From positions 2,346,673-2,410,672 of the forward strand of contig NZ_CP035282.1 of the NCBI RefSeq assembly GCF_004103715.1: a DNA stretch of 64,000 nucleotides. Direction: 5' to 3'. Source of the stretch: Acidilutibacter cellobiosedens (GTDB lineage: Bacteria; Bacillota; Clostridia; Tissierellales; Acidilutibacteraceae). Of this stretch, positions 1 to 64,000 are shown one piece after another (the first letter of the stretch is position 1; each line of letters begins with the position of its first letter). A program made the position numbers and the translations under genes. The notes below the pieces were generated by a model, which searched no databases, was not told where the DNA came from, and saw nothing but the letters and a program-made list of their open reading frames with translations.

Positions 1-463
1 GATCAGTCGCAGCATTATATTCCTTAACCTTTTCTTCAAAGTCTTTTTTAACTGACGCATATTGGTCCTCCATATTCTTTATATCTTGCTTAAATTCTTC
101 GATGGCTTCCATCATTTCCAAAGTATCCGTTTCCAATTTATTAATTTCTTCCCTTATTCTTTTGCTTTCCATATCCATATAATGAAGTTGCTTTAAATCG
201 GTAATAGTTCCGTTATACAAATTTTTCTCAATTTCATCTTGATTAAAAGTCAGCTCTTTTAACTGATTATTGCTCTTATTAATTCTTTTTTCATTTTCAA
301 ATATGGTAATTTTCTTTTCCTTTAAGCTTGATTCTATACCCTTTAGTTCAATTATTATATTATTAATATGGCCTTTTCTCGCTAAATCCTCCAATTTCTT
401 CTTTATGGAGTTAAATTTATGTTCATGCTGTTGTAATTCCCACAAAAATTCAATTTGTTTCAT
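1..463 (-). CDS. C4-type zinc-ribbon coiled-coil protein (partial, 3' end outside window)
   Basis: The frame opens with ATG at 463 behind GGAGGTG and stays open to the window edge for about 154 codons, so the C-terminus is missing. The visible part is a long charged coiled coil rich in Glu, Lys, Gln and Leu. It lies directly downstream of the Nif3-family gene. In Clostridia this position is usually held by a COG1579-type protein whose C-terminus carries a CxxC zinc ribbon. That ribbon would lie beyond the edge, so the family call rests on the coiled coil and context. The biochemical role of the family is poorly defined. Confidence 0.65.
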   Translation of the reverse strand, partial: MKQIEFLWELQQHEHKFNSIKKKLEDLARKGHINNIIIELKGIESSLKEKKITIFENEKRINKSNNQLKELTFNQDEIEKNLYNGTITDLKQLHYMDMESKRIREEINKLETDTLEMMEAIEEFKQDIKNMEDQYASVKKDFEEKVKEYNAATD

Positions 464-480
464 ACATTTCACCTCCATAT

Positions 481-1581
481 TTAATACTCTTGAAAACCAT
501 AACTGTTAATATCACTAATATCAACTTCTATTTTTTCATTTGTATGTTCTAAAATATATTCTTTTATAACGGGGAGTATTATTTTTTCAGTATCATAATG
601 ATTACTATCTATTAAAATCAATCCCAATTCTTTTGCCAGCTGTGCTTCATGATATTTAATATCTCCCGTTATATAAACCTGTGCATTTTTTCTATAGGCA
701 TCATAGATAAAATCTCCTCCACTTCCTCCGCATACTGCAATTCTATTTATTTTCTTATTTTCACCTCCATATACTCTGATATTTTTCACAGTCAGTTTTC
801 TTTTAATTTCTTCAATTAACGCCTTCATTGATATCTCTTCTATATCTCCTACTCTTCCATAACCATAATCCGCTCCCTTGTTTTCTAAAGGATACAAATC
901 ATAAGCAACTTCCTCATAGGGGTGTGCTTTAATCATCTCTTCAATTATCCTGTCAGCTTCTCTTTCCCTTACTATTGTCTCTATTCTTTTTTCCTTAACC
1001 CTTTCCAAAACATTTTTCTGACCTATAAAGGGATGAGTATTTTCTAAGGGTAAAAAAGTTCCCATACCGTCAATATTATAAGTGCAATTACTATAATTCC
1101 CTATCCATCCTGCTCCTGCCTTTCCTAAGACATCCCTTATTTTTTCCTCACACCCTTCGGGGACAAATACAACTAATTTATAAAATTTTTCTTGATATAA
1201 AGAAGACAGCACCTCAGAATTTTTTAAGTTAAGAATACCTGCCAGTCTATCATTTACTCCGTTTTTACAAATATCCAAATTTGAATGAGCATTATATACA
1301 ACTATATCTGATTTAATTATATTCATTATTAATCTTCCTTTATAATCTGAAGAAATTATATTATTTATAGGCTTAAAAATAATCGGATGGTGAGTTATTA
1401 TCATGTCTGCCCCTGCACTCTGAGCCTTTTCCAAAAGAACATCATCTATATTCAAGGATAAAATTATTTTTTTTATTTCTTTATTCCCGTCTCCGATTTG
1501 AAATCCGGTATTGTCCCATTTATCAATATAGTAAGGTTTCGCCCATTCATCCATCAGATTAATTATTTCATAAGCTTTCAT
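481..1581 (-). CDS. Nif3-like dinuclear metal-centre hexameric protein (YqfO type)
   Basis: A 366-residue protein of the Nif3/YqfO family (GTP cyclohydrolase I type 2 homologue). THHPIIF (His64-His65) and a C-terminal GDIKYHEAQ segment supply the predicted dinuclear metal ligands. The length is typical of Firmicute members, which carry an inserted PII-like domain in the middle (about residues 130-235). The physiological substrate is not settled for the family. The gene overlaps the 3' end of trmK by 14 bases, the same pairing as yqfN-yqfO in Bacillus, which suggests translational coupling. The ATG at 1581 follows GGAAGTGATC. Confidence 0.88.
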   Translation of the reverse strand: MKAYEIINLMDEWAKPYYIDKWDNTGFQIGDGNKEIKKIILSLNIDDVLLEKAQSAGADMIITHHPIIFKPINNIISSDYKGRLIMNIIKSDIVVYNAHSNLDICKNGVNDRLAGILNLKNSEVLSSLYQEKFYKLVVFVPEGCEEKIRDVLGKAGAGWIGNYSNCTYNIDGMGTFLPLENTHPFIGQKNVLERVKEKRIETIVREREADRIIEEMIKAHPYEEVAYDLYPLENKGADYGYGRVGDIEEISMKALIEEIKRKLTVKNIRVYGGENKKINRIAVCGGSGGDFIYDAYRKNAQVYITGDIKYHEAQLAKELGLILIDSNHYDTEKIILPVIKEYILEHTNEKIEVDISDINSYGFQEY

Positions 1582-2266
1582 AATAATTGATCACTTCCTT
1601 ATAATCTTCGATTTTATTTTGAAGAAATTTTTCCCTTTCCCGACTTTTTTCAGAGGACCCTAAATTCAAGTATTTAATTATCTTTTCATATTCTTCTATT
1701 TTTTTTATTATAAATTCTTTTAACAAGGGATCCTTATTTATAAAAAGCTTTTCTCCTATTTCATAATATATATCTTTGCTAATATAAGATTTGCCTCTTT
1801 GCGCAAATATTATTTCGTAATATTTATCTCCTTCTCTTGCCAATCTTTCATCTATTATCTTAAAATTGTTATTGATCAGATACTTTCTCAGTTCATCAGA
1901 AGCACCCATAGGTTGAAATATAAAATTTATTACACTATCCGTTATCTTCTTTCCCTTATCCAATATCTCATTTATAAGAAGCCCTCCCATACCTGCTATT
2001 ATTAAAGTATCAACTTCAAAGGGTTTTAATATTTCCAGCCCATCTCCTACCCTGGTCTCAATATCCTTTTCGAGTCCGCATTTCTTTGAATAATCTTTGG
2101 CCTTATCAAGGGAATCCTTACTTATATCTGTAGCTATCACCTTCTTACTTATTCTGTTATAAATCAAATACACAGGTATATATCCATGATCCGTGCCTAT
2201 ATCCCCTACTATTGAATTATGGGGAACAAAGTTTAATATAGTAGTAAGTCTTGGGGATAATTTCAT
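1568..2266 (-). CDS. trmK: tRNA (adenine(22)-N1)-methyltransferase
   Basis: A 232-residue class I SAM-dependent methyltransferase of the TrmK/YqfN family, which makes m1A22 in bacterial tRNAs. The SAM-binding motif DIGTDHGYIP lies at residues 22-31 and is characteristic of TrmK; a VIATDIS acidic segment and GMGG follow. The C-terminal 80 residues are helical and charged, as in the family. It sits between sigA and the Nif3 gene, as in Bacillus, and overlaps the latter. It has its own GGAG-type ribosome binding site after the sigA terminator. Confidence 0.92.
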   Translation of the reverse strand: MKLSPRLTTILNFVPHNSIVGDIGTDHGYIPVYLIYNRISKKVIATDISKDSLDKAKDYSKKCGLEKDIETRVGDGLEILKPFEVDTLIIAGMGGLLINEILDKGKKITDSVINFIFQPMGASDELRKYLINNNFKIIDERLAREGDKYYEIIFAQRGKSYISKDIYYEIGEKLFINKDPLLKEFIIKKIEEYEKIIKYLNLGSSEKSREREKFLQNKIEDYKEVINYYESL

Positions 2267-2296
2267 ATTTTTCTCCTTTCACTAGTTATAAAATTA

Positions 2297-2318
2297 AAGA
2301 TTCGCTATAGCGAATCTT
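2297..2318 (-). terminator. Hairpin after sigA
   Basis: A perfect 9-10 bp inverted repeat (AAGATTCGC/GCGAATCTT) starts just after the sigA stop and is followed on the minus strand by a T-rich stretch. It fits an intrinsic terminator or attenuator between sigA and trmK. Confidence 0.6.
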
Positions 2319-2321
2319 CAA

Positions 2322-3437
2322 TTATTCCAAAAAATCCTTCAATTTTTTGCTTCTGCTGGGATGTCTTAATTTTCTTAAAGCTTTGGCTTCAATTTGTCTT
2401 ATTCTCTCTCTTGTAACGTCAAATTCTTTTCCCACTTCTTCTAAAGTCCTTGCTCTTCCATCATCTAACCCAAATCTCAATCTTAAGACTTTTTGCTCTC
2501 TCGGCGTCAAAGTATCCAAAACATCTACCAATTGTTCTCTTAAAAGAGTATAAGTAGCCGCTTCGGCTGGTGCTTGTGCTTCATCATCCGGTATAAAATC
2601 GCCTAAATGGCTATCTTCCTCTTCCCCTATAGGAGTTTCCAATGAAACAGGTTCTTGAGCAATTTTCATAATTTCTCTTACCTTTTCCACATCCATATTC
2701 ATTTCTTTGGCTACTTCCTCTGGAAGAGGATCTCTCCCCAATTCCTGAACCAACTGTCTTGAAACTCTTACCAGTTTATTTATGGTTTCTACCATATGAA
2801 CAGGTATCCTGATAGTCCTTGCCTGGTCGGCAATAGCACGTGTTATAGCTTGACGAATCCACCAGGTCGCATAGGTACTGAATTTAAATCCCTTTCTATA
2901 ATCAAATTTTTCAACTGCCTTCATTAAGCCCAGATTGCCTTCTTGTATCAAATCAAGGAACAACATTCCTCTTCCTACATATCTCTTGGCTATACTTACT
3001 ACAAGCCTCAAATTAGCTTCTGCCAGCCTTTTCTTAGCTTCTTCATCTCCTTCTGCCATTCTCTTAGCATAATCTATTTCCTCCTCCGCAGTCAAAAGAG
3101 GAATTTTACCTATTTCTTTTAAATACATTCTCACAGGGTCATCTACGCTAACTCCTTTGGGAAGGGATAAATCTTCTTCTTTCAGTTCTTCAGCATCTTC
3201 TCCTACATCATCCTTTTCTAAGAGCAAATCTGCTTCTTTATCGCCGACTATATCTATCCCCATATCTTCTAATCTTTGATATATCTCATCAATTTGCTCC
3301 GTATCTATATCTATATCTTCTAAACTATCCATTATTTCCTTATAAGTGAGCATCCCATTTTTTTTACCTTTTCTTACTAATTTTTTAACAGCTTCCAAGC
3401 CATTTTTTTTGTTTTCTTCCTTTTCTAAATGATTCAT
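2322..3437 (-). CDS. sigA: RNA polymerase primary sigma factor
   Basis: The housekeeping sigma-70, 371 residues as in Firmicutes. In order: an N-terminal region 1.1-like acidic segment; region 1.2 ([10 protein letters not shown]); region 2 with the -10 recognition helix ([10 protein letters not shown]); region 3; and region 4 with the helix-turn-helix that reads the -35 element ([17 protein letters not shown]). It lies 24 bases downstream of dnaG, the conserved dnaG-sigA macromolecular synthesis arrangement. Several promoters elsewhere in the window have TTGACA/TATAAT-like boxes with 17-bp spacing, which this factor would recognise. Confidence 0.97.
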
Positions 3438-3461
3438 CGCAATTCCCTCCTTTCAACAAAA

Positions 3462-5291
3462 CTATTGATGTAGCTTCAATTCCCTGTCCAATTCCAATAA
3501 TTCTTTGCATAATTTTTTCACTATCTCTTTATCATTTTCTTTTTTATCATTTTTAGAATCCAATTTACTAATCCTTTCTATTAAATAACTTCTTCTCATT
3601 TTTAATTTAGAAGTAACAATAGTTTCAATTAAATCTTCAACTATCGTTCCCATGTTTTCAGGTAAAATCTTAGGGTCCATATGAATTATCTTTTGTATAT
3701 TTTCTATACGAACATCCGTTTTTCCTTCTAATTTTTTAATAATTTCTTTGGTATTTATATCCTTTTCCTTTTCATAAACTTCAAATAAGAAAAAAGTTAA
3801 TTTTTTGCAATCTTCATCAACAAAATCTTCCGGTTTTAAAAAATTCTTAACTCTTTCATATACCTTTCTATTATTAACCATTAATTTGACAATAGTACGC
3901 TCAGCTTCTAAACGAGCTGGTTGAAGCATACTTACAACAGGAACAATATTATCCTTATTATTTTTATATTTTTTATTAATATACCTATTATTAACAATTG
4001 ATTTGTTCTCAATATTTAAATTGTATCCAAAAATTTCTTTTTTAATAGCTTCTTTTAATATACCGGTCCTTTGAGATATTTTTTCCATATAAGCATCCAA
4101 TTCAATGGGACTTTTTACATCCTTTAAAAATTTTCCTACATCCCTTGTAAAAGCTATTTTTTCTTCGGTATCATTTAAATTATATTTTCGTTCATAAAAA
4201 AATATTTTATATTCAATATAGTCCAAAGCATTTTCAAACAAAGATTCAAATTTTTCCTTTCCATAACTTTTAATGTAGTCATCTGGATCTTTTCCATCGG
4301 CAAGGACAATTACTTCTGCCTTTATATCTTCTTGCTTCAATATATCTATAGCCCTATCTGCTGCTTTAAGACCTGCTTCATCTCCATCGTAGCATATATA
4401 TATATTATCCCCAAGTTTAGATAATAGCTTTCCTTGATCTTTCGTCAGGGCTGTTCCTAAACTTGCTACAGCATAAAAAATTCCTTTATTGAATAAAGAA
4501 ACAACATCCATATATCCTTCAACCAATACTATCCTTTCATTATGTGATTTTTTCTCCAACAGATTTGCTGCAAATAAATTATGTCCTTTGGAAAATATTA
4601 AAGAATCCGGAGAATTTAAATATTTAGGTTGACTGTCATCGATAACTCTTCCTCCAAAGCCTATTATCCTATTTTTTCTGTCATATATGGGAAAGATTAT
4701 TCTATTTCTGAATTCATCATAGTATCCTGATTTATCTTTTCTTTTAATTATTAAACCCGATTTTTCAATTTCATATTCCTTATACCCCTTGCTTTTTAAA
4801 TACTTCTCTAAACTATCCCAGCTTTTAGGAGCAAAGCCTAACTTAAATAAATTAATAGTAGTGTCAGATATGGATCTTTTATATAAATATTTCCTGGCAT
4901 CGGTGTTATTCATTAAATTTCTGTAAAAGAAATAAGCAGATTCCCTATTTATTTGAAATAATCTATTCCTTTCCTTCTCCATTGGTTTATCTTTTTCTTC
5001 AATATAAATTCCTGATTTGTCAGCTAAGAATTTTACCGCTTCAACAAAAGACAGATTTTCTATTTTCATTATAAAACTGATTACATCTCCCCCTTCCCCA
5101 CACCCAAAACAGTGAAAGATTCCTTTAGATGGAGATACTGTAAAAGATGGAGTCTTTTCGCTATGAAAGGGACAGAGTCCTACATAATTAGAGCCTGTCC
5201 CTTTTAGATGGACATATTGAGAAACCACATCTAATATATCATTATTTTCTTTTATCTTTTCTAATATATTTTCATTTATGAAATCTGACAT
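3462..5291 (-). CDS. dnaG: DNA primase
   Basis: A 609-residue primase that makes RNA primers at the replication fork. The CHC2 zinc finger uses Cys40, His43, Cys61 and Cys64. The catalytic TOPRIM core shows VEGYMDV and CYDGDEAG, and the C-terminal third is the helicase-interaction region. I chose the ATG at 5291 because AGGGTG precedes it at good spacing; a GTG three codons upstream lies inside that ribosome binding site. It sits between dgt and sigA. Confidence 0.96.
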   Translation of the reverse strand: MSDFINENILEKIKENNDILDVVSQYVHLKGTGSNYVGLCPFHSEKTPSFTVSPSKGIFHCFGCGEGGDVISFIMKIENLSFVEAVKFLADKSGIYIEEKDKPMEKERNRLFQINRESAYFFYRNLMNNTDARKYLYKRSISDTTINLFKLGFAPKSWDSLEKYLKSKGYKEYEIEKSGLIIKRKDKSGYYDEFRNRIIFPIYDRKNRIIGFGGRVIDDSQPKYLNSPDSLIFSKGHNLFAANLLEKKSHNERIVLVEGYMDVVSLFNKGIFYAVASLGTALTKDQGKLLSKLGDNIYICYDGDEAGLKAADRAIDILKQEDIKAEVIVLADGKDPDDYIKSYGKEKFESLFENALDYIEYKIFFYERKYNLNDTEEKIAFTRDVGKFLKDVKSPIELDAYMEKISQRTGILKEAIKKEIFGYNLNIENKSIVNNRYINKKYKNNKDNIVPVVSMLQPARLEAERTIVKLMVNNRKVYERVKNFLKPEDFVDEDCKKLTFFLFEVYEKEKDINTKEIIKKLEGKTDVRIENIQKIIHMDPKILPENMGTIVEDLIETIVTSKLKMRRSYLIERISKLDSKNDKKENDKEIVKKLCKELLELDRELKLHQ

Positions 5292-5377
5292 AATTATCAC
5301 CCTAATTTTCCGATTTTTCGTGGAAAAGCAAAAAACCCTTATTTATATTCGACATAAAGATTTATATTCCTTCTTTT

Positions 5378-6394
5378 TTAAAGTTTTTCCCAAGGTTTCG
5401 GTATAAAAATACTGTAAAACACATTCAATATATACTTATCAGTCATTCCGGCAATATAATCACATACTCTGTCCTCTATGGGATTTAGGCTATTCTGGTA
5501 TATTCCCATTTTATCTTCTGGAAGTTCTTCCGAATGTTTTAAATAATATCTATATATTTGAGTAATTATATATTCTACCTTATTCTCTTCAGATTTAGCA
5601 TCTTTATTTAAATATACCCTTTGAAACATAAAATTTCTCAATTTTTCGGTAGCTTCCCCTATATTCTTACTCATAGAAATCTCATCTTTACCAATGCTAT
5701 TATTAATAATATCCACAATCATAGTATTTATTCTTTCTCCATGGGTTTTACCGAGAACATCAATAACATCTTTCGGTAAATCTTCATCCGATATGATATT
5801 TCCCCTTATGGCATCGTCAATATCATGATTTATATAAGCAATTCTATCGGCAAACCTCACCGTCTTTCCTTCAAGAGTCATAGGCAATTCTTCTCCCGTA
5901 TGATGTAGTATCCCATCTCTTACTTCAAAAGTTAAATTTAATCCTATTTTCTTTCCCTCATGTTCCAGATAGTCTACCACTCTGAGGCTTTGGACGTTAT
6001 GTTCAAATCCTTTAGGATGAAGAAAATTCAGCACTTTCTCTCCTGTATGACCAAAAGGGGTATGCCCTAAATCATGACCCAATGCAATAGCTTCTGTCAA
6101 ATCTTCGTTTAATCTTAACGCTCTGGCAAGAGTTCTCGATATTTGGGAAACTTCTAAAGTGTGGGTAAGTCTTGTCCTGTAATGGTCTCCTTCCGGTGCT
6201 ATAAACACTTGAGTTTTATGTTTAAGCCTTCTAAAAGACTTCGAATGGATAATTCTATCCCTGTCCCTTTGAAAATCCGTTCTTATCTCACATTTCTTTT
6301 CTTCATATTTTCTTCCTTTTGTGTTAATGCTAAGAGTTGCATATTGAGATAATATTTTCTTTTCAATATTTTCTGTTTCCATTCTAATATTCAT
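5378..6394 (-). CDS. dGTPase-like HD-domain deoxynucleotide triphosphohydrolase
   Basis: A 338-residue protein of the deoxyguanosinetriphosphate triphosphohydrolase-like family, which cleaves dNTPs to the nucleoside and triphosphate. The HD metal ligands are visible: His78 in RLTHTLE, His107-Asp108 in GHDLGHTPFGH, and a downstream INHDIDD. A RDRDRIIHSKSFRRL segment typical of the family precedes them. Clostridia commonly carry this gene just ahead of dnaG, suggesting a link to nucleotide supply for replication. GAGGT precedes the ATG at about 11 bases. Confidence 0.87.
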   Translation of the reverse strand: MNIRMETENIEKKILSQYATLSINTKGRKYEEKKCEIRTDFQRDRDRIIHSKSFRRLKHKTQVFIAPEGDHYRTRLTHTLEVSQISRTLARALRLNEDLTEAIALGHDLGHTPFGHTGEKVLNFLHPKGFEHNVQSLRVVDYLEHEGKKIGLNLTFEVRDGILHHTGEELPMTLEGKTVRFADRIAYINHDIDDAIRGNIISDEDLPKDVIDVLGKTHGERINTMIVDIINNSIGKDEISMSKNIGEATEKLRNFMFQRVYLNKDAKSEENKVEYIITQIYRYYLKHSEELPEDKMGIYQNSLNPIEDRVCDYIAGMTDKYILNVFYSIFIPKPWEKL

Positions 6395-6502
6395 AAAATT
6401 ATATACCTCATTTATAAATATTTTTAAGATTATATTATATAAATATATACAACATAATTATCCATAATCCTCTATTATTTATACCATTTTAATGTAAATT
6501 TT

Positions 6503-6545
6503 TTTAAAAAAACAATGAAGTGCTGATTTTTTCAGCACTTCATTG
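6503..6545 (-). terminator. Intrinsic terminator of ppsR
   Basis: A 14-bp perfect stem (CAATGAAGTGCTGA and its complement) with a short A-rich loop is followed on the minus strand by seven T. The ppsR stop codon (6540-6542) lies inside the stem. Confidence 0.85.
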
Positions 6546-7367
6546 CTCTAATTCTTCTCCAAAATTTTTTCTCATTATATCAATTATAAAGCCTGATGTT
6601 TCTTCTACTGCTTTATCGGAAACATTTATTACTTTACATTGAATCATTCCCATTATCCTCTTAGAATATTCAAGTTCTTCTTTTATTCTCTCAAGGTTGG
6701 CGTAATTGGCATTATTATTGAGGCCTAAAGTCTTTAATCTTTCCTGGCGAATTTTATTCAATTTTTCCGGATTTGCAATAAGTCCAAATACTCTTCTTGG
6801 ATCCTTCTCAAATAATTCATCAGGTGGAGGTACTTCAGGAACTAAAGGAACATTTGCAACTTTGAAATTTTTATGAGCCAAATACATACTTAAAGGAGTC
6901 TTCGATGTCCTCGAAATTCCAATCAGTACTATATCGGCTTTTTTAATTCCTCTGGTATCTTTTCCATCATCATATCTGACTGCAAATTCCACTGCTTCTA
7001 CTTTTTTAAAATATTCTGCATCTAACCTACGTATTAATCCCGCTTGTCTTTTCGGATTGTATCCCAATACATCTTCAATAGAATCCAAAACAGGGGTCAT
7101 CAGATCCACTGCAGGAATATTATTTTCAGCCGATTTTTCCATTACAAATTTTCTTAATCTTTCGATGACAATAGTAAAAATAATAACACTTTTTTCTGAT
7201 TTCGCTTCATCAATTATTTCATTTATTTGATCCTCGTCATTTATATATGGAAATCTTCTCACTTCATATTTTACCGGACTAAATTGACTTATACTTGCCT
7301 TTGCCACCTGCCCCGCCGTCTCTCCTACGGAATCTGACAAGACATACAGAACTATATTATTTTCCAT
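6540..7367 (-). CDS. ppsR: Pyruvate, phosphate dikinase regulatory protein (kinase/phosphorylase)
   Basis: A 275-residue DUF299-family protein (YqfL). The family both phosphorylates pyruvate phosphate dikinase (or PEP synthase) with ADP, inactivating it, and reverses this with phosphate. The nucleotide-binding motif GISRTSKT is at residues 150-157. The gene lies 11 bases downstream of ccpN, a linked pair in many Firmicutes where CcpN controls gluconeogenesis. No ppdK is next to it here, so the target enzyme must be encoded elsewhere. The stop codon is embedded in the terminator stem. Confidence 0.92.
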   Translation of the reverse strand: MENNIVLYVLSDSVGETAGQVAKASISQFSPVKYEVRRFPYINDEDQINEIIDEAKSEKSVIIFTIVIERLRKFVMEKSAENNIPAVDLMTPVLDSIEDVLGYNPKRQAGLIRRLDAEYFKKVEAVEFAVRYDDGKDTRGIKKADIVLIGISRTSKTPLSMYLAHKNFKVANVPLVPEVPPPDELFEKDPRRVFGLIANPEKLNKIRQERLKTLGLNNNANYANLERIKEELEYSKRIMGMIQCKVINVSDKAVEETSGFIIDIMRKNFGEELEQ

Positions 7368-7378
7368 TAATTTTCCTC

Positions 7379-8026
7379 CTAAATATCCTTTCCCAGTTCA
7401 ACAAAAATCCTTGTAATTGTTGTCTTAGATATTCTTCCCACAACCTTAAATTTCTTTTCTCCCTTTTCAGTCCTCACTTCTTCAACCACCGGTAAACAGT
7501 CTATTTCATGTTCTATTATATTTGACGCCGCTTCCAATATGCTATCATTTGAAAAAGTCACTATGATATTAGGCATTCGAGTCATTATCATTCCTACAGG
7601 TATCCTGTTTAAATCAATTCCCCCTATTGCATTTTTTAAAAAATCCTTTCTTGATATTATCCCGGATAAAAATCCGTCGGAAGTAACAAATAATGTTCCA
7701 ACATCTTCAACCATAAGAGTAACTATAGCATCATATACACTTGTATTTTCATCAACTACCACAGGAACGGATTTCACTTTCGATACTTTGATCTTTTCTA
7801 TTCTTTCAGATATAAAATTCAACGCAGTTTTCCCCGTATAGAAATACCCGACTTTTGGGCGTGCATCTAATATTCCTGACATAGTAAGTATGGATAAATC
7901 AGGTCTTAAAGTAGACCTTGTAAGCTTTAATCTTTTTGCTATTGCCTCCCCAGTTATTGGCTGACTTGTTTTCACGATATCTATTATCTTTTCTTGTCTT
8001 TCATTTAATTGGATATAAACCACCAC
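7379..8026 (-). CDS. ccpN: CcpN-type transcriptional repressor with CBS domains
   Basis: A 215-residue regulator: an N-terminal winged helix (LNERQEKIIDIV to about residue 65) followed by two CBS domains (about residues 80-205) that sense nucleotides. Bacillus CcpN represses gluconeogenic genes on glucose. Its place upstream of ppsR supports a role in the PEP/pyruvate node. The start is a GTG and not strongly fixed; a second GTG is one codon in. Both give an N-terminus close to that of Bacillus CcpN. A copy of the dispersed repeat separates it from glyS. Confidence 0.88.
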   Translation of the reverse strand: MVVYIQLNERQEKIIDIVKTSQPITGEAIAKRLKLTRSTLRPDLSILTMSGILDARPKVGYFYTGKTALNFISERIEKIKVSKVKSVPVVVDENTSVYDAIVTLMVEDVGTLFVTSDGFLSGIISRKDFLKNAIGGIDLNRIPVGMIMTRMPNIIVTFSNDSILEAASNIIEHEIDCLPVVEEVRTEKGEKKFKVVGRISKTTITRIFVELGKDI

Positions 8027-8056
8027 CCATCAAGATACACACCCATTAATATATAT

Positions 8057-8170
8057 AAAAAAGGCTTCTATTAAAATATTAATAAATTAAGGTAGCCTTT
8101 TTTGAAATCCATTACGGAAAATATAAACTAAGATAAATTACGATTTCCCCATTGTTTATAAATAAATTTC
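8057..8170 (+). repeat. Dispersed intergenic repeat, copy A
   Basis: About 110 bp between glyS and ccpN. It has an AAAAAAGGCT...AGCCTTTTTT hairpin (8057-8103) that works as a terminator on either strand, then a conserved A+T tail containing GAAATCCATTACGG and AACTAAGATAAATTACG. It aligns over nearly its full length with the reverse complement of the sequence near 59,890-59,998, and in part with four other intergenic sites. Confidence 0.65.
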
Positions 8171-8196
8171 CGATTTGGAAATTTATTTATAAACAA
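8152..8196 (-). terminator. Long palindrome over the glyS stop codon
   Basis: A perfect 20-bp inverted repeat with a 5-base loop; the arms begin TTGTTTATAAATAAATTTCC. The glyS stop at 8183-8185 lies within one arm. No strong T-run follows directly; the true terminator is probably the hairpin of the adjacent repeat copy. The palindrome may protect the 3' end of the mRNA. Confidence 0.55.
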
Positions 8197-10264
8197 TCTT
8201 GGATAAATCACATATAGTAAGCATCGTATCAGAAATACGCTTTATCAGACCCAATCTATTATTCCTTATTTTTTCATCTTCAACCATAACCATAGTATGA
8301 TCAAAGAAATTATCAATGGGCTCTCTCAAAACACTTAATTGTTCCAAAGCTTTGTCATACTCTTTTTTTCTTAAGAAATTCTTAACATTGTCTTCAATGC
8401 TATTAAATTTTTCAAATAATTGTATTTCTTCCTCATCTGTAAACAAATCTCTTTTTACATCCTTAGATACAGCTTTTTCAGCCAAGTTAGAAATTCTGTT
8501 AAACGCAAATAGCATTTGTTCAAAATTATCCTTCTTAATCCAGTTATTCAGCTTATCTGCCCTAATTCTTAAATCATACACATCGTCAATTCCTGTGCCC
8601 AGTACTGCATCCACTATATCATATCTAATTCCCATATCGATAAACATATTTTTAATTCTTCCATTAAAAAATTCTATTATCTCATCTTTAACTTTTTTAT
8701 AATCAAAGGCCAATCCATTTTCCTCAACATATACATAAAGAGAAAAATCTATTAATTCCTTTAAAGATAAATTAAGTTTTTTATCCAAAATAATGTTTAT
8801 AATCCCAATTGCTTGTCTTCTCAGGCCGTAAGGATCCTGCGAACTTGTGGGCTGAACTCCTATAGCAAAACAACCTGATATATTATCAAGTTTATCAGCA
8901 ATACTTAAAACTGCTCCTGCTGTAGTAGTGGGAAGTTCGTCTCCTGCAAACCTCGGAAGATATTGTTCGTATATTGCCAGGCTTATAATCTCGTTTTCCC
9001 CGGAAGAAGCGGCATATTCTTTTCCCATAAATCCCTGGAGCTCTGTAAATTCTCCAACCATTTTAGTTACCAAATCCGCTTTTGAAAGATAGCCTGCTCT
9101 TTCAATATTTTTCTGAGTTTCATCTCCCACTTCCAGATAATCCCCTATTTTTACGGCTAACTTCTGTATCCTTAAGGTTTTATCATATAAATTCCCCAGT
9201 TTTTCCTGATAAACTATTCCCTTTAATTCCCCTACATAACTTTCTAAAGATTTTTTTACATCCTCCTGGTAAAAGAATTTGGCATCTTCCAGTCTGGCTC
9301 CAAGAACTTTCTCATTACCTTTTGTCACCACATCTATATAATCTTCATTTCCATTTCTCACTGTAATGAAATAAGGCAGCAATCTTTTTTTGTCATCGAC
9401 CACCGGAAAATATCTTTGATGGTCCTTCATTGGAGTGACTATAACTTCTCTTGGTAATCTCAAATATTCTTCCTTTATTTTACCTATCAGAGGAGTAGGG
9501 TATTCCACTATGTCGGTAATCTCATCCAATAGTCCTTCATCCGGAAGGATATTGCCTCCCTTTTCTCTTGCTAATCTTTCACAGCCATATTCTATAATCT
9601 CTTTTCTCTTATTTCTATCAACTATTACATAATTATCATTAAGTTTGTCAACATATTCATCTACGTTATTGATAACTATAGAACTGCTTCCCAAGAATCT
9701 ATGACCTCTTGTGATATTGGAAACTTTAATTCCCTCTAAATCAAAGGAAAGAATATTATCATTAAAAATTGATAAAATCCACCTTATAGGTCTTGCAAAT
9801 CTCAAATTTTTCCCTCCCCATTTCATGGACTTGGGAAAAGTTATTCCTCTTATTATATTTGGAATAGTTTCAATAAGTATTTCCTCTACCGGTCTGCCTT
9901 CACTTTTTTTATTCAAATACATGTATTCTTCTCCATTGTATTCTCTTACAAAGGAGTCCTCTATCTTGGATTTATGTCCTCTAAGAAATCCTTCAAAGGC
10001 TTTAGTGGGTTTTCCCTCCTCATCAAAAGAAATTTTCTTTGAAGGCCCCTTAATCAATTCAACGGAATCTTCCTGCCTATCCTTTAATCCTTCCAATACA
10101 AAAGATAGTCTTCTTGGAGTAGAATAAAGACTAATTTTTTCAAATTCAATCTTCTTATTCTTAAGCATATTCAATACTTCATCATTAAGTTGATTTAGTC
10201 CTATCTGTACAAACCTTGCCGGCAGCTCTTCTACTCCTATTTCCAATAGATATTTATTATTCAT
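8183..10264 (-). CDS. glyS: Glycine--tRNA ligase beta subunit
   Basis: A 693-residue beta subunit of the alpha2beta2 glycyl-tRNA synthetase, which recognises tRNA-Gly and joins the alpha subunit in aminoacylation. The N-terminus ([15 protein letters not shown]) is diagnostic. The middle carries an HD-like region and the C-terminus the anticodon-binding DALR-like domain. The ATG at 10264 is preferred because AAGGAGG lies 7 bases ahead. It overlaps the end of glyQ by 8 bases, so the subunits are probably translationally coupled. Confidence 0.97.
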
Positions 10265-11144
10265 TTGAATTTCCTCCTTCATTTAGAAAAGGAAAGCCCA
10301 TTTCTTTTCTCTGTTTTAAATATTGAGAAGCCACTGAATTGGCAAGATTTCTAACTCTGCTCATATAATGAGTTCTTTCGGTAACACTTATAGCTCCCCG
10401 AGCATCAAGAATATTAAAAACATGAGAACACTTCAATACATAATCATAACTTGGCAAAACCAATCCCTCTTCCAATATTTTAGTAGCTTCTTTTTCATAT
10501 ATATTGAATAGGTTAAGCAAAGCATCCACATCACCGGATTCAAAACTATAGACAGAATGTTCATATTCTGCAGTCCTGAATAAATCCCCATAATTTATGT
10601 CTTTATTCCATTTAATATCAAATATATTGTCCACATCTTGCAGATACATAGCAATTCTTTCAAGTCCATATGTTAATTCTGCGGACTCCAATTCACAATC
10701 TATGCTTCCTATCTGTTGAAAATATGTAAATTGAGTAATTTCCATTCCATCAAGCCACACCTCCCATCCTAACCCCCATGCTCCAAGAGTAGGCGCTTCC
10801 CAATTATCTTCTACAAATCTTATATCATGTTTCAGAGCATCTATCCCCATGGCTTTTAAACTGTCCAGGTATAAATCCTGAACGTTTTCGGGAGATGGCT
10901 TTAATATAACTTGTAATTGGTGATGCTGATATACTCTGTTGGGATTTTCTCCATACCTGGCATCTGCCGGCCTTCTGCAAGGCTCTGCATACACGACTCT
11001 CCAAGGTTCAGGCCCCAAAGATTTCAGAAACGTACGGGGATTCATAGTCCCCGCGCCCTTCTCTACATCATAGGGCAGCGAAATAAGACAACCTTTTTCC
11101 CCCCAATATTCAAGTAATTTCAGTATTAAATCCTGAAAATACAT
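10257..11144 (-). CDS. glyQ: Glycine--tRNA ligase alpha subunit
   Basis: The 295-residue catalytic alpha subunit of the bacterial tetrameric glycyl-tRNA synthetase (class IIc). [19 protein letters not shown] near the N-terminus and [14 protein letters not shown] are family hallmarks of the ATP/glycine pocket. AAGGAGG precedes the ATG. The gene follows a structured leader of about 215 nt that ends in an intrinsic terminator, so expression of glyQS is probably controlled by transcription attenuation. No canonical T-box is present. Confidence 0.97.
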
Positions 11145-11190
11145 TTTGTTTACCTCCTTAAAATTTAAATTTCATCATATAACAAAGAGC

Positions 11191-11229
11191 AAAAAAAAAC
11201 CTTTACATCCCTTTTAGAGACGAAAGGTT
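11191..11229 (-). terminator. Leader terminator in front of glyQS
   Basis: On the minus strand ACCUUU-CGUCUCU pairs with AGGGAUG-U-AAAGGU (13 pairs, one bulge), followed by nine U. It ends about 46 bases before the glyQ start. Its 5' arm overlaps the 3' strand of the closing helix of the upstream domain (11220-11227), so the two structures exclude each other. Confidence 0.85.
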
Positions 11230-11405
11230 ACTTCAGCACTCTGATACTAAGCAGAATAAGCCTTCATCCACAGCTAAAGCAGCAGGCTTTCGGCTATGTT
11301 ACTCATAACTCTTACCCACAATAGATTACTAAGAAGTGCCTTTCGTAAACTATTAGGCACCTATTAAATAATTAGGTACTCCTGTAGTTTATAAAATATT
11401 CTATG
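11191..11405 (-). ncRNA. Structured glyQS leader RNA, riboswitch-like, family not recognised
   Basis: The predicted transcript starts about 11405. A 5' hairpin (11347-11390, AAACUA/UAGUUU plus CCUA/UAGG) comes first. A multibranch domain follows, closed by ACGAAAGG (11339-11346) and CCUUUCGU (11220-11227), with inner pairing ACUUC/GAAGU. Inside are three hairpins: CUAU(U)GU/ACAUAG, AAGCCU/AGGCUU and UUCUG/CAGAG. The closing helix competes with the terminator, the usual layout of an ON-type attenuator. I do not find the T-box GGUGGNACCGCG motif, nor glycine, lysine, SAM, TPP or FMN riboswitch cores. Confidence 0.65.
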
Positions 11406-11411
11406 ATTAAT

Positions 11412-11440
11412 AATTTAGCAAAAAATCATTAATCTGTCAA
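11412..11440 (-). promoter_or_regulatory. Promoter of the glyQS leader
   Basis: On the minus strand: -35 TTGACA (11440-11435), a 17-bp spacer, -10 TAAATT (11417-11412). It starts immediately after the stop of the preceding gene and would initiate about 11405, at the 5' end of the structured leader. Confidence 0.75.
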
Positions 11441-11454
11441 TAAAAAAACTAAGG

Positions 11455-11895
11455 TCAGTTATTTTTTAAATTATCTTTTACCTTATCTACTTTCTTTTCT
11501 ACTTCTTCATTTATATTTACGATCTCTCCGTCTTCTTTTATAATCTCAAAGGTACACTTGGAAAGCAAAGCAACACTTACCCCCAAAATTGCAAGAGGAG
11601 GCGAAAGAATAGTTCCTACTGCTCCGGCAGTAACGGGGATATTCATAATTACATTCCCGTCTTTCCTGACAATTATTTTAATTACATTTCCTTTTTTTAA
11701 TACTTCTTTTATCCTGTCAAGTATCTGTTCTCCCTTACTTGCCACATCTTCTCCTATGGTCTTTTTGTTACTTTCAAGATATATAACAGCTTCTATTACA
11801 TTTCCATCTTTTAATTCCAATGCTTCCTTAGCTTCCTTAAAACTTACTCCTGTTCTTTCCACTACAGAGTCGATTTTTTCAAGGGTAATTTCCAT
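11455..11895 (-). CDS. UBA-like / DUF4342-type small protein
   Basis: A 146-residue protein of unknown function. Residues 1-45 form a UBA-like three-helix module (VVERTGVSFKEAKEAL, then DGNVIEAVIYLE), as at the N-terminus of EF-Ts and NAC proteins. The middle carries basic and beta-rich segments, and residues 80-110 are a hydrophobic stretch (GTILSPPLAILGVSVALLS) that could be membrane-associated. The match to DUF4342 is by overall layout. It starts one base before the recO stop region ends, with GGAGG just upstream, so it is co-translated with recO. Confidence 0.7.
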   Translation of the reverse strand: MEITLEKIDSVVERTGVSFKEAKEALELKDGNVIEAVIYLESNKKTIGEDVASKGEQILDRIKEVLKKGNVIKIIVRKDGNVIMNIPVTAGAVGTILSPPLAILGVSVALLSKCTFEIIKEDGEIVNINEEVEKKVDKVKDNLKNN

Positions 11896-12657
11896 CTAAT
11901 TTCCTCCTCTATTTTCAATAGATTTAAATAAATTTAGAGAATTAAAGCTATTTTTTTCAATACTATACAGTATATATTTTACCATAATATCATGTAAAAT
12001 AAACATTATATCTTTGTTAATTTTAAAATCCGTTAGCTTGTCAAGAGGGGTGTACAACAACAATTTTAAAGTCTTTAACATGGAAAGATTAATACGAAAA
12101 CCGTTCAAATCCTCATAAACACAATTTCCGCACAATATCCCGCCGGAAATTATACTGAATATCATATCCCTTCCTTCCAATTTTTGTCCACACAGTACAC
12201 ATTTATCTAAATATGGTTTATATCCCAAAAAAGAAATATATTTAATTTCATAAGCCAATATAAACTTTAAATAATCTCCCTTCAAATCTGAAAGAACAGT
12301 CAAGCCTTTTAAAAGAAGCTGAAATAATTTTTCGTTTGATTCATCCTCGACTATTGAAGAATCTGCTAATTCCAACATATATGAACCGTAAAAGAGCTTA
12401 TATATATTTTCTCTTAAAGGATAAAAGGAATTTTTTAAATCTCCCTGATTTATATGATAAAAGTTTTTTCCCTTAAAAAATGAAAAATCACTATAGGAGA
12501 AAGGCTGAGTAATACTTATAAGATTATTTTTCGGCCTATAGGCTCCCTTGGCCATGCCATGTACTTTTCCGTATTCTTTTGAAAAAATAGTAACTATCTT
12601 GCTTGTTTCTCTGAACCTGATTTCTTTCAGCACTATGCCCTCGGATTTTACAAACAT
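11896..12657 (-). CDS. recO: DNA repair protein RecO
   Basis: A 253-residue RecO, which loads RecA with RecR and anneals single strands in RecF-pathway recombination. The N-terminal OB fold begins VKSEGIVLKEIRFRETSKIV. A four-cysteine zinc site (CVLCGQ and, 20 residues on, CGNC) is present as in many Firmicute RecO proteins. It lies 18 bases downstream of era, the conserved era-recO pairing. Confidence 0.93.
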   Translation of the reverse strand: MFVKSEGIVLKEIRFRETSKIVTIFSKEYGKVHGMAKGAYRPKNNLISITQPFSYSDFSFFKGKNFYHINQGDLKNSFYPLRENIYKLFYGSYMLELADSSIVEDESNEKLFQLLLKGLTVLSDLKGDYLKFILAYEIKYISFLGYKPYLDKCVLCGQKLEGRDMIFSIISGGILCGNCVYEDLNGFRINLSMLKTLKLLLYTPLDKLTDFKINKDIMFILHDIMVKYILYSIEKNSFNSLNLFKSIENRGGN

Positions 12658-12675
12658 TTATTCACTTCCTATACA

Positions 12676-13560
12676 CTATTGATATCCAAAATATTTAATT
12701 TTATTTTCCTTATCCCGCCAATTCTTTTCTACCTTTACCCATAGTTGAAGATTGATCTGGCTGCCCAAAAGTTTTTCAATATCCTCTCTGGCAGATTTCC
12801 CTATACCCTTCAATTTTCTTCCGTTTTTCCCTATTACTATTCCTTTATGTGATTCCTTCTCACAATATATCGTAGCATAAACATCAATCAAATTCTTTTC
12901 CTTTCTTTCATTAATCATATCAACTGCTACAAATATTCCATGAGGAACTTCTTCATCTAAATAATAAAGAACTTTTTCTCTGATCAGTTCAGAAATTATA
13001 AGCCTTTCGGGTTGATCCGTAATCATATCCTCAGGAAAATATTGAGGTCCTTCCTTTAAATATTTTTTAACAGCATCCAGATATGAGGAAACATTTAAAT
13101 TTTCAGAAGCCGATATTGGAATTATTTCCTGAAAAAGGCCCATTTTATCATAAGTATTGATTATATCCCCTAATTCTTCTTTATTAATTTTATCTATCTT
13201 GTTTATAAGAAGAATTTTGGGAGTAGAAATATCCTTTATATCCTTTATTATTTTATCATCAAGAGAGCCGATATATTTACTATCATCAACCATAAATGTA
13301 ATGATATCCACTTCCTCTAACGTACTCCTTGACATCTTAACCATATATTCTCCCAATTTATTTTTAGGATTGTGTATTCCCGGGGTATCTAAAAAAACAA
13401 TCTGCAGGTTTTCCTCAGTATAAACGCATTGAATTTTATTTCTTGTTGTTTGAGGCTTATCAGAAATAATAGATACTTTTTCACCCAAGATGGTATTCAA
13501 TAATGTTGACTTACCGACATTTGGTCTTCCTATAACTGTTACAAATCCTGATTTATACAT
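12676..13560 (-). CDS. era: GTPase Era
   Basis: A 294-residue GTPase that assists 16S rRNA processing and 30S assembly. The G1 motif GRPNVGKST is at residues 11-19, with DTPGIHNP (G3), NKID (G4) and a C-terminal KH domain with GKNGRKLKGIG. The reading frame is open 35 codons further upstream, but the ATG at 13558-13560 follows GGAGTGATGAA and gives the standard Era N-terminus without a large overlap with cdd. It is 4 bases from cdd. Confidence 0.95.
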   Translation of the reverse strand: MYKSGFVTVIGRPNVGKSTLLNTILGEKVSIISDKPQTTRNKIQCVYTEENLQIVFLDTPGIHNPKNKLGEYMVKMSRSTLEEVDIITFMVDDSKYIGSLDDKIIKDIKDISTPKILLINKIDKINKEELGDIINTYDKMGLFQEIIPISASENLNVSSYLDAVKKYLKEGPQYFPEDMITDQPERLIISELIREKVLYYLDEEVPHGIFVAVDMINERKEKNLIDVYATIYCEKESHKGIVIGKNGRKLKGIGKSAREDIEKLLGSQINLQLWVKVEKNWRDKENKIKYFGYQ

Positions 13561-13564
13561 TTCA

Positions 13565-13972
13565 TCACTCCATCTTTTTATCATTAAACAAATTTTCCGG
13601 TCCAAAACTATAGGGGAGGAGTTCTTCCAGTGAATATTCCTTGTACTCCTTCTCCGATTTGGCAACTATAATAATAGCATCTTCTCCGAACTCTTTAATA
13701 ACTTGTCTGCATACCCCACAGGGATATGTAAATCCCGCGTCTCCCACAATAGCTATTATCTTTATTTTCCTTTGACCGTCAGATACAGCCTTTGATATTG
13801 CTGTTCTTTCCGCACATATGGTAGGAGTATATGAAGCAGACTCTATATTACAACCGGTGTATATTTTATTGTCCTCAGTAAGAACCGCAGCTCCGACATG
13901 AAAATGAGAATAGGGAGCATAAGCATTTTTTTTAGCTTCAAATGCAAGCCTGATTAATTCCTCTTTTATCAA
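13565..13972 (-). CDS. cdd: Cytidine deaminase
   Basis: A 135-residue homotetrameric-type cytidine deaminase that converts (deoxy)cytidine to (deoxy)uridine in pyrimidine salvage. Zinc ligands and catalytic Glu are Cys53, Glu55 (CAERTA), Cys85 and Cys88 (PCGVCRQ). The start codon is TTG, fixed by AGGAG at 7 bases. It follows the DUF3048 gene by 10 bases and precedes era, as in the Bacillus order. Confidence 0.96.
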   Translation of the reverse strand: MIKEELIRLAFEAKKNAYAPYSHFHVGAAVLTEDNKIYTGCNIESASYTPTICAERTAISKAVSDGQRKIKIIAIVGDAGFTYPCGVCRQVIKEFGEDAIIIVAKSEKEYKEYSLEELLPYSFGPENLFNDKKME

Positions 13973-13982
13973 AAAATCACTC

Positions 13983-15014
13983 CTATTCTATAGTTATATC
14001 CGGATTGGTATTAACAACTTGTATCCATGTAACTCCAGTATTTAAAACAAGTTCTTGGCCTTTTTCATCATAAAAATAAGTTTTGGAACTTCTGTTTTTC
14101 TTAGACCAAGTAATATCAACAGTTTCCCCGTTTGTAATATAAATTCCCTTTCCGTTTCCCACTAAATCTATTTCAACTCTCCCTGCATCATCTATAGTTT
14201 TAGTTTTAGCCTCTTGTATAATAATATTCTTAGCAGTAATAGGAGAGTTGTCAAATTCGTCAACATGAAGTTTCCCGTCTTTATATCTTATATAATTCTT
14301 TTCACCTTCATCATATACATAATTCGTACTGTTATCCTTATTATATTTTATTAAAATATTTTTAGCAATCCTTCCATTTAAATCTGTATCATTCTCATTA
14401 AATTTAAATCCTTCAAAATCTCCTTTTTCACGATATCCTCTTTCTATTCCCGTTTTTCTTATTATATCCATATTTGAATATAAATTGTGAGGAGATTTTT
14501 TATTAGTCTTAGAATATCTGTAAAAAACTTCATTAGAACTTGTAAGACCATCTATATCTGCAACTTTTAAATTTTTAATATCGTTTTTTGCTTGTTCACT
14601 TCCTCCCACCCTTACATATAAAGGATCATATTCTAAAAGAGTTGTAACAAAACAAGGTCTTGAACTTCTTATAGGCCCTAAAAGAACAGGATCATTAATC
14701 AAGTATATTGCCATATATCTCGTATAAGGATATTCAACTACCATCTCATATACTATCTCCGCATCCTTCAATCCAGACTGCCACCTAGCGCCGGGATGAT
14801 TGTCAAACATTACCGCTACAGGTCTCCTGTCAACTTTTTCTTCAGAAGAATATATTCCGCTTAGGGGAGACGGTATTCCATTTTTAACATATTCGTCTTT
14901 TTCGGTTTGTTCATCCTTATTGTTTTTCCCAATTTCCGGATCATCTTTGCCACATCCTATCATATTAAAGACCAAAAGGATTATCGTTACTGCTATTAAC
15001 CAATTTCTTTTCAT
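13983..15014 (-). CDS. DUF3048 (YerB-like) lipoprotein
   Basis: A 343-residue protein with an N-terminal signal and a lipobox-like MIGC at residues 18-21, so probably a membrane-anchored lipoprotein. The rest matches the DUF3048 layout: PVAVMFDNHPGARWQSGL and GPIRSSRPCFV segments, then a C-terminal beta-rich half with WSKKNRSSKTYFYDE. Function unknown. It sits between dgkA and cdd, where Bacillus has no gene, and overlaps the dgkA-PAP2 gene by 4 bases. Confidence 0.85.
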   Translation of the reverse strand: MKRNWLIAVTIILLVFNMIGCGKDDPEIGKNNKDEQTEKDEYVKNGIPSPLSGIYSSEEKVDRRPVAVMFDNHPGARWQSGLKDAEIVYEMVVEYPYTRYMAIYLINDPVLLGPIRSSRPCFVTTLLEYDPLYVRVGGSEQAKNDIKNLKVADIDGLTSSNEVFYRYSKTNKKSPHNLYSNMDIIRKTGIERGYREKGDFEGFKFNENDTDLNGRIAKNILIKYNKDNSTNYVYDEGEKNYIRYKDGKLHVDEFDNSPITAKNIIIQEAKTKTIDDAGRVEIDLVGNGKGIYITNGETVDITWSKKNRSSKTYFYDEKGQELVLNTGVTWIQVVNTNPDITIE

Positions 15015-15721
15015 AAAATATCCCCCTTTGTGATTTGAAATATAATTATACCTATAAAAATCCCCAATATTGCCCCTGAGATTACTTCATAAGGACTATG
15101 TATTTTCCCCTCTACTCTGCTTTCTCCCACTAAAACCGCCATGAAATAAGACAAAGCGGAAATCAGTACGTTATCTCCAAGAAAAGAAATCACTGTTGCG
15201 CATAAAAAGGAAACAGCAGAATGTCCGCTGACTTTTCCTCCTTGAAACGGCGTACCTGTCTCTGTCTTTGTCTTTATCACCACAATTATAATTATTGTGA
15301 TTACCAAAGCAATAAAAGTAAGATGTACAGGAGAATTTTTAATTCTTAAAATCAATTTATGAGAATAAGGATTCAATCTGTCAAAAAATAAAAGGTACCC
15401 CACTACTATGGAATTTATGGCTGAAATAAGCACTGCACCTGCAGCCACATCTTTGGCTATTTTGGCCAGCCAATTATATTCCTTCGTGATTAAATCCACA
15501 GTTGCTTCAACGGCAGTATTTATCAGTTCACATATTATAACTAATGCTATGGTAAAAAACAGCAGAATCATTTCCATTCTGCTTATATTTAAAAATAAAC
15601 TTATAAATAGTACCAAAATTGCAATAGAAAAATGGATCCTCATATTTCTTTCGGTTTTTAAAGTATGGATGATACCTTGAACAGCATAATTAAAACTACT
15701 TATCAGACTCTTTGATTTCAT
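15011..15721 (-). CDS. dgkA: Undecaprenol/diacylglycerol kinase fused to a PAP2 phosphatase domain
   Basis: A 236-residue membrane protein with two enzymatic parts. Residues 1-120 are a DgkA-family lipid kinase with ELINTAVEATVDL and KDVAAGAVLISA. Residues 130-236 form a PAP2-type phosphatase with KVSGHSAVSFLCA, SRVEGKIHSPYEV and five to six membrane helices in total. Kinase and phosphatase could interconvert undecaprenol and its phosphate. The ATG at 15721 follows AAGGTGG, which overlaps the ybeY stop. The Bacillus homologue has only the kinase part. Confidence 0.88.
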   Translation of the reverse strand: MKSKSLISSFNYAVQGIIHTLKTERNMRIHFSIAILVLFISLFLNISRMEMILLFFTIALVIICELINTAVEATVDLITKEYNWLAKIAKDVAAGAVLISAINSIVVGYLLFFDRLNPYSHKLILRIKNSPVHLTFIALVITIIIIVVIKTKTETGTPFQGGKVSGHSAVSFLCATVISFLGDNVLISALSYFMAVLVGESRVEGKIHSPYEVISGAILGIFIGIIIFQITKGDIL

Positions 15722-15731
15722 TATATCCACC

Positions 15732-16196
15732 TTATTCTTCTTTGGTTTCTTTAAATATCCCTAAGGATCTCATTACTTCTTTTTCTTTAGCTCTCATAAT
15801 CTTCTTCTCTTCTTCCGTTTCATGATCATATCCCATAAGATGAAACATGCTGTGAGCTGTTAAATATGATATTTCTCTTGAAAAGGAATGTCCGTACTCT
15901 TTGGATTGCTGGAATGCCCTGTCTGTGGAGATTACTATATCCCCCAGCATAGGAATATAAAATCCGTTGCTGTCTTCTTCCATGGGAAAAGAAAGAACAT
16001 CAGTAACAGCATCCACATTTCTATACTCTTTGTTTAAATTTTTGATTTCTTCATTAGTCACAAAAGAAAGGCTTATTTCATAATTTAAATCTCTGCCTTC
16101 TACTACTAAACATTCTTCAATTACATCTTTCAATAAATCTATTGTTTTTTCATCAATTTCTTGAGTATCTTGTCTATTATCAATATATACTTTCAT
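15732..16196 (-). CDS. ybeY: Endoribonuclease YbeY
   Basis: A 154-residue zinc-dependent RNase used in 16S rRNA 3' maturation and ribosome quality control. The metal motif is His115, His119 and His125 in AHSMFHLMGYDH, close to the usual HGxLHLxGYDH. VTDVLSFP is also conserved. It is packed directly against pgpH upstream and dgkA downstream, as in Bacillus (yqfF-yqfG-dgkA). Confidence 0.95.
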   Translation of the reverse strand: MKVYIDNRQDTQEIDEKTIDLLKDVIEECLVVEGRDLNYEISLSFVTNEEIKNLNKEYRNVDAVTDVLSFPMEEDSNGFYIPMLGDIVISTDRAFQQSKEYGHSFSREISYLTAHSMFHLMGYDHETEEEKKIMRAKEKEVMRSLGIFKETKEE

Positions 16197-18281
16197 TTAC
16201 TCCGCTCCTTTAATATCCTTTAATTTTATATCGGGATATTCTATCCTGTCATGAAAAATTCCCAAAAGTATGTTACAAAAAGTATTAGTAATCGTGTTTA
16301 GATCCTTAAATGTCAAATCACATTCTCTTAACTGCCCATCATCTAATTTCCCTTTTACTATATTTCTCACCATCTCTTCAATTTTTCCTTTATTAGGTTC
16401 CTTTAAGGATCTTACGGCAGCCTCGCAGGAGTCAGCCAGCATCACAATGGCAGCTTCTTTAGTCTGGGGTTTCGGTCCCTTATACCTAAAATCCTGAACC
16501 TTTATATTCTTAGGGTCTCCTTCTTTTAATGCCTTATAATAAAAATATGCTACTATAGTATCTCCATGATGCTGAAGTATAATATCCTTTATTTCCTTAG
16601 GAATATTATATTTTTCAGCTAAGGCAAGACCGTCCTTCGTATGGTTCGTTATTATCATGGTACTCAATGTGGGATTCAGTTTATCATGGGGATTATCCAT
16701 CCCTATTTGATTCTCCTTAAAAAAATAAGGCCTTTTAAGTTTTCCCACATCATGATAATAAGCTCCTACTTTTGCTAACAATCCATTTGCTCCTATAGCT
16801 TCCGCAGCCCCTTCGCTTAAATTGCCAACCACTATGCTATGATGATAAGTCCCAGGTGCTTCCATAAGAAGCCTTTTCAATAAAGGCTGATTTAAATTTA
16901 AAAGTTCCAATAGTTTAAGAGGTGTCAATATCTTAAATACATTTTCCCATATGGGCAAAGTTCCGATCGTAAGTATCGCGCAAAGAATCCCATTTAAAAG
17001 CCCATAGCCGCATCTTATAATAATATCTATAACTTCAACTTTCTTAATCAAGGAAAAGGATACAATTGCTAATATATTAACTACACCTATTATCAATCCG
17101 CTTAAAAATATATTATATCTTTGAGCAGGTTTCATGGCGCTGAATGCTCCCACACTTCCCCCAATCATAAACATAAACATTATGCTTTCATCAGTTCCCA
17201 TTACTAACCCGATAAGAAAGGAAAGAAGCAAATTAACTATTAAGGCCAACCTGGAGTTTATAACTATTGATATAAGCATAGCGGCAGTGGCCACCGGCAT
17301 AATATAATGGGAGATATTGTTGACTCCCGTTGAGATTATTACTGTTAATATTATTATTAATATTAAAATAAACCCCTTGGAAGTATTCAACACATCTTTG
17401 TCAAAATAATAAAGGTATATGCCAATTATTCCTTCCATAAGAAGAATTAAAAGCAAAGTTCCTATTATAGTACTAACCTGGAAGTTCCCTTCTTCTTTCA
17501 AAAGGTCTGCCTCTTTAATTACATTATAGGCATTTTGACTTACTTTTTCTCCTTTTCTGACTATTATCTGCCCTTCTTTAACTATTATAGGCTCTATTTT
17601 TTCAGCCTCTTCAGCTTTTGCCTTCTGAGTTTCTTCGGCATCCAAATATTTGTTAGGTTTCATTGTGTTATTTACAATAGCTATCCCCAGATTCATCTCA
17701 TCTGTTCCCATATCCAAAGATTTAAATACATCAATTACATTTTGCTTTTCATAATCCAATGCATCTTCTTTTACTCCAAGACTCATTATCTGATTGATTA
17801 TATCATAAATATTATTTTCCAAAGAATTTAATGTCTTATTATCCATCCTGACTGCTGTTAAATATTCTCTCTGAGACAATTCTATATTTCCTTGATCTTT
17901 CACTAAATTTGCTTTCTTGCTTACACTTATATTCTCATAGGACTTAACATCCCTTATAATATTAAAAAAATCTTGTATATCACTTTTCATCTTCATCTGA
18001 ACTGACGGATTGACTCTGTATACGGGCTCTACGTTGTCCGAAGCTTCCTTCTTCAGCCTTTCCGTAGTAAGCTCGTCTACAACATCCTTAGGAGATCTAA
18101 TATCATAAGGGGCTGCATCCCCTATAGAAATATTTAATTTTTGGGGTTCTATTTTCCCTATAATTATTAAAAGCATTGGAAAAGTAAATACCATTAGCAA
18201 TATAATATATGTGATTTTACTACTCTTTAGTGTATTACAAAATATATTTCTTATCGAAATTTTTATGTTTTTCTTTTCCAT
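16197..18281 (-). CDS. pgpH: 7TM-HD family phosphohydrolase (PgpH type)
   Basis: A 694-residue membrane protein: one N-terminal helix, a large extracytoplasmic 7TMR-HD domain (about residues 55-265), seven helices (about 270-455), then a cytoplasmic HD domain with HHSIVVGNL, YYHDVGKL and QHHGDT. Family members hydrolyse c-di-AMP (PgpH of Listeria), so a role in osmotic and potassium control by c-di-AMP is likely. GGGAGGT precedes the ATG. It is followed without a gap by ybeY. Confidence 0.93.
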   Translation of the reverse strand: MEKKNIKISIRNIFCNTLKSSKITYIILLMVFTFPMLLIIIGKIEPQKLNISIGDAAPYDIRSPKDVVDELTTERLKKEASDNVEPVYRVNPSVQMKMKSDIQDFFNIIRDVKSYENISVSKKANLVKDQGNIELSQREYLTAVRMDNKTLNSLENNIYDIINQIMSLGVKEDALDYEKQNVIDVFKSLDMGTDEMNLGIAIVNNTMKPNKYLDAEETQKAKAEEAEKIEPIIVKEGQIIVRKGEKVSQNAYNVIKEADLLKEEGNFQVSTIIGTLLLILLMEGIIGIYLYYFDKDVLNTSKGFILILIIILTVIISTGVNNISHYIMPVATAAMLISIVINSRLALIVNLLLSFLIGLVMGTDESIMFMFMIGGSVGAFSAMKPAQRYNIFLSGLIIGVVNILAIVSFSLIKKVEVIDIIIRCGYGLLNGILCAILTIGTLPIWENVFKILTPLKLLELLNLNQPLLKRLLMEAPGTYHHSIVVGNLSEGAAEAIGANGLLAKVGAYYHDVGKLKRPYFFKENQIGMDNPHDKLNPTLSTMIITNHTKDGLALAEKYNIPKEIKDIILQHHGDTIVAYFYYKALKEGDPKNIKVQDFRYKGPKPQTKEAAIVMLADSCEAAVRSLKEPNKGKIEEMVRNIVKGKLDDGQLRECDLTFKDLNTITNTFCNILLGIFHDRIEYPDIKLKDIKGAE

Positions 18282-18302
18282 TGGGATACCTCCCTGTTGA
18301 CC

Positions 18303-19274
18303 TTAGTTCTCACTCTTATCAAATTTTTCATAGGCAGATATAATTTTTTGAACTAAAGGATGGCGTACAATATCATTTTTACCGAGATAAACAAACTCCA
18401 ATCCTTTAATGTCGGTCAGTATCTTAGATGCTATCTTTAATCCGGAAGATTTCCCTTTTGGAAGATCTATCTGAGTAATATCTCCCGTGATTATCGCTTT
18501 TGACCCAAATCCCAATCTTGTTAAGAACATCTTCATCTGTTCATTTGTAGTATTCTGAGCTTCATCTAATATCACATAAGCAGAATCAAGAGTTCTTCCT
18601 CTCATATAAGCTAAAGGTGCCACTTCTATAAGGCCTTTTTCCACAAACTTACCGTATGTTTCAAATCCCAGAATATCAAATAATGCATCATATATAGGCC
18701 TTAGATAAGGATCAACTTTCTCCTGTAAATCTCCCGGCAAAAATCCCAGGCTCTCTCCTGCTTCCACCGCCGGCCTTGTAAGGACTATCCTGTTAACTTC
18801 CCCATTCTTAAAAGCATTAACGGCTGTTGCCATGGCCAAATATGTTTTACCCGTACCTGCCGGGCCTATGCCAAATACAATATCATTTTTTCTTATAGAA
18901 TCGATATATTTTTTCTGCCCTAAAGTTTTAGGCCTTATACTCTTGCCCTGAGCTGTAACACAAATAATATCATCTAACAATTCTTGTATTTTATCTTCAT
19001 TTCCTTCGTATACCAATTGCATGGCATAAGATAACTCTTGATTGGAAATCTTTCCTTGTTTTTTTAACATCTCGACTAATTTAAACAGCAATTTTTCGGT
19101 AAGATCAACTGAAATTTTTTCTCCGATTATTTTCAGTTGCCCTTCTCTTAATAAAATCTCTACATTATATTCCTTTTCAATAACTTTAATATTTTCATCA
19201 AACTTTCCGAACAACTCTGGAATAAGAGAATTATTATCTATCGCCAAGCTCTTTTCAACAATTTCTTTGTTCAA
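18303..19274 (-). CDS. phoH: PhoH family P-loop ATPase
   Basis: A 323-residue PhoH/YbeZ-type ATPase with Walker A GPAGTGKTYLA near residue 140 and Walker B VILDEAQNT. An N-terminal KH-like region precedes them. The family is associated with RNA metabolism and is usually co-transcribed with ybeY, as here with only pgpH between. The start is TTG behind GGGAGGG. Confidence 0.94.
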   Translation of the reverse strand: MNKEIVEKSLAIDNNSLIPELFGKFDENIKVIEKEYNVEILLREGQLKIIGEKISVDLTEKLLFKLVEMLKKQGKISNQELSYAMQLVYEGNEDKIQELLDDIICVTAQGKSIRPKTLGQKKYIDSIRKNDIVFGIGPAGTGKTYLAMATAVNAFKNGEVNRIVLTRPAVEAGESLGFLPGDLQEKVDPYLRPIYDALFDILGFETYGKFVEKGLIEVAPLAYMRGRTLDSAYVILDEAQNTTNEQMKMFLTRLGFGSKAIITGDITQIDLPKGKSSGLKIASKILTDIKGLEFVYLGKNDIVRHPLVQKIISAYEKFDKSEN

Positions 19275-19286
19275 ATCTTACCCTCC

Positions 19287-20474
19287 CTAGTAAGTTATAA
19301 TTTGTTTTTTACCAATATTTTCCATTACCTCTATTATGACTATGGTTGTAAGTTTATCCTCGTTTTCAATATATTTTACATCTTTTGAGACTATTTTTGA
19401 ATCCTCAGGCAAAACTTTATTTATTTCCTTTACAGCCAATACTTGACAGGATTCTTTTAAGGAATCTACATTTTGTTTGACTTTTTTAATTTCTACTTCC
19501 TTATATTTATGAGTAATAATCGATATAGGAAAATTGAAAGGCTCTATAGTAAAAACATTGTTTTCTTCCACTTCTTCTATATATTCCTTAAAAGGAATAT
19601 CAGCCGAGCCAAATTTAATTATCTTTTTGCCAAATTTATATTCTCTATGTTCATAGGAATTGCCCGTTTCTTCCTTAATTGACTTTTCTATAGGTTCTTC
19701 TACGGTATGAGTATACCGTGTAACTGCATATACTTCTCCTTCCGCATGAACAAGCATTTCTCCTTCAAATCTATCATTTTTTATTATTCCTGTTATTAAA
19801 ATTTGTCCCTTATTTACCACATCCCCTTCCTTGACTACGCTTTTGCCATTTTTTGCAATTACCTTTTTTATTATTCCTTTCTTATCAGCCACAATATTGC
19901 ATGGTGTATCGTCGCTTATGTTTTCTGGTGGAATATCTTGTTCCTTCACCTCAACAATCAGCTTTGTTCCTTCTATATCTATTGAAACAAAAGAAAATGT
20001 ATTAATCTTTTCCAAAAGAACATTCTTTGCGTTATCCTCATCTATCTTATATCTTAAAACCCCTTCATATATATTTTCTTCCTTAAGTATATTTTTAATT
20101 TTCGTGTCATCAATTTTTTCATTCCCTAAAATTTCAATTTCCCATATAAAGGAGGTTAAAAAAAATATAATTCCTAAAAATATTATAAATCCTATTCCCA
20201 GCATCTTCCTCTTTTTCATTTTACCCATTAAAAAAGGTAATCCTCTTTTTTCATAGGCATATACTTTGCATTTCACTTTTCTTACAATATTTCTTAAGGA
20301 CTTAAAACCTTCTATGCTTACCTTCGCTTCTACTATTGTATAATCAATTCTTCTTATATCCCAAATATATATGTTTTCTTGAGCGACCAAGTTCAGAAAC
20401 TTCTCTAATGTCAACCCTTCAATTCTAATAATAACATATCCTCTTAAATAATTCCATATCTTAATAGCTAACAT
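19287..20474 (-). CDS. yqfD: Sporulation protein YqfD
   Basis: A 395-residue protein of the YqfD family. There is one membrane helix around residues 90-112 (MLGIGFIIFLGIIFFLTSF), a POTRA/FtsQ-like segment after it (EILGNEKI...) and a beta-rich C-terminal half. The gene is expressed in the mother cell in Bacillus and its partner YqfC lies directly upstream. It indicates a spore former. GGGGTG precedes the ATG. Confidence 0.9.
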   Translation of the reverse strand: MLAIKIWNYLRGYVIIRIEGLTLEKFLNLVAQENIYIWDIRRIDYTIVEAKVSIEGFKSLRNIVRKVKCKVYAYEKRGLPFLMGKMKKRKMLGIGFIIFLGIIFFLTSFIWEIEILGNEKIDDTKIKNILKEENIYEGVLRYKIDEDNAKNVLLEKINTFSFVSIDIEGTKLIVEVKEQDIPPENISDDTPCNIVADKKGIIKKVIAKNGKSVVKEGDVVNKGQILITGIIKNDRFEGEMLVHAEGEVYAVTRYTHTVEEPIEKSIKEETGNSYEHREYKFGKKIIKFGSADIPFKEYIEEVEENNVFTIEPFNFPISIITHKYKEVEIKKVKQNVDSLKESCQVLAVKEINKVLPEDSKIVSKDVKYIENEDKLTTIVIIEVMENIGKKQIITY

Positions 20475-20484
20475 GCCCGCACCC

Positions 20485-20763
20485 CTAACTTAAAAATTCT
20501 ATATTGTCAATTAATCCTGTCACTATTATTTCTTCTGTCAATATAGTCTTTATTACCAATTCTTCTCCTGTAATTTTAACTACTCCGCTGTTTGTATTAA
20601 TCCTTATAACGTTTTGAGTGTATTCCACTATCCCTTTATGATTTAACAGGGATAATTCTATATTTCCTATAACTGTAATCTTGGGAAGATCCATGACGAT
20701 ATCTTTCGGTAGTTCCAGTGCTTCGGACATGTTAAGCTTCATATCTTTAATCTTTTCTTTCAT
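20485..20763 (-). CDS. yqfC: Sporulation protein YqfC
   Basis: A 92-residue YabP/YqfC-family protein of short beta strands. YabP family members act in spore coat or cortex assembly. It has a strong GGAGGG ribosome binding site, ends 10 bases before yqfD, and is separated from the upstream gene by a terminator, so yqfC probably begins a new transcription unit. Confidence 0.9.
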   Translation of the reverse strand: MKEKIKDMKLNMSEALELPKDIVMDLPKITVIGNIELSLLNHKGIVEYTQNVIRINTNSGVVKITGEELVIKTILTEEIIVTGLIDNIEFLS

Positions 20764-20824
20764 TTTTTTAAACCCTCCTCCATACTAAAATTTATGCTCT
20801 ATTTTTTAAAGGTATTACACAAAA

Positions 20825-20876
20825 GAAGAGCAGCCTCAGAAGAGAATTCAGATTCTCTTCTAAGACTGCTCTTTGT
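20825..20876 (-). terminator. Intrinsic terminator upstream of yqfC
   Basis: On the minus strand AGAGCAG and AGAAGAGAAT pair with ATTCTCTTCT and CTGCTCT, interrupted by a small mismatch, then TCTTTTG. It closes the nfeD-floA unit. Confidence 0.8.
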
Positions 20877-21274
20877 TATCTCAAACTTTTAGGTTTAGAT
20901 AAAATCTCCGAAAATATAATTCCCCGGATGACATCTTCCTTAAAATTTCTCCTGCTTAACTTTTCAGTTTTTGTTTCTATTTTAGGTTTTTTCTCTTCCT
21001 GTTGCATAACTTCCGCATTTTCGGATTTCTCTATTTCAACCGTACTTTGAGTATACTCTTCTATATCGTTACTTTGAAATTCTTCTTCCTCTTCCACATT
21101 TTCCACACTTTTTTGATAATTATCAGTTTCTTTCTTATAAACCTGGTTAGGTATTCTTTTCCTTCTTTGACGATCTAATCTTTCCCTATCGATTTTTTGC
21201 TTTTCCTGTGAACTCTTTAGCAATGCGGGAATTATAAAAATAAAAAATGCAAATATCAATGCTTCAAATCCCAT
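20876..21274 (-). CDS. Small membrane-anchored acidic protein of unknown function
   Basis: A 132-residue protein with one N-terminal membrane helix (residues 3-18) followed by a basic stretch (RERLDRQRRKRIP) and a long low-complexity Glu-rich tail ending in a conserved-looking basic end (EDVIRGIIFSEILSKPKSLR). I do not recognise a family. It sits 11 bases after floA and before yqfC, roughly where Bacillus has the unrelated yqfB. Co-transcription with nfeD-floA suggests a membrane-domain role; this is inference. Confidence 0.7.
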   Translation of the reverse strand: MGFEALIFAFFIFIIPALLKSSQEKQKIDRERLDRQRRKRIPNQVYKKETDNYQKSVENVEEEEEFQSNDIEEYTQSTVEIEKSENAEVMQQEEKKPKIETKTEKLSRRNFKEDVIRGIIFSEILSKPKSLR

Positions 21275-21285
21275 TTGCTCACATC

Positions 21286-22272
21286 CTATTCGTTGGAAGG
21301 TTTATCTTCCGTTTGAATTTTTGATATGGCGTTTCTCATTTCCGTATCTGCCAATATATTTTTCATATTATAATAATCCATCACACCTAATTTGCCTTCT
21401 TTTAATGCATTGGCAAGAGCCAAAGGTACTTCCGCTTCCGATTCCACTACCTTTGCTTTCATTGACTGAACTTCGGCCTTCATTTCCTGTTCTCTTGCAA
21501 CGGCCATTGCTCTTCTCTCTTCTGCCTTAGCCTGAGCTATTCTCTTGTCTGCTTCAGCTTGATCTGTCTGCAACTTGGCACCTATATTTCTTCCTATATC
21601 CACATCTGCAATATCAATGGAAAGTATCTCAAAAGCAGTACCTGAATCCAACCCTTTCTCAAGAACAGTTTGAGATATGCTATCAGGATTTTCCAGTACA
21701 TCTTTATGAGAAACAGAACTGCCAACCGTAGTAACTATTCCTTCTCCAACTCTGGCAATTATCGTCTCCTCACCTGATCCTCCTACCAATCTTTCAATAT
21801 TAGCCCTAACCGTGACTCTTGCTTTTACCATTACTTCTATTCCATCCTTAGCCACCGCCGAAATTTGAGGAGTTTCTATTACCTTGGGATTTACGCTTAC
21901 CTGTACGGCTTCCAATACATTTCTTCCCGCAAGGTCTATTGCCGCCCCTCTTTCAAATCCAAGAGCTATATTTGCCCTCTCTGCTGCTATTAACGCATCT
22001 ATTAAGGTATTCACGTTACCTCCCGCAAGATAATGAGCTTCCAATTGATCCGCTCCTAAATTTAATCCTGCCTTCGTAGCCTTTATAAGAGGATTTACTA
22101 TTCTGGAAGGCACTACTCTCCTCAACTTCATTCCTATAAGAGTTCCCATACTTATCTTAACTCCGGAAAAATAGGCTGTTATCCACAATCCAACAGGTAT
22201 AAAAGTAAAAAACAAAATAACAAAAAGAATAATAATAATCGCTATACTTAACGTAACAACAAATCCTGACAT
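21286..22272 (-). CDS. floA: Flotillin-like protein FloA
   Basis: A 328-residue flotillin-like scaffold (YqfA). It has an N-terminal membrane-inserted hairpin (residues 5-35), an SPFH-like domain with [13 protein letters not shown] and [28 protein letters not shown]-type strands, and a C-terminal coiled coil rich in Ala/Glu ([15 protein letters not shown]). The family organises functional membrane microdomains. It is translationally close to nfeD (1-base gap), the standard NfeD-FloA pair. Confidence 0.95.
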
Positions 22273-22273
22273 A

Positions 22274-23017
22274 TTACAACCTCCTCACAAATATTTTAGA
22301 GCCTTCTACTTTGTATATCTTCACTTGAGCTCCTCTATCAATATAGTTTCCTTCTGAAAGAGCATCTATTCTTGTTCCATCAATTTCAATTATTCCAGAT
22401 GGACGAAGATCCGTAATTGCCACTCCTTCTTTATCTAAAAGTTGTTCCTGCAAAGATGAACTGTTATATCCTTTTTCTTTCGTAAATTTAGTCTCAAGCA
22501 CTATTTTATTAAATAAAGGGCTTTTGTATCCTATTTTAATAAATACTACGGCGACTACGACCGTAACCATTAAAGCTACACTTAAACTCATTACAGCACT
22601 GGAAATATCTCCGGTAGCCATAATTATCCCTACTGCCAACATAATTATTCCACTGATTCCCGGCAATCCAAACCCCGGAACCATTGCTTCAACAACAAGA
22701 AGAATAAGACCTATTATAAAAAAAAGTAAACTTGCCCAATGGGAATTTCCGGCAATAATATTGCCTCCAAAAAATAATCCGAAAAAAACAATGGAAATAA
22801 CTCCTCCAATTCCAAACCCCGGAGTAAATATTTCTATAACCATTCCTACAAATCCCAATGTTAAAAATAATGTACTTATAAACGGATTAGAAATAATTGA
22901 AGCAAGTTTATCTCTGAATCCTTCATTAACATTTGTTGAATATCCTTCACCATAAACAAAAGAACTTATTATCAATAATGCCATAATTATAAAAAATATC
23001 ATCTTCCATTTTTTCAA
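22274..23017 (-). CDS. NfeD-like membrane protein
   Basis: A 247-residue NfeD-family protein that lacks the protease domain of longer members. It has a signal peptide or first helix (to about residue 22), four more membrane helices (about 45-165) and a C-terminal OB-fold ([18 protein letters not shown] to the end). It pairs with the flotillin encoded directly downstream. The start is TTG after GGAGGTGATAAA. Confidence 0.9.
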
Positions 23018-23098
23018 TTTATCACCTCCAGTTATTTATATTATATTATTACCCAAACAAAATACAATAAAAATATTAAATTTTATCTGAGCATAAAT

Positions 23099-23121
23099 AA
23101 ACCCAGGTAAAACCTGGGTTA
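23099..23121 (-). terminator. Intrinsic terminator of yqeY
   Basis: AACCCAGGT/ACCTGGGTT with a 3-base loop, followed by TATTT on the minus strand. It overlaps the yqeY stop codon. Confidence 0.75.
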
Positions 23122-23562
23122 TTCCAAATATTTCTTACATATTCTATTTACTTCTTTTCCGTCAGCCTTACCCTTTATCTTAGGCATTACCGACTTCATC
23201 ACCTTCCCAATATCTTTTATGGATTTTGCTTCAACTTCATCTATAGTTTGTTTAACAACTTTTTCTAATTCCTCTTCCGTCAATTGAGCAGGCAAATATT
23301 TCAAAAGAATATTCATTTCTTTTTCTGTAAGATCAACTAAATCTTGCCTTTTACCTCTTTGAAACTCTTCTATAGCTTCCTTTTTTTCTTTCAACTGCTT
23401 CGATATTATATCTATTATATCTTCATCTTTCAATTGGATTCTCTCATCTACTTCTCTTTGCTTAACAGCTGCCCTAATCATAGTAATGGTATTTTTTCTT
23501 ACAACATCTCTATTTCTCATGGAATCTTTAAAGTCTTCCATAAGTTTTTCTTTTAATGACAA
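23119..23562 (-). CDS. yqeY: GatB/YqeY domain-containing protein
   Basis: A 147-residue YqeY-type protein made only of the helical tail domain related to that of GatB. The family is thought to bind tRNA or act in transamidation, without proof. It starts with TTG behind GAGGGTG and follows rpsU by 12 bases, matching rpsU-yqeY in Bacillus. Confidence 0.93.
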   Translation of the reverse strand: MSLKEKLMEDFKDSMRNRDVVRKNTITMIRAAVKQREVDERIQLKDEDIIDIISKQLKEKKEAIEEFQRGKRQDLVDLTEKEMNILLKYLPAQLTEEELEKVVKQTIDEVEAKSIKDIGKVMKSVMPKIKGKADGKEVNRICKKYLE

Positions 23563-23574
23563 AATATCACCCTC

Positions 23575-23757
23575 TTAAAATCTACCCCTATTCTTCTTTC
23601 TAGCCGCTTCTGATTTTTTCTTACGTCTTACACTTGGTTTTTCATAGTGTTCTCTTTTTCTGTATTCAGCTAAAACGCCAGAACGGGCACATTGCCTTTT
23701 AAACCTTTTTAGGGCATTATCTAATGATTCATTTTCTCCTACTCTTATCTCTGCCAT
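23575..23757 (-). CDS. rpsU: 30S ribosomal protein bS21
   Basis: A 60-residue bS21 with the typical [17 protein letters not shown] start and a very basic C-terminus ([16 protein letters not shown]). It binds near the 3' end of 16S rRNA in the 30S subunit. GGGAGGG precedes the ATG. The upstream hairpin at 23791-23813 may separate it from hinT. Confidence 0.97.
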
Positions 23758-23790
23758 TTACTTTTCCCTCCCCTCTGCTACACCAAGAGT

Positions 23791-23813
23791 GCTTATACTT
23801 TATAAGTATAAGC
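23791..23813 (-). terminator. Hairpin between hinT and rpsU
   Basis: A perfect 10-bp inverted repeat (GCTTATACTT and its complement) with a short TAT loop. It has no T-run, so it could be a processing or attenuation structure in the rpsU 5' region. Confidence 0.4.
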
Positions 23814-23867
23814 GGAATTCGGCACTAATATATTATACATTATTCTTAATACTTCTGCAACAATATT

Positions 23868-24212
23868 TTAGCCCGGAGGCCATAACATTTCTCTGCCTCC
23901 TAATACATGAAAATGAAGATGATCGACACTCTGACCTCCAAATTCTCCGCAATTATTAACTATTCTGTATCCTTTTTCATCCAATAATTTTTCATGAGCA
24001 ATTTTTTTAATAACAAGAAAAATGTGACTTATTATGGATATATTTTCTTCATTTATATCTTTAATTGAAGAAATATGTTCTTTAGGAATAACTAAAAAGT
24101 GTACAGGAGATTGTGGGTTTAAATCATTAAAAGCCACTACTTTATCATCTTCATATATAATATCCGAAGGAACTTCTCCACTCGCTATTTTACAAAATAT
24201 ACAGTTTTTCAC
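23868..24212 (-). CDS. hinT: HIT-family nucleotide hydrolase (HinT type)
   Basis: A 114-residue histidine-triad protein. CIFCKIASGEVPS at the N-terminus, and the HxHxH triad in DHLHFHVLGG near the C-terminus, hydrolyse purine nucleoside phosphoramidates. I prefer the GTG at 24212, 8 bases after GGGGAGG; the GTG three codons upstream is part of that Shine-Dalgarno sequence. The CxxC at the start suggests zinc binding, as in many HinT proteins. Confidence 0.93.
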   Translation of the reverse strand: MKNCIFCKIASGEVPSDIIYEDDKVVAFNDLNPQSPVHFLVIPKEHISSIKDINEENISIISHIFLVIKKIAHEKLLDEKGYRIVNNCGEFGGQSVDHLHFHVLGGREMLWPPG

Positions 24213-24263
24213 CCCGTTCACCTCCCCTAAAAAATTGAATAATAATTATATTCTACATTCAGC

Positions 24264-25571
24264 TTAAAATTCCTCTATTTCTCCAATTAATTTTTCTCCG
24301 GCCAATTTAATTATTTTAGTTGAAACGATTTTTCCTTTTAAGCTTTTTCTATTTTTTGATATAACCCTCATATAGTTTGTCGTATAGCCTTCAACATAGC
24401 CCTTTTTATCCTTAGCATCCTCCTCATAAAGGACAGGCATGGACTTTCCAATAAATTTTTCTTCAAAATCTTCTCTCATTTCATTTCCTATTTTAATGAG
24501 TATCTCGCTTCTCTCGTGTTTAACATAGCCGTCAATTTGGCTTTTAAATTTACTTGCGGGAGTTCCTTCTCTCTGAGAATACTTAAACACGTGGATTCTT
24601 GAAAACCCGATTTTCCGAACAAAATTACAGGTTTCTTTGAATTCCTCTTCCGTTTCTCCGGGAAATCCCACTATTATATCGGTAGTTATCCCTACATCCT
24701 TCATATAATATCTAATGATATTAACTATTTTTTTATACTGTTCTACACTATATTTTCTATTCATCCTTTTCAGCACCGAATCACTTCCGCTTTGAAGAGA
24801 AATATGAAAATGATTACAGATTTTTTTCATTGAAGAAACTTTATTCATAAACTTCTCATCCACTAAAGTAGGCTCCAAAGAGCCTAATCTTATTCTTTCT
24901 ATGCCTTCAATCTGATCTAATTCTTCCAATACATTTAATAAATCAACATCTTTCAAATCCTTACCATAACTCGCTATATGGATTCCCGTAAGGATAATTT
25001 CCTTAAATCCCTTATCTCTAAGCCTTTCCGCTTCTTTTAATATACTCTCTAAGGATCTGCTCCTTACAGGCCCTCTTGCATAAGGAATAATACAATAACT
25101 GCAGTACTGGTTACAACCATCCTGAATCTTAATATATGCTCTTGTCCTAAGCTTAACTTCGTCGATATTTAAATCTTCAAATTTTCTAAAATTTTTTATA
25201 TCTCCCACTATATTTATCTTTTTTTTATTTTTCATGGCCTCTTCGCACAGATCCACCACTTTTTCCCTTCCTACAGTTCCTATTACTACATCTACATCTT
25301 TCATATTCTCTACTTCTCCCGGTGACATCTGAGCATAACAACCTACTACTGCTACTACCGAATTTTCATTGAGCTTTTTGGCCCTTCTTATAAACTGCCT
25401 GGATTTTCTGTCTCCCAAATTAGTAACAGTACAAGTGTTTATCACATATACTTCAGCTTCTTTTCCATTTTCAACAATATCATATCCCCTTTGCTGAAAA
25501 AGTTCCTCCATTGCCTCTGTTTCGTATTGATTTACTTTACAACCTAAAGTGAATATGGACACTCTCTTCAT
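24264..25571 (-). CDS. mtaB: tRNA (N6-threonylcarbamoyladenosine(37)-C2)-methylthiotransferase
   Basis: A 435-residue radical-SAM methylthiotransferase (YqeV) that converts t6A37 to ms2t6A. The N-terminal UPF0004 domain binds one Fe-S cluster (TLGCKVNQYETEAM). The radical-SAM motif is CNQYCSYCIIPYARGP, and a C-terminal TRAM domain follows. The ATG at 25571 follows AGGAGTGG; the frame is open 10 codons more into rsmE. Gene order prmA-rsmE-mtaB matches Bacillus yqeT-U-V. Confidence 0.95.
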   Translation of the reverse strand: MKRVSIFTLGCKVNQYETEAMEELFQQRGYDIVENGKEAEVYVINTCTVTNLGDRKSRQFIRRAKKLNENSVVAVVGCYAQMSPGEVENMKDVDVVIGTVGREKVVDLCEEAMKNKKKINIVGDIKNFRKFEDLNIDEVKLRTRAYIKIQDGCNQYCSYCIIPYARGPVRSRSLESILKEAERLRDKGFKEIILTGIHIASYGKDLKDVDLLNVLEELDQIEGIERIRLGSLEPTLVDEKFMNKVSSMKKICNHFHISLQSGSDSVLKRMNRKYSVEQYKKIVNIIRYYMKDVGITTDIIVGFPGETEEEFKETCNFVRKIGFSRIHVFKYSQREGTPASKFKSQIDGYVKHERSEILIKIGNEMREDFEEKFIGKSMPVLYEEDAKDKKGYVEGYTTNYMRVISKNRKSLKGKIVSTKIIKLAGEKLIGEIEEF

Positions 25572-25581
25572 ATAACCACTC

Positions 25582-26313
25582 CTATATATCTCCCAGCTCA
25601 TATAACAATATAGATGCTGCTACAATTCCTGCCGTTTCAGTTCTAAGTATTCTCGGCCCTAAAGTCACCGTATTGGCTCCAATCCCTCTTAAAGTCTCTA
25701 TCTCTTTCTGTGCAAATCCGCCTTCCGGTCCGATAATCAAATTAACCCTTCCATTTTTTATACTCTTTATTGCATCTCTAATTCTATTATTTTTTTCTTC
25801 TTCATAAGGAACTATGATATTTTCTCCCTTTATAAGTTCAATCATATCGTCAAATGAAATAATATCGTCAATCTTTGGGAATAAATCTCTTTTTGATTGT
25901 TGTGCAGCTTCTTTGGCAATCTTCGTCCATCTTGTTATTTTAGATTTCTCTTTGTTTTTATCCTTTACCTTAACTACTGTTCTCTCGGTCAAAAGAGGAA
26001 AGAACTCTTTTACTCCCAATTCTGTACATTTTTGAATTATAAAATCCATCTTTTCGCCTTTAGGTATGCCTTGATATAAAATAATATTAAAAGAAGGTTC
26101 TCCATTTCCTTTAAATATTTCCGCTATTTTTACCGTAACTAAATTTTTTTCGATCCGGAGTATCTTCCCTATATAAATAAATCCTTCGCATACCGCTTCT
26201 ATTTTATCTCCTGTTCTTAATCTAAGAACATCTCTTATATGTTTTACATCTTCTCCCTCAATATATAAAATATCCTTCGATACCTGTTCGTTTTTAATAA
26301 AAAATCTATTCAA
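25582..26313 (-). CDS. rsmE: 16S rRNA (uracil(1498)-N(3))-methyltransferase
   Basis: A 243-residue SPOUT-class RsmE with an N-terminal PUA-like domain and the SAM-binding trefoil knot (IIGPEGGFAQKEIE and LGPRILRTETA). It methylates U1498 at the decoding site of the 30S subunit. It overlaps prmA by 8 bases, suggesting coupled translation. Confidence 0.95.
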   Translation of the reverse strand: MNRFFIKNEQVSKDILYIEGEDVKHIRDVLRLRTGDKIEAVCEGFIYIGKILRIEKNLVTVKIAEIFKGNGEPSFNIILYQGIPKGEKMDFIIQKCTELGVKEFFPLLTERTVVKVKDKNKEKSKITRWTKIAKEAAQQSKRDLFPKIDDIISFDDMIELIKGENIIVPYEEEKNNRIRDAIKSIKNGRVNLIIGPEGGFAQKEIETLRGIGANTVTLGPRILRTETAGIVAASILLYELGDI

Positions 26314-27262
26314 TTATCTCATCCTTACCTATCTTTGCAGCTATGCAAATCCAATCATTTGTTTTTTCCGTTTCGATGATTTCAAGGCCGTTTTTTTTGA
26401 AATTTTTCTCTACATATTCCATTTTTTCGCCTATTATTCCCGATGCAACGAATATTCCGTCTTTAGACAGGTAATCCTTAATTGTTTCTGACAACGTCAC
26501 TACTACTTCAGCAACAATATTAGCGACTATAATATCTGCATTTCCATTTATTCCATCTAAAAGATTTCCTTTTTTTATTTCTACAATATTTTCCACATTG
26601 TTAAGTAAAATATTATTATTTGATGACTCAATGGATACCTCATCCAAATCTACTCCGATTACTTTAGAAGCTCCCAATTTTGCACTGACAATACTAAGAA
26701 TACCACTGCCGCAACCTATATCAAATACCTTACAGTCTTTCTTTATATGCTTTTCCAACATTTTAACACACATAATTGTGGTCTCGTGTGTCCCTGTACC
26801 AAAAGCCATTCCCGGGTCCATCTCAACAACTATATCATGTCCTTGTTTCTTATATTCTTCCCAGGTTGGTTTAATGACTATTTTCTCACCTATTTTTTTC
26901 GGTTTATAATATTTTTTCCATGCATCTTCCCAATCCTTTTCATATACCTCCGTTACTGTCATTTCTCCTAAAATTTTGTCTGAATTATACTGGGGAATTT
27001 TCTCAATATTTTGTCTTATCAATTCGATTTTATCAATTAAATCTTCACTTTCAGGAAAATATCCCTTAATAATAACTCCTTCAAAATCATCTTTTATAAG
27101 TGACGGATCAATATAATCCCAGTCCTCATCACTTTTCATGAAATCTAAAACGTCTTGAGGGTCTTCAATGGATAGCCCACCAACTCCCAAATCGTATAAA
27201 ATATTTGAGACTGCCTCTTGAGCTTCCGTAGTAGTTTTAATTTGAACTTCCGTCCATTTCAT
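26306..27262 (-). CDS. prmA: Ribosomal protein uL11 methyltransferase
   Basis: A 318-residue PrmA that trimethylates ribosomal protein uL11. There is an N-terminal uL11-binding domain and a C-terminal SAM domain (VFDIGCGSGILSI, ADIIVANIVAEV). PGMAFGTGTHETT is diagnostic. The frame is open 22 codons upstream, but AGGATGTGAG before the ATG at 27262 gives the normal N-terminus (MKWTEVQI). Confidence 0.95.
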   Translation of the reverse strand: MKWTEVQIKTTTEAQEAVSNILYDLGVGGLSIEDPQDVLDFMKSDEDWDYIDPSLIKDDFEGVIIKGYFPESEDLIDKIELIRQNIEKIPQYNSDKILGEMTVTEVYEKDWEDAWKKYYKPKKIGEKIVIKPTWEEYKKQGHDIVVEMDPGMAFGTGTHETTIMCVKMLEKHIKKDCKVFDIGCGSGILSIVSAKLGASKVIGVDLDEVSIESSNNNILLNNVENIVEIKKGNLLDGINGNADIIVANIVAEVVVTLSETIKDYLSKDGIFVASGIIGEKMEYVEKNFKKNGLEIIETEKTNDWICIAAKIGKDEIIE

Positions 27263-27331
27263 CATCTCACATCCTTTGATCACAGATAAATCTTCCCTTA
27301 TTATATCCATATTTAACTCTTTCGTCAACTA

Positions 27332-27367
27332 AATATAACCAACCCCTATATTGGAATTGGTTATATT
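27332..27367 (-). terminator. Hairpin between dnaJ and prmA
   Basis: AATATAACCAA pairs with TTGGTTATATT around an imperfect inner stem. It lies directly after dnaJ and may give partial termination in the heat-shock operon, as reported for the Bacillus dnaK operon. Confidence 0.55.
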
Positions 27368-27371
27368 GTTT

Positions 27372-28499
27372 TCAATTACCGAAAGCATCTTTTACTTTGT
27401 CGAAAAATCCTTTTTTCTCTCCCCGAATATTTTCTCCTGATTCTTCTGCAAATTCCATTAAAATCTGTTTCTGTTTTTCCGTAAGTTTCCTCGGAACTTC
27501 CACTTTAATTTTAAAATAAAAATCTCCTCTTCCATATCCTCTTACATTAGGAACCCCTTTATTTTTCAACTTAAACTGAGTTCCGGTCTGAGTGCCTTCC
27601 GGGATAACATATTTAATTTTTCCTTCTAAAGTAGGAACCTCTATTTCTGCTCCCAATGCAGATTGGACAAAGGATACCGGTATTTCACAGAAAATATCAT
27701 TTCCTTCTCTCGTAAAAAGCTTATCTTCTCTGACATTTAAATAAACATATAGATCTCCTTCAGGTCCTCCCCGATCCCCGGCTTCTCCTTCGCCTTTAAT
27801 GGAAATTACAGACCCTGTATTTACACCTGCAGGGACTTTTATCTTTATCTTCTTTGTCTTTGTCTCTTTTCCTGTTCCTCCGCAAACATTACATTTTTCT
27901 CTGATTATTTCTCCCGTTCCTCCGCATTCATCACAGGTAGCTACTCTCACAAACTGTCCAAAAGGAGTACTTTGAGTAAATCTAACTTCCCCCGTTCCGT
28001 GACATTTATGGCAGGTCTCCTTACCTGTACCAGGTTTGGCACCTGTACCGTTACAATTGGAACACTTTTGGGTTTTCCTGATTTTAACTTCCTTTTCAGT
28101 CCCAAATACAGCTTCCAAGAAATCTAAATCCAAATTATATCTAAGATCTGCCCCTTTTCTGGGCCCTTGCCGTTTGGTAGAAGATGTGAATCCTCCTCCA
28201 AATGCATCAAATATATCTCCAAATATATCCTCAAATCCTCCAAATCCTTGCCCAAAACCTCCTGTTTGTTGTCCGTTTACTCCTTCTTCCCCGAAGGTAT
28301 CATATCTGCTTCTTTTGTTTGGGTCACTTAAAACTTCATATGCTTCATTTATCTCTTTAAATTTTTGTTCTGCTTCCTTATTATTCGGATTTAAATCAGG
28401 ATGATATTTTTTTGCCAATATTCTGAAGGATTTCTTTATTTCATCTTGAGTAGCATTTTTTGATACATTCAATATCTCATAATAATCTTTTTTTGCCAA
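27372..28499 (-). CDS. dnaJ: Chaperone protein DnaJ
   Basis: A 375-residue type I J-protein. The J domain has HPD at residues 33-35, followed by a Gly/Phe-rich linker, four CxxCxGxG zinc repeats (about residues 145-210) and the C-terminal substrate-binding domains. It stimulates the DnaK ATPase and delivers unfolded protein. It is last in hrcA-grpE-dnaK-dnaJ and is separated from dnaK by a strong hairpin. Confidence 0.98.
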
Positions 28500-28541
28500 A
28501 TATCTTCACCAACTTTCACAGCTTTATCTTAAATATTGTAT

Positions 28542-28583
28542 CAAAAACCAAAGCTAAATGATACCATTTAGCTTTGGTTTTTG
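28542..28583 (-). terminator. Strong hairpin between dnaK and dnaJ
   Basis: A perfect 19-bp stem with a 4-base loop; arms begin CAAAAACCAAAGC. It lies 4 bases after the dnaK stop. The 3' arm ends in GGTTTTTG, so it may terminate part of the transcripts or stabilise the dnaK mRNA end and lower dnaJ relative to dnaK. Confidence 0.7.
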
Positions 28584-28587
28584 AAAA

Positions 28588-30444
28588 TTATTTTTTATTA
28601 TCTTTCTTATCATCATCATCCACTACTTCATAATCAGCGTCAACTACATCATCCTTTTTCTCACCGTCGCCGCTACTGCTCTGTGTTCCTTGATTGGTTT
28701 GGTTTTTGGAAGCTTGCTCATACATCTTCTGAGATACTGAATAAAATGCGGTAGTCAATTCTTCTGATTTTTTCTTTATCTCATCATTATCGGTTCCTTC
28801 AAGGGCTTTTTTAAGTTCTTGTAACTTTCCTTCTATTTTTGTTTTTTCATCTTGAGAAATCTTTCCTTCCATATCTTTCATGGTTTTCTCTGTCTGGTAC
28901 ACTAAGCTATCCGCATTATTTCTAATTTCAATTCCTTCCTTTTTCTTCTTATCCTCTTCCGAAAACCTTTCCGCTTCTTTTACTTTCTTCTTTATTTCAT
29001 CTTCATTAAGATTAGTTGAGGCGGTAATGGTAATTCTCTGTTCTTTACCTGTTCCCAAATCCTTTGCGCTGACATTTACAATACCGTTAGCATCAATATC
29101 AAAAGTAACTTCTATCTGAGGAACTCCTCTTGGTGCCGGAGGTATACCGCTTAATTGGAATCTCCCCAATGTAACATTGTCTGCTGCCATAGGTCTTTCT
29201 CCCTGCAGAACATGAATATCTACAGCAGTCTGCCCATCTGCGGCCGTAGTAAACACCTGGCTTTTTCTCGTAGGTATCGTTGTATTTCTTTCAATAAGTT
29301 TGGTTGATACTCCTCCCATTGTTTCAATTCCAAGGGATAAGGGGGTAACATCCAAAAGAAGCAAGTCTTTAACATCTCCGCTTAACACTCCGCCTTGTAT
29401 AGCAGCTCCTACAGCTACACATTCATCAGGATTTACTCCTTTGCTGGGATCTTTTCCTATAAGCTTTTTAACTGCTTCCTGAACAGCAGGTGTTCTTGAC
29501 GAACCCCCTACCAATAAAACTTTATTTATATCATTGGGAGATAATTTAGCATCCTCTAATGCCAATCTTGTCGGCTCAAGAGTTTTTTCAACTAATTCTC
29601 TGGTCAACTCGTCAAATTTAGCTCTCGTTATATCCATAGTAAGGTGAAGAGGTCCCGATTGAGACATAGTAATAAACGGAAGATTAATATTGGTAGTAAC
29701 TACGCTCGAAAGTTCTTTCTTCGCTTTTTCGGCAGCCTCTTTCAATCTTTGTAATGCCATTTTGTCATTTCTTAAATCAATGCCGTGTTCCTTTTTAAAT
29801 TGTTCTGCTATATAATCCATTAAAATCTGGTCAAAATCGTCTCCGCCGAGATGATTATTTCCTCTCGTTGCTATAACTTCAAACACTCCATCTCCAAGTT
29901 CCAATATGGATACATCAAATGTTCCTCCACCTAAGTCAAATACCATTATCTTCTGGTGTTCTAATTCTTTATCCATTCCATAAGCCAAAGCTGCAGCCGT
30001 AGGCTCGTTTATAATTCTCTTAACATTTAATCCTGCAATTCTTCCGGCATCCTTTGTTGCCTGTCTTTGGCTGTCCGTAAAATATGCAGGAACGGTAATT
30101 ACTGCATCCGTTACCTTCTCACCCAAATAATTTTCTGCATCTGTTTTTAATTTTTGTAAAATCATAGCCGATATATCCTGAGGGGTATAATTTTTACCAT
30201 CGATATTAACGGTATAATCACTCCCCATTTTTCTCTTTATAGACATTATGGTTCTGTCCGGATTTGTAATAGCCTGTCTTTTAGCTGTTTCACCAATTAA
30301 TCTTTCTCCGTCTTTTGTAAATGCAACTATAGAGGGAGTTGTTCTGTTTCCTTCGGCATTAGCTATTACTACTGTTTCTCCTCCTTCCATCACCGCTACA
30401 CATGAATTTGTGGTTCCTAAGTCAATTCCTATTATCTTTCCCAT
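28588..30444 (-). CDS. dnaK: Chaperone protein DnaK (Hsp70)
   Basis: A 618-residue Hsp70. The ATPase domain starts [17 protein letters not shown], with [14 protein letters not shown] and [14 protein letters not shown]. The substrate-binding domain and lid follow, ending in an Asp/Lys-rich tail. It folds proteins with DnaJ and GrpE. It lies 30 bases downstream of grpE behind AAGGAGG. Confidence 0.98.
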
Positions 30445-30474
30445 GTATTATTTACCTCCTTAAATTGATTTCGT

Positions 30475-31089
30475 TTATTTAGCTATCTTAACCATACTTG
30501 GCCTTAAAACTTTATCCTTTAGCATATATCCCTTTTGAAATACTTCAATTATGCTTCCTTCTTCATAATTTTCATTTTCTTCTTGACAAACTGCATGGTG
30601 ATAATTGGGATCAAATTTTTCCTTTAAACAGGAAATTTCCTTTAATCCATTTTTTTTCAAAATCTTTAACAGTTCATTATAAATTATTTCAACTCCTTTA
30701 TAAAAAGAATCCTCTTTATTTTCTATAGTAACCAAGGCTCTTTCAAAATCATCCAATACCGGAAGAATACTCGTTATTATATCTTCAGCGGCATAAGAAA
30801 TTATACTTTCTTTCTCCTTTTCACTTCTTTTTTTGTAATTCATAAAGTCTGCTTGAAGTCTGACAAATTTATCAGTAAGCTCTTTAATATTCTTATCCCT
30901 TTCTTGAATGCCTTTATCCTTTTCTTCGATTTCCTTTTTCATATCCTGCAATATTTTTTTCCCTTGTTCTTTCTCCTCATGTTTTTTCTTTCCTTTTTCC
31001 TCCGCTTTTTCTTCTTTTAAATTATCTTCATCCTCGTTTACCGCTTTCTGAGTTAATTCATCTTCCTTAGCTTTCTCATTTTTTTCCAT
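30475..31089 (-). CDS. grpE: Nucleotide exchange factor GrpE
   Basis: A 204-residue GrpE that releases ADP from DnaK. The first 75 residues are a very charged Glu/Lys coiled coil, then the conserved core (FVRLQADFMNYKKRSEKEKE) and the C-terminal beta domain (PNYHHAVCQEEN, VLRPSMVKIAK). GAGGTG precedes the ATG. It is the second gene of the CIRCE-controlled operon. Confidence 0.96.
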   Translation of the reverse strand: MEKNEKAKEDELTQKAVNEDEDNLKEEKAEEKGKKKHEEKEQGKKILQDMKKEIEEKDKGIQERDKNIKELTDKFVRLQADFMNYKKRSEKEKESIISYAAEDIITSILPVLDDFERALVTIENKEDSFYKGVEIIYNELLKILKKNGLKEISCLKEKFDPNYHHAVCQEENENYEEGSIIEVFQKGYMLKDKVLRPSMVKIAK

Positions 31090-31133
31090 CAGATCACCTC
31101 TTCCTATATATCAATAATACAAAAACTCCTTAA

Positions 31134-32171
31134 TTATTTTTGAAAATACTTATCGAGTATTTCGCTTATATTAAGGGATAAAAGATTTACAGCATTTATT
31201 GTATTAATGTAATCCATTCTTGTCGGCCCTATAACGCCTATTTTCCCAACGGTATTTCCATCAAACTTGTAAGTAGCCGTAATCAAGCTGCAGTCTTTAA
31301 GCTCATCATAAGAATTTTCATCACCAATTGTAATTTCAATATCGTTATAGAAATCTTTCAACAATATACCCACCATCAAGTCCTTGTCTTCAATAAAAGA
31401 CAAAAGTGTTTTAGCTTTTGCTATGTCCTTGTATTCCGGAAAATTAAATATATTCATCATACCATCAGCAAAAATCTCCACGTCTTCAATTTCGTCCAAA
31501 GACTGATTTATAATAGGTATAATATTTCCCACCACATTTCTGAAATCGTATAATTCTTTAAGCATAACAGTATCTATTTCCCTTGAAACTTTATCTAATG
31601 TTAATCCTTTAAGTTTTGAATTCAGAAAATTCGATATAGCTGTCAACTGTTCCTCCGAAATATTTTCCTCCATTTTAAAAATAGTGTTTCTAACAATCCC
31701 AGAATCATTTACTATTATAATCAGTATTTCATTGTTATCTATTGGAATTAATTGAATATGCTTTAAAGTGCTTTGATTGATCTGAGGTGTTATAGCAATT
31801 GAAGTATAGTTAGTTATTTTAGATAATATTTTTGCCGAATTCTGAATCAGTTGATCAATTTCCATAACTTCCTTCATTAAATTGTTTTTGATCTCCGCTT
31901 TTTCCCGTGAATCAATATCAGATCTTATATTTTTCATCAAAGTATCGACATATAATCTATAAGCCTTATCAGACGGAATTCTCCCTGCAGAAGTATAGGG
32001 TTTATTCAAATATCCCAGTTCTTCTAAGTCTGACATCTCATTCCTGATGGTGGCAGAGCTGACTCCAAGATTATATTTTTTTGAAATCGTTCTTGAACCA
32101 ATAGGCTCTCCATTAGTGATATAGCTGCTAATAATGGCATAAAGTACTTTAAGCTTTCTATCATCTAACAT
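31134..32171 (-). CDS. hrcA: Heat-inducible transcription repressor HrcA
   Basis: A 345-residue HrcA with an N-terminal winged helix (GEPIGSRTISKKYNLGVSSATIRNEM), a GAF-like domain and a dimerisation insert. It represses class I heat-shock genes by binding CIRCE and is kept active by GroEL. A perfect CIRCE lies 38 bases upstream of its start, so the operon is autoregulated. Confidence 0.97.
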   Translation of the reverse strand: MLDDRKLKVLYAIISSYITNGEPIGSRTISKKYNLGVSSATIRNEMSDLEELGYLNKPYTSAGRIPSDKAYRLYVDTLMKNIRSDIDSREKAEIKNNLMKEVMEIDQLIQNSAKILSKITNYTSIAITPQINQSTLKHIQLIPIDNNEILIIIVNDSGIVRNTIFKMEENISEEQLTAISNFLNSKLKGLTLDKVSREIDTVMLKELYDFRNVVGNIIPIINQSLDEIEDVEIFADGMMNIFNFPEYKDIAKAKTLLSFIEDKDLMVGILLKDFYNDIEITIGDENSYDELKDCSLITATYKFDGNTVGKIGVIGPTRMDYINTINAVNLLSLNISEILDKYFQK

Positions 32172-32208
32172 TTTACCACCTCAAATATTTTTAAGATATT
32201 AATATTTA

Positions 32209-32235
32209 TTAGCACTCTTATCTGTTGAGTGCTAA
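32209..32235 (-). promoter_or_regulatory. CIRCE operator
   Basis: A perfect TTAGCACTC-N9-GAGTGCTAA inverted repeat, the known HrcA binding site. It lies about 14 bases downstream of the hrcA -10 box, within the 5' end of the transcript. Confidence 0.97.
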
Positions 32236-32248
32236 TACTTACGATTTA

Positions 32249-32277
32249 AAATTATCACTACTTATACATTTTGTCAA
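32249..32277 (-). promoter_or_regulatory. SigA-type promoter of hrcA operon
   Basis: On the minus strand: TTGACA (32277-32272), 17-bp spacer, TAATTT (32254-32249), immediately upstream of CIRCE. Confidence 0.88.
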
Positions 32278-32302
32278 TAGGTTTTCAAAAACTTATTGTT
32301 GT

Positions 32303-33439
32303 TTATGGAAGAAAATCTACTTCTACAATATTTGATAAATCCAATCCTCTCTTAGTGAGATAAATTCTATTTTCATTTTCGTATAATAATCCGCCTTTTA
32401 CGTGTCTTTCAATAATTTTCCCATATATTTCTTTTATATCAATTCCAAATCTGCCCAAAAAATTCTTTTTATCTATTCCTCTAATGAGCCTTAACCCTAA
32501 TATGCAATATTCAGCCATCTCCATATCTTTATCTATGACCTCTTCTCCTGACACGGGAAAACTTCCGTTGTCCAAAGAAGATATATATTCTTTAATATCA
32601 GCAAAATTCCAATATCTTTTTCCAAAAATATTGGAATGAGCTCCTATTCCAAGTCCTATATAAGGTTTTAATTCCCAATAAAAAAGATTATGTTTACACT
32701 CATACCCTTTTTTTGCGAAATTGGATATTTCATAGTGTTCATATCCATTGGAAACAAGATACTCCATTCCCTTATGGTACATTGCTCTTTCCAAATCTTC
32801 ATCCGGCAAATTCAGCTTTCCCCTATTATTCAAATCATAAAATTTCGTTCCCTTTTCAACAATGAGTCCGTAAAAGGATAAATGAGTGGGCTCTAATTTT
32901 ATTACTTCCTTCAGAGTATATATGACATCTTCTAAAGTCTGAAAGGGCAATCCAAACATTAAATCCAGATTCACATTATTAAAACCTAAATTCCTTACTA
33001 AATCATAATTTTTATAAAAGTCTTCTGTATTATGAATTCTGCCTAATATTTTCAGCAAATTATCATTTAAAGTCTGAACTCCCATGCTTATCCTATTTAT
33101 ACCCGATTCCCTATATCTTACTAATTTTTCTTTATCAAGGGTTTTAGGATTGGTTTCTATCGTAACTTCCTTTAATTCATTTGTATCAAAATATTTATAT
33201 ATGCCATCCATTATTTTTTCAATATATATACTGTTAATTGATGAAGGAGTCCCTCCGCCGATAAATACGGTATTTAGCTTAAACTTTTTGCCAACAGAGG
33301 AATAAAGCCGAATTTCTTTTACTAAAGCATCTGTATATTTTTCAACATAATCAAATTTATTGGGAAAAGAAATGAAATCACAATAATTGCATTTCTTTAA
33401 ACAAAAGGGAATGTGTACATATAACGCTAAATCATCCAT
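32303..33439 (-). CDS. hemW: Radical SAM heme chaperone HemW
   Basis: A 378-residue HemN-like radical SAM protein. The N-terminus LYVHIPFCLKKCNYCDF carries the CxxxCxxC cluster motif without the extra upstream cysteine of true HemN. GGGTPSSI, and MGVQTLNDNLLKILGR further on, fit HemW, which inserts heme into target proteins. It lies between lepA and hrcA, as in Bacillus. GGGGGT precedes the ATG. Confidence 0.93.
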   Translation of the reverse strand: MDDLALYVHIPFCLKKCNYCDFISFPNKFDYVEKYTDALVKEIRLYSSVGKKFKLNTVFIGGGTPSSINSIYIEKIMDGIYKYFDTNELKEVTIETNPKTLDKEKLVRYRESGINRISMGVQTLNDNLLKILGRIHNTEDFYKNYDLVRNLGFNNVNLDLMFGLPFQTLEDVIYTLKEVIKLEPTHLSFYGLIVEKGTKFYDLNNRGKLNLPDEDLERAMYHKGMEYLVSNGYEHYEISNFAKKGYECKHNLFYWELKPYIGLGIGAHSNIFGKRYWNFADIKEYISSLDNGSFPVSGEEVIDKDMEMAEYCILGLRLIRGIDKKNFLGRFGIDIKEIYGKIIERHVKGGLLYENENRIYLTKRGLDLSNIVEVDFLP

Positions 33440-33460
33440 CTATTTACCCCCTTAAACTAT

Positions 33461-33525
33461 AGTAAGAAAGCCTTTCTTGAAATTCATTTTACGAAAAGCA
33501 TAAATTGATGAAAATAATGGAACGT
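33461..33525 (+). repeat. Dispersed intergenic repeat, copy C (diverged)
   Basis: Between lepA and hemW. GTAAGAAAGCCTTTCTTGAA and the following ATTCATTTTACG and AAATTGATGAAAATAATGG track copy A with about two-thirds identity by eye. The opening hairpin arm is missing. Confidence 0.45.
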
Positions 33526-33546
33526 ATCAGCCATACATTCCATTTA
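33516..33546 (-). terminator. Hairpin after lepA
   Basis: AATGGA and GTAT pair with ATAC and TCCATT around a short loop, followed by a TTATTTTC stretch on the minus strand. It lies 13 bases after the lepA stop. Confidence 0.55.
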
Positions 33547-33558
33547 AAAATTATAAAT

Positions 33559-35367
33559 TTATTTTTTTTCATCATATTTTAGCACAGATATAAAGGCCTC
33601 CTGAGGTATTTCCACCGAACCTATTTGTCTCATCCTTTTCTTGCCTTCCTTCTGCTTTTCAAGAAGTTTTTTCTTCCTTGTAATATCTCCTCCGTAGCAT
33701 TTAGCTAAAACATCTTTTCTCAAAGCCTTTACCGTTTCCCTGGCGATTATTTTAGAACCGATTGCTGCCTGAATCGGTATGGCGAATTGATGCCTCGGTA
33801 TAACGTCTTTAAGTCTCTCCACAATATATCTTGCCCTCTCATATGCTTTATCTTCGTTGACGATAATAGAAAAGGCATCTACCAGTTCCGAATTTATTAA
33901 TATATCCAATTTAACCAGTTGGGACTCCTTATATCCTTTCAATTCATAATCAAGAGAAGCGTATCCTTTTGTTCTTGATTTTAGAGCATCGAAAAAATCA
34001 TATATTACTTCGTTCAGAGGCATTTCATAATGCATAACCACTCTGTTTTGTTCTATATATTCCATATTTTTAAATATACCTCTTCTGTTCTGGCACAATT
34101 CCATAATTGCTCCCACATATTCGTCGGGAGTCATAATGGATGCATCTACAATGGGTTCTTCCATGTATTCAATTTCCGACGGTTCGGGAAGATTAGTGGG
34201 GTTCTGGATAGTCAACATCTTTCCGTCGCTCTTTTTAATTTTATATATAACGCTCGGAGCTGTAGCTATAAGCCCTAAATTAAATTCCCTCTCAAGCCTC
34301 TCTTGGACTATTTCCATATGAAGAAGCCCTAAAAATCCACATCTGAAACCATAGCCTAAAGCTTGGGAAGTCTCAGGTTCAAAGGTCAGGCTTGCATCGT
34401 TGACCTGAAGCTTTTCCAAGGCATCTTTTATCGTATTGAAATCTTCTCCTTCCGACGGATAAATCCCGCAATAAACCATGGGCACAACTTTTTTGTATCC
34501 CGGAAGGGGCTTTAAAGTTGGATTTTCAACTTCCGTAATGGTATCTCCTACTCTTGCATCTTTCACATTTTTAATACTCGCCGTTACATATCCTACATCT
34601 CCCGCTCTCAGTTTTTCAACAGGAATGTGTTTCGAACCGGTAACTCCCACTTCCGCTACCTCAAAAGTTTTTTCCGTAGACATCATTTTTATATTCATTC
34701 CCGACTCTATGCATCCGTCAAATACTCTTACATATGCGACCACTCCTTTATAGCTGTCATAATAAGAATCGAATATAAGAGCTTTCAGAGGAGCATCTTC
34801 ATCTCCCTTTGGAGGAGAAATATTTTTTACTATTTGTTCTAATACCTTGTCAATATTAATACCTTCCTTCGCAGAAATCAGCGGGGCTTCTTCGCAATCC
34901 AGCCCTATCACGTCTTCCACTTCCTTTTTAACTTCTTCGGGCCTTGCACTTGGCAAATCTATTTTATTTATAACGGGAATAATATCTAAATCTTGGTCTA
35001 AAGCCAAATATACGTTTGCCAAAGTTTGAGCTTCGATTCCCTGAGTTGCATCTACTACAAGTACGGCACCTTCGCAGGCTGCAAGGCTTCTCGATACCTC
35101 ATAATTAAAATCCACATGACCCGGAGTATCTATTAGATTAAGAATATATTCTTCTCCTTTTTTATCTTTATAAATAAGTCTTATTGCTTTTAGTTTTATT
35201 GTAATTCCTCTTTCTCTTTCCAAATCCATGCTATCAAGCATTTGATCATGCATTTCCCTTGCAGTATAAAGTCCTGTAGTTTCAATAAGCCTATCTGCCA
35301 AAGTGGACTTTCCATGATCAATATGTGCGATTATTGAAAAATTTCTTATTCTCTTTTGCCTATCCAT
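33559..35367 (-). CDS. lepA: Elongation factor 4 (LepA)
   Basis: A 602-residue translational GTPase. G motifs: [10 protein letters not shown] (G1), DTPGHVDF (G3), NKIDL (G4). Domain II, the EF-G-like domains and the LepA-specific C-terminal domain ([50 protein letters not shown] with gaps) follow. It acts on stalled or initiating ribosomes. GAGGAGG precedes the ATG. Confidence 0.98.
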
Positions 35368-35436
35368 ATATAAACTTCCTCCTCAATCTTTGGAAATAAT
35401 CATAAATAATTATAGCAAAGAATTAAATTCATGTAA

Positions 35437-35469
35437 ATTAAAATGACCAACTTCATTGGTCATTTTAAT
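35437..35469 (-). terminator. Terminator of the small gene before lepA
   Basis: A perfect 14-bp stem (ATTAAAATGACCAA and complement) with a 5-base loop, overlapping the stop codon of the upstream small gene and followed by TTTACATG on the minus strand. Confidence 0.6.
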
Positions 35470-35702
35470 GTTAAATAATATTCTTTTCCAAACAAATGAA
35501 TTTCAATTTTTTCCTCTTCTTTTCCAATAAAAAAAATATCACTTTTCTCTCCCCTTAATTGAGAAAAAGAAATATTAACAGCTTTAACTCCGAAATACAA
35601 AAATACAAAAGCACATAAAATTAGACTCATCTTTAGAATAAAATAAGATCTATTTTTCTTTTTACTTTTACTTCTGCTCATCCTCGTTTCCAAATTTATC
35701 AC
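35460..35702 (-). CDS. Small basic single-pass membrane protein of unknown function
   Basis: Up to 80 residues: a basic N-terminus (SRSKSKKKNRS), one membrane helix (about residues 24-42) and a short extracytoplasmic tail. No family recognised. The track-length start is GTG; a TTG three codons later (35693) has GGGTGAT at better spacing and is a good alternative. It lies between lepB and lepA, where Bacillus has yqxA, but is not obviously homologous. Its terminator supports a real transcript. Confidence 0.6.
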   Translation of the reverse strand: MINLETRMSRSKSKKKNRSYFILKMSLILCAFVFLYFGVKAVNISFSQLRGEKSDIFFIGKEEEKIEIHLFGKEYYLTLK

Positions 35703-35737
35703 CCAAATTATTATTGGGTAAATTTAGAATTTTTATA

Positions 35738-36289
35738 CTAATTTAATTTTCCGAACCTATCATCAAAGGGAAAATATCTAAAGTTAGCAATTCCCTTTAT
35801 CGAATCGACGGGAATACATCCAAAATATCTGCTGTCCTTACTTGCTCCCTGTTCTCTATTATCTCCTAAGACAAATACATACCCTTTTGGCACTTCCCAC
35901 TTACTCTTATCATAAGTAAGAGTATAAGAATCTCCTAATATATAATTTTCTTTAAGGACCTTACCATTTAAATATACTTTCCCATCCTTTATTTCAACCG
36001 TATCTCCTGCAATTCCGATTACTCTTTTAATATAATCCTTATTTGCAACATCCGGAGCTTTAAGTACTATAATATTTCCCCTTCTCGGAGATTTAAAATA
36101 CAGAGAGACTTTATCGGTAAATAATCTGTCTTTTTCATATAAAGTAGGATACATAGAACTTCCCAACACATAAGTAGTGTTAAAAACAAAAGACTTTATA
36201 AGCAGTGCTATAACTACTGCAAAAACTATGCTTTTTATCCATTCCATGGCTTCACTCTTTTTATCGTTTTTCCTCTCTTCTTCCATCAT
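35738..36289 (-). CDS. lepB: Signal peptidase I
   Basis: A 183-residue type I signal peptidase that cleaves Sec signal peptides outside the membrane. One N-terminal membrane helix (about residues 17-35), catalytic Ser in GSSMYPTL, catalytic Lys in YIKRVIGIAGD, and GDNREQGASKDSRYFG as the third box. The ATG at 36289 follows GGAGGAATAT. It is placed between spoIIP and lepA, an insertion compared with the Bacillus order. Confidence 0.95.
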   Translation of the reverse strand: MMEEERKNDKKSEAMEWIKSIVFAVVIALLIKSFVFNTTYVLGSSMYPTLYEKDRLFTDKVSLYFKSPRRGNIIVLKAPDVANKDYIKRVIGIAGDTVEIKDGKVYLNGKVLKENYILGDSYTLTYDKSKWEVPKGYVFVLGDNREQGASKDSRYFGCIPVDSIKGIANFRYFPFDDRFGKLN

Positions 36290-36352
36290 ATATTCCTCCA
36301 ATCAATTCTCTTTATATATTATATCATTTTTAAAAATTATTAAAAGCAAAAA

Positions 36353-37519
36353 TTATTCCGATATAATGTTGGACATAACAACCCCTATTATCTTTGCTAT
36401 TAGCTTGGAAGATGCCTTGGCTTCATCAATAGTATTAAGATTGCTTCCCACTTCTATTAGAGCGTAATAATTCGTTACAAACTGATTAAATCTTCCTGTA
36501 GGTTTTATTATTATTCCCTTACATAATCCGGGATACATTTTATCAGAAACATTTTTTATATATTTTGCAAATTCCGTGACCTCTTTTACGTTAGGGGAAT
36601 CAGGCCCTATAACTAAAGAAAAAGTCGCTACATCTTCACCATTAACTTTTACCTTGGCTTCGGATTTTGCCTTGTCAATATAGGAGGCATCTTCAGAAAC
36701 TCCGTCTCTATGAACATCAAATACCACCTTGAGATTAGGTTCTTCCTTCAATTTGGAAGTAATGGTCTTTAAACTTCTGGAATAAGACTGGCCGTAAGAC
36801 GGAATATCATGGTATGTATCTATATGTATAGTATTATACCCATCTTTATTCAACGTCTCGTACATCACATCACCTATAGTAAGCATATTATATTTTCTTT
36901 CAGTTGTATGATACTGATTTTCCTTTATTGGCAAATATCCTTCGGTTCCATGAGTATGATATATTACTATGTATGGCTTACTTTTATCTACTTTTATGGG
37001 ATTAATGTTAGAAGGCTTTGAAATCTTACTTACGTCCACACTGGCACTGGAGTCTTCCTCCATCAGTTTTCCTTCTTCTTTTTCCAGTTCATCTTCTATG
37101 AGAATTAAATCTTCCAATGTTTCCGCATTTGTTTTTTCTTCCTGGCTTTTACTTTTATCTTCCCCTTTGTTGTCGGATACTGTGAATTTATCATTTGCTA
37201 AAGAAAACAGTGCTGGAAACTGAGATTTAACAAAATTATTTATATCGATGGATACATTAAAATATTTTCCCCTTACATATTCATATATGGATGAACTTTC
37301 CTTATTTTCTTTTTCCAAATAATATTTAAACCATGAATTTGATTTCGAAAAAAGGTCTATGATTAGATCAGATGTTTTAACAGTTTTAGGAGAAATCTCC
37401 TCAGATTTGTTATCTGAAATAACAAACAAATTATTGATTATACTCGCCCCAATAAAAAAGATCAGCATAAGAAAAAAAGCATAGAGAATATAATCTGTTC
37501 TTGTCCTTTTGGTATTCAT
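36353..37519 (-). CDS. spoIIP: Stage II sporulation protein P
   Basis: A 388-residue SpoIIP with an N-terminal membrane anchor (residues 12-32), a low-complexity linker and a C-terminal amidase/endopeptidase domain starting about residue 180. Zinc-site elements are HTHGTEGY, FDVHRDGV and a late ALIEVGSN. With SpoIID and SpoIIM it degrades septal peptidoglycan so that engulfment can proceed. It follows gpr, the conserved gpr-spoIIP pair. Confidence 0.94.
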   Translation of the reverse strand: MNTKRTRTDYILYAFFLMLIFFIGASIINNLFVISDNKSEEISPKTVKTSDLIIDLFSKSNSWFKYYLEKENKESSSIYEYVRGKYFNVSIDINNFVKSQFPALFSLANDKFTVSDNKGEDKSKSQEEKTNAETLEDLILIEDELEKEEGKLMEEDSSASVDVSKISKPSNINPIKVDKSKPYIVIYHTHGTEGYLPIKENQYHTTERKYNMLTIGDVMYETLNKDGYNTIHIDTYHDIPSYGQSYSRSLKTITSKLKEEPNLKVVFDVHRDGVSEDASYIDKAKSEAKVKVNGEDVATFSLVIGPDSPNVKEVTEFAKYIKNVSDKMYPGLCKGIIIKPTGRFNQFVTNYYALIEVGSNLNTIDEAKASSKLIAKIIGVVMSNIISE

Positions 37520-37596
37520 AATTAAGCACCCCTTATTCCTTTAGTATCTTAACAAATTATATTCTCCATTTATTCAATATATGAAATTAAGTTAGA

Positions 37597-38571
37597 TTAA
37601 CTGATATATGAATTCAAATCCTTAAAGGTCAACCCATGATGAACAGCCAAATTAATTCCGTTAGACAAAACAAAGGACAAATTAGTGATTAAAGAATCTA
37701 TTTCCTTTGGGGTAACCAAAACATTTGGCATATAAGGTTCTAATACCTCCCTTATAAGACTATATTTATCCTCCTTTGAAACATTTTCAAGGAGATTATA
37801 AAACTCTTCTCCCACCTTTGCTTCCTTTTTCATGGAAGAAATAATCAGATTCATGGTATCGTTTACCATAGTGGCCGCATCTACTACTGTCGGCACTCCT
37901 ATAGCTATGACGGGTACACCTAAATATTCCTTGTTTAATCCTATTCTCATATTTCCTACTCCGCTTCCGGGATTTATTCCGGTATCGGATATTTGAATGG
38001 TGGTACTGACCCTTTCCATTCTTCTTGAGGCCAAGGCATCAATTGCTATTACCAAATCAGGCCTTGTTTTTTCAACTATCCCTTTAATTATTTCACCTGT
38101 TTCTATTCCCGTAGTTCCCATAACTCCGGGAGATATTGCCGATACGTTGGAGAGTGCTTCGTCCTTTTCCTTTTCATATGTTACAAAATACTGCCTGGTA
38201 ACTATTATCTTCTCAACTACTTTAGGCCCTAAAGCATCCGGAGTTACGTTCCAATTTCCAAGACCTACAATTAAAGTTTTAGTCAATTCATTGATATTAA
38301 AAAGAGATTTTATTTCCCTCGAAATTAAAAAACTGATTTCTTCCTTTAATTCATCATCAGAATTTTTAAGTTCGGGTACTTCCACAGTTATATAATTGCC
38401 CTTAGGTTTTCTCATGTTCTCTTCTCCCTGAGAATTCAATATCTTTACTTTTGTTATGCTGTAGTTTTTCTTCTCGTATTGTTTAAATTCCACTCCCGGC
38501 ACTTCTCCATCTTTGCCTTCTCTATAAAATTCTCTGTCTTCTACGGCTAAATCTGTTCTGAATTGAAACAC
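37597..38571 (-). CDS. gpr: Germination protease GPR
   Basis: A 324-residue aspartic-like protease that degrades small acid-soluble spore proteins on germination. The N-terminus FQFRTDLAVEDRE matches GPR, and LIVGLGNWNVTPDALGP and VIAIDALASRRMERVSTTIQI are conserved. The frame is open 32 codons further upstream, but the GTG at 38571 has AGGAGGG 4-5 bases ahead and gives the known start region. It is divergent from rpsT. Confidence 0.95.
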   Translation of the reverse strand: MFQFRTDLAVEDREFYREGKDGEVPGVEFKQYEKKNYSITKVKILNSQGEENMRKPKGNYITVEVPELKNSDDELKEEISFLISREIKSLFNINELTKTLIVGLGNWNVTPDALGPKVVEKIIVTRQYFVTYEKEKDEALSNVSAISPGVMGTTGIETGEIIKGIVEKTRPDLVIAIDALASRRMERVSTTIQISDTGINPGSGVGNMRIGLNKEYLGVPVIAIGVPTVVDAATMVNDTMNLIISSMKKEAKVGEEFYNLLENVSKEDKYSLIREVLEPYMPNVLVTPKEIDSLITNLSFVLSNGINLAVHHGLTFKDLNSYIS

Positions 38572-38646
38572 AAAATCCCTCCTATCTTTTCCTCTCCTTA
38601 TTTTAAGTTTAATTTTCATATTTATGTATTGTAAAGTTAAATATCC

Positions 38647-38675
38647 TTGCAATTTATACTTCTTCATGGTAAAAT
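38647..38675 (+). promoter_or_regulatory. Promoter of rpsT
   Basis: TTGCAA (38647-38652), a 17-bp spacer, TAAAAT (38670-38675), just ahead of AGAGGAGGTG and the rpsT start. Confidence 0.75.
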
Positions 38676-38707
38676 GTTTTTTGTTAGATTAAGAGGAGGT
38701 GAAATCA

Positions 38708-38983
38708 TTGGCAAATATTAAGTCCGCAATCAAAAGAATAAAGGTCACTAAAAATAAAACAGCTATAAATAAAAGCAGAAAATCCGAAATTAAAACATAT
38801 ATCAAAAAATTTGATAAAGCTCTTAATGATAATAACATAGAAGAAGCAAGAGTATTACTTAAACTTATAGATAAAAAGTTAAAGAGAGCAGCTATAAAAA
38901 ACACTATTCATAAGAATGCTGCATCAAGAAAAGTCAGCAGATTAAGCAGAAGATTAAATGAGAAAGTAAATGAAGCAGTGTAA
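38708..38983 (+). CDS. rpsT: 30S ribosomal protein bS20
   Basis: A 91-residue bS20, helical and very basic. The TTG at 38708 follows AGAGGAGGTG and gives the standard N-terminus (ANIKSAIKRI); an in-frame GTG three codons earlier is inside the ribosome binding site. It is the only plus-strand gene of the housekeeping block and is divergent from gpr. It ends in a bidirectional terminator shared with holA. Confidence 0.96.
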   Translation: MANIKSAIKRIKVTKNKTAINKSRKSEIKTYIKKFDKALNDNNIEEARVLLKLIDKKLKRAAIKNTIHKNAASRKVSRLSRRLNEKVNEAV

Positions 38984-38985
38984 AG

Positions 38986-39014
38986 ATAAAACTTCGGAAG
39001 ATCCGAAGTTTTAT
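38986..39014. terminator. Bidirectional terminator between rpsT and holA
   Basis: A perfect stem ATAAAACTTCGGA/TCCGAAGTTTTAT with a 3-base loop. T-rich arms on both strands serve the convergent genes; the holA stop lies in it. Confidence 0.85.
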
Positions 39015-40069
39015 TGATTATAAACACATAATTGAACTACCAGCATTTCCAACGCCAATTTTTCTTCCATTATTCCTGTTTTTATGTTTCTGTCTCCGTC
39101 AGCACAAAAATTTAATGCTTTTTTTAGCTGTTCTTCAGAAAAATTCTCACTTTTTTTTCTGATATTTTCAAATTCTCTCTCCTTTATATTAAGCTTTTCC
39201 AAAGTCTTTTTATTATCATATCCCATTTTCTTCGACAATTTATACATAAGCATAAACCTTATTTGTCTTATAATCATATAAAGAATTCTAAGTATCGGCT
39301 CCCCGGCAAGATACATTTCATTGAGAAGTCTCAGAGAATCATCCGTGTTTTTTTGAGCAATATTGTCAAGAAGCTTAAATATATTGTTTTCTAAAGTCCT
39401 GCTCATTATTACATCGATATCTTCCTTTAAAATTTTCTTTTTATTCCCGGCATATTCTGATATCTTTCCAATTTCATTTTTTAAATCGTATAAATTTTTG
39501 TCCGTATTCATTCCAAAATATGAAGATGAATCTATAAAATATCTGATATTCGATAAATCAATAACCTTGCCATATTCTTCAAAAACTTTTTTTACGAAAT
39601 CGTTGAGAATCTTTCCTTTCAATCGTGAGAAGTTAACCGAATCTCCAACTTTTTTTATTTTTTTTACCAAAGTTAACGAATTATCAACTCCACTTTGTTT
39701 TTCTATGAATATTAAACATACATAATTGTCCAAAGTTTGAATATAATCTCCTAATTCCGCAAAGGAACTATTTTTAACGGTTCTACCCTCATCCGATTTT
39801 TTTCGTGAAAAAATATTCAAATCCTTAACTACCACAATCTTCTTTTCCGACATAAATGGAAGGGTCTCGCAGGCATTAAATATCATATCAAAATCCGCTT
39901 CCTTCCCTTCGATAACAACATAATTCAATGATTCCAAGTCTTTATCAACAAACTCTTTTTTCAGCAATTTCAGGGAATAGTCCATCAAATATTCTTCTTC
40001 CCCATAAAATATATATGACCTTTTTAATTTCCTGCTTTTAATATCCGTCATCAACTCTTCATAATTCAT
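39011..40069 (-). CDS. holA: DNA polymerase III subunit delta
   Basis: A 352-residue HolA, the wrench subunit of the clamp loader that opens the sliding clamp. The N-terminal region YIFYGEEEYLMDYSL corresponds to the degenerate AAA+ P-loop. The C-terminal helical collar (LRILYMIIRQIRFML) is typical. It overlaps the comEC end by 11 bases. The comEC-holA-rpsT clustering is standard in Firmicutes. Confidence 0.93.
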   Translation of the reverse strand: MNYEELMTDIKSRKLKRSYIFYGEEEYLMDYSLKLLKKEFVDKDLESLNYVVIEGKEADFDMIFNACETLPFMSEKKIVVVKDLNIFSRKKSDEGRTVKNSSFAELGDYIQTLDNYVCLIFIEKQSGVDNSLTLVKKIKKVGDSVNFSRLKGKILNDFVKKVFEEYGKVIDLSNIRYFIDSSSYFGMNTDKNLYDLKNEIGKISEYAGNKKKILKEDIDVIMSRTLENNIFKLLDNIAQKNTDDSLRLLNEMYLAGEPILRILYMIIRQIRFMLMYKLSKKMGYDNKKTLEKLNIKEREFENIRKKSENFSEEQLKKALNFCADGDRNIKTGIMEEKLALEMLVVQLCVYNQ

Positions 40070-42509
40070 AATATTTTAACTCCTTTTCCAAAGAAACATA
40101 AATCTTTAAGAATATAAACTCCAATAATATATATATTATACCAAAATTAATTTCCCTTTCGTATTTTATTATACATTCCCATAGATCCATTTTATCTTTC
40201 AAAAAATAATCTATGATTACATTTGCTCTATCCATTTCTAAAGTTATAAGTCCCATTTCATCAGTTCTGTACAGTTTCGTTCCCAGTTCTTTATACCTTT
40301 CCAATACTACCTCATGGGGGTGATTGTATGAATTCTGCCCTACGCATATAAAAGCATATTTGGGACTTAATTTTTTAATAAATTCGTCTGTAGAGGAAGT
40401 CATGCTTCCATGATGAGGGACCTTTAAATAATCTGCAGGAGTACAGTCTTCGATTATAAGCTCCTCTACTTCTTTTTCAATATCACCCGTAAAAAGAATC
40501 TTGTTATTATAATAATTTAAGAAAAACACCAAAGAAAAATTATTTTCCTTATCCGTTCTGCTGCTTAAATCCCCTTTAGGGCTGATAACATTTATATAAA
40601 TTTTATCATCTATATAAATATTGTCTCCTCCCTTAAGCTCTATAAGAGGAATCTTTTTTTCTGCCGCCTTTTTGCTCATATCATTAAATATCTTATTATC
40701 CTCCGGACAATGGCTTATATAAATTTTATCTATGTCCATATTTTCCATAAGAAGAGGAAGGCTTTTGCAATGATCCTCGTCAAAATGAGTAATAAATACC
40801 CCTGACAAATTAAATATTCCCTCTTTAACAAGGTATGGAAGGACTACTCTTTCTCCCACATCAAAATCCCCAAAGATATTTCCTCCCGTGTCAATTAAGT
40901 AATTTCCGTTATTTGTTCGCAACAATATGGAATCTCCCTGTCCCACATCTATAAACTCCACTCTCATACTTTTATCTGTAAAATCAAGAATAGAAGAAAA
41001 TAATATTAAAATTAGGGAATAAAAGAAGATTGCCTTTCTTATTCTGAAATCAAAGACATCTAATCTTATTATCCTAAAAATACTTAATAATAAAAAATAA
41101 TATATTATCATCTCCGATACATTCGGGGAAAAAACTTTAAAGGGCTTTGGAGAAGCTTCCATCAAAACATCTGAAATACAGTTTTGAACATTCATCACTG
41201 CTTCAAGTAACTTCCCTGCGTAAACGGCGATATTCATATTAATGAAAGAAAAAATGAGAAGAAAAAATCCTCCTATTAATATAAGTGAAAACAGTGGTAG
41301 TAATATAAAATTTGCAAGGATACTGACAAGAGATATATTGTTGAAATAATATGAGTTAACGGGGATAATGCCTACCTGAATTGCTGAAATGGCGGATAAA
41401 GAAGATAACAACCCTCTGCTGAAAGGGTAAAATTTATGTCTTATGGCTGATGTGAAAACAAATAAGGATAAGGTAGCGATAAATGACATCTGAAACCCTA
41501 TATCAAACAGGAATAAAGGATTATATCCAAGAATTACAAGCATAGCAAAAAACAACGTATTGATATTATCATATCTTCTGAAAGACATCTGGGAATACAA
41601 AATGATTGAAAACATTATTAAGGACCTTAATATGGACGGAGGAAACCCTATAAACATGCCATACATCCATACAATAAAAGACGTAATTAAAATATTAATT
41701 TTTCTTTCAACTCCCAAATAAGCAAGAATCTTAATTATTATAAAGGATATAATTCCTATATGTTGTCCGGAAGCAGCTAAAATATGAGCCAGTCCCAATT
41801 CCCTGTACTTTAAAATTTCATCTTCCTTCAGATAATCATATTCTCCTAATAATATGGATTTCATTAAGTTTCCATTAGAAGGGGAAAGGGTTCTTTGGAA
41901 TGTATCTTCCACTTTATCCTTAAATTTCAAAGATAGGTATTCCATCCTGTTGAGCTTTTCCTTACCTGTTTCAGCCAAGTTATAATCTCTTACGGTAGTT
42001 GTAACATATATGCCTCGCGTCATCATATAAAGCTTATAATTAAATAATTTAGGATTTGTATTTCTTTTTACTTCCTTTAAGTCACATGGAAAATATATTT
42101 CATCTCCGGGACTTAATTCATTTTTACCGACGACGTTTAAAGACATTCTTTCTTTTATAAGATGTCTTTGGCCTTTAATCCTTATTTCTTCAGTATCTAA
42201 AATATATCGCTTTTTTTCATCAGAGCTTAAAGTTACTTCTTTTATAATTCCTCTTATATTTATCTGAGAACCAACATAATTTAATAAATAGCTGCTATTC
42301 AGCTTGTTATATGTATTAAAAGCTCCGGCAATAAATAATAAAATGAAAATAATAATTAAACTCCTCTTATCAAACTTTATAAAAAAGAGCAGTATCAGTA
42401 TCAATATTCCAAATATTATTTTTAATGTCGTAAAGTTAAGATTAAAAAAATAGGAAAATACTATTCCGCAGGCGAAGGAAACTGCAATAAAAACAAATGG
42501 TCTTTTCAT
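40059..42509 (-). CDS. comEC: DNA internalisation competence protein ComEC/Rec2
   Basis: An 816-residue polytopic membrane protein that forms the channel for single-stranded DNA uptake. In order: N-terminal helices and a DUF4131-type OB region (to about 190), the Competence domain (about 210-490, with GLAHILAASGQHIGI), and a C-terminal metallo-beta-lactamase domain with ITHFDEDHCKSL and KVPHHGSMTSS. It is full length, so natural competence is conceivable, although no comEA is next to it. Confidence 0.94.
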   Translation of the reverse strand: MKRPFVFIAVSFACGIVFSYFFNLNFTTLKIIFGILILILLFFIKFDKRSLIIIFILLFIAGAFNTYNKLNSSYLLNYVGSQINIRGIIKEVTLSSDEKKRYILDTEEIRIKGQRHLIKERMSLNVVGKNELSPGDEIYFPCDLKEVKRNTNPKLFNYKLYMMTRGIYVTTTVRDYNLAETGKEKLNRMEYLSLKFKDKVEDTFQRTLSPSNGNLMKSILLGEYDYLKEDEILKYRELGLAHILAASGQHIGIISFIIIKILAYLGVERKINILITSFIVWMYGMFIGFPPSILRSLIMFSIILYSQMSFRRYDNINTLFFAMLVILGYNPLFLFDIGFQMSFIATLSLFVFTSAIRHKFYPFSRGLLSSLSAISAIQVGIIPVNSYYFNNISLVSILANFILLPLFSLILIGGFFLLIFSFINMNIAVYAGKLLEAVMNVQNCISDVLMEASPKPFKVFSPNVSEMIIYYFLLLSIFRIIRLDVFDFRIRKAIFFYSLILILFSSILDFTDKSMRVEFIDVGQGDSILLRTNNGNYLIDTGGNIFGDFDVGERVVLPYLVKEGIFNLSGVFITHFDEDHCKSLPLLMENMDIDKIYISHCPEDNKIFNDMSKKAAEKKIPLIELKGGDNIYIDDKIYINVISPKGDLSSRTDKENNFSLVFFLNYYNNKILFTGDIEKEVEELIIEDCTPADYLKVPHHGSMTSSTDEFIKKLSPKYAFICVGQNSYNHPHEVVLERYKELGTKLYRTDEMGLITLEMDRANVIIDYFLKDKMDLWECIIKYEREINFGIIYILLEFIFLKIYVSLEKELKYYEL

Positions 42510-42539
42510 CCTTTGATCCCCTAAAAACCATATTTAAAA

Positions 42540-42632
42540 TTATTTTTTTCTGTCTCTATGAATTCTGTTTAAAGCCCATATCATAAGTATTAAACCTAAT
42601 ATAACAAAATAATATCCGTTTGATTTACCCAT
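42540..42632 (-). CDS. Putative 30-residue single-pass membrane peptide
   Basis: A frame of 30 codons from ATG at 42632 to TAA at 42540, behind GGGGTAATGAT. It encodes a short polar start (MGKSNGYY), one hydrophobic helix (FVILGLILMIWAL) and a basic tail (NRIHRDRKK). This positive-inside layout is common for small membrane proteins. It ends 30 bases before comEC. I do not recognise it, and chance cannot be excluded at this length. Confidence 0.45.
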   Translation of the reverse strand: MGKSNGYYFVILGLILMIWALNRIHRDRKK

Positions 42633-42702
42633 ATCATTACCCCTTCATTCATATTTCATATATTATATCATATTTAAAATGGAAATTATAATTTATCTGT
42701 TA

Positions 42703-42732
42703 TTGTTATTATATCAAATATAGTGGTAAAAT
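42703..42732 (+). promoter_or_regulatory. Possible promoter of the AlaX-type gene
   Basis: TTGTTA (42703-42708), an 18-bp spacer, TAAAAT (42727-42732), about 20 bases before the AGGGGTG ribosome binding site. Confidence 0.5.
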
Positions 42733-42763
42733 GTTTTTAAACAATACTGTAGGGGTGAATACG

Positions 42764-43963
42764 ATGACTGAAAAAATATTTTTGGAAAATCCATATTTAA
42801 GTGAAATTGATGCAAGAATAACAGAGAAAAAATACTTAAAAAATAAATTTTATCTTAAGCTTAACAGGACAATTTTTTACCCGAATTTGGCGGGAGGACA
42901 ACCTAAGGACGAAGGAAAAATAAATGATATAGACGTAATCGATGTATTTGAAGAGGGCGGAGATATAGTTCATGTCATAGAAAAAAATATTAATAGCGAT
43001 AAAGTTCACCTGAAAATCGATCTGAATTTAAGGTTCGATTATATGCAACAACACTCCGGACAACATCTTCTTTCTGCGGTATTCTATAAATTATATAACG
43101 GAAAGACTTTAGGGTTTCATATAGGAAGTGAATATTCATATATTGATATAGATATTTCCGATTTCAATGAAGAAGAAGCAAAAAAAGTGGAGACCTTTGC
43201 TAATAAAGTCATATATTCTAATCTTCCCATAAAAACTTATGAAATTCTAAAGGATGATGTCAGCAAAATACCTGTAAGACAAAAGCCTACAGTTGATTCA
43301 AATATCAGAATTGTAGAAATAGACGGATTTGATTTTTGTCCTTGTTGCGGTACCCACTGTAAGGCCACCGGAGAAATAGGGATTGTCAAAATAAGAAAGT
43401 GGGAAAAGCAGAAAAGAAACATTCGGATAGAGTTCTCATGCGGATTTAGAGCATTAAACGATTATTCATGGAAAAACAGCTATATCAACAAAATTTCCAA
43501 TATTTTGTCCACAAAGGATAAAGATGTCCTACACAAATTTGAAAAATTATTTACGGAATACGAAAATTTAGAAAAAGATAACAGGGATTTAAGGGAAGAA
43601 CTCCTCATATATAAAGCGAAGAACTTGCTCAAAGAGAGCCAATTAAAAAATGGCGTAAGAATAATCAAAAAAATATTTATTGATACAGATTTTAAGGAGG
43701 TAAGTTTTATATCCTCTTATTTAAAGGAAAACGAAAATGTGCTGACGCTATTTACAGTTATAAATCAAGAAAAGTGTCAATTTATATTCAGCAGAAACAA
43801 ATTGATTAAAGTAAATATGCAAAGAATTCTAAAAGCTATACAAAATAGTATTCCGGAAATTAAGGGAGGAGGAAACAGTCAGACCGTTCAGGGAGGATCT
43901 GCTCCTGAAAAAGCAGATGAAATTTTAGACATGGCATTTGACTTAATTATGGAAGGAATATGA
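42764..43963 (+). CDS. Alanyl-tRNA editing protein, AlaX-L type with DHHA1 domain
   Basis: A 399-residue relative of the AlaRS editing region. It has an N-terminal beta-barrel domain (FYPNLAGGQPKDEG), the tRNA-SAD editing site with HSGQHLL and CPCCGTHCKATGEI supplying His and Cys zinc ligands, a coiled coil (about residues 235-290) and a C-terminal DHHA1 domain with GGGNSQTVQGG. It should hydrolyse Ser- or Gly-tRNA-Ala in trans. The ATG at 42764 has AGGGGTG ahead; a start 11 codons upstream lacks one. Confidence 0.9.
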   Translation: MTEKIFLENPYLSEIDARITEKKYLKNKFYLKLNRTIFYPNLAGGQPKDEGKINDIDVIDVFEEGGDIVHVIEKNINSDKVHLKIDLNLRFDYMQQHSGQHLLSAVFYKLYNGKTLGFHIGSEYSYIDIDISDFNEEEAKKVETFANKVIYSNLPIKTYEILKDDVSKIPVRQKPTVDSNIRIVEIDGFDFCPCCGTHCKATGEIGIVKIRKWEKQKRNIRIEFSCGFRALNDYSWKNSYINKISNILSTKDKDVLHKFEKLFTEYENLEKDNRDLREELLIYKAKNLLKESQLKNGVRIIKKIFIDTDFKEVSFISSYLKENENVLTLFTVINQEKCQFIFSRNKLIKVNMQRILKAIQNSIPEIKGGGNSQTVQGGSAPEKADEILDMAFDLIMEGI

Positions 43964-43977
43964 TTTACCTTAGTGTA

Positions 43978-44030
43978 CAAAAAAGGCCTCCTTAATATGT
44001 ATTTATATTTAATAGAGGCCTTTTTCCATA
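43978..44030 (-). repeat. Dispersed repeat, copy E (hairpin part only)
   Basis: An AAAAAAGGCCTC...GAGGCCTTTTT hairpin after the AlaX-type gene. Its reverse complement matches the first 50 bp of copy A (CTCTATTAAA then ATTAAGGAGGCC). It can terminate the plus-strand gene and the minus-strand Usp gene region. Confidence 0.6.
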
Positions 44031-44100
44031 ACCTAATATATACTCTATTAATTTATTTCTTGTGTTTAGAAATCAAGAATAATATTATAACATTTTATAA

Positions 44101-44481
44101 TTATAATATTATAAACTCTACTTTATCCAAAGCCCTCCTCAGTTTATAATTAATGCTCTGGCTGTCAGCCGCATCAATATCCGGGGATGGCCCCATTAAT
44201 ATGTGAGTAATATCATTTCTTTTAGCAAATTCCGCCATGGTCTTTACGATATCCTTGGACCTTAAAACAGTCAAATCTGCGCCTACCTTTTTGGATACAT
44301 TAAATAAATATTCTAAGGCTTCTCCATCATTTTGACTTTCTAAAAAATTTTCTTTTTCATTAACAACGTGTATTACATATAACCTATCTTTATCTTTATT
44401 GATCATGCTATATCCGCTTAGAATTAGCCTTTCACAATTTTTTTGCTGAGTCACGCAAACCATGACATTCTTGCTCTTCAT
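44101..44481 (-). CDS. Universal stress protein (Usp) domain protein
   Basis: A 126-residue single Usp-type alpha/beta domain. VMVCVTQQKNCERLI at the N-terminus resembles the Usp domain of KdpD kinases; a nucleotide-binding-like ILMGPSPD lies near the end. The ATG at 44481 sits at normal distance from GGGGG. No kdp genes are nearby. The role is unknown; binding of ATP or stress response is possible. Confidence 0.75.
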   Translation of the reverse strand: MKSKNVMVCVTQQKNCERLILSGYSMINKDKDRLYVIHVVNEKENFLESQNDGEALEYLFNVSKKVGADLTVLRSKDIVKTMAEFAKRNDITHILMGPSPDIDAADSQSINYKLRRALDKVEFIIL

Positions 44482-44604
44482 TAAAATCAATCCCCCTTAT
44501 AAAGAGTTTACTCTTTTATTATACCATTTATCACGAAAATATGCTGTTCAAAATTGAAAACGTTTTTAATATAATGTTCTACTAATATATGTCCATTTAT
44601 AATA

Positions 44605-44672
44605 AAATATCTCTTTTAAAGTTCGTGTCCTATAAACAAAATATAGACTAAGATAGAAATTAGTCTATATTA
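44605..44672 (+). repeat. Dispersed repeat, copy F (tail fragment with hairpin)
   Basis: AAAATATAGACTAAGATAG matches the tail of copy A (AAAATATAAACTAAGATAA). The fragment has gained a perfect 12-bp inverted repeat (AATATAGACTAA and complement, 8-base loop) that lies 25 bases after the nitroreductase stop and may act as its terminator. Confidence 0.4.
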
Positions 44673-44695
44673 ATGAAGATCGTCCAGCAAAAATA

Positions 44696-45199
44696 TTACC
44701 ACTTTTCATAATGTACTTTTTCTCTCTTAAATCTGTCTCCTGCCATCCCCTTTTCTGCAGGATAACCTACTGCAACTACTGCAAAGGGGTTAACACCTTT
44801 TGGCAAATCTATTATCTCAGATAGGGGAGCCATGAGCTCTTCTCTTGGATATACTCCGCACCAGCAGGTACCCAGCCCTATGCCATTTGCCTGAAGAAGA
44901 ATATTTTGTATAGAAGCTGCCATATCCTGAGGCCAAAATACACCATTATATTTTACCTTACTTGTATCTGCACATGGTATTATGGCCAAAGATGCTTCCC
45001 TTAACATCTGAGTATAAGGATGAATCTTCATTATTCTATTCAACGTTTCTCTGTCTTTTATTACAACAAAATGCCATGGCTGCTCATTTCCTGCTGAAGG
45101 AGCATACATCGCTGCTCTTAACAATTGCTCTATTTGTTCATCTGTCACAGTCTTATTTTCATATCGCCTGATACTTCTTCTGTTAAATATTTCTTGCAT
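44696..45199 (-). CDS. Nitroreductase family protein
   Basis: A 167-residue FMN-dependent nitroreductase-fold protein. RRSIRRYENKTV near the N-terminus and APSAGNEQPWHFVVI are the FMN-contact segments; GLGTCWCGVYPREE is the C-terminal family motif. The substrate cannot be told. The ATG at 45199 follows GGGAGGG. It is probably a separate unit just downstream of the ytvI-like gene. Confidence 0.9.
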   Translation of the reverse strand: MQEIFNRRSIRRYENKTVTDEQIEQLLRAAMYAPSAGNEQPWHFVVIKDRETLNRIMKIHPYTQMLREASLAIIPCADTSKVKYNGVFWPQDMAASIQNILLQANGIGLGTCWCGVYPREELMAPLSEIIDLPKGVNPFAVVAVGYPAEKGMAGDRFKREKVHYEKW

Positions 45200-45238
45200 A
45201 ATCTTCCCTCCCATAAGAAATATTATATTCTATTTTTA

Positions 45239-46288
45239 TTAAAATACATTGGATGCCTTTAATACTTTATAAGAAACAACAAGCATTGTTAAATAAATTA
45301 ATCCCCACAATCCGTAGGCTTTTAATCCAATAAACATAATCGCCAATACTAAAACTGGATGTATCCCAAGAGAAACAGACACGATTTTGGGTTCTATCAC
45401 TTGTCTGACTACACTTATTATCAAATACAATATTATAATTCCCAATGCAACAAAATATTCCTTCATAATAAAATATATGATTGCTAAAGGTATGTATATT
45501 AACCCAGGCCCTAATATCGGCAAAATATCGGCTATTGCACAGACAATGCTTAAGACTAATCCATATTTGATTCTAAATATAGAAAAACCTATAAGGGTTT
45601 GCAAAAAGGTTAAAAAATAAATTAAACAATAAGATTTAACATATTTAGTAATCATGTCAATTCCTTCATGCTTAATGTTGCTCATTTTTATTTTAGCTTT
45701 CTCTGAAAAAATAGATTTTACCTTTTCATTTATTTTATCCATATCCCTTGAAAAGAAATAAGTGGAAATAATGATAACAAATAATGCTGTAATTCCCATA
45801 GGCACACGCATAGCAATGGACACTAAGCCGTTTAAGCCCTTTCCCAATATATTAAAGCCGCCTTTAACAATATTGGATATGTTTTCGCTGTTTTCTTCCA
45901 CAAAGGACGGATCTATATCTTCAAAATATACACCTACTCTTGAAATAAAATCCTGTATTGGTTTTAAAATTTTATCTATATCTATTGCAGAAATATTTAT
46001 CAGAAGAAGTTTTAATTCGTTTATTGCCTTAGAAAAAAATAAATATACAATTAAAAAAAATAACGAATATATTATAAGGGATGCTAAAAAAGAGGGCAGC
46101 CCTTTTTTCAATTTTAATTTGTCTCTAAAAAATCTGACTAAAGGCTGAATTAAAAAGGCTATTCCAAATGATATAAAAAAAGGAAAAGTATAAGAAATTG
46201 TTTTAACAAACAGAATAAAAATTAAAGTATATATAACTAAAAATATGCCGAAATGTTTTAATTCATTAACAAACTTTTCATTAAACAT
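45239..46288 (-). CDS. ytvI: AI-2E family transporter, YtvI-like sporulation membrane protein
   Basis: A 349-residue polytopic protein of the AI-2E/PerM family: about eight helices with a large loop (about residues 110-150) and the conserved ADILPILGPGLIYIPLAI and IHPVLVLAIMFIGLKAYGLWG segments. The length and N-terminal pattern fit the YtvI subgroup found in spore formers, but general AI-2E exporters look similar. The transported substrate is unknown. Confidence 0.75.
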   Translation of the reverse strand: MFNEKFVNELKHFGIFLVIYTLIFILFVKTISYTFPFFISFGIAFLIQPLVRFFRDKLKLKKGLPSFLASLIIYSLFFLIVYLFFSKAINELKLLLINISAIDIDKILKPIQDFISRVGVYFEDIDPSFVEENSENISNIVKGGFNILGKGLNGLVSIAMRVPMGITALFVIIISTYFFSRDMDKINEKVKSIFSEKAKIKMSNIKHEGIDMITKYVKSYCLIYFLTFLQTLIGFSIFRIKYGLVLSIVCAIADILPILGPGLIYIPLAIIYFIMKEYFVALGIIILYLIISVVRQVIEPKIVSVSLGIHPVLVLAIMFIGLKAYGLWGLIYLTMLVVSYKVLKASNVF

Positions 46289-46598
46289 TTATCATACCAC
46301 CATCTTTACAAATGTTTCCTTATTATACTTTAAATTTGAAATTAACTTTTGAACTGATTAGTAGTTATAGTTTATATGAAAAAATATTTAATGTCAACAT
46401 ATTCAAAAAATCAAAGTTATAGAAAAATTCTTTTCAATTGTTCTACAATCCCTATAACTAAATTAGATAAAAGCAGCATAATCCAAATCCATTATATATA
46501 AAACTTCCTTTTCAGCTAAATAAACATAAACTGAAAAGGAAGTTTTATATCTTTTAAATTTAAGTTACTGAATTTTCACCGTTTTGTCGAGTCATTAA
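46289..46598. other. Intergenic region between ytvI-like gene and aminotransferase
   Basis: 310 bases with no credible gene. It has a TATAAT-like box 40 bases before the ytvI-like start (minus strand), an AGTTATAG/CTATAACT inverted pair about 46,420-46,460, and the strong hairpin listed separately. Confidence 0.6.
46498..46550 (-). terminator. Hairpin after the aminotransferase gene
   Basis: An 18-bp stem, ATAAAACTTCCTTTTCAG and its complement, with a 15-base loop, about 50 bases after the aminotransferase stop. It is symmetrical enough to work on both strands. Confidence 0.7.
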
Positions 46599-47777
46599 TT
46601 ATATAGACTTCATTGCCTTATCTATACGCTCTAAGGCTATCTGTATGTTTTCAATTGAATTGGCGTAGGACAATCTCAGGTAACCTTCCCCCACTTCCCC
46701 GAAGCCGGTTCCTGCCAACACAGAAACCCCTGCTTCATATAATAAATAATTCTCCAGCTCTTTGCTGCTCTTTCCGGTTCCCGTGATATTAGGAAATACA
46801 TAAAATGCTCCCTTAGGTTTCAGGCATTTAAATCCTTTTATGGAATTTAAGCCGTCTACTATCAGATCTCTTCTTCTCCTGAATTCTTCAATCATTTTAT
46901 CTATTTCATCCTGGGGCCCCAAAAGCGCTTCAACTCCCGCCACTTGAGTAAAGGTTGCGACGCAAGCATTGCTGTTAACCATTAGCTTGCTCATCTTTTC
47001 TGCTAACTCTTCATTCATTATGCCATATCCTAACCTCCAGCCGGTCATGGCATAAGCTTTAGAAAACCCATCAACTACTATTGTCCAATCCTTCAACTCA
47101 GGTATGGAGGCTATGGATTTTACTTCGCCCGAATATACTATCCTGTCATATATTTCATCCGATAATACATATATTCCTTTCCCTTTTATTGCATTGGCAA
47201 TTTCATCAATGTCATCAGGAGTCAAGACTCCTCCTGTAGGATTTGCAGGAGAATTAATCACAATAAGTTTTGTTTTATTTGTTATCTTTGATTTAAGCTC
47301 CTCTATATCCAATCTGAATCCTTTTTCTTCTTTTATCTGTATAGGAACGGGAACAGCTCCCAAAAAATAAATCAGGTTGCCGTACGTGGGATATCCGGGA
47401 TCAGGATAAATAACTTCATCTCCGGGATTTACAAGGGCTAAAAATGTATAAAATATAGCGGGCTTTGCACCGGGTGTAACAACTATTTCTTTAGGGTTTG
47501 TATCTATATTTTTATGTTTTTTTACATATTTTGTAATTGCTTCTCTCAAAGGAAGATATCCTTGCGTCGTTGCATAATGGGTATATCCTAAATTCAAAGC
47601 TTCCTTCCCTTTTTCTACGATGTTTTTCGGTGTATCAAAATCAGGCTCCCCTATTTCAAAATGAATAATATTTTTCCCTTGCGCCTCCAATTCCTTCGTT
47701 TTAGCAAGAATTTCAAAGGCCGCTTCCCCTTTTAATCTTCCTGCTCTATCTGCAAATATGTTAGCTGTCATTCTCAT
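46599..47777 (-). CDS. PLP-dependent class I aminotransferase (AspC/PatA-like)
   Basis: A 392-residue fold-type I aminotransferase. NSPANPTGGVL, YVLSDEIYDRIVY and the PLP lysine in DGFSKAYAMTGWRLGYG are clear; EGYLRLSYANS carries the substrate arginine. It is closest in pattern to aspartate/aromatic aminotransferases of the Bacillus AspB/PatA type. It follows panB in the same direction (about 110 bases apart), so a link to branched-chain keto acid supply is possible but not shown. Confidence 0.92.
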   Translation of the reverse strand: MRMTANIFADRAGRLKGEAAFEILAKTKELEAQGKNIIHFEIGEPDFDTPKNIVEKGKEALNLGYTHYATTQGYLPLREAITKYVKKHKNIDTNPKEIVVTPGAKPAIFYTFLALVNPGDEVIYPDPGYPTYGNLIYFLGAVPVPIQIKEEKGFRLDIEELKSKITNKTKLIVINSPANPTGGVLTPDDIDEIANAIKGKGIYVLSDEIYDRIVYSGEVKSIASIPELKDWTIVVDGFSKAYAMTGWRLGYGIMNEELAEKMSKLMVNSNACVATFTQVAGVEALLGPQDEIDKMIEEFRRRRDLIVDGLNSIKGFKCLKPKGAFYVFPNITGTGKSSKELENYLLYEAGVSVLAGTGFGEVGEGYLRLSYANSIENIQIALERIDKAMKSI

Positions 47778-47891
47778 TCACCATCCTCAATTATATTTTC
47801 CAATTTGTGCATTGTCTTTGCCTATACTAATCTGTCATTTTACCTATATAGGTAAAATGGCAGATTAATCTTATATAAAACTTTGTTTCTT

Positions 47892-48746
47892 TTATTGTTC
47901 AAATTCTTTGAATAAAGCCTCGAACTGCTCCTTGCTGTCCTTAATATGATATACATGCTTGTCCTCCGGGAATTTCACATTTTTTACATCACTTATATAT
48001 TCCTTAAAGGCTTCTGTTATAATCTCCGCAACGTTTGCATATTTCTTTACAAACTTTGGTGTAAACGCTTGGAACATCCCCAACATGTCTCCACAAATAA
48101 GCAATTGTCCGTCGCATGGAGCTCCGGCTCCTATGGAATACACTGGTATGCTGAGTTTTTTACTTATATACTCTGTAACTTCAGGCGGAACCGCTTCTAA
48201 CAATAATGCCCTTGCTCCGGCTTCTTCAATTGCCAAAGCATCTTTAATAAGCTCTCTGGCACTGTCAATTGTTCTGCCCTGTGCTTTAAATCCTCCCAAT
48301 TGTCCGGAACTTTGAGGTGTAAGACCTATATGACCGAACACGACAATCCCAGCATCGGAAATCGCTTTAATTCTACTAATAACTCTTCTTCCGCCCTCTA
48401 ATTTAATTGCATCTACATTCGCTTCCTTTAAAAATCCACATGCATTATTAACTGCGTCCTCATCTGATATCTGATAAGATCCAAAAGGCATATCTCCTAT
48501 AACAAATGTATTTGGTGCACCTCTTCTAACTGCTTGACAGTGAGAAATACAATCATCCATTGTAACCGGAATAGTTCCTTGATATCCTAATACAACCATA
48601 CCTAAAGAATCCCCCACAAGTATCATATCAATCCCCGCTTGCTCAGCGAAAGATGCCATCGGAAAATCATAGGCAGTTACCCACGATACTTTCTCACCGT
48701 TTTTCTTCATCTGATAAAAATCTAATATTGTTTTTTTCTTACTCAT
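47892..48746 (-). CDS. panB: 3-methyl-2-oxobutanoate hydroxymethyltransferase
   Basis: A 284-residue PanB that adds a hydroxymethyl group from methylene-THF to 2-oxoisovalerate, giving ketopantoate for pantothenate and CoA. VTAYDFPMASFAEQAG, VGDSLGMVVLGY, metal site D/D/E in DSLG, GDMPFGSY and KLEGG are typical. The ATG at 48746 follows TAGGAGG. It stands alone without panC or panD, and the aminotransferase downstream could supply or use the keto acid. Confidence 0.93.
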   Translation of the reverse strand: MSKKKTILDFYQMKKNGEKVSWVTAYDFPMASFAEQAGIDMILVGDSLGMVVLGYQGTIPVTMDDCISHCQAVRRGAPNTFVIGDMPFGSYQISDEDAVNNACGFLKEANVDAIKLEGGRRVISRIKAISDAGIVVFGHIGLTPQSSGQLGGFKAQGRTIDSARELIKDALAIEEAGARALLLEAVPPEVTEYISKKLSIPVYSIGAGAPCDGQLLICGDMLGMFQAFTPKFVKKYANVAEIITEAFKEYISDVKNVKFPEDKHVYHIKDSKEQFEALFKEFEQ

Positions 48747-48823
48747 ATTAATTCTCCTCCTAAAATATATTATTATAACCATACGCTAAATTTAACTGAA
48801 ACCCAGATTTTTCTGATATTTTA

Positions 48824-49036
48824 TCAGTCAGTTCTACAAGAGTATTCCCCATCTTCAGCCAAGTCCTTTTTCATTCTTGAAACAAAAGATGATAGACTCG
48901 ATACAATATAACCCAATTCCTCTTTGTTCTCTGCATAACCCTCCCCGCTGATTAAATAATTTTTCAGCTGTTGCTTTTCATTTTGTTTCTCCCATTTAAA
49001 TAATATATAGTGTGTTCTTCTATATAGTACGCCGTA
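48824..49036 (-). pseudogene. Possible gene remnant in the panB leader
   Basis: An open frame of 70 codons between two stops with no ATG, GTG or well-placed TTG at its beginning. Its translation is protein-like (YILFKWEKQNEKQ, SSLSSFVSRMKKDLAED) with helical, charged character. It starts inside the operator region, so it could be the C-terminal remnant of a lost small regulator, or simply an untranslated leader of panB. Confidence 0.3.
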
Positions 49037-49051
49037 TTATTATATAGTACC
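49026..49051 (+). promoter_or_regulatory. Operator-like element, copy 1
   Basis: AGTAC-GCC-GTATT followed 20 bases from its start by another AGTAC: three half-sites on one face of the helix. It lies at the predicted start point of the minus-strand promoter. Confidence 0.6.
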
Positions 49052-49054
49052 AAA

Positions 49055-49083
49055 ATTATATCATGAATATAATTATTAATCAA
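49055..49083 (-). promoter_or_regulatory. Promoter toward panB
   Basis: On the minus strand TTGATT (49083-49078), a 17-bp spacer, TATAAT (49060-49055). Operator copy 1 starts 4 bases after the -10 box. Confidence 0.75.
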
Positions 49084-49139
49084 TAGGACAAATTTAAAAA
49101 ATATACGAAATTTTTACAAAATTTATTTTTTTAAAACTA

Positions 49140-49168
49140 TTGATTTTAAGAAATAAGCATGCTAATAT
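49140..49168 (+). promoter_or_regulatory. Promoter of the first alpha/beta hydrolase gene
   Basis: TTGATT (49140-49145), a 17-bp spacer, TAATAT (49163-49168). It has the same -35 box as the divergent promoter; operator copy 2 lies about 20 bases after the expected start. Confidence 0.65.
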
Positions 49169-49195
49169 TATATTAATATATACGTTCTATATTAC

Positions 49196-49221
49196 AGTAT
49201 GCCGTACTATGTTGTAGTATG
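49196..49221 (+). promoter_or_regulatory. Operator-like element, copy 2
   Basis: AGTAT-GCC-GTACT with a further AGTAT 20 bases from the start. It matches copy 1 at 19 of 26 positions with no gaps, and four of the seven differences are C/T or A/G changes. Confidence 0.6.
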
Positions 49222-49297
49222 TTTGTGCGAATTTAACGTATCCATGTATAATAATGCGATACAGCATAATTATAATCTTATATAAAGGAGAGTTGAT

Positions 49298-50062
49298 ATG
49301 GAAAAGCCGGTAGTTATCACTCATAACAATCAAAATATGATAGGAATGTTACACGAAACATCCGATAAAAAAACATCTCCTTGGATTATCATGATTCAAG
49401 GTATCGGAGACGCTAAAGCAGAAAAACATAGAATGTTTATAAAAATTGGCAGACGATTAGCAAACAAAGGAATAAATTCCTTGAGAATTGACCTCCTGGG
49501 ATATGGAGACAGTGAAGGTGATTTTGAAGATATAACTGTTTCCGAAGAAATAAACCAGGTAATCACATGTATAGATTGGCTGAAACATAATAAAAACGCT
49601 AAAGATATAGGATTGCTGGGATACAGTTTAGGAGGTTGCGTGGCTGCTTGTACGGCCGCAAGAATAAAAGAAATCAAAACATTGGTATTATGGTCACCGG
49701 TTTCTAACCTATACTGGAACTTGTTAAATTATATAGGAGAAGAAGAATTTCTTAAAGGACTGGATGGGAAAACGATTTGTATACCCGACGGTGATGCGTT
49801 AAAGGGAAATTTCTTTAAAGAATTAGCCCAAATTGACCCTGTTGAAGAAATAAAAACTTATCAAAACCCTATTCTATTGATTCAGGGCACTTCCGATACA
49901 GCTATTTCTCCAATAAACGCATATAGATACAGGGAATCTTTTACTAACTTAAATAGCACGGTTCATTTTATAGAAGGAGCTGGCCACACATATGACAAAC
50001 TTGAACATGAAAAACAGCTCCTTGATTCAACTGAAGAATGGTTTGCAAAAACTTTGCTGTAG
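49298..50062 (+). CDS. Alpha/beta hydrolase (S33-like), paralogue 1
   Basis: A 254-residue soluble alpha/beta hydrolase. Nucleophile Ser110 in GYSLGG, Asp200 in GTSDTAIS and His230 in GAGHTY form the expected triad. IDLLGYGDSEGDF is shared with esterases of the serine aminopeptidase/BAAT group. It closely resembles the gene at 51746 (same length and shared LWSPVSN, EFLKG, FF.EL motifs), with an amino-acid symporter between. The substrate is unknown; an ester or amide of an amino acid is a guess from context. AAAGGAGAG precedes the ATG. Confidence 0.88.
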   Translation: MEKPVVITHNNQNMIGMLHETSDKKTSPWIIMIQGIGDAKAEKHRMFIKIGRRLANKGINSLRIDLLGYGDSEGDFEDITVSEEINQVITCIDWLKHNKNAKDIGLLGYSLGGCVAACTAARIKEIKTLVLWSPVSNLYWNLLNYIGEEEFLKGLDGKTICIPDGDALKGNFFKELAQIDPVEEIKTYQNPILLIQGTSDTAISPINAYRYRESFTNLNSTVHFIEGAGHTYDKLEHEKQLLDSTEEWFAKTLL

Positions 50063-50237
50063 CGGACATGATTCGTCGGTACAGTAATGTCTATATCAAA
50101 AATTATCCTTTCATGAGCAAACGTTTTTAATAATTATTGAAAACAAAGTTTAAAATTTACATCTTTGCCTCGGCTATAGATTTAAAAAAATATTATACTG
50201 ACCTATAAATTATAAAAAATTTAGGGAGATGATGATT

Positions 50238-51605
50238 GTGGCATTTGAAAATTTTATTTATGCATTGGGCAACGAATTATGGAGTAAATGGGTTTTAATA
50301 GCATTATTAGGCACCGGTATAATTGTATTATTTGCTACGAGCGGCATCCAAAAATATTTAGGTTTAGCATTAAAAAAGACTTTTAAATCCTATTTTAAAG
50401 GTACAAAAGCCGAGAAAGACCAAAAAGAAGTAGCAGGAAACATATCTCTGGTAAAAGCATTATTTACGGCTTTATCGTCAAGCATTGGAGTAGGTAACGT
50501 TGTCGGAGTCGGTACAGCTATTGCCATGGGTGGTCCCGGTGCCGTACTGTGGATGTGGATTTCAGGATTATTGGGAATGGGATTAAAGTATGCGGAAGTA
50601 GTGCTTTCTCTTGTTTACAGACAACAAGATGAAAATGGAATATATCGAGGTGGTCCGATGTATGTATATAAAAACGGACTACACGCTAAGTGGGCAGGTT
50701 ATATATTTGCTATTATTATATCGGTGGTATCATTAATAAGTTTAAATATGGTTCAAATAGGTTCCGCAGCAAGTTCTTTAAAAACAGCCTTCAATATTCC
50801 TCCTATAGTAACAGGAATAATTGCAACAATAATTGTGGCTCTGGTTATTTTAGGCGGATTGGATCGTTTAAGCAAAGCTGCTTATGCGTCGGTTTCCGTA
50901 ATGACCACATTTTTCGTTGCAGGTGGATTGATTGTACTAATATTAAATATTACAAAGATACCTGGTGCAATTGCTCTTATATTTAAATCCGGATTAACCG
51001 GACAAGCTGCTGTCGGAGGCTTTGCAGGATCGACAATTATGGCGGCAACCAGATACGGAGTAGCAAGAGGTTTACTTGCAAACGAAGCGGGCTGCGGAAG
51101 TGCGCCTATGGCTCACTCTACAGCAAAGGCAAAACATCCCTGCGAGCAAGGACTATACGGAATATCCGAAGTATTTATCGTTTCCTATATAGTATGTACT
51201 TTTACAGCACTTGTTATATTAGTAACAGGTGTTTGGAAAACCGGCGAAGACGGGGTAACTTTAGTTGTCCATGCATTTTCTAAAAATTTGGGGTTTGTGG
51301 GTGAAGCTATAGTAGCCATAACCATTGCATCATTTGCTGTTAAAACAATTTTCGGAGGAAGCTGGTACGGGCAGACAGGTATGGCATATGTGGCAGGTAC
51401 AAAAGGCATTCTGCCATACAAAATTGTAAGCTTAATATTGTGCTTTATAGGCTCACTGTTAGGGTCTGATTTCTTATTTGCACTAACCGATACTGCAAAC
51501 GGTTTCGCCGTTTTAGTAAATTTGGTTTCCGTGCTCTTGTTAATAAAGGTAGTACGTGCACAAACCAAGGAATATTTTAGTCGCGAAGATGCAAAAATAG
51601 TATAG
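50238..51605 (+). CDS. AGCS-family sodium:alanine/glycine symporter
   Basis: A 455-residue membrane transporter with about 11 helices. The family signature region SSIGVGNVVGVGTAIAMGGPGA is present, as are GPMYV, LLANEAGCGSAPMAHSTAKA and a late GGSWYGQTG. It imports small neutral amino acids (alanine, glycine or D-alanine in characterised members) with sodium. The GTG at 50238 has GGGAG at suitable spacing; ATGs at 50229 and 50232 are too close to it. It is flanked by paralogous hydrolases, suggesting that they supply or process its substrate. Confidence 0.9.
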   Translation: MAFENFIYALGNELWSKWVLIALLGTGIIVLFATSGIQKYLGLALKKTFKSYFKGTKAEKDQKEVAGNISLVKALFTALSSSIGVGNVVGVGTAIAMGGPGAVLWMWISGLLGMGLKYAEVVLSLVYRQQDENGIYRGGPMYVYKNGLHAKWAGYIFAIIISVVSLISLNMVQIGSAASSLKTAFNIPPIVTGIIATIIVALVILGGLDRLSKAAYASVSVMTTFFVAGGLIVLILNITKIPGAIALIFKSGLTGQAAVGGFAGSTIMAATRYGVARGLLANEAGCGSAPMAHSTAKAKHPCEQGLYGISEVFIVSYIVCTFTALVILVTGVWKTGEDGVTLVVHAFSKNLGFVGEAIVAITIASFAVKTIFGGSWYGQTGMAYVAGTKGILPYKIVSLILCFIGSLLGSDFLFALTDTANGFAVLVNLVSVLLLIKVVRAQTKEYFSREDAKIV

Positions 51606-51637
51606 ATATTAAATAACAGATAATTGAATAGAACAGT

Positions 51638-51659
51638 GAGGTGGAAAATTTCCACCTCC
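51638..51659 (+). terminator. Palindrome after the symporter gene
   Basis: GAGGTGGAAA pairs with TTTCCACCTC with almost no loop, 35 bases after the stop. No T-run follows, so termination is uncertain. Confidence 0.35.
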
Positions 51660-51745
51660 TGCCTATCGTCTTATTTCATATGACAACTATCCTGACACAT
51701 AGGGTAAATATAATTTATATTAATCATCTATGAAGGAGGCATATT

Positions 51746-52528
51746 ATGCAAGAAAGTACTTGGATTGAAAGCAGAGGATATAAAATATTAAGCATTTTAG
51801 AATATGATAAAGATGAAAATAAAGGAAAAAATTTGGTAGTTTTAATTCACGGATTTGTCGGCACAAAAATAGAACCTCATAGGATGTACAAAAAACTTTC
51901 GGAAAGATTATCAAAAATAGGATACTCCGTCGTAAGATTCGATTTTGTAGGTTCAGGGGATAGTGAAGGCGATTTCAAAAATATGACCATAAGCGGAGAA
52001 ATAGAAGACGGAATAAACGTTATAGAATATTATAAAAAAGAATTCAATACAGAAAAACTATATATCTTAGGATTCAGCATGGGCGGCTGTGTAGCTTCAA
52101 TATTGGCATCTAAAGTTAATAGTGACGGGCTTGTATTATGGTCCCCGGTGTCTAATCCCTTTTGGAACTTCTATAATCTACTTAGCCACGACGAATTTCT
52201 CAAAGGAATTAAGGGTAATGATATAGACTATTTAGGAGATGTGGTAGGCAAAGACTTCTTCAACGAATTATTGTATATTAATCCTTTGGAATATGCCAAA
52301 AACTATAAGAATCCGGTTTTGATAATTCAAGGAAGCGGAGATTGCGACGTATTGCCGATAAATTCATACTGCTATAATATGGTATTTCCCAACAGTTCAG
52401 TGCATATAATTGAAAATGCGGACCACTGCTATTCTTCTTCAGCCTTCGAAAAGGAATTGTTAAATTATTCTGTGGACTATTTTCTCAAAAATAAAGATAA
52501 ACAAAAATGTATAGAAGCATATAATTAA
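51746..52528 (+). CDS. Alpha/beta hydrolase (S33-like), paralogue 2
   Basis: A 260-residue hydrolase homologous to the gene at 49298. Triad Ser111 (GFSMGG), Asp199 (GSGDCD) and His227 (NADHCY); oxyanion segment LIHGFVGTKIEPHRM. The two share the order of all motifs, but the cap region differs, so substrates may differ too. GAAGGAGG precedes the ATG. It ends in a strong terminator shared with the converging nicotinamidase-like gene. Confidence 0.88.
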   Translation: MQESTWIESRGYKILSILEYDKDENKGKNLVVLIHGFVGTKIEPHRMYKKLSERLSKIGYSVVRFDFVGSGDSEGDFKNMTISGEIEDGINVIEYYKKEFNTEKLYILGFSMGGCVASILASKVNSDGLVLWSPVSNPFWNFYNLLSHDEFLKGIKGNDIDYLGDVVGKDFFNELLYINPLEYAKNYKNPVLIIQGSGDCDVLPINSYCYNMVFPNSSVHIIENADHCYSSSAFEKELLNYSVDYFLKNKDKQKCIEAYN

Positions 52529-52538
52529 AGTTATCAAA

Positions 52539-52574
52539 GTTACGGAGCCGGTCAGAAAACCGGCTCCGTTAACT
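52539..52574. terminator. Bidirectional G+C-rich terminator
   Basis: GTTACGGAGCCGGT pairs with ACCGGCTCCGTTAAC around a short loop, between convergent genes. It is unusually G+C-rich for this window. A-rich flank upstream and T-poor downstream. Confidence 0.7.
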
Positions 52575-52589
52575 ACATATATTTCAAAA

Positions 52590-53120
52590 TCAATCTATAA
52601 TTTGAATCTGACACATCTTCATTGCATTTAAAGCATTTTGATGGCTTTCCGGAGTCACTCCCGCACAACATTTTGCATCTACCGATATTTTTACTTCCGG
52701 CAGAAATGTCTTTATTGTTAATGCATTGGAAATCACACAAATATCGGTACAAAGTCCTATTAATTCTATTTCTTCTATTGACTCATTTCCATCCATTTTT
52801 ACCAACTGCTGAGCCAGTTCTTTTGAACCAAATGTATTTTTGTTGTATATGGTACTTTTCGTATCTTCCATTAATTGTTTAATATCTTTTTGCAGCTCCC
52901 ATCCGTATGTGCCTTCTATACAATGCTCTACGGACAAATATTTACCTTCCTGAGTGGATAAATAATCTTTTTTATGAGTATCTCTGGTGTATATAATATT
53001 GCCCTCGAAATCCTTTATCTTTTGAATTACATCCGGAAGAATACCCATTGCCTCTTTCGTTCCCAATGCTCCATCTATAAAATCATTTTGCATATCAACT
53101 ACAATCAATACCTTATTCAT
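52590..53120 (-). CDS. Isochorismatase-family cysteine hydrolase, nicotinamidase-like
   Basis: A 176-residue cysteine hydrolase. The catalytic triad is Asp9 (VVDMQNDF), Lys94 and Cys128 (LCTDICV). Metal ligands Asp47, His49 (TRDTHKKD) and His66 (HCIEGT) are those of nicotinamidases, making PncA (nicotinamide to nicotinate) the best guess. It converges on the hydrolase gene. It could belong to NAD salvage. Confidence 0.82.
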   Translation of the reverse strand: MNKVLIVVDMQNDFIDGALGTKEAMGILPDVIQKIKDFEGNIIYTRDTHKKDYLSTQEGKYLSVEHCIEGTYGWELQKDIKQLMEDTKSTIYNKNTFGSKELAQQLVKMDGNESIEEIELIGLCTDICVISNALTIKTFLPEVKISVDAKCCAGVTPESHQNALNAMKMCQIQIID

Positions 53121-53317
53121 CTAATTTCCTCCCTATTTCTATACATTCCTTGATCTTGATCCTCATAGAGCTTTATTGCTTTTTTCCTCACAGTTTATAT
53201 AATCATTCTTGAATTTTTTTACAGATATGACATTATGCTTATTCATATACATAGTACCATAAAAACCAGTATTGTTCCAATATTTAGAATTTATTTTTTA
53301 AAGCTATAAAAAGCACC

Positions 53318-54925
53318 TTATTTCGAAATTATACCGTTGAGGATCTCAATTTTTTTATTATAAGAATTGAAATGGGAAGACCGAATGTGACTGATAACTA
53401 TAAACCCCGAATCCTTCAGCTTCAATAAAGCACCGTCGATCCCTTCAACAATGTCAGAATCCAAATCCGCAAAGGGTTCATCGAGAACAATCAAATCGGG
53501 ATCTTTTACAATTGCTCTTGCAACCCCTATTCTTCTTTTCTCCCCTCCGGAAATATTTGTTCCGTTTTCCGTAATAACAGTATTCAATCCGGCAGGCAAT
53601 TCGGAAATAAACTTGTTAAGGCCCGACAATTCAATTGCCTTATTGAGCTTCTCCTGTTCACACTTAGAAAACATTGTAATATTATTTAAAACCGTATCCT
53701 CAAACAGGAAGATATCCTGAGGGACATATTGAATCCTGCCGTAATAATCATCTGTTTGAATACCCGAAATGGAATCTCCGTTAATCAATATTTCCCCTGA
53801 ATCGGGAGAAATATATCCGATTAAGAGCTTGACTATTGTTGATTTTCCCGACCCGGAAAGCCCATAGATAAAATAGCTCAAGGAGGTATTGAAAGTATAG
53901 GTAAAATTTTTGATTATCTCCTTGCCTCCGGCATCATATTGAACATTTTTAAATTCAATGCTTTTTACCCTGTCCCTAAGTTTTTTCTTTTCAGTAACAT
54001 CATTTTTTACTCCGAATTTTGCGATTATTCTCTTTAGAATCGAATACCCTCCCTTTAATCTCGGAATTGAAACTGTTACCATTACCGTAGGGGATATGAT
54101 TTTGTCGGAGGAGTTCGAAATTATGATAATCGTTCCTATTGTAATCAAACCGATCTTATACATATAAAGTGACATGACAAGGAGTACTGAAAAGCTCAAA
54201 ATGTATATGAGCTGATGTATAGCTGATATGTATGTTAGGAATTTGTCTATTTCATAGCCCTTATCCTGAACGTTTTTATTGACGGTTTCGAAGTCGGATT
54301 TAACCCTTGAAAATAAGTTGTTATTTTTGATGATCGTATAACCTGAAAGTATTTCTTTGACGTAAGAGGTATATTGGCCAAATATCTCGCTTTTTTCACC
54401 ATATTTCTCTTGAAGGAATGATGCTGTTTTTATTATATAAACGGAAATTCCGACGGATATAAACAAAATCGCAATCAAAAATCTATAATCAATCTTCATA
54501 AGAATTACAATCCCCAATACAAAATTTGAAATATGATAAATCATATCAAGAAGATTTCCGCAAAAATCTGATTCTACGGCAGCCATATCGTTTGTAAAAT
54601 TGGATAAAAACTTTCCTATACCGGCTTCTTTTAAGCTGAAGGAATCGGATTCTAAGATCATATTCAGATAACCGGACTTTAAGAATTTCATTGTATTTTT
54701 CTTCACATTCAGCTTGAAGTAATCAGCAGCCATGGAAATTATCAGCAACATAATCTCCAACAGGAGAAAATTTCTAACCGTCTTGAGTACCCTTGAGCTT
54801 CTGCTAATCAAAAAATCAACGGAATCCCCCATGAAAAGTAATGCTTTGTATTTAACTATATTGAGGATTAAAATAAAAATAATATAAATGACAAGGAATA
54901 AAATTATCCTTTTCTTATTTTTCAT
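53318..54925 (-). CDS. ABC exporter half-transporter, subunit 2
   Basis: A 535-residue fusion of a six-helix membrane domain (about residues 1-310) and an ATPase. Walker A is GLSGSGKST, the signature ISGGEKRRIGVARA, Walker B LIVLDEPFADLD with the catalytic Glu, and the switch His in VISHIRSSH. It overlaps the partner gene by 11 bases, so the two are made as a heterodimer. The start ATG at 54925 follows GGAGGAATAG. The substrate is unknown. Confidence 0.88.
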   Translation of the reverse strand: MKNKKRIILFLVIYIIFILILNIVKYKALLFMGDSVDFLISRSSRVLKTVRNFLLLEIMLLIISMAADYFKLNVKKNTMKFLKSGYLNMILESDSFSLKEAGIGKFLSNFTNDMAAVESDFCGNLLDMIYHISNFVLGIVILMKIDYRFLIAILFISVGISVYIIKTASFLQEKYGEKSEIFGQYTSYVKEILSGYTIIKNNNLFSRVKSDFETVNKNVQDKGYEIDKFLTYISAIHQLIYILSFSVLLVMSLYMYKIGLITIGTIIIISNSSDKIISPTVMVTVSIPRLKGGYSILKRIIAKFGVKNDVTEKKKLRDRVKSIEFKNVQYDAGGKEIIKNFTYTFNTSLSYFIYGLSGSGKSTIVKLLIGYISPDSGEILINGDSISGIQTDDYYGRIQYVPQDIFLFEDTVLNNITMFSKCEQEKLNKAIELSGLNKFISELPAGLNTVITENGTNISGGEKRRIGVARAIVKDPDLIVLDEPFADLDSDIVEGIDGALLKLKDSGFIVISHIRSSHFNSYNKKIEILNGIISK

Positions 54926-56531
54926 CTCTATTCCTCCAATATGAAGCCGAATCCATAAGCCGTATTTTCCCATCAACAATTTGAATTACATAATCATATT
55001 TAATGTGAATATCCTTTATAAGTTTATGGGTTGCATTTATTACGGTAAAATCTCCCGACAGAATAATATCCTCTATTCTTCTTGAGTTCTCCTCATCAAG
55101 GCCTTTTGTCATTTCATCAAGGAGAATCAATTTCGGTTCTTTTATCAATTCTCTTGCCAGTGAGACCTTCTCTTTTTCTCCTCCTGATAAGGTTAAATAC
55201 GGATTATTGTCCGAAGTGATTTTTTCTATACCCATCAATCGGATGATTTTCTGATACAGCTCCTCACTTTCGGCTTTATAGAGCTTAATATTATTTTCAA
55301 CGGTATCGTTGAATAAAAATACATCTTGGGTGAGAAAGGATACGTTTTCAAAATATTTTTTGAGGCTTATTTTCCTTATATCACAGCCGTCATACTTGAT
55401 TTCACCTGAAAAAGATTTATTCATACCGGATATGCACTTTAAAAATGTGGATTTCCCCGAACCGCTTTTCCCCAGAAGAAGGTATTTCTTTCCCCTTTCA
55501 ATTTCAAAATCGGAGGACTGTAATATTTTTCTGCTGTCGTAAGCAAATGAAAAATCCTTGATTTCAATTTCCTTCTCAAATCTGAAATCCCTTCCGATAT
55601 CATAATCATCTGCTGTTTTTTCTGAAATATATCCGTCTAAAATGTCATATGCAGCCTTCATTCTGTTGTATGAAAAACCTATTTCGGAAATTGACGAAAA
55701 CATTGAAATTGAAAAGGGTAAAACTATAGACAAAAGTTTTGAACTGATTTCTAAGTCAAAATACATTATCCCAATATAGAATATAATAATCGGAGTGACA
55801 ATACTGAAAAACTCTTTGCCAATCCTTAGGATAGAATAGAGAAATTGTTGATTAAACTTGACTTTCTCATTAAGTTCCACATTCCAATTAATCCTGTCAG
55901 CATAAGCTTTCTCAACAAGATTCATCTTCAATTCCTGAAGTCCGCCTAAAAAATCGGAGAAGATTTTCATAAGCTTTGAGTTTGTCTTATTTACTCCTAA
56001 CTGTAATTCTTTTGTATATTTTCTTAAGAAGAAGGTAAAGACTAAAAAAAGCATACTCGCTGAGAACAAACCCAATGCGATTTTTCTGTTATTTATAAAA
56101 ATTATTCCGAATGAAAAGATGTAAACAAGAATTGCTGAAATGTTTTCAAGCAGCACGGGAAAAAAATTGCTTTCAAATTGAGAAATGTCGTTAGTAAGCC
56201 TTGACAGGTATTCGGAAGTTAGATGTTCGAAATATTCTTTATAACTCTTATGTAAAACGCTTTCAAAAATTTTCTTTCGAATTTCACTTAACGCATCACG
56301 AATGAAACCGATCCTGAAAATCCTTGAAATAAGATAAAGTATCGGATTCAAAATACTTATTGTGATTAAAATAAAAAGAACCGCCTTCAAGCTCAATTGT
56401 GAAGCAGGCGAAACAGCATAAAGTACGACGGTAAAGATCAACTGCAAAAGAATCGTAGTTACTGCGGAAAAAACAATTCCGATAAAAAATTTGATAATTC
56501 CTTTCTTGTCGCCGAATAGAATATCTCTCAT
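54915..56531 (-). CDS. ABC exporter half-transporter, subunit 1
   Basis: A 538-residue type IV ABC exporter subunit: membrane domain to about residue 310, then an ATPase with Walker A GKSGSGKST, signature LSGGEKEKVSLARE, Walker B LILLDEMTKGLD and NATHKL. Both NBDs keep the catalytic Glu, so neither site looks degenerate. There is no N-terminal peptidase domain. Bacteriocin, peptide or lipid export are all possible. GGGGGAG lies about 11 bases ahead of the ATG. Confidence 0.87.
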   Translation of the reverse strand: MRDILFGDKKGIIKFFIGIVFSAVTTILLQLIFTVVLYAVSPASQLSLKAVLFILITISILNPILYLISRIFRIGFIRDALSEIRKKIFESVLHKSYKEYFEHLTSEYLSRLTNDISQFESNFFPVLLENISAILVYIFSFGIIFINNRKIALGLFSASMLFLVFTFFLRKYTKELQLGVNKTNSKLMKIFSDFLGGLQELKMNLVEKAYADRINWNVELNEKVKFNQQFLYSILRIGKEFFSIVTPIIIFYIGIMYFDLEISSKLLSIVLPFSISMFSSISEIGFSYNRMKAAYDILDGYISEKTADDYDIGRDFRFEKEIEIKDFSFAYDSRKILQSSDFEIERGKKYLLLGKSGSGKSTFLKCISGMNKSFSGEIKYDGCDIRKISLKKYFENVSFLTQDVFLFNDTVENNIKLYKAESEELYQKIIRLMGIEKITSDNNPYLTLSGGEKEKVSLARELIKEPKLILLDEMTKGLDEENSRRIEDIILSGDFTVINATHKLIKDIHIKYDYVIQIVDGKIRLMDSASYWRNRDEK

Positions 56532-56627
56532 ATATCCATGTTCTCCCCCTTTGATTTAAACTCAAATCTGACAAGCTTAATTTTCTATCAGCATCTTCGA
56601 ATACCTGTCCTCGAACTCTTCAATCAA

Positions 56628-56657
56628 ATTATATACTAAGTTAACATCATATTCCAA
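56628..56657 (-). promoter_or_regulatory. Possible promoter of the ABC exporter operon
   Basis: On the minus strand TTGGAA (56657-56652), an 18-bp spacer, TATAAT (56633-56628), about 90 bases upstream of the first ABC gene. Confidence 0.5.
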
Positions 56658-56690
56658 GTAATATTAAATAAATTTTTTATGTTAAACCGC

Positions 56691-56775
56691 CTTTAATAAA
56701 TTAAGAAGGCCTTTTTTGAAACCCACGTTGTGGGAAATACATTTAAGAAAATTATGATTTTCCTATGAGTTATAA
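56691..56775 (+). repeat. Dispersed intergenic repeat, copy B
   Basis: AATAAATTAAGAAGGCCTTT, then TTTTGAAACCCACG and AAATTATGATTTTCC align with copy A at roughly 70-75% identity by eye over about 82 bp, in the same orientation. It lies between the holin-like gene and the ABC exporter. Confidence 0.6.
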
Positions 56776-56802
56776 AAAAAGGCCAGGAATTAATCCTGAC
56801 CA
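56774..56802 (-). terminator. Terminator of the holin/amidase unit
   Basis: On the minus strand GGTCAGGA-TTAA-TTCCTGGCC followed by seven T, about 55 bases after the holin-like stop. Confidence 0.85.
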
Positions 56803-56856
56803 ATTTTTCTCGTCTTTCGGCTATATAACTTATTTCTTATATTAAAATTTTATATT

Positions 56857-57153
56857 CTACTTCACTCTTGTCTTTTCTGATTTCGGATCTGTTATAATCT
56901 CATAGGTTCCCATAGACGATACAGAAATAATGACAGCATTTATTATTGTCAGAACAACTCCTTGAATCCCCTGTCCCGTTCTTGCAAATACAAAGGCAAG
57001 TACAAGGGCAATCAAGAAAGTATAAAGTCTTACAAAAGCATCTCCAAATTTATTTTTGATTATTGATTTTGAGAACTGAACTATTAAAGTTACCGCCGCT
57101 ACTAGACCGGCAAAGGTCCCCAAAGTCTCTAAAGTCATAAAATCATTATACAT
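56857..57153 (-). CDS. Holin-like small membrane protein
   Basis: A 98-residue protein with two to three predicted helices (about residues 8-30, 40-62, 65-80) and a charged C-terminus. It is immediately downstream of a peptidoglycan amidase (about 50 bases), the order of a phage holin-endolysin cassette, and GCAGGAGGG precedes the ATG. I cannot name its holin family from the sequence alone. Confidence 0.65.
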   Translation of the reverse strand: MYNDFMTLETLGTFAGLVAAVTLIVQFSKSIIKNKFGDAFVRLYTFLIALVLAFVFARTGQGIQGVVLTIINAVIISVSSMGTYEIITDPKSEKTRVK

Positions 57154-57204
57154 ATTTATTTCCCTCCTGCAATCTAAAACATAGGCTCTTAATCAGCACT
57201 CATT

Positions 57205-57960
57205 TTATGATACTACTATAGCATCATAGCCTTTACTTCTTAACTCTGCTGCTAAATTATCCGCATTTTCTCTTATGTTAAATGCCCCCACCTGTACTTT
57301 ATATAATCCTCCCACATAAACTACTATAGCATCGTATCCTTTTTCCTGAAGCTCAGCGGCAAGATTATCTGCATTTGATTTTATTGCAAAAGCCCCTACC
57401 TGCACTTTATAAAGAGTCGTTCCTCTGTAGGGTATCCCCAAATTTTTCAGTATACCCTTTGCTATGGCTAATGCCAATTCATCCTGTCTGTTTTTTAATA
57501 TATTGGCATCCTGGGCGTTTGTTATAAACGCTGTTTCTATCAGAGTCGCCGGCATATTTGTCAGCCTTAGAACCGCAAAATTGGCTGTTTTCATCCCTCT
57601 GTCCACAGTATATACCCCTTCTGAAATTATACTGTCGTGTACATCTTTCGATAATTTTCCCCCTGAAGTACTTCCAGGATAGCTGTAAGTTTCCATTCCC
57701 TTAGCCGAAGAATCCGTAAAAGCATTGCAGTGAACAGAGACAAATACATTTGCTCCAAAGTTGTTTGCCAGCGAAGCTCTATCCTCTAATTCCACGAATA
57801 TATCTGTAGTCCTTGAATAACCTACATTTATATCATGATTCTTTAATATATCCCCTATTTTTAACGTCACCGGCAGTGTTATATTTTTTTCTTGTATTCC
57901 GTTTCCTCCGGCTCCAGGATCTCTGCCTCCATGACCTGCATCCAAAAATACTTTTGCCAT
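57205..57960 (-). CDS. N-acetylmuramoyl-L-alanine amidase with two SPOR repeats
   Basis: A 251-residue cell wall hydrolase. Residues 1-175 are a zinc Amidase_3 domain (DAGHGGRDPGAGG, SVHCNAFTD, LIETAFITN), which cuts the bond between muramic acid and L-alanine. Residues 180-251 hold two almost identical SPOR repeats (LYKVQVGAF, then NADNLAAEL and KGYDAIVV) that bind denuded glycan. There is no signal peptide, as expected for holin-dependent or mother-cell lysis enzymes such as CwlC. Confidence 0.92.
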   Translation of the reverse strand: MAKVFLDAGHGGRDPGAGGNGIQEKNITLPVTLKIGDILKNHDINVGYSRTTDIFVELEDRASLANNFGANVFVSVHCNAFTDSSAKGMETYSYPGSTSGGKLSKDVHDSIISEGVYTVDRGMKTANFAVLRLTNMPATLIETAFITNAQDANILKNRQDELALAIAKGILKNLGIPYRGTTLYKVQVGAFAIKSNADNLAAELQEKGYDAIVVYVGGLYKVQVGAFNIRENADNLAAELRSKGYDAIVVS

Positions 57961-58353
57961 AATAAATCCCCCTTGTACAATATAGTTATAATCAAATTAC
58001 AGTTTTCCACTGTAATAATTATCAATTTCTTAAATAATAATATAGTCTTCTTTTCTAATCATTAAATACATTTCTTTGGCTTCTCACCCTAGCCATAAAG
58101 CCAGTTTAATTTGGCCTGAACCATGAACAATATTGTATAATTAATTTATGGATTTGGAGGTTGATGCAATTCCTCCTAGGACGCCTTTATGCGACTACCT
58201 GTAAAAAAGAGTATCTATCCATTCTCATAAGATTACATTATTTGGCTGGTTGAGGCCAGTTAACACTGGTTCCTCGTGTCACATGCAAGGTTGTGTACTT
58301 ATTTGAGAAGGAATGGATTTCTAAATCCAAATACTTTATTTAGGAGGTTTCTT
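57961..58353 (+). other. Intergenic region holding the left end of the IS110 element
   Basis: 393 bases. The left part (to about 58080) probably carries the promoter of the divergent amidase gene; the right part is the non-coding left end of the insertion sequence. The exact element boundary cannot be fixed because IS110 elements lack terminal inverted repeats. Confidence 0.5.
58136..58353 (+). ncRNA. Candidate IS110 bridge RNA region
   Basis: Between a TATAAT box (58136-58141) and the transposase start the sequence is non-coding and rich in pairing. Examples: GGAGG/CCTCC around an 11-base loop near 58155, CGC/GCG inside AGG/CCT near 58178, and GAGG-CCAG/CTGG-TT-CCTC near 58252-58275. IS110-family elements are known to encode a guide (bridge) RNA in their non-coding end that specifies target and donor DNA. 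Position fits; the loops that pair with the DNA cannot be assigned without the element ends. Confidence 0.4.
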
Positions 58354-59643
58354 ATGGATTATCCACCTGTAGCTGGAATTGATGTTGGTAAAAATTTTAG
58401 TGAGATGTGTATTTTGTCCCCTAATAATGAGATTTATCATCGTATTAAGATCTATCATGATTCAATTGACAGTATTAAAGAGGCTATAGGTCTATTGCAA
58501 AAAGCAGAAAAGGATTTTGCAATTAGGCCTGTCGTAGTCTTAGAATCCACTGGGCACTATCACAAAATCCTCTTCCACTATCTTTCTGATTCTGGATTTG
58601 AGGTCTCTATCATAAACCCCATCCAATCTGATTCTATCAAAAATATTGGAATAAGGAAAGTAAAAAATGATAAATTTGATGCCCATAAGATTGCATTGCT
58701 TTATAGGTTTTCTTTTATTAAGACTACTGTTGTTCCTGATGATGTTATTGACTGCCTTAAAAGCCTTTGTCGCCAATATTACAAGTTAGGTGATGAACTT
58801 ACTACTTACAAGAATAGGCTTATTGGCATTATTGATCAAGTAATGCTAAACTTTACAGATGTCTTCCAAAATGTATATTCAAACACTGCCTTAGCAGTAC
58901 TTGATAGGTATCCTTCACCTAAGCAAATTCTAAAGGCTAACAAACAAACATTAATATCACTTATTGAAAAAACTTCTAAAAAAGGTTTAGCGTGGTCCAC
59001 TGAAAAATATGAACTTTTGGTTTTAAAAGCTAAGGAATTTAAAGATTTAAGCATCAATAACCCTGGAAATCTAGCCATTCTCAAAGTTAATATTTCCATG
59101 GTAAGAACCTTACAAGATGCCCAAAAAGACATACTTGACGCAATTAATGAAATTATTTTAGCAGATTCTTTAGAAGATAATCCTGTATTGGCACCTATTA
59201 TTAATCTGCTATGCAGTATTCCTGGTATCGGGATACTAACTGCTGCCACGATACTTGCTGAGGTTGGTGATTTTTCTGCATTTTCTAGCCCCAATAAACT
59301 TGTAGCTTTCTTTGGAATTGACCCCTCTGTTAATCAATCGGGTGAATTCACCGGAACCCGTAACAAAATGTCTAAAAGGGGCTCTAGATTGCTTCGTAGG
59401 GTCATCTTTACAACTGCTTTAGCCAATATTCGAAGTAAGAGAAATGGTGACAAAACTAATCCAGTGCTCTATGAGTTCTACCAAAAAAAGTGTACAAACA
59501 AGCCCAAAAAGGTTGCATTAGGTGCTGTAATGAGAAAATTAGTAAATATTATATTCGCCGTCATGAGAGACAAAAAGCCTTTTGAGCTAAGAACCCCAGA
59601 AGAGCATGAGGAACTACTTCTTACTAGGTCTTCAGTAGCCTAA
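58354..59643 (+). CDS. IS110-family transposase (DEDD recombinase)
   Basis: A 429-residue recombinase. The RuvC-like domain has Asp10 (GIDVGKN), Glu64 (VLESTGH), Asp106 and Asp109 (KNDKFDAHK). The C-terminal Transposase_20 domain begins SIPGIGILTAATILAEVGDF and carries the reactive Ser near residue 344 (KRGSRLLRR). It looks full length and intact. The ATG at 58354 follows AGGAGG; an in-frame start 26 codons upstream lies in the structured leader. Confidence 0.95.
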   Translation: MDYPPVAGIDVGKNFSEMCILSPNNEIYHRIKIYHDSIDSIKEAIGLLQKAEKDFAIRPVVVLESTGHYHKILFHYLSDSGFEVSIINPIQSDSIKNIGIRKVKNDKFDAHKIALLYRFSFIKTTVVPDDVIDCLKSLCRQYYKLGDELTTYKNRLIGIIDQVMLNFTDVFQNVYSNTALAVLDRYPSPKQILKANKQTLISLIEKTSKKGLAWSTEKYELLVLKAKEFKDLSINNPGNLAILKVNISMVRTLQDAQKDILDAINEIILADSLEDNPVLAPIINLLCSIPGIGILTAATILAEVGDFSAFSSPNKLVAFFGIDPSVNQSGEFTGTRNKMSKRGSRLLRRVIFTTALANIRSKRNGDKTNPVLYEFYQKKCTNKPKKVALGAVMRKLVNIIFAVMRDKKPFELRTPEEHEELLLTRSSVA

Positions 59644-60053
59644 TGATCTGTATTTAATGTTTAGTTTTCAAAGAACAATTTTAAATAACAGCTTCGTTTT
59701 TTAAACCAATAATCATTGGTTTATTAGGTGTGCATTTTTTTATTATTAATTTTTCAAAAAATATTTAATATTATTTTGCTAAAATCTATTGACTTTAATT
59801 AGCTGGTCTTTTTTATTTCAGGATTATTTTACCCTGTAATATATAAATAGATATTAAAATCAAATTTTACTATTCTTAATTTAAAATTTTTTTATAAAAT
59901 ATAAGAAAATTTAATTTATCTTAATAAAAATTTAGCCTTAAATAAATTTCAAAAAGGCTTCCTTAACGTATTCTGCTTTAATGGAAGCCCTTTCGATTTA
60001 TAGTCAATATAGATTAATTTAATCAAAGATTATAAAATTCCTTTAGTTTTCCT
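59644..60053. other. Intergenic region downstream of the IS110 transposase
   Basis: 410 bases, very A+T-rich. It holds the unplaced right end of the insertion sequence, a perfect AAACCAAT/ATTGGTTT hairpin (59703-59722) and repeat copy D. No gene is seen. Confidence 0.6.
59890..59998 (-). repeat. Dispersed intergenic repeat, copy D
   Basis: Read on the minus strand: AAAGGGCTTCCATTAAA, then GTTAAGGAAGCCTTTTTGAA, then ATTAAGATAAATTAA and a TTTATAAA end. This aligns with copy A over about 105 bp including the hairpin and tail, in opposite orientation on the chromosome. It is the second nearly full-length copy. Confidence 0.65.
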
Positions 60054-60281
60054 TTATTTATTTTTTAATTCATCCTTTATACAGGTAACATCATTTTGAA
60101 TGTCTTCCACTATTCCGAATTTCTGAGATAACTCCTTTATAATATCCTGATTTTCCTTTATGGTCTCCTGATACTTGCTCTCCCTCTTTTTACTGTCATA
60201 CAGTACATATAAAAAGAGAAACACAAATAATGCAGACCAAATACCGTTACCTGCTGCTAATTTGAAAAGCTGCTGTTCCAA
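60054..60281 (-). CDS. BhlA/UviB family holin-like peptide
   Basis: A 75-residue peptide: one membrane helix (about residues 14-30, WSALFVFLFLYVLYD) followed by a basic SKKRESKYQ and a coiled-coil tail. This is the layout of BhlA/UviB holin-like proteins linked to phages and bacteriocin release. The start is TTG behind GGAGGTGGCAG. That ribosome binding site is part of a 17-bp sequence repeated beyond the hicAB genes. Confidence 0.8.
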   Translation of the reverse strand: MEQQLFKLAAGNGIWSALFVFLFLYVLYDSKKRESKYQETIKENQDIIKELSQKFGIVEDIQNDVTCIKDELKNK

Positions 60282-60282
60282 T

Positions 60283-60299
60283 CTGCCACCTCCAAAATT
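60283..60299 (+). repeat. Direct repeat, left copy, flanking hicAB
   Basis: CTGCCACCTCCAAAATT, identical to 61044-61060, with similar A+T sequence continuing for about 8 bases. It contains the bhlA ribosome binding site on the minus strand. Confidence 0.7.
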
Positions 60300-60324
60300 A
60301 ATTTAAATAATTTATAAATTCTTC

Positions 60325-60353
60325 TTTACATACGTGTTAATACGTGCTATAAT
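60325..60353 (+). promoter_or_regulatory. Promoter and probable operator of hicAB
   Basis: TTTACA (60325-60330), a 17-bp spacer, TATAAT (60348-60353). The spacer contains a repeated TACGTG (TACGTG-TTAA-TACGTG) that also reads as a partial dyad, a likely HicB binding site for autoregulation. Confidence 0.7.
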
Positions 60354-60377
60354 ATTTATAGAGAGTGAGGGAAGATA

Positions 60378-60560
60378 ATGAAAACAAGTGAATTGTTAAA
60401 ACTACTTAAAAGTAATGGAATTCGTCTTTATCGTCATGGGAAGAAGCATGATATTTATTATAGTCCCATAACTGATAAGACCTTCCCGGTGCCAAGGCAT
60501 AACACCGAAGTTGCCGGCGGCACTCTCAAAAGCATTTTAAAAGATGCAGGGTTGAAATAA
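60378..60560 (+). CDS. hicA: HicA toxin (mRNA interferase)
   Basis: A 60-residue double-stranded-RNA-binding-fold toxin. The catalytic His lies in YRHGKKHDIY (residues 18-27), and VPRHNTEVAGGTLKSILKDA is the family C-terminus. HicA cleaves mRNA and is blocked by HicB. The toxin-first gene order and a 44-base gap to hicB are typical. GTGAGGG precedes the ATG. Confidence 0.94.
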   Translation: MKTSELLKLLKSNGIRLYRHGKKHDIYYSPITDKTFPVPRHNTEVAGGTLKSILKDAGLK

Positions 60561-60604
60561 TCCTGCATCTAAATGAAAATAATACACTTAAGGAGGTGTA
60601 TCAT

Positions 60605-61009
60605 ATGTCTAAATATTTATTTCCGGCAATATTTACCCCTGAATCAAATGGAAGTTATTCTGTAAACTTCCCTGATATTGAAGGTTGCTATACTCAAGGA
60701 AATAATTTAAAAGAAGCTTATGAAATGGCAGAAGATGTATTGTGCCTTTGTCTATATGATATGGAAGAAACTAATAAACCAATTCCCTCACCTTCCAATC
60801 CAAAGGATATTGTAAAAGATGATAACTCCTTTGTAGCAATAATCGGAGTTGATACTCTTGAATACCGTATGTTTTACGATAATAAAGCAGTTAAAAAAAC
60901 TCTTACAATTCCGCAATGGTTAAATACCATGGCTGAACGTGAAGGCGTAAACTTCTCCTATGTTTTACAATCAGCTTTAAAAAAACAACTCGGTATAACA
61001 GATAGATAA
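60605..61009 (+). CDS. hicB: HicB antitoxin
   Basis: A 134-residue antitoxin. The partial RNase H-like domain binds HicA (YLFPAIFTPESNGSYSVNFPD with internal EGCYTQG), and a C-terminal ribbon-helix-helix (KKTLTIPQWLNTMAER) binds the operator. The ATG at 60605 follows AAGGAGG; a GTG three codons earlier is within it. It ends directly at a strong terminator. Confidence 0.93.
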   Translation: MSKYLFPAIFTPESNGSYSVNFPDIEGCYTQGNNLKEAYEMAEDVLCLCLYDMEETNKPIPSPSNPKDIVKDDNSFVAIIGVDTLEYRMFYDNKAVKKTLTIPQWLNTMAEREGVNFSYVLQSALKKQLGITDR

Positions 61010-61034
61010 GAGGTCCAACAAAGACCTCTTTTTT
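61009..61034 (+). terminator. Intrinsic terminator of hicAB
   Basis: AGAGGTC and GACCTCT pair around a 7-base loop, followed by six T. It starts at the last base of hicB. Confidence 0.88.
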
Positions 61035-61043
61035 CTATCTTAG

Positions 61044-61060
61044 CTGCCACCTCCAAAATT
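61044..61060 (+). repeat. Direct repeat, right copy, flanking hicAB
   Basis: Identical 17-bp copy of 60283-60299. On the minus strand it reads as a strong ribosome binding site (GGAGGTGG) with no gene behind it. Confidence 0.7.
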
Positions 61061-61144
61061 GCATTAAAAAAGAACCTACCTGAGTAAGTTTTCTTTGAAA
61101 AATTTCAGATAATATAAAAAGCAGCCAAAGCCGCATATAATTAA

Positions 61145-61241
61145 TGGCGGGAGCATGTGGGAATCGAACCCACCCAGGACGCTATTAACGCCCTATACTG
61201 ATTTTGAAGACCAGAAGGCACACCAGCACCTATCTACCCCC
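61145..61241 (-). tRNA. selC: tRNA-Sec (anticodon TCA)
   Basis: About 97 bases including an encoded CCA (61145-61147, complement). The acceptor GGGGGUAG pairs with AUGCUCCC (last pair imperfect), discriminator G. The T arm is GUGGG-UUCGAUU-CCCAC, the variable arm is long, and the anticodon loop contains UCA (complement of 61205-61207). The UCA anticodon, long extra arm and 8-bp acceptor are specific to selenocysteine tRNA. No selA, selB or selD is in the window. Confidence 0.92.
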
Positions 61242-61292
61242 ATGTGAACAAATACCATTATAAGATATAAAACGACATATTACAAGTTGTTT

Positions 61293-62150
61293 TTAAAAAT
61301 TCGTTTCAGTTATTTTAAAGTTTCCCTTCTCGTTTACAATTTTAAAATTCACTACCTTTTTTTCTTCAACCTTCTCTTTTGTACTGATGGATACTCCTGT
61401 AAGTACTTCAATATTGTTGGAATAACCAGACATCGTATATCCTATTAAATTATACTGATCTATATAATCTATATTACTTTTTAAATAGGCTACCTTCGTA
61501 TTATAATTAATATTATCATTACCCTCTATTTTCATGATACTCAAAAGCCCATTCAAATTTTCCTGAGTTATATAATCATAATATTGTTTCACTATATCTA
61601 TAGGACTCGCGTAATCTTTATTAACAATTAATGAGCTGAATGATAACGGTTCTCTTATTAGGTAATATTTTGTCAAAACATTCCTCATTTTCCCATCGAT
61701 AAGGATTTGAACCTTTTTTATAGAGGAAATACTCGTCAATGAGTTGACTATAGAATATATTACAAATGCTTCTTCCTTCTCGGAATAATCTTTTAATATT
61801 TCCTTTGAAAAATTTACATATGCCGTATCGTCAATAACTTCCGCCGATAGCAGTTTTACTTCCCGTGGAATAATATTTCTTAATTTATTTTTGTCAGTTC
61901 CTTTTAATAACTCTTGAATCACCACATTTGCCAGTTCCTCATTGCTTCTCGATACCAACCTTATTTCCGGAAGCAAAAATTTCATCTTATTATTAGGATA
62001 ATAAAGCACTATTTCGGTCTTATCTCCCGGAAGAGGGCTGATGGGAGGATAATTATTACTTCCTTCATATATTACATCATAATTCTGACAAGAAGAAAGT
62101 ATTGAAATTAAAAGGAGCATAGTAATTATGATAGAAATTACTCGTTTCAT
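61293..62150 (-). CDS. GerMN-domain lipoprotein
   Basis: A 285-residue lipoprotein. The signal peptide ends in a lipobox LSSC (residues about 18-21). A GerMN domain (EIVLYYPNNKMKF to about residue 160; DTAYVNFSKEIL) follows, then a C-terminal region of about 110 residues. GerM-like proteins act at the cell surface in sporulation or germination, and similar ones are encoded with WalK/PhoR-type kinases. It is 33 bases after the kinase gene. GGAGGAATATGC precedes the ATG. Confidence 0.87.
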   Translation of the reverse strand: MKRVISIIITMLLLISILSSCQNYDVIYEGSNNYPPISPLPGDKTEIVLYYPNNKMKFLLPEIRLVSRSNEELANVVIQELLKGTDKNKLRNIIPREVKLLSAEVIDDTAYVNFSKEILKDYSEKEEAFVIYSIVNSLTSISSIKKVQILIDGKMRNVLTKYYLIREPLSFSSLIVNKDYASPIDIVKQYYDYITQENLNGLLSIMKIEGNDNINYNTKVAYLKSNIDYIDQYNLIGYTMSGYSNNIEVLTGVSISTKEKVEEKKVVNFKIVNEKGNFKITETNF

Positions 62151-62182
62151 GCATATTCCTCCAATTAAATGAATCATAAAAG

Positions 62183-63619
62183 TTACTGCAAAGGTAATTT
62201 TATATAAAAAGTACTTCCCTTTCCGTACTGACTGTCAACCTCAATTATTCCTTTATGAAGAGACACTATCTGCCAAGAAATAGACAAACCTAATCCGGTC
62301 CCTCCTGTTTCTCTGGACCTGGCTTTATCCACTCTGTAAAACCTTTCAAATATATGAGGGATACAATCTTCAGGTATCCCAATACCGTTATCTTTAATAG
62401 CAATTACTGCATATTGTTCTAAAGTATATAATTTTATTTCAATTAATCCGTTTTGTTGAGTATACTTAATAGCATTATCTATAACATTAATTACAGCTTG
62501 TTGAATTTTATCTTGATCTATTGATATCTGAACCTTTTCTTCCAATATCAATGTTAGTTTTATGGATTTTTTTTCAGCCAAAGGTTTCATACTTAAAACT
62601 ATTTTCTCCAATAAAAAATTGATATAAGTGGTTCTATAATTTAAAATAATATTTTCCTTTCCCAAAGTTGTTAAAGAAAGCAGATCGCTGATTATATTAT
62701 TCAGCCTATCAACTTCACTGTCTATATCCTGTAAAAACTCCCTGTAAATTTCTATATTTTCTTCATTTTCACTCAGCAGAGATTCTGATAATATCTTTAT
62801 GGAAGAAAGAGGAGTCCTGAGCTCATGAGAAACATTAGCTACAAAATCTTTCCGCTCCGTATCTGCCTGATCCAATTTAAGTATCATCATATTAAAAGCA
62901 TCTGCTACATCCCTAAACTCATCATTTGTTTCAATATTTATCTTCTCTTTTAAATTTCCCTGGGAAGCCTTATTTATTACTCTTTTAAATTCATCTAAAG
63001 GTTGAAATATCAAACCCATTAATAGAAAGCTGATGCAGATGTTTACCAGCATACTTACAATAGATATTATAATGATCTTGTTTTGTATATGTTGAACCTC
63101 TTCATAAATACTGTTGATAGAAGCAGATATAAGAGTAGCCCCGATTACATTTTTGTCAACAGTAACAGGAACAGCTACATACATAACTCGTCCCATAATC
63201 TTAAAATTATGAATGTTGGAAGTTGCCATCCCTTTTAAAGCACTATTTATCTCGTCATGCTTAAAAACTTCCCCTACAAATGTATCTCCTGAGTCCGCCT
63301 GCACTATATTATTTGTATCAACAATGATAATTCTCGACTTAATTTCATTACTATATTCCTTTACCATTGATTTAATATAAGCTAAATCCATATTACGGGT
63401 TAAAAGATAATTTTTAACTCTGATGGAGATGATGTTTGCTTTCGCAAAAGTATCAACTTTTTTCTTTTCTAAGGAATTTTCCAAAATAGAATTGATTGTA
63501 ACAGCATTAATAATGAATAAAGATACCATAAGTAACAACAAATAGGTGGAAATTAATTTCCACCTTACACTATAAAACCATTTTCTCCTATTGAACTTTA
63601 CTCCTAAAATAATAACCAA
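62183..63619 (-). CDS. Membrane sensor histidine kinase (PhoR/WalK type)
   Basis: A 478-residue kinase: first membrane helix (about residues 20-42), an extracytoplasmic Cache/PAS-like sensor (to about 180), second helix (about 180-205), HAMP, HisKA with phospho-acceptor His in VSHELRTPLSSI, and HATPase with N, G1 and G2 boxes (NVIDNAIKYT, DNGIGIPED, GGTGLGLSI). The only early in-frame starts are TTG codons; the one at 63619 overlaps the regulator gene by 32 bases, so the exact start is open. Confidence 0.92.
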   Translation of the reverse strand: MVIILGVKFNRRKWFYSVRWKLISTYLLLLMVSLFIINAVTINSILENSLEKKKVDTFAKANIISIRVKNYLLTRNMDLAYIKSMVKEYSNEIKSRIIIVDTNNIVQADSGDTFVGEVFKHDEINSALKGMATSNIHNFKIMGRVMYVAVPVTVDKNVIGATLISASINSIYEEVQHIQNKIIIISIVSMLVNICISFLLMGLIFQPLDEFKRVINKASQGNLKEKINIETNDEFRDVADAFNMMILKLDQADTERKDFVANVSHELRTPLSSIKILSESLLSENEENIEIYREFLQDIDSEVDRLNNIISDLLSLTTLGKENIILNYRTTYINFLLEKIVLSMKPLAEKKSIKLTLILEEKVQISIDQDKIQQAVINVIDNAIKYTQQNGLIEIKLYTLEQYAVIAIKDNGIGIPEDCIPHIFERFYRVDKARSRETGGTGLGLSISWQIVSLHKGIIEVDSQYGKGSTFYIKLPLQ

Positions 63620-64000
63620 CTCCCCACTTAGTGAGAATATATTCTGCTTGGCTGGAATCCTTTTCTATTTTTTCTCTTAACCTCCTAATATGAACATCTA
63701 CAGTCCTTAAATCCCCAAAATATTCGTATCCCCAAATAGTCTCCAAAAGTTCTTCCCTTGTAAATACCTTCCCGGGATTCGTCACCAAAAGGAGAAGCAG
63801 ATCAAATTCCTTTGCAGTAAGATTTACTTCCCGTCCTTTAACCGTAAGTTTTCTTCCTAATGTATTAATAGTAAAATCGTCAATTTGAACTACCTGATCT
63901 ACAATTTTCGTATTTTTCATATTAATTCTTCTGAGCACTGCCTTAATCCTTGCTTTCAATTCCAATATATTAAATGGCTTTGTAAGATAATCATCAGCCC
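63588..64000 (-). CDS. OmpR/PhoB-family response regulator (partial, 5' end outside window)
   Basis: The last 137 codons of a response regulator. The frame enters from beyond 64000 with the end of the receiver domain (ADDYLTKPF, containing the conserved Lys). A winged-helix DNA-binding domain (NLTAKEFDLLLLL to VDVHIRRLREKIE and GVGYYFR) follows. It overlaps the histidine kinase gene, and the three genes form regulator-kinase-lipoprotein. The phosphorylated Asp lies outside the window. Confidence 0.93.
   Translation of the reverse strand, partial: ADDYLTKPFNILELKARIKAVLRRINMKNTKIVDQVVQIDDFTINTLGRKLTVKGREVNLTAKEFDLLLLLVTNPGKVFTREELLETIWGYEYFGDLRTVDVHIRRLREKIEKDSSQAEYILTKWGVGYYFRSKVQ

Follow-up and report, generated by a model that had tools for sequence, protein, structure and literature searches.

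A small mobile two-hairpin element without a transposase gene, often docked at terminator-like hairpins and joined head to tail in Clostridia

We describe a short unit of two hairpins, dispersed through the genome of Acidilutibacter cellobiosedens, that codes for no transposase (at ~105–127 nt it is too short to code) and whose mobility is well supported. The first-pass annotation of the 64-kb stretch that we analysed (hereafter, the window; positions 2346673–2410672 of a genome consisting of one contig of 3,743,723 bases, 3.74 Mb) had offered two readings, a small non-autonomous mobile element or a family of 3' regulatory RNAs, and the former is backed by sites in sister species that lack the element and by head-to-tail junctions between copies. 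As for how the unit moves, the best explanation, on which we are evenly divided, is that it is a transposase-less element resembling the palindrome-associated transposable elements (PATEs) of Haloquadratum walsbyi, as these appear in passages of PMC3119063, and that it is moved in trans by an IS200/IS605-type enzyme.

The window was scanned, with filters off, using a covariance model (R1) derived from 23 copies that included A and D, with B, C and E outside the training set. The copies and the hairpins associated with them are the following.

8053..8163 (genome 2354725–2354835), + strand: copy A, full length (R1 model, E 1.4e-15)
8057..8103, + strand: hairpin 1 of copy A, AAAAAAGGCT...AGCCTTTTTT (sequence; pairing backed by covariation over 40 copies)
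8104..8117, + strand: linker of copy A, GAAATCCATTACGG, conserved across genomes (sequence)
8105..8157, + strand: hairpin 2 of copy A, AAATCCAT..GGAAAAT...ATTTCCCCATTGTT, right arm diverged (sequence; helices 2 and 3)
8151..8197, no strand assigned: near-perfect palindrome that abuts and overlaps the right end of copy A (self-BLAST inverted match)
33460..33538, + strand: copy C, degenerate, most of the head gone (R1, E 3.7e-4)
43938..44030, − strand: copy E, degenerate, shortened internally (R1, E 4.6e-4; sequence)
56679..56777, + strand: copy B, clear (R1, E 2.1e-8)
56778..56808, no strand assigned: terminator-like hairpin AAAGGCCAGGAATTAATCCTGACCAATTTTT, immediately adjoining copy B on its right (sequence; edge test, genome 2403351)
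59890..59999, − strand: copy D, near full length, clear (R1, E 1.3e-12)

Six copies had been named in the first-pass annotation; A, B and D are clear and C and E are degenerate, but the sixth, F (44605–44672), had no R1 match at E ≤ 10 in the window scan. Copy E had been taken for a hairpin only, which is not the case, as a shortened tail follows its hairpin. Self-BLAST of the window, the model-free check that had been proposed, paired copy A with D (5.9e-10), B (7.1e-9) and E (4.5e-5). The palindrome at 8151..8197 lies at the 3' end of a glyS-like gene (8183–10282, − strand) and is presumably the terminator hairpin of the host, a role that we infer. Other strong palindromes lie in gaps or at gene ends (2292–2323, 20826–20873, 28531–28593, 46496–46550 and 47828–47867) and are probably ordinary terminators. 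The window also holds a selenocysteine tRNA gene (61149–61241, − strand; Rfam tRNA-Sec), an IS110-family transposase gene (58276–59643, + strand) with copy D ~250 nt downstream, and an ORF of 251 aa (57205–57960) in which two adjacent 92-nt stretches, 57212–57303 and 57320–57411, are 77% identical and tandem-like.

Across the genome, R1 returned at least 147 matches at E ≤ 1, a floor because 150 of 8308 candidates were scored; we kept the 115 at E ≤ 1.3e-3, which occupy 96 sites, and left out the 32 weaker ones. The first-pass view that conservation extends beyond the hairpin into the tail was borne out, as right ends also recur alone: the tail TTTTCCTATGGGTTATAA, with up to 3 mismatches, occurs 130 times in the whole genome against 17 times for the reversed pattern, so that more than a generic hairpin recurs above chance. 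The copies had been placed without exception between genes, which holds at 90 of the 95 sites with flanks, while at five a copy overlaps an ORF (62–348 aa) by more than 40 nt. That they lie mostly at 3' ends is true in part: with ORFs called by a simple longest-first rule, 57 of 95 sites are co-directional and 21 convergent, but 17 are divergent, and the strands of the upstream and downstream ORFs relative to the element are (−,−) at 34 sites, (+,+) at 22, (+,−) at 21, (−,+) at 16 and mixed at 2. No version with a gene between the hairpins was found among 19 right ends read outside model matches in this genome, which were taken from among the listed right ends and looked short, partial, degenerate or due to chance, and no clean paralogous empty site was found among the stretches of this genome that were examined. 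In one region (L058, genome 3428350–3430368) a leader that resembles a SAM riboswitch by eye lies between two copies of the element, and this leader itself recurs, 97% identical, ~1.6 kb away.

The unit is ~105–112 nt long in this genome and about 119–127 nt as cut in Caloranaerobacter-type genomes, and consists of two hairpins, a linker TTGAAAYYCATT(N)ACGG and an end TTATAA, with a consensus here close to TTATAAAAAAGGCTTCYATTRAAATATTAATAAATTAAGGAAGCCTTTTTTGAAACCCATTTAACGGAAAATATAAATTAAGGAAAATATGATTTTCCTATGGGTTATAAAA (rounded by eye). Hairpin 1 is formed by AAAAAAGGCTTC/GAAGCCTTTTTT, and in hairpin 2 AACCCAT pairs with ATGGGTT and GGAAAAT with ATTTTCC; the same genome also holds a second subfamily, AAGAAAAGCTTC...GAACTTTCCTATTCGTTATAA. 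In an alignment of 40 copies from many genomes, made without fitting it to the structure (which was itself positioned from one row of the alignment), standard pairs fill 92.6% of pair cells, falling to 59–61% when the partner is slid by one column, and 11 pairs are changed on both sides against a shuffled mean of 6.6, a number that none of 500 shuffles reached. The palindromes near both ends of the element are thus two covarying hairpins; RNAalifold applied to the 23 copies of this genome alone recovered hairpin 1 only, and the complementary strand of a consensus-like sequence has a DNA fold z of −4.1. The head had been called terminator-like, which is apt for hairpin 1 in this genome but often not elsewhere, where the T-run is broken (CTTTCTT, TTTTCTT, TTTTGTT) while the stem is kept by compensatory changes, indicating that termination is not the conserved property. 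By eye, the consensus has no terminal inverted repeat, its ends sharing only the self-complementary TTATAA. At three loci (L066 and L074 in genome G007, L089 in Caloranaerobacter azorensis) the loop of hairpin 2 contains another repeat, roughly 90 nt long (CGACTCTGGCATGCAAACATGCCAGACAAAG...), which seems to be nested at TATAA.

Mobility is seen in three genomes of one genus, Caloranaerobacter azorensis and two relatives (G223, G007 and G023). When the flanks of G007 copies were joined with the element removed, all eight matched G023 or G223 across the join, and for 11 of 20 further copies from the three genomes a sister genome likewise matched across it, so that the search for empty sites in relatives proposed in the first-pass annotation yielded matches across the join in sister species for 19 of the 28 queried copies. 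Remnants persist at 3 of these 19 "empty" sites (a right end at L331, a left end at L335 and both at L286), which shows that loss by deletion also occurs and that an absent copy need not mean that none was ever inserted; nearly the same copy with similar flanks in G007 (L322) and G223 (L328) indicates that some copies predate the species split. The parallel search for target-site duplications gave a mixed answer: the 28 joints are ambiguous, with seven comparisons favouring an insertion 5' of an ATAA already present and no duplication, five a 4-nt duplication, six the retention of both edges and ten a tie, and the script placed the boundary wrongly at L168 and L171. The cleanest informative pairs (L327/L344, L315/L333 and L315/L334) favour no duplication and fit insertion next to such an ATAA, read as TTAT from the opposite strand. 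Caloranaerobacter-type copies differ in their left 4 nt (NGAA or ATAA) but have a nearly invariant ATAA at the right, the reverse of what would be expected if ATAA were the host target, which counts against the strand assignment proposed below.

The element has a preferred neighbour. A stem of at least 8 bp lies at its right edge at 39 of 117 sites and at its left edge at 6 of 117 (Fisher 3e-8); the right-edge stems divide into 29 of 97 sites in this genome and 10 of 20 elsewhere, the left-edge stems into 6 of 97 and 0 of 20, and shuffled right flanks give 4.25 (here) and 0.55 (elsewhere) stems. Where the 3' end of a neighbouring gene faces the element, a stem is found at the right in 21 of 55 cases and at the left in 4 of 43 (Fisher 0.001), and where the downstream gene points away a right-edge stem is still found in 8 of 38. 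The hairpin abutting the right end is often a host terminator, and read on the other strand the docked arrangement is hairpin-TTTTTTAT|element. Copies also abut one another: the 17 same-strand pairs that do so, found at 12 sites, all have an overlap of precisely 8 nt, the junction TTATAA(A/G)A being TTATAAAA in 14 pairs and TTATAAGA in three and common to joints between subfamilies as well. Abutting matches of the genomes G241, G244, G376 and G451 have the same 8-nt overlap, among the matches listed. In seven of the 17 pairs identity is 98% or higher, and in eight, which include joints between the two subfamilies, it stays within the range of 95% of random pairs (identity of random pairs: mean 0.70, 95th percentile 0.81). 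Hairpin 1 followed by TTTTTTAT has the architecture of a terminator, and so one rule covers both docking and arrays. By eye, the last copy of larger arrays has an altered right end, as would be expected if new copies join upstream.

We propose that these properties could arise as follows. Read on its opposite strand, the element would run 5'-TTAT|AACCCATAGG[hairpin 2]...TTTCAA[hairpin 1]CCTTTTTTAT-3'; most likely an HUH single-strand transposase acting in trans recognises the hairpins, and it would peel out one strand and insert it 3' of a TTAT-like site. Such sites would be offered by the T-tracts of intrinsic terminators (hairpin-TTTTTTAT) and by the element's own hairpin-1 end, which would account for docking, for the single orientation of the element relative to the docked hairpin and for head-to-tail arrays. 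The enzyme, the single-strand mechanism, the active strand and the exact cut sites are all inferred. A guide-sequence arrangement is a known trait of IS200/IS605 elements. A broader proposal, which we regard as possible though doubtful, is that these are class-wide single-strand elements whose landing site is the hairpin-plus-T-tract of intrinsic terminators; the end of a copy would then be its own landing pad, giving polar head-to-tail arrays, and the enzyme would be either an HUH nuclease that lacks linked ends or some recombinase that has yet to be recognised.

Movement by an IS200/IS605-type enzyme can be set beside the orientation of copies relative to replication. By the GC skew of pieces of this genome, in which dnaA was not located, replication starts at about 0.2 Mb and ends at about 1.8 Mb, and 60 of 93 single-orientation sites are then oriented against the leading strand (p 0.007). 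At convergent and divergent sites 28 of 37 have the same orientation (p 0.003), which means that the bias does not stem from gene direction. Its sense in this genome fits a TTAT strand that is the lagging-strand template, the template that IS608 and ISDra2 prefer according to passages of PMC5371812. In other genomes, with strand assigned by a local GC-skew proxy that is right for 107 of 114 copies in this genome, the bias was not seen (37 of 66 copies, p 0.39).

Among the alternatives, a MITE of a DDE cut-and-paste transposon making a short (~4-bp, ATAA-like) duplication, both halves of which may stay behind as a footprint after excision, would suit the five joints that best fit a 4-nt duplication and the six that keep both edges, exactly so in L163/L280. 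We think it unlikely, since no terminal inverted repeat is visible in the unit beyond TTATAA, its left and right 4-mers often differ, and neither the asymmetry of edge hairpins nor one-way head-to-tail junctions would be expected. Spread through recombination by the host, or through slippage of replication at short repeats, with no transposase, could produce the near-identical arrays (the seven junctions at ≥0.98 identity) and the deletions between internal direct repeats; it leaves unexplained the 96 dispersed sites, the constant joint between subfamilies and the recurrence across orders, and is highly improbable. That the copies are functional regulatory RNAs or terminators under selection at gene ends, the other first-pass suggestion, would agree with compensatory changes that conserve structure and with the terminator-like hairpin 1 of this genome. 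Against it stand the occurrence of both orientations, the divergent sites, the broken T-run elsewhere, orthologous sister-species sites without the element, the several copies (by eye) just 5' of genes in G007, one of them before a T-box-like leader, and the lack of any match reaching an Rfam gathering score at the copies (window scan, in which tRNA-Sec, away from the copies, was the only family, and two sets of 4 loci). This reading is very improbable, and orientation, context and the sister-species sites led us to reject it as the main one.

The remaining alternatives concern the enzyme. If a domesticated Y1 protein (RAYT) moved the element, it would be REP/REPIN-like with an unusually long two-hairpin unit. 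Y1 genes, present in 155 of the 249 order genomes, are more frequent among carriers (29 of 34) than among the others (126 of 215; Fisher 0.002, which ignores phylogeny), and this genome has two that are RAYT-like, with frames of 261 and 332 aa (loci L093, genome 116954–117289, and L094, genome 3276505–3276834). Both, however, adjoin a different, ACAAGGGGACGGTTCTTTTGTGTT-like repeat, one on both sides and one on a single side (by eye); the GTAG tag 5' of the hairpin is absent from the consensus; and five of the 34 carriers, drafts or near-complete genomes (G007, G009, G230, G231 and G242), lack Y1 at E ≤ 1e-5, among them G007 with at least 14 copies. The candidate arrangement of a RAYT flanked by the element failed at 31 of 32 Y1 loci in 16 carriers, no copy lying within 1.5 kb except at L262, with the same outcome in a motif scan (the Y1 search gave 32 matches in 15 carriers, 30 of these with loci), and we consider RAYT-driven movement quite unlikely. 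A different enzyme, for instance an IS110-type or other site-specific recombinase that works on one particular joint, would be in keeping with the constant joint and head-to-tail stacking, and this genome has 15 IS110 matches, six of them with the same score and frame length, including the gene near copy D. It is nonetheless improbable: copies (E < 1e-3) were found at two of the eight IS110 loci scanned, against ~0.7 expected from site density, both outside the IS, and the link suggested by copy D was rejected. Three IS200/IS605-type tnpA loci of carriers had no copy in reach, with flanks unlike the element by eye, and a protein comparison of genes recurrently beside copies across genomes returned only families judged common by reading, with no transposase standing out. 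The driver may be an HUH protein in trans, one since lost or another enzyme.

Among known systems, the element looks, and probably works, most like the Haloquadratum PATEs. As these are described in passages of PMC3119063, both have palindromes at their ends but neither a transposase nor terminal inverted repeats, both differ between relatives, and in neither could a target duplication be demonstrated (the joints being ambiguous here); the short forms of the element, about 56 nt long and judged by eye to result at seven sites from deletions between its internal repeats, recall core-deleted PATEs. Unlike PATEs as portrayed there, its hairpins run up to the joint, it docks at terminators and forms head-to-tail arrays, and it is bacterial, spread across orders of one class, with no related IS605-type transposon found; we do not claim PATE membership because a tie to an IS605-type transposon was sought at three tnpA loci and not found. 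To judge from parts of PMC7290912 and PMC6006769, it is like IS200/IS605 elements in having a hairpin at each end, in lacking inverted repeats and a clear duplication (its joints being ambiguous), in apparent insertion beside a short fixed sequence and, in this genome, in an orientation bias, and unlike them in carrying no internal tnpA or tnpB and in a strand bias that was not reproduced in other genomes. REP/REPIN sequences and their RAYTs, in the accounts excerpted from PMC3733652, PMC3116915 and PMC8266576, are likewise small, intergenic, palindromic and high in copy number with a transposase in trans, but the element is a longer two-hairpin unit, does not flank the RAYT-like genes examined and lacks a GTAG/CGTC tag at the end of its consensus, which was read by eye on both strands from 40 copies. 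Some copies do contain AAGGTAGC, though not at a 5' hairpin foot. Membership in the REP/RAYT class thus fails on flanking and on the tag. ERIC, RUP, BOX and similar repeats are, as the element is, ~100–150 bp long, intergenic, hairpin-forming and present in many copies, and they are not known to share its sequence or ends. We found no description of the element or its motif strings in the literature searched, which was judged mostly from abstracts and passages.

At ~110 nt, and with a set of insertions that varies from one sister species to the next, the element is a compact natural substrate for working out by what means palindromic elements that lack a transposase are moved in trans. Should terminator T-tracts be its target, its mobility would be tied to transcription units, and an insertion immediately beyond a terminator should do almost no harm; each full copy in this genome also brings a terminator-like hairpin, so that 3' ends could be reshaped genome-wide. 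For annotators, such copies are a warning against reading them as conserved regulatory RNAs.

R1 detected the element in 10 of 41 relatives (E ≤ 1e-4), and a broader model, R2, in 34 of 249 genomes and 20 of 92 genera of the order (E ≤ 1e-5) and in 20 of 391 genomes sampled from the class (E ≤ 1e-6), 18 of them in other orders; 12 carriers were found among 318 good-quality class genomes. With 14 candidates scored per genome in the order and 9 in the class, copy numbers are lower bounds, and no other genome of the family of the window organism appeared in the R1 (41 relatives) or R2 (249 genomes) surveys. Phage and plasmid records gave no blastn match to the element and viral contigs none to a looser exact pattern. 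That pattern returned 15 stretches among named carriers, namely Tissierella simiarum, T. creatinophila, Caloranaerobacter azorensis, Lutispora thermophila, Schnuerera sp. xch1 and two Clostridiales MAGs; a stricter one returned none. The Caloranaerobacter-type genomes (G007, G023, G223 and G037) also carry other abundant dispersed repeats that are unrelated to the element.
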